Of a stretch of DNA of 11,216 nt, positions 1 to 11,216 are shown in pieces (position 1 is the first letter of the stretch; every line of letters begins with the position of its first letter). The DNA lies in contig JAFTTD010000380.1 in the NCBI GenBank assembly GCA_017466965.1, positions 1-11,216 of the forward strand. Direction: 5' to 3'. Source of the DNA: Bacteroidaceae bacterium (GTDB taxonomy: Bacteria > Bacteroidota > Bacteroidia > Bacteroidales > Bacteroidaceae). The notes beneath the pieces are model-generated. The model made no database searches. It had not been told where the DNA came from and was given only the letters and a program-made list of their open reading frames with translations. The position numbers and the translations under genes were made by a program.

Positions 1-69
1 GTTCTGTGCAACAGCTGTTTGTAAAAATCCTACAAGACTAAAAGCTGCTATTATTATGCTCTTTCTCAT
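1..69 (-). CDS. Partial exported protein, signal peptide only (runs off left edge)
   Basis: An open frame starts with ATG at 69 and runs without a stop to base 1, giving 23 residues: a basic start (MRKS), a hydrophobic core (IIIAAFSLVGFL) and a signal-peptidase-type end TAVA followed by Gln-Asn. This is a typical Bacteroidales signal peptide, so a secreted or periplasmic protein begins here and its mature part lies outside the window. It sits 47 bases downstream of the stop of the DUF4384-like gene on the same strand, with no hairpin or TAnnTTTG promoter visible between them, so it is probably the third gene of the operon that starts near 1785. Its function cannot be told from the signal peptide. 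Confidence 0.75.
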   Translation of the reverse strand, partial: MRKSIIIAAFSLVGFLQTAVAQN

Positions 70-116
70 AATTCCAGATTCTAATTTTGCATAAGAACGT
101 TTGACTTATGCTGTTA

Positions 117-998
117 TTATTTTGGTGAGATAATAATTTCTCTTGTATCTACACTCATCTTCTTGTCGCGTTTACGACATTCAAAAAGCCATTTTTGAAA
201 ATTGTCAAAGTCAAGTTCCCTCGGAAGCTCCAAAGAACCTTCCTTGACGTTTATGTGATGATCCACTGCTTTTGTAAATGGCTTTGGAGAATAGATGATA
301 TATAATTTGTTCATATCTGCAGTTTGTCCGCTGCATGTCAGAACATATTCATCTGTTATTGATTTTAAATCTTTTGGAGCCTTATCTTCAGAAAAGAAAA
401 TGTATTCTTCTCCATGTTCAACAGGCATTTGTCCATCGGGGTCTCCTTGATAAGGGAGCAAACAGAATGCTTCGCTTTCATCTACGAGATATACTGCAAG
501 ATAACCGTCTTTAGGTGATTGAAAATGTAAGAAAATATCATCACCCGCGTTGAAATGATCATCTTCAGATTTTAATGAAGTATTATTCTTTAGGATTTTG
601 GCTTCAAATTCAATAGGTGCGTTGATGATTTCTCTTGCCAATCCTTTAACTCTTGCAGTAATAATTATCATACCGTCAGCAAAGACCGGTTGAGAAAATT
701 CTTCTTTTTGTGTACCTATCCATTCCCCTTTTACATCACTTCCGCCGTATGAAGTTATTTTAGATGATGTTTTTTCGTTTTCCTTCACAATAACACTTGC
801 TGTTGATGAAGTCACGATTGTACCAAATTCTTCAGCAATAGCCTGGATTTTGGCACGTTCCAAGGCTATTCGTTTAGCTTCTGCTACTGAGACATTTTCA
901 GACCCCCTGTAAGTATATTCACCTTCAACAGTAGCTTCTCTTTGGCAGAAAGCTGCCAAAGATAATGCTAAAGCTATCAATGTTAATGTTTTACGCAT
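117..998 (-). CDS. Exported DUF4384-like protein with N-terminal LPP20/FlgT-like region
   Basis: 293 residues from ATG 998. The first 18 or so residues form a signal peptide (MRKTLTLIALALSLAAF), so the product is predicted to be periplasmic or surface-exposed. Residues about 22-120 (EGEYTYRG, then an Ala-rich helix with AEAKRIALERAKIQAIAEEFG) resemble the LPP20/FlgT-N type of fold. Residues about 132-265 look like DUF4384: a strand-rich segment with SPKDGYLAVYLVDE and then LLPYQGDPDGQ near residue 180, the usual 'G-Y-hydrophobic ... L-x-P' pattern. An alternative start at 1019 (MKFIYHNM) overlaps the upstream stop codon as TAATG and would add seven residues; I prefer 998 because it gives a normal-length signal peptide. 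A Cys stands at the end of the signal peptide (AAFC then Gln) where relatives usually have Ala; Phe before it does not fit a lipobox. DUF4384 is commonly found fused to or beside caspase-like domains, which fits this locus. The family assignment is by eye. Confidence 0.7.
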   Translation of the reverse strand: MRKTLTLIALALSLAAFCQREATVEGEYTYRGSENVSVAEAKRIALERAKIQAIAEEFGTIVTSSTASVIVKENEKTSSKITSYGGSDVKGEWIGTQKEEFSQPVFADGMIIITARVKGLAREIINAPIEFEAKILKNNTSLKSEDDHFNAGDDIFLHFQSPKDGYLAVYLVDESEAFCLLPYQGDPDGQMPVEHGEEYIFFSEDKAPKDLKSITDEYVLTCSGQTADMNKLYIIYSPKPFTKAVDHHINVKEGSLELPRELDFDNFQKWLFECRKRDKKMSVDTREIIISPK

Positions 999-1018
999 AT
1001 TATGATAAATAAATTTCA

Positions 1019-1699
1019 TTATTTGACCCAAAGTACGTTGTCAAGTTCCTTGCTGAGCTCTTTGCCTTCTTTGATAAGTTCTTTAGTAAGCATATCTCTA
1101 ACTTGCTTCTTTGCAAGGTCACCGCTGTAAGCAAGACGCACCAATACTTCTTTCTTTCCGCCAGGGAGGTCTCTGTAAGCTTCTACAACTGTTAGAGTGC
1201 GGCCTATGCTCTGAGAAATGAGAGCTTTGTTTGCCATAACTGTTTTTGTTACAGAAGCAGCTTCGCCTTCGCCAAGTTGTGCGTTAGAGACATTGCTCTC
1301 AATAAGTGAAGTTGTTTCTTGCTGTATTCTTGAAGCAAGGTCTTGCATAGCGAGATTTGAAGCTTCTATTTTTGCTCCATCATAGTTTGAACCAGAGCTT
1401 GATGCTGAGCCAAGAATGAATTTTGGATATAAGTCATCTGTATATTCATTTTGCATTTTGTACGAGCGGTCAAGTTGCTTTTCCAATGGGAGAGCACCTG
1501 GCATAGCTTTCCAACCTTCTTTTGAAAGGCGTTTAGCTTCCTTGCGTGCATCCTTAGACGCTTTTACGTCAAGCTGCTTTGCTGAATACTTGAGTATTTC
1601 TTTACGTTCTTTGTAGATTTCCTTTGCAGTCTTTTCCTGTGCAAATGTTGTTGTGCTTGCTAAAAATGCAGCTACAGCAACCAATAAAAGTTTCTTCAT
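1019..1699 (-). CDS. Small exported LPP20-like protein
   Basis: 226 residues from ATG 1699 (MKKLLLVAVAAF), which gives a clean signal peptide with likely cleavage after TTTFA and before Gln21. A more upstream in-frame ATG at 1726 would put nine polar residues before it and is less likely. Residues 22-75 are highly charged and helical (many KE, RK and DARKEAKRL). Residues about 85-200 carry a YPKFILGSASSSGSNY segment followed by an Ala-rich helix, EASNLAMQDLASRIQQ, and a final strand/helix with EVLVRLAYS; this order resembles LPP20-family lipoproteins, although no lipobox Cys is present. It is first in a likely operon: its own promoter lies near 1785 and its stop overlaps a possible start of the next gene (TAATG at 1021-1017). 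Similarity to LPP20 is a judgement from pattern, and no catalytic motif is visible, so a structural or binding role is more likely than an enzymatic one. Confidence 0.7.
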   Translation of the reverse strand: MKKLLLVAVAAFLASTTTFAQEKTAKEIYKERKEILKYSAKQLDVKASKDARKEAKRLSKEGWKAMPGALPLEKQLDRSYKMQNEYTDDLYPKFILGSASSSGSNYDGAKIEASNLAMQDLASRIQQETTSLIESNVSNAQLGEGEAASVTKTVMANKALISQSIGRTLTVVEAYRDLPGGKKEVLVRLAYSGDLAKKQVRDMLTKELIKEGKELSKELDNVLWVK

Positions 1700-1784
1700 A
1701 AAATTAAAATTTAAATGATTATACATAGTTATTATCTGATTCCCTGACTAAAAAACAATCATCCCCGCAGTCTTTGTGATGTTG

Positions 1785-1814
1785 CAAATATAGATAATTA
1801 TTTGTTTTGTCAGA
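1785..1814 (-). promoter_or_regulatory. Likely promoter of the LPP20-like/DUF4384 operon
   Basis: On the minus strand TATATTTG (1792-1785) matches the Bacteroidetes -7 consensus TAnnTTTG exactly. Upstream, after 18 bases, is TCTG (1814-1811), a one-mismatch version of the -33 element TTTG at slightly short spacing. Transcription would start near 1778, leaving a leader of roughly 80 bases before the ATG at 1699. The promoter lies in the 135-base gap after the caspase gene, so the downstream genes can be transcribed independently of it. Confidence 0.5.
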
Positions 1815-1834
1815 AAAACTATCAACTTTTTTCT
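1812..1834 (-). terminator. Weak A/U hairpin directly after the caspase gene
   Basis: AGAAAAA (1834-1828) and TTTTTCT (1818-1812) form a 7-bp stem with a 9-base loop immediately after the TAA stop at 1837-1835. The U-rich 3' arm could act as a weak terminator, but the stem is almost all A-U, so read-through into the next operon is quite possible. It overlaps the candidate -33 element of the following promoter. Confidence 0.25.
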
Positions 1835-4384
1835 TTATTTTTCTCTATCAAGCTGCCATTTTTCCCATACACCTGCGAGATTTGCTGAACTTGTGACAGT
1901 TGGGTTCTGAGGCTTGCTGTTTATCTTAAGGCTGTTCTGCGATACATTTTTTGTGATGTATTCAGCAAGTTCTTCGTATGATGCACGTCCTTTTGTTTCC
2001 TGAAGTTTCTTTAAGAGGAAGTATGTGAACATTCCGTGCTTTTGGTTTTCGTATGGATATGCTGTTTCATCTCCGGTACATGCTGTGAACACTACCATAT
2101 TCCCTTTCGGAGCTTCCTTCTTTGCCTTGATAGCAACACCACGTGCAGCGGTATCCATCAAATCTCCGTCTCTTTGAGCACCGCTAAAGCAGGCATCAAT
2201 GAACACTGTAACCGATTTTGATGGGAGTTCGCCAAGTTGTGCATAAAGATTAGATAGTTTGTAACATGTGCTAAGAGACTTAGGGTATGCGTCAACTGGC
2301 AATAAATAAGCTTCACCTGTATTCTGGTCTGGAAGTCCATGACCTGAGTAGTAAACGATGACTCTTGCTTCACCGGCACGTGATGCAATAAAGTTCTTCA
2401 CCATGTCTATTTTGGCCGCCATGTCACCGAATGATGCGTTTTCCTGCATAAATATATTAGTGCCAGGAATACCGAGTGCTTTAATGCAATAGTTGAAGAA
2501 TGAGCTACCGTCATTCTTTGCGTATGCAACAGCTCCTGTGTTCTTGTAGTCTTCATTGCAAATGATAAGTGCGCAAGTGTTGTCGTTGACTCTGCTTGTT
2601 TCAGGTATTTTCAGGTCAACGTCAGATTCTCCAACTACGACAGTTGTAGTCACATCTTTTCCGCCTTTGTTGATAAGTCCTCCAAGCGATGCAATGTCGC
2701 CTGCTTCAACATCATCGAACTGCACAGTAACTTTTGCTTGTCCGTAGCTCAGGTCTTTTCTTGCATCATAGATGTATGACGAACCATTACCAAGTGTGAA
2801 TATTACTTCAGACAGCACCATCTTTCCATCTTTGTCAATGGCAAATTTCGGATTGTCGGTTGTAACGCTGTGCCACTGCTGCTGGAACTTTCTTGCTTCA
2901 TCGTTGGCTCTTGGAACCTGAAGGTAGATGTCACCTTGTTTTGTCTGAATCTTGTATGTTTCGTGGTCGGCGTCGTATGGCTTAAGTGTAATGTTCTTCA
3001 AGTCATATCTGTTACCGTATTTTGCTATAAATTCCTCTTCAAGTGTTTTGCGCTTTGCTACAATTCGTTCTGCGCGTGACTCTGAGTTTACGCGTTTCTT
3101 AAATTCTTCTGTAGTTTCGTATGTGTCTTTTTTTGCCCATTTTTCAATGTCTTCGTTGATAAGCGGTACAGCCCATTCATTGAAATTAGGGATGGTCATA
3201 TCTTGGGTATCGCTACTTGCGAGCGTGAAATCTGTATTGTTCATCTGTGCTTTTACGCGGTTAGCCTGACTTTCGTTGCCCAAGTTCATGTATGCGTCAG
3301 CAAGTGCAGTAAGATATTTTGTGTTGTTCTTGACCGAAGCGGCAATTTTTTCTAACAAAGGCACAGCAAGATTAAGGTTCTTATGTGCTTCATCGCGCAG
3401 TCCCTTTATCTTTTGGCCTGCTTCGCTCTTGTTCTTCTCGTTAGGCAGATTCTCTGCAAGGCGGTTGCTTTCATTTATGAATGTTCCACCTATATTATAA
3501 TAGCACAGAGCTTGTTTCTCGATAAGCTGCAAACTGTTAGGGTCAGCCTGTAGTAATGTGTTGTATATGTTCAATGCGTCAAGATACATTCCTTCAGAAT
3601 CAAATATGATTGCCTTTCTGAACAGAAGTTCCGGGTCGTTAGGAGTGATAGCGATTGCTCTGTCAAGATATTCTTTGGCTTTAGCCGTGTTGTTGCTTCT
3701 TGAATATGTGTTTATAGCCAAACGCAGCATCATGTTGTTGTTTGGGTAGTTCATGAGGCCTTCTTCAAGAATTTTTTCTTCTCTGTCATACTCTTCAAGG
3801 TATTCCAATGCCTGAGCCATGAATGAGTAGCATGTTTCCTGTCTGTGCTTCTCGCCAAGGTCCAAATATTCCTGGAAGAATGTTACTGCTTCTTCCAGCT
3901 CCATGGCGTTGTATGCCTCTGTTGCAGCAAACAGAACCAATGTAGGATAGTTGGAGCTTCTCATGAATCGTTCTCCTGCGAACATTGGCATGTGTGGTAT
4001 GTTCAGGAAGCACTTTATGTATTCGTAAGCAGTCTTTTGGTCATTGGCTTGCGAATAGTGTATTCCTGCTTCTTCCATGAATGGGTGAATCTTGCGTATT
4101 TTTTCTTTAATTGCAGCTTTCCTTGTTTCATCAGCAGGTTCTATGCTTTTGAAGTAGTTCTTGAATGTTTCCATAAGTCCGCTATACATCAGGTTCTTGT
4201 CTGATGCAGGATTGGTTTGCATTCTGAAGAACTCAAGGAATCCGTTTTCTGCCGCATTGAATATAGAGTCTTCAGGAGAAATTCGGATACTGTCCGTTAT
4301 TTCCTCTGACGAAGTCGTAATGTCTTGTGCGGAAGCGTAATAAGTTGTAAGTCCAAGAAAAAATGCTATGATTATACGTTTCAT
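1835..4384 (-). CDS. Exported TPR protein with C-terminal caspase-like (C14) peptidase domain
   Basis: 849 residues from ATG 4384. This start gives a signal peptide MKRIIIAFFLGLTTYYASA cut before Gln20; the frame stays open back to 4510, but that stretch is untranslatable-looking A/T leader. The order is signal peptide (1-19); helical TPR-like repeats (about 150-375, for example AYEYIK, TPNDPELLFRKA, ALADAYMNLGNES); a middle module (about 405-541) that recurs in the neighbouring OMP; a strand-rich linker; and a caspase-hemoglobinase fold domain (about 600-825). The catalytic dyad is visible: His682 in VIVYYSGHG and Cys732 in VFIDACFSG, 50 residues apart as usual for C14. The Asp two residues before Cys732 is the metacaspase/paracaspase-type arrangement, which in characterised members goes with cleavage after Arg or Lys; the specificity here is inferred. 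The segment after the Cys (about 748-760) is rich in Arg and Lys and could be an autocleavage linker. It is predicted to act outside the cytoplasm, with TPRs for partner binding. The substrate is unknown. Confidence 0.9.
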   Translation of the reverse strand: MKRIIIAFFLGLTTYYASAQDITTSSEEITDSIRISPEDSIFNAAENGFLEFFRMQTNPASDKNLMYSGLMETFKNYFKSIEPADETRKAAIKEKIRKIHPFMEEAGIHYSQANDQKTAYEYIKCFLNIPHMPMFAGERFMRSSNYPTLVLFAATEAYNAMELEEAVTFFQEYLDLGEKHRQETCYSFMAQALEYLEEYDREEKILEEGLMNYPNNNMMLRLAINTYSRSNNTAKAKEYLDRAIAITPNDPELLFRKAIIFDSEGMYLDALNIYNTLLQADPNSLQLIEKQALCYYNIGGTFINESNRLAENLPNEKNKSEAGQKIKGLRDEAHKNLNLAVPLLEKIAASVKNNTKYLTALADAYMNLGNESQANRVKAQMNNTDFTLASSDTQDMTIPNFNEWAVPLINEDIEKWAKKDTYETTEEFKKRVNSESRAERIVAKRKTLEEEFIAKYGNRYDLKNITLKPYDADHETYKIQTKQGDIYLQVPRANDEARKFQQQWHSVTTDNPKFAIDKDGKMVLSEVIFTLGNGSSYIYDARKDLSYGQAKVTVQFDDVEAGDIASLGGLINKGGKDVTTTVVVGESDVDLKIPETSRVNDNTCALIICNEDYKNTGAVAYAKNDGSSFFNYCIKALGIPGTNIFMQENASFGDMAAKIDMVKNFIASRAGEARVIVYYSGHGLPDQNTGEAYLLPVDAYPKSLSTCYKLSNLYAQLGELPSKSVTVFIDACFSGAQRDGDLMDTAARGVAIKAKKEAPKGNMVVFTACTGDETAYPYENQKHGMFTYFLLKKLQETKGRASYEELAEYITKNVSQNSLKINSKPQNPTVTSSANLAGVWEKWQLDREK

Positions 4385-4497
4385 GTCCGATATAGATATA
4401 AAATGATAAAATAGATATTTACTTATTATAATTAGAGTTGTGGTTGTCCCCTTTAAATAAATAATGTATAAATATGTATTTGTATTGTTAAATGAAT

Positions 4498-4535
4498 GCC
4501 GTCTTCTCACTCGTCTTAAAGGGTGAGAAGACGGC
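4498..4535 (-). terminator. Strong hairpin between the OMP gene and the caspase gene
   Basis: A perfect 13-bp inverted repeat (GTGAGAAGACGGC on the plus strand at 4523-4535 and its complement at 4498-4510) encloses a 12-base loop, starting 21 bases beyond the OMP stop codon. On the minus strand it is followed by ATTCATTTAACAATA, so the U-tract is poor. It most likely ends or protects the 3' end of the OMP transcript and implies that the caspase gene either has its own promoter in 4385-4497 or receives only partial read-through. No exact TAnnTTTG element is visible in that stretch. Confidence 0.65.
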
Positions 4536-4555
4536 AGCGGTTTTATGGATTGTTA

Positions 4556-6334
4556 TTAGAATGCGTCGTAGAAGAGGAAGTCAACCTTCACACGGCGGTG
4601 CTCTGAACCAACTTCTGGAGAAACTTCAATGTTGTATTCGTTAGTAGTCTTCATCTGGTTCAAGCCTTTGAGGTTCTTGTAAATGTAGTCCTTAACGCTG
4701 ACAGCACGAACAAGAGAGAGCTGCTCGTTGTTTGTGATGCCGTCCTTCTTTGTAACTGTAAGCTTCTGCTTCTTTCCGTTCACTGTCACATCCTGAGCGT
4801 TGATGTCGCCATACTTGCCGTTGTAGCTGATAACGCCGTGGATAGGCATTGCGTCTGCTGTTCCTGTGAATGAAATCTTGCAAGCCTTGCCAGCCTTAAC
4901 ATACTGAGCGAAGTCTGTTTCAAATGCTTTCTTGATGATGTTCATCATTGCTACAGAAGCCTTTGAACCTTCAGCGTTGTATTTACCTGGAGCGAAGTCG
5001 TCTGTTGCGCTGAATCCGTCCTTAACAGTGTATTTGTAGCTGATCTTGTAGTCAATCTTGTTGTTAGCAGCTGGTATAGCCTCAGTTGAAACAGATATAG
5101 TTGTGTTTTCAGAGAGGATGTCGTCATCCATAGCCTTCTGAACAGCGTCAGTCTTAATCTTCTCAAGTCTCATGCTGTTAGCGATGTTCTCATGAACAAC
5201 TGAAAGTGGAAGGAATCCTTCTGAAGAACTTGCAAGTTCAACATCCTTTCCTGCAAGGTTGTTATAAACGTATGTCTTTGAGTTGTTGCCGTTGAGGACC
5301 TCTGTATAGAGCACTTCGAACTTGTCGTTCTTATTAAGTCCATATACTGTGTTGCTGAACTTAATGTCGTCTGCAGTCTTGAATGCGCTTACGTCTTCCT
5401 TAGGCACGTTGAGTGTGATTGAAGGCATTGTGTTGAAATCGACAGTGAGGAGTTCCTTGCCTGTGTTGTACTTTCCGAGTGTAACCTGTGATTCGCCGAT
5501 TTTGTTACCTGCCATTTCTGTAGAAACTTCTTTCTCGAACTGAAGACGGAGAGAAGCGATAGAGTCAGAGTTTGTACGGAGCTGGTATGCTTCCTTTGAC
5601 TCGCCTTCAAGGCGCTTCATCCAGTTGTTGATACGGCTCTGAACACCCTGCTGCATCTGCTCGTAGAGTGAGAGAGGCTTAGCTGGAACTGGCTCAACAT
5701 AGTCTGGAGTCTTTGAATAACCAAAGTTATAAGCAAGACCTACCTTCAATGAACCCATCCAGTCGTCTGAATTGCTCAGCTTGCCGTTGAATTTGTCTGA
5801 CATGTTGTCAAGGTCAGCTTCCAATGAAACGCTGAGAGCCTTAGCCAATTTATATTCAGCTATTGCACCTACGCGGAAGTTGTGTCCCCATATTTCGTCA
5901 AGATTGCTTGGTGCCCAATCTTTGTCCCATGAGTAGTTCAAGCCGACACCACCGAGGAGGTAAACGTTGAAACGGTTGTTTCTGTTCTTTGAGAATAGGT
6001 TTGAAAGATTCAGGAGCAAGTCAACATTTGTGTTGATGTATTTCATGTCCTTTTCGCCTATCTTCTCACAGATAGTGTGAAGGTTTGCTCCTGTAACACC
6101 GATACGTGCACCAACTACAGAACTGAAGTTGTATCCTAAATTCACTCCTAAAGATGGAGAAAGAAGGTGCTCGAAACAACCAGGAGTGAACAATTTTTGT
6201 GCGCCTCCCTGTACTTGAACGTAGCCATAAGGGAAGAAATTCTTGCCTTTTTCTGAACTGTCAGTCTGTGCGTTTACTGCTATAGGAGCAAGCAACATTG
6301 ACAGTCCAAGCAATGCTTTTGTAGAAATTTTCAT
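4556..6334 (-). CDS. Outer-membrane beta-barrel protein with OmpA-like C-terminal domain
   Basis: 592 residues from ATG 6334. Residues 1-22 are a signal peptide ending VNA before Gln23. Residues about 25-207 have the alternating strand pattern of a small outer-membrane barrel (GYVQVQGG, SLGVNLGYNF, VYLLGGVGLNYSW, GSLKVGLAYNFGYS). After a proline-rich hinge (YVEPVPAKP) comes a middle module (about 228-359) that matches one in the caspase protein. The C-terminal region (about 480-592) resembles an OmpA peptidoglycan-binding domain: GTAD with Asp494, then NNEQLSLVRAVSVKDY with Arg543, the Asp and Arg that contact diaminopimelate in known OmpA domains. They are 49 residues apart here instead of about 15, so an insertion is present. 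The expected role is to link the outer membrane to the cell wall and perhaps to present the middle module in the periplasm. A strong promoter precedes it and a hairpin follows it. Peptidoglycan binding is inferred. Confidence 0.8.
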   Translation of the reverse strand: MKISTKALLGLSMLLAPIAVNAQTDSSEKGKNFFPYGYVQVQGGAQKLFTPGCFEHLLSPSLGVNLGYNFSSVVGARIGVTGANLHTICEKIGEKDMKYINTNVDLLLNLSNLFSKNRNNRFNVYLLGGVGLNYSWDKDWAPSNLDEIWGHNFRVGAIAEYKLAKALSVSLEADLDNMSDKFNGKLSNSDDWMGSLKVGLAYNFGYSKTPDYVEPVPAKPLSLYEQMQQGVQSRINNWMKRLEGESKEAYQLRTNSDSIASLRLQFEKEVSTEMAGNKIGESQVTLGKYNTGKELLTVDFNTMPSITLNVPKEDVSAFKTADDIKFSNTVYGLNKNDKFEVLYTEVLNGNNSKTYVYNNLAGKDVELASSSEGFLPLSVVHENIANSMRLEKIKTDAVQKAMDDDILSENTTISVSTEAIPAANNKIDYKISYKYTVKDGFSATDDFAPGKYNAEGSKASVAMMNIIKKAFETDFAQYVKAGKACKISFTGTADAMPIHGVISYNGKYGDINAQDVTVNGKKQKLTVTKKDGITNNEQLSLVRAVSVKDYIYKNLKGLNQMKTTNEYNIEVSPEVGSEHRRVKVDFLFYDAF

Positions 6335-6390
6335 GATTATAAATGTTTTATGATAAAATAATATATTCTATTTTAATTCTTTTTAATGTG

Positions 6391-6422
6391 CAAAAATATG
6401 TATTTTTTCTCAAAGAATCAAA
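6391..6422 (-). promoter_or_regulatory. Promoter of the outer-membrane protein gene
   Basis: On the minus strand TTTG (6422-6419), 20 bases and TATTTTTG (6398-6391) match the Bacteroidetes housekeeping promoter (-33 TTTG, -7 TAnnTTTG) exactly in both elements and at normal spacing. Transcription would start around 6385, leaving an A/T-rich leader of about 50 bases before the ATG at 6334. This is the best promoter match in the window. Confidence 0.75.
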
Positions 6423-6464
6423 AAAGATTGTAATAATATTTATTTTTTTTGTTGTTGTGATACA

Positions 6465-6483
6465 CCTATTTTATAAATATAGG
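6465..6483. promoter_or_regulatory. Imperfect palindrome upstream of the OMP promoter
   Basis: CCTAT (6465-6469) and ATAGG (6479-6483) are inverted around an A/T core (TTTATAAAT), about 43 bases upstream of the -33 element of the OMP promoter. It could be an operator for a dimeric regulator, but a short A/T-rich palindrome like this can arise by chance. Confidence 0.2.
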
Positions 6484-6497
6484 CGGTTTTGAGGGGA

Positions 6498-6593
6498 AAG
6501 TTAAGGAGTTAAGTGTTTAATTATGAATTATGATAGCCTACCTTATAACCTCATAACAATGGAGTTCAGAAGTTCAGGAGTTCAGGAGTTCAG
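6498..6593. repeat. 8-bp tandem repeat, GAGTTCAG type
   Basis: Four contiguous 8-bp units lie at 6562-6593: GAGTTCAG, AAGTTCAG, GAGTTCAG, GAGTTCAG. A related pair, AGTTAAGG and AGTTAAGT, lies at about 6498-6513. The 8-bp period rules out a coding explanation, and no open frame spans it. It may be a slippage-prone tract that varies in copy number. Confidence 0.75.
6536..6557. repeat. Direct repeat copy 1 (GCCTACCTTATAACCTCATAAC)
   Basis: This 22-base stretch shares the 18-mer ACCTTATAACCTCATAAC exactly with 6627-6644, and both copies are preceded by GCCTACCTTA. The two copies flank the GAGTTCAG tandem array. Confidence 0.7.
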
Positions 6594-6614
6594 ACGATAC
6601 CATTGGACGTTATT

Positions 6615-6657
6615 GCCTACCTTAAAACCTTATAACCTCATAACCTAACAACCTCAA
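6615..6657. repeat. Direct repeat copy 2, expanded (AACCTnAT units)
   Basis: It begins GCCTACCTTA like copy 1, then runs through several AACCT-type units (AAAACCTTATAACCTCATAACCTAACAACCTCAA), including the exact shared 18-mer at 6627-6644. The extra units relative to copy 1 suggest growth by slippage. Confidence 0.7.
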
Positions 6658-6688
6658 ATGAAAATGATGCTCAGAAATTAGAAATGCA

Positions 6689-6742
6689 GGCTCGTTTGTA
6701 TTTAAATGAGGGCTCGTTTGCATTTAAACGCAGGCTCGTTTA
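6689..6742. repeat. 22-bp tandem repeat, about 2.5 copies (GGCTCGTTT...)
   Basis: Units start at 6689, 6711 and 6733, each with GGCTCGTTT; the first two continue GTATTTAAATGAG and GCATTTAAACGCA, and the third stops after the core. A diverged unit may precede them (6668-6688, GCTC then AAATGCA). The second unit contains a small inverted repeat, CGTTT and AAACG, around six bases. The array lies about 165 bases before the rmuC start, and no protein frame explains it. Confidence 0.7.
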
Positions 6743-6905
6743 TGTTGTCTTTGTTACTACTTTTGTTTGGATTTTTAATGAATGAACTCCTTTTTTTTGC
6801 TCTTGCTGATTTGGGCTTTTCGCCTTTTTTTACGAATATTGCATGAGAAACGAATTGGTTGGATTTGAATAATCGTAACAGAGTTTATTGAAAAATGTTG
6901 GAGAT

Positions 6906-8198
6906 ATGATTGTAATATACGTATTAGTGGCATTGACGGTTGGCGTTATTGCTGGTTATTTTGCTCGTAAAGGCGAAGTGGCTACTTTGAAGGGGCTGAA
7001 AGAGGATTTGCAACGCAACAGCGACAGGATGGCGCAACAGCTTGAATTGGTAAGAAATGAAAGTGTGGCAAAAGACAAGGCTATAGCCAGATGTAATGCG
7101 GAGAATAATTCGCTTAAGGAACTGTTGCAGACGGAGCGTGAAAACTGCAGAAGGTTAATAGATGAAATCAAATCTAATCATTCTGAGGCTCTGAAGAGTA
7201 TGCGCAGTAATTTCAGTGAAATAGCTTCAGAAGCATTGCGTGGCAATACGGAAGAACTGAAACGCTATAATGCAGAGCAGATGGCGGGGTTGGTGGCTCC
7301 TGTCCGTGAAGAAATGGCAAAAGTACAGAAGGCTATAGTTGATGTCAGAATTAATGGGGCTGAACAGAAGGCTTCTGTTGAAAAGGCTATAGAAGGGTTG
7401 GCGCAGCAGACCATGATGATAGGGAAGGGTGCAGAGGAATTGGCTAATGCCTTGAAAGACAAAGGTAAAGTTCAGGGTGATTGGGGCGAACAGCTTCTGG
7501 AACACATATTGGAGGAGAGCGGGCTGAGGAAAGGCCATGAGTTTGAAGTTCAGAGTAATGTGAAGGACGAGCAGGGCAGAAATTTGCGCCCGGATGTGGT
7601 GGTAAGATGTCCTGGCAACAAGAATGTTGTTATTGATTCTAAAGTTTCACTCACTGGTTATGTCAATTATGTTGGTGCCAAAACAGAGGAGGAACTTGTG
7701 CGCTATGAAAAAGAAAATCTTGCATCTGTGCGTCGCCATATAGACGAACTGGCTGCAAAGCATTATGACAAACTTGTAGAGAACACAATTTCACATGTGC
7801 TCATGTTCATTCCTAACGAGGGAAGCTATATTCTAGCCTTGCGCTCCGACCCTCAGCTTGGGCAATATGCGTTCAAAAAAGGCGTTCTGGTCATTAATCC
7901 TACAAATCTGATGATGGCGCTGCAGCTGATTTACAACTTATGGCAGAGCGAACGCCAAAGCCGCAATATTGAGAACATCATTAAGCAGAGTTCTGAATTG
8001 TATGACAAGTTCGTGACTTTCGTGGAGACCTTCACTAAGGTGGAGGACGCTCTTGCGGTGGCGCAGAAAAGCTATGTTCAGGCTATGTCGCAGCTCCATG
8101 TGGGGCGTGGAAACATTGTACGCCGTCTGCAAAATCTTAAACAATTGGGAATTGTGCCCAAAAAGGAAATACCGGAACGATTGTCCGACGATTTGTGA
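6906..8198 (+). CDS. rmuC: RmuC family protein (DNA recombination, membrane-anchored)
   Basis: 430 residues from ATG 6906 (MIVIYVLVALTVGVIAGYF), which places the N-terminal membrane helix at residues 1-19; a TTG at 6888 would add six residues and is less likely. Residues about 22-140 are a long coiled coil rich in Glu, Lys and Gln. The RmuC domain (about 165-400) shows the family signature GDWGEQLLEHIL and then RPDVVV with Asp230 and VIDSKVS with Asp244 and Lys246, the D...(D/E)xK layout of the PD-(D/E)XK nuclease fold. It continues with HVLMFIPNEGSY and VLVINPTNLMMALQLI, also conserved in the family. E. coli RmuC limits recombination at inverted repeats; the biochemical activity is not well defined. 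The length and order are normal for the family. It is divergent from the OMP gene, stands alone, and is followed by a hairpin. Confidence 0.93.
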   Translation: MIVIYVLVALTVGVIAGYFARKGEVATLKGLKEDLQRNSDRMAQQLELVRNESVAKDKAIARCNAENNSLKELLQTERENCRRLIDEIKSNHSEALKSMRSNFSEIASEALRGNTEELKRYNAEQMAGLVAPVREEMAKVQKAIVDVRINGAEQKASVEKAIEGLAQQTMMIGKGAEELANALKDKGKVQGDWGEQLLEHILEESGLRKGHEFEVQSNVKDEQGRNLRPDVVVRCPGNKNVVIDSKVSLTGYVNYVGAKTEEELVRYEKENLASVRRHIDELAAKHYDKLVENTISHVLMFIPNEGSYILALRSDPQLGQYAFKKGVLVINPTNLMMALQLIYNLWQSERQSRNIENIIKQSSELYDKFVTFVETFTKVEDALAVAQKSYVQAMSQLHVGRGNIVRRLQNLKQLGIVPKKEIPERLSDDL

Positions 8199-8229
8199 AG
8201 AAATAATAGGCTGAGATTAATCAAAAAGT

Positions 8230-8271
8230 AAAAAAATAGTGCTAGGGGCTTTTTTGCATAGTATTTTTTTT
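8230..8271 (+). terminator. Hairpin with T-run after rmuC
   Basis: AAAAAAATA (8230-8238) pairs with TATTTTTTT (8262-8270), and inside it TGC (8240-8242) pairs with GCA (8256-8258), with a 13-base loop and a small internal loop. It starts 32 bases after the rmuC stop, and the 3' arm is itself a T-run. It is a plausible intrinsic terminator for rmuC, but the stem is mostly A-T. Confidence 0.4.
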
Positions 8272-8304
8272 GCTCGTTTTTCACAATTCATTTATATTCT
8301 TTTT

Positions 8305-8327
8305 AGTTATTTTCAGAAAAAATAACT
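8305..8327. repeat. A/T-rich inverted repeat upstream of the 914-residue protein gene
   Basis: AGTTATTTT (8305-8313) and AAAATAACT (8319-8327) form a perfect 9-bp inverted repeat with a 5-base loop, 116 bases before the ATG at 8443. No exact TAnnTTTG promoter is visible between here and the gene. It may be an operator or a leader hairpin. Confidence 0.35.
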
Positions 8328-8442
8328 TGGGAATGTATTCGTCAAAAACCTTAGTCTGATTAAGAAAACATTGGTGTGGCAAATAAGAAAATAACAAAAT
8401 ATTCATATTATTCATTAACTTAACTTTTCAAAATCAAATCAC

Positions 8443-11187
8443 ATGAAACACAGATTACTAACTTTATGCGTTGCAATGCTTGCAAGTGTAGGCATGTTCG
8501 CACAATGGACAAAGCCGGAAGTTAAGGGCACTGATTTCGTTGTAGGAGATACTCTTTATCTCTACAATGTTGAAGCTGCTGCGTTCTTCCGCGGTTTAGG
8601 TGAAGGCTCAGGCCCATATTGGGGCTCTCGCGCCGGTGTGGCAACTGAAGGTTGCGACCTCGTAGTGTTCCAGCCTGCTTTGTACGATTTAGCTACAGGC
8701 ACAAAGGACGCAATTGAATTCATGGAAGAATGGGACAACACTACTCTTCTTTTCCAAAACTACAGCAGCCATATTACAAAACCTCGTTGGGACGAAGTAT
8801 GGTTCGACTTGTATGACTTTGTTACAATCTGGACAGACCGTAACGCAAATGCAGACAACAATGTGAACTTCTTCTGGAACGTCACTAAGAACGATGAAGG
8901 CTGTTACAGCATCAGCGTATCTCCAAAGGCTTGGGAGCTTGCTGACGAAGTGTTCTTCGACACATTGCACGTTGTTAAGGGTGGCGAACGTCTTGGCGTT
9001 GATCTTGCAAACGCAGATCTTCCTGCTGTTCTTGAAGGATATGCAAGCGAGAATATCGGTTATAACTGGAAGTTCGTGTCAAAGGAGGAATTCGAATCTA
9101 TCGACATGAACCAGTATGCTCTTTATGCTGCTGCTATGAGCCTCAAGGCTTTCATTGACGAGAGCAAGGCTGCATATCCAACAGGTGATTTCTCTGCTGC
9201 AGAAGCAGTATATAACAACACTGCAAGCACATTGGAAGAACTTCAGGCTGCAAAGGACATCGTTAAGCAGGTTATTCTTGACATTCAGGCAAACGAGGCA
9301 AGTCCAACAGACCCTAAGGACATGAGTGCCGCTATTGAGAATGCTACATTCGATGTTATCGGTGACTTCAAGGGCTGGAGCGGTACTGCTTTCGCTGCTG
9401 GCGGAACAACATCTACTTGCGCTGAGCATTACAACAAGTCAAGTTTCAATACTTATCAGGACCTTGCAGGTCTTCCTCTCGGAATCTACAAGGTAAGCGT
9501 GAAAGGCTTCTATCGTGCAGGTTCAATCTCTAACGACTGGGATACAAAGGACAATGTTAACTATCGCCATGCTAAGCTCTATGCGCGTTCTGCTTCAGAC
9601 TCGCTCTATACTAACATCCCTTCACTTTCTGCAGCAGGAACAGAAGGCAATGTAGTAGGCGGTGCAGACAATGGCCATGGATTCTTCGTTCCTAACACAA
9701 TGGCTGACTTCACTGCATTCAAGGAAGCAGGTTATGTAAGTGATGTAAGCGTGCTTATTCCTGTAACAGACAATACACTTCGTATTGGCGTAGTGAAGAA
9801 CTCACACATTGATACAGACTGGTGTATCGTTGACGACTTCACGCTCCTTTACTATGGAAACTCAGACGAGGCATACATGGCTTGGAGAGACCAGGTTCTT
9901 GAAAACGTACCTGATATAGATGCTATCATCGGTGAAAGTGCTTATACAGAGTCATATAAGACAGCTGCAGAACAGGCTATTGAGACTGCTCTTACATGCA
10001 CAGACCGTAACCTTATCCCTGATGCTATCAAGGCTATTAACCCTGCAGTAGAAGCTCTTCAGGCAAATATCATCGCTTGGCAGGAGTGGCAGGAGAAAGT
10101 GGCAGAAGTTGACGCTTATTTTGCAGAGAATGACGACCTTGACGGAGATTCTGTATATTACATGACAGACTACCTCATGGACGAGTCTGCTCCAGGCGAG
10201 AACTATCCTAACGGCGGTGCTATTTATATCGCAGAAAACCTTGAGCTTACTACAGAACAGCTTCTTGAAGAAGTTGCAAATGTGGACAGATGGTTCCAGT
10301 CTGCTATCAAGAACGGTATGCGTGAGGGCAGCAACGTTTCTCACCTCCTTGTTAACCCTTCGTTCAAGGAAGGATGGACAGGATGGACAAGAGGCAGCGG
10401 TACATACAACACAGGCGGTCTTGACATCTGCAAGGTAGTTGAAGTTTACGGTGCGGACGATGGTTCTACAGTGGAAGTAAGTCAGACAGTGAACAATGTT
10501 ACTCCTGGTATCTATTCAATCTCTGTTCAGGCGTTCGAACGTCCTGCAGGAAACGGTTCTTACTATGGTGACGAAGAACCAAAGGTTTACCTCTTCATGA
10601 ATGATTTTGAAACTCCGGTACAGAATATCGTTAAGGACGCTATGCCTGAAGATTTGGCTGAAGATAAGGTTAATTGTATGATTGGTGATGGCGGTGGCGG
10701 TTGGCCTAACGACTATAATGTAGCAGGTTACGGATGGGTTCCAAATTCAGTTGACGGTGCATCGTACGCATTCGCATACGGCCGTTATGAGCAGAAGTGC
10801 TATGGTATCGTTGGTGAAGATGGCGTAATGAAGATTGGTCTTACTTCACACGGACAGTCTGTACACTGGGTGCTTTGGGCAAACTTCAAGCTCATTTATG
10901 AAGGAAAGAGTGATGAGGCTATCGCTTCAATCCTTGAAAGTACACTTGAGCAGGTTAACACATATCTTGAAAACAACATAGATATGATGACTGAGGTTGT
11001 GGCTTTGAAGGTTCAGGGTGCTGTTGAGGGAGCACAGGATGCTATTGGTGTGGATTATGAAACTATGTATAATGCTCTCATGGCGCTTAATGCAGTAAAT
11101 GCTGAGGCTAAGCTCAATGTTGAGGCTATGACTAAGCTGGGCGAAGTGGTTACAACACTTGAAGAAGTTTATTATGAATTTGTATAG
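8443..11187 (+). CDS. Large exported modular protein with two carbohydrate-binding-like domains
   Basis: 914 residues from ATG 8443. The signal peptide MKHRLLTLCVAMLASVGMFA is cut before Gln21. Residues 21-212 form a strand-rich N-terminal domain rich in Trp and Tyr that ends in YNWKFVSKEEFE, a pattern I know from Bacteroidales exported proteins of unknown function. Then two related beta-sandwich domains (about 295-475 and 633-825) alternate with helical spacers (about 218-295, 475-630 and 825-914; Ala-, Glu- and Leu-rich, FIVAR-like). The duplication shows as LGIYKVSVKGFYRAG versus PGIYSISVQAFERPAG and as YYGNSDEA versus YEGKSDEA. The sandwich domains look like galactose-binding or CBM-type folds; no catalytic motif of a glycosidase or protease is visible. 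The C-terminus is helical with no type IX secretion sorting domain and no LPXTG-like anchor. An envelope or secreted glycan- or adhesin-type binding role is an inference. The gene stands alone as far as the window shows. Confidence 0.75.
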   Translation: MKHRLLTLCVAMLASVGMFAQWTKPEVKGTDFVVGDTLYLYNVEAAAFFRGLGEGSGPYWGSRAGVATEGCDLVVFQPALYDLATGTKDAIEFMEEWDNTTLLFQNYSSHITKPRWDEVWFDLYDFVTIWTDRNANADNNVNFFWNVTKNDEGCYSISVSPKAWELADEVFFDTLHVVKGGERLGVDLANADLPAVLEGYASENIGYNWKFVSKEEFESIDMNQYALYAAAMSLKAFIDESKAAYPTGDFSAAEAVYNNTASTLEELQAAKDIVKQVILDIQANEASPTDPKDMSAAIENATFDVIGDFKGWSGTAFAAGGTTSTCAEHYNKSSFNTYQDLAGLPLGIYKVSVKGFYRAGSISNDWDTKDNVNYRHAKLYARSASDSLYTNIPSLSAAGTEGNVVGGADNGHGFFVPNTMADFTAFKEAGYVSDVSVLIPVTDNTLRIGVVKNSHIDTDWCIVDDFTLLYYGNSDEAYMAWRDQVLENVPDIDAIIGESAYTESYKTAAEQAIETALTCTDRNLIPDAIKAINPAVEALQANIIAWQEWQEKVAEVDAYFAENDDLDGDSVYYMTDYLMDESAPGENYPNGGAIYIAENLELTTEQLLEEVANVDRWFQSAIKNGMREGSNVSHLLVNPSFKEGWTGWTRGSGTYNTGGLDICKVVEVYGADDGSTVEVSQTVNNVTPGIYSISVQAFERPAGNGSYYGDEEPKVYLFMNDFETPVQNIVKDAMPEDLAEDKVNCMIGDGGGGWPNDYNVAGYGWVPNSVDGASYAFAYGRYEQKCYGIVGEDGVMKIGLTSHGQSVHWVLWANFKLIYEGKSDEAIASILESTLEQVNTYLENNIDMMTEVVALKVQGAVEGAQDAIGVDYETMYNALMALNAVNAEAKLNVEAMTKLGEVVTTLEEVYYEFV

Positions 11188-11216
11188 GACGAAATATAGT
11201 TATTCTTTTAAAAATA

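What the first reader, a model, noticed from the sequence alone, without database searches (positions are those of the whole stretch)
2760..5654. A shared module in the caspase protein and its neighbouring outer-membrane protein
The middle of the caspase protein (about 405-541) and of the OMP (about 228-359) carry the same ordered motifs: IEKWAKK / INNWMKR (Trp416, Trp238); NITLKPY / QVTLGKY (Thr466, Thr285); IYLQVPRANDEARKF / ITLNVPKEDVSAFKT (Val490, Val310); and GNGSSYIYDA / GNNSKTYVYNN (Tyr537, Tyr355). Spacings Trp-Thr-Val-Tyr are 50-24-47 and 47-25-45. Such agreement in order and distance points to a common domain, although the rest of each protein is unrelated. I know no name for this module. 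It could be a common docking surface that brings a periplasmic peptidase to the outer membrane, or both may bind the same third partner.
Basis: partly seen in the sequence, partly recalled or inferred. Interest (0 to 1): 0.8.

Follow-up and report, generated by a model that had tools for sequence, protein, structure and literature searches.

The report
Shared domain in bacterial caspase operon
Two neighbouring genes of a gut-type bacterium, one for a caspase-like protease with an export signal and one for an outer-membrane protein with a cell-wall-binding type of end, carry the same previously unnamed protein domain, which may couple the protease to the cell wall.

Summary
Caspase residues 397-560 and OMP residues 219-375 are one homologous domain: pairwise BLASTP E 4e-5; separately built profiles match at probability 99.1, E 9.9e-19; both AlphaFold2 models show the same order of elements. 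No Pfam or NCBIfam model covers it significantly. The OMP is OmpA-type: its C-terminus folds like MotB/OmpA wall-binding domains. The pair is a fixed gene unit: 49 of 49 TPR-module-caspase genes with enough upstream DNA (window included) directly follow a module-OmpA gene. Exchangeable parts precede the domain (barrel, WD40, TPR, LRR, WG, MORN). Three loci fuse the OmpA-like domain directly to a caspase; the two complete fusions lack the module. This fits a coupling adaptor, like the EADs of bacterial conflict systems. Against obligate module pairing: three paired caspases lack the module, 0 of 34 caspases of the other kind have an adjacent OmpA-type gene, and co-variation of the modules is no stronger than of other domains. 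Shared domain: near certain; coupling by module contact: inferred, about 0.4.

The parts
4556..6334 (-). OmpA-type partner gene (592 aa): signal-peptide-like start, beta-barrel, module, OmpA-like domain
   Evidence: ORF; PF13505 above cut-off, OmpA below it
5717..6277 (-). beta-barrel domain (residues 20-206)
   Evidence: PF13505 E 4.7e-8 at 34-204; 2.2e-9 on the N-terminal part alone
5210..5680 (-). shared module, OMP copy (residues 219-375); Trp238, Glu245, Arg253 invariant
   Evidence: profile match 156.8 bits, residues 219-377; caspase-side-only profile 1.5e-14; AlphaFold2 model
4559..5209 (-). OmpA-like, probably peptidoglycan-binding domain (residues 376-592), with an LSxxRAxxVxxxI motif
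1835..4384 (-). TPR-module-caspase gene with signal-peptide-like start (849 aa from the ATG)
   Evidence: ORF; Pfam
3215..4087 (-). TPR region (residues 100-390, bounds of my own profile)
   Evidence: several TPR profiles inside it, e.g. TPR_14 5e-11
2705..3196 (-). shared module, caspase copy (residues 397-560); Trp416, Glu423, Arg431 invariant
   Evidence: profile match 168.4 bits; OMP-only profile 1.3e-14; AlphaFold2 model pLDDT 92.9
1886..2575 (-). caspase (C14) catalytic domain, residues 604-833; His682 and Cys732
   Evidence: PF00656 E 3e-22; both residues invariant in the 10-row alignment
1019..1726 (-). third gene (235 aa), a family of its own that recurs near these caspases
   Evidence: no Pfam hit for the window protein; relatives within 6 kb of 21 of 49 pairs
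117..1031 (-). fourth gene (304 aa), DUF4384-type
   Evidence: PF14326 3.6e-5, 24.2 bits, below the cut-off of 27, in the window; E <= 0.01 in 20 of 24 members scanned, window included; within 6 kb of 36 of 49 pairs

Best explanation
The module is an exported, non-enzymatic coupling domain of about 160 residues that sits between an exchangeable sensor or scaffold part and an output part. In this operon one copy sits in an OmpA-type protein held at the cell wall, the other in a TPR-caspase exported to the periplasm. Most likely the two proteins form one envelope complex: the OmpA-type partner senses through its barrel (or, in relatives, a WD40-type propeller) and fixes the complex to peptidoglycan, and the module, by contact with its counterpart or self-association, recruits or clusters the caspase so that it is activated or released on envelope damage. 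Shown: common ancestry of the two modules, fixed gene pairing, OmpA-like predicted fold, conserved His/Cys, natural OmpA-caspase fusions. Inferred: export of the mature proteins, lack of enzymatic activity of the module, peptidoglycan binding, physical contact of the modules, the trigger and the substrates.
For: Homology of the modules and same predicted topology: caspase H7-22 H31-37 H40-65 E72-77 E82-87 E90-95 H99-108 E114-122 E128-136 E142-146; OMP H14-29 H38-44 H47-66 E75-81 E86-91 E97-100 H103-108 E115-124 E130-139 E144-149, plus a short H69-72. Gene pairing: 49 of 49, gaps -85 to 301 bp counted to the first Met of the caspase frame. The eleventh genome holds an OmpA-caspase fusion; a search with its OmpA-like part matched in 10 of 393 genomes (itself included): 3 fusions, 6 pairs, 1 OmpA-like gene with no caspase in the 12 kb read. 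The two complete fusions show no significant module match even without filters (best E 0.07), as expected if the module joins what a fusion joins covalently. Segatella copri and Xylanibacter rodentium genomes hold exactly two copies, the pair; the other two genomes searched hold three and four. OmpA-like fold and a relaxed LSxxRA-type motif in 54 of 54 OMP-type genes. Catalytic motifs: strict pattern in 87 of 93 module-caspases, the other six keep GH and DAC with changed neighbours. N-terminal exchange.
Against: Three OMP-type genes with the module stand beside TPR-caspases that lack it (L128, L144, L184; a CARDB domain instead in L128). Of 42 module-caspases without this TPR region, 34 have at least 1.5 kb upstream and 0 of 34 an adjacent OMP-type gene, so a partner module is not needed in general. 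Several genomes have a single strong module. The partial correlation module-module, 0.19 (p 0.001), is no higher than for other cross-pairs: 0.37, 0.19 and -0.05. Adjacent copies are not each other's closest kin: OMP and caspase modules form two separate sides of the tree, 100/100. Fusions without the module may simply be another lineage; only two are complete. The 49 pairs are related by descent, so they are not independent. No complex was modelled.
Confidence: 0.42

Rival explanations
1. The module works within its own chain: it transmits the state of the N-terminal repeat domain to whatever follows (caspase or OmpA-like domain) or holds the caspase inactive. The two copies share descent and need not touch.
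For: Mostly placed after a repeat or barrel part and before an output domain; 0 of 34 caspases of the non-TPR kind with enough flank have an adjacent OMP-type gene; co-variation of the modules is nothing special.
Against: Does not explain why the second copy sits in the adjacent gene in 49 of 49 cases or why two of four genomes hold just those two copies. Some WD40-module proteins have no output domain after the module.
Confidence: 0.3
2. Both modules bind the same third partner, for instance the DUF4384-type protein, the 235-aa protein or a wall or membrane component.
For: DUF4384-type genes lie within 6 kb of 36 of 49 TPR pairs, and one is in the locus of 19 of 42 other module-caspases; DUF4384 is an accessory domain of cyanobacterial orthocaspases (passages).
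Against: DUF4384-type genes also lie near caspases without a module (L072, L128, L168, L181, L184), so they may follow the caspase and not the module.
Confidence: 0.16
3. The OMP module is a substrate: the caspase cuts the partner at or beside the module, releasing the barrel or propeller from the wall anchor.
For: Operon pairing and conserved catalytic motifs allow it.
Against: No cleavage site was looked for here, and the caspase carries the same module itself.
Confidence: 0.08
4. The likeness is chance or low-complexity convergence.
For: Only 25% identity in the window pair.
Against: 0 of 5000 shuffles reach the score; probability 99.1 profile match and no reversed-sequence hits; same predicted topology.
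Confidence: 0.01

Closest known systems
Effector-associated domains (EADs) and the EAD-coupling principle (Kaur et al. 2020, PMC7159879: section 30 read, other passages by term)
   Same: Small domain without enzymatic features, one copy in a core component and another in an effector, often in adjacent genes; the same effector may be fused directly to the core component in other cases. The paper also reports OmpA and other wall-associating domains, typically preceded by a TM segment, in its iSTAND systems (passage).
   Different: EADs are described as N- or C-terminal in NTP-dependent conflict systems and as tending to be closest kin when adjacent; this module is internal in both window proteins, these have signal-peptide-like starts, and adjacent copies are not closest kin.
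PorE / PG1058 of the type IX secretion system (PMC5053529, abstract and passages read)
   Same: Periplasmic protein with propeller and OmpA_C-like wall-binding domain, close to the WD40-module-OmpA relatives of the window's OMP.
   Different: PorE is described as TPR-propeller-CRD-OmpA; no module and no caspase partner appear in what I read.
Prokaryotic metacaspases in operons with OmpA domains (Asplund-Samuelsson et al. 2012, PMC3501461, section 13 and passages read)
   Same: OmpA domain reported in 14 metacaspase operons; WD40 and TPR are among the commonest partner domains of metacaspases.
   Different: Neither the shared module nor the Bacteroidales pair is described in the parts read.
EACC1-associated caspases (NCBIfam NF047832)
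   Same: The caspase domain hits this model (E 8.7e-16, 58 bits).
   Different: Well below its cut-off of 140 bits.
KTSC (PF13619)
   Same: The strand part of the module has a KTSC-like pattern (Tyr-Asp, then Val-Pro): PF13619 at E 0.0019 in L031 (18.3 bits), 3 of 25 OMP-type segments at E up to 1; the module profile meets a KTSC chain at E 0.27 and a 73-aa uncharacterised chain (4rgi) at E 0.0038, both over the same strands.
   Different: All below cut-off or weak, and the helical part is not covered; a lead, not a membership.

Membership tests
Caspase / peptidase C14 | C14 profile above cut-off | tested here: met
   PF00656 79.9 bits, cut-off 21.4
Caspase / peptidase C14 | His-Cys dyad in GHG and DAC motifs | tested here: met
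   His682, Cys732 invariant in 10 rows; motifs
Caspase / peptidase C14 | proteolytic activity | not testable with these tools
   no assay
OmpA family | OmpA/MotB-like C-terminal fold | tested here: met
OmpA family | Pfam OmpA profile above cut-off | tested here: not met
   14.7 bits against 27.2; 7 of 25 segments at E up to 1, best 0.0046
OmpA family | LSx2RAx2Vx3L motif (as quoted in PMC5053529) | tested here: met
   window LSLVRAVSVKDYI (last position Ile); relaxed pattern in 54 of 54
OmpA family | peptidoglycan binding | not testable with these tools
   inference from fold and motif
EAD | copies in a core component and in an effector, often adjacent genes | tested here: met
   that the OMP is the core component is my reading
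EAD | N- or C-terminal position | tested here: not met
   internal in both window proteins
EAD | adjacent copies tend to be closest to each other | tested here: not met
   two separate sides of the tree, 100/100
EAD | homotypic interaction | not testable with these tools
   proposed, not shown, for EADs in the section read
EAD | NTP-dependent core (MoxR-vWA, iSTAND, GAP1) | tested here: inconclusive
   none among the six window genes scanned; other loci not surveyed for it
PorE-type T9SS component | TPR-propeller-CRD-OmpA order | tested here: not met
   barrel or propeller, module, OmpA
Known domain family for the module | Pfam or NCBIfam hit over the module above cut-off | tested here: not met
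   none in the proteins scanned; KTSC below cut-off in one
Known fold for the module | clear match to a solved structure | tested here: inconclusive

The most novel reading that the evidence does not exclude
A Bacteroidales-specific envelope surveillance system, outside the cytoplasm, in which a new alpha+beta adaptor domain couples exported caspases to a peptidoglycan-anchored OmpA-type sensor, an extracytoplasmic counterpart of death-fold/EAD coupling, with exchangeable barrel, WD40, TPR, LRR, WG or MORN parts and DUF4384 as an accessory.
Probability: 0.35. Interest if true: 0.85.

Novelty: new variant of a known kind. Interest (0 to 1): 0.64.

Why it matters
An exported caspase tied through a shared new domain to a wall-binding OmpA-type protein would give bacteria a caspase switch in the envelope, where the adaptor-coupled caspase systems I know of (recalled, and PMC7159879 in part) are mainly described as intracellular conflict systems. 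It also defines a domain, without a model in Pfam or NCBIfam, that marks a patchily distributed set of caspases in Bacteroidales (32 of 247 genomes sampled at E <= 0.001, of which 19 at 1e-10 or better), and it makes the role of metacaspase-OmpA operons, noted in 2012, directly testable.

Tried and rejected
Chance similarity: rejected. Gene conversion or a recent duplication between the two neighbours: rejected, since OMP and caspase modules split cleanly. Module-specific coevolution: looked for; all four domains co-vary (r 0.71-0.84), and the module-module partial correlation (0.19, p 0.001) is no higher than the controls. Obligate module-module pairing: rejected as a general rule. Known fold for the module: no clear match, which does not show a new fold. 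Sequence search of solved chains: best whole-sequence E 7.7e-6 to a plant polyketide synthase chain (6gw3_D), but its two stretches score only E 0.25 and 0.42 each and are the same segment twice in that chain, and the normal chain scores 0.12, so I take it as spurious. Known defence system: of six proteins scanned against PADLOC, the caspases of the window and of L048 hit a general caspase model, the OMP-type relative in L031 a HEAT-ARM model (9.6e-7, over its propeller), and the window's OMP and two small proteins nothing. Stand-alone module proteins: the profile search gave 3 proteins, two with an OmpA domain and one unannotated, on contigs of about 1-1.7 kb, so fragments are likely. DUF4852 kinship: weak matches in two remote proteins, not pursued. 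Literature: ten searches listed no title or abstract opening about the module or a Bacteroidales caspase-OmpA pair; several lists were capped (15 of 254, 15 of 37, 15 of 1,906, 8 of 44, 12 of 1,101), not all were aimed at the module, and the library holds open-licence papers only.

Rows dropped: A2 holds 22 of the 30 OMP proteins (the window's and 29 found). One search counts modules over 20 bits and at least 110 residues. One search set aside L011 and L032 (contig edge; L011 shows an OmpA-like remnant upstream); one search left out the short loci L080-L124; one search covers 39 of 42 N-termini (three with 60 residues or less left out). The export check is a crude rule of mine, passed by 48 of 51 TPR-caspases, 32 of 42 other module-caspases, 48 of 54 OMP-type genes and 4 of 6 others.

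Full report
Observation. The window encodes, on the minus strand, an OmpA-type outer-membrane protein (4556-6334, 592 aa) followed by a TPR-caspase (1835-4384, 849 aa), a 235-aa protein (1019-1726) and a DUF4384-type protein (117-1031). BLASTP aligns 409-545 of the caspase with 231-365 of the OMP, E 4e-5. Shuffled sequences never reach the observed score in 5000 trials.

Common domain. Relatives were gathered for each protein (9 and 29 proteins) and aligned (10 rows, and 22 of 30). Profile comparison of the two middle regions gives probability 91.9, E 7e-7; region pairs without both modules stay at 8 or less. A scan of GTDB genome contigs found 492 stretches encoding relatives of the caspase; the best 80 were kept, 79 loci. 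In these loci a script counted 130 module copies: 50 in OMP-type genes, 49 in TPR-caspases, 29 in other caspases, 2 elsewhere. Profiles built separately from 39 caspase-side and 25 OMP modules match with probability 99.1, E 9.9e-19; the caspase-side profile finds 54 OMP-type ORFs (E 2.9e-20 to 1.4e-3), the OMP profile finds 92 of 93 caspase-type ORFs (E 3.6e-21 to 0.066), and neither finds any of 9817 reversed ORFs. Trp, Glu and Arg (416, 423, 431 in the caspase; 238, 245, 253 in the OMP) are invariant in 64 modules.

Architecture. The module is preceded by exchangeable parts. Of 54 OMP-type N-termini (window included) 34 match WD40-type propeller profiles and 18 the OMP beta-barrel profile. 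Of 39 N-termini of module-caspases without the TPR region, 16 match WG repeats, 10 BspA-type LRR, 2 WD40; one has MORN repeats. Four WD40-module proteins without a caspase in the same chain (L112, L113, L117, L118) and one module protein with a Fib_succ_major domain (L110) exist. Of 93 module-caspases 87 fit the strict His and Cys motifs, and the other six keep GH and DAC.

Gene pairing. Of 51 TPR-module-caspase genes (window included), 49 have at least 1.5 kb upstream, and 49 of these 49 directly follow an OMP-type gene on the same strand, gaps -85 to 301 bp by first Met; two at contig edges were set aside. Searching from the OMP side in 151 genomes gave 11 genomes with matches; 10 of 10 complete OMP-type genes precede a TPR-module-caspase. 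Of four genomes searched, Segatella copri and Xylanibacter rodentium carry exactly two module copies, the pair; Bacteroides timonensis has three, and the MAG of L001 four, one of them marginal. DUF4384-type genes are within 6 kb of 36 of 49 pairs, the 235-aa family of 21 of 49. At E up to 0.001 the module was found in 32 of 247 Bacteroidales genomes, 19 of them at 1e-10 or better, and in 6 of 198 Bacteroidota genomes, five of these with weak matches only; both samples include the starting genome.

Fusions. The eleventh genome has one gene in which the OmpA-like domain is fused to a caspase (L168). A search with that OmpA-like part matched in 10 of 393 genomes of the same order: three fusions (L168, L181, L182), six split pairs (L125, L128, L183, L184, L185, L187), and one OmpA-like gene with no caspase in the 12 kb read (L186). 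The two complete fusions have no significant module match at full sensitivity; L182 is cut by the contig end. Of the six split pairs four carry the module on both proteins and two only on the OMP.

Reading. Where wall anchor and caspase are separate chains, both usually carry the module; where they are one chain, it is missing in the two complete cases. This is the logic of coupling adaptors proposed for EADs (PMC7159879, section 30 read). The module nevertheless fails two stated EAD features, terminal position and closest kinship of adjacent copies, so I call it EAD-like in working and not an EAD. That paper also notes wall-associating OmpA domains in its iSTAND systems (passage), so a wall link in such systems is not new in itself.

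Against this. In L128, L144 and L184 the caspase beside a module-bearing OMP has no module, with a CARDB domain in L128. Of 42 module-caspases of the other kind, 34 have 1.5 kb or more upstream and none of the 34 an adjacent OMP-type gene; two of 42 share a locus with one. A partial Mantel test gives module-module 0.19, no more than the controls. Thus the domain is certain in practice, the two-protein unit very likely, and direct module contact only plausible.

Prior work. OmpA domains in 14 metacaspase operons were reported in 2012 (PMC3501461, section 13 and passages read). DUF4384 is listed as an accessory domain of cyanobacterial orthocaspases (PMC7475262 and PMC8283722, passages). PMC8195603 was seen in passages only. 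Ten searches of the open-licence library, some with capped lists, showed no title or abstract opening on the module or this pair.

Noticed in passing
L168:3219-5510, L181:3540-5747, L182:2826-4220: Natural fusions of an OmpA-like wall-binding domain with a caspase domain; L181 is followed at once by a DUF4384-type gene and begins with a lipobox-like sequence; L182 is cut by the contig end.
   Followed up: partly
L128:9674-12439, L144:4986-7748, L184:4759-7551: TPR-caspases of the same operon type without the module; in L128 a CARDB domain lies between TPR and caspase, and L184 shows no YxGHG motif although DACFSG is there.
   Followed up: partly
L008, L046, L053: Two OMP-type module genes in the same locus before one caspase; in L046 and L053 one has a barrel match and the other does not.
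   Followed up: no
L001: Record titled Roseburia sp. (a Firmicute) carries this Bacteroidales operon; probably a mislabelled or mis-binned MAG.
   Followed up: no
L110:1291-2871, L139:8395-9975 (same gene): Module protein with a C-terminal Fib_succ_major domain and no caspase domain.
   Followed up: no
54 OMP-type N-termini (alignment A7): Nine of 54 also match the PorZ N-terminal propeller profile of the type IX secretion system.
   Followed up: no
module residues of the first strands, e.g. within window 2705-3196: KTSC-like pattern in the strand part of the module, possibly a distant kinship.
   Followed up: partly
window 8443-11187: 914-aa protein with a signal-peptide-like start and no Pfam family above cut-off (only a weak MukF middle-domain hit).
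   Followed up: no
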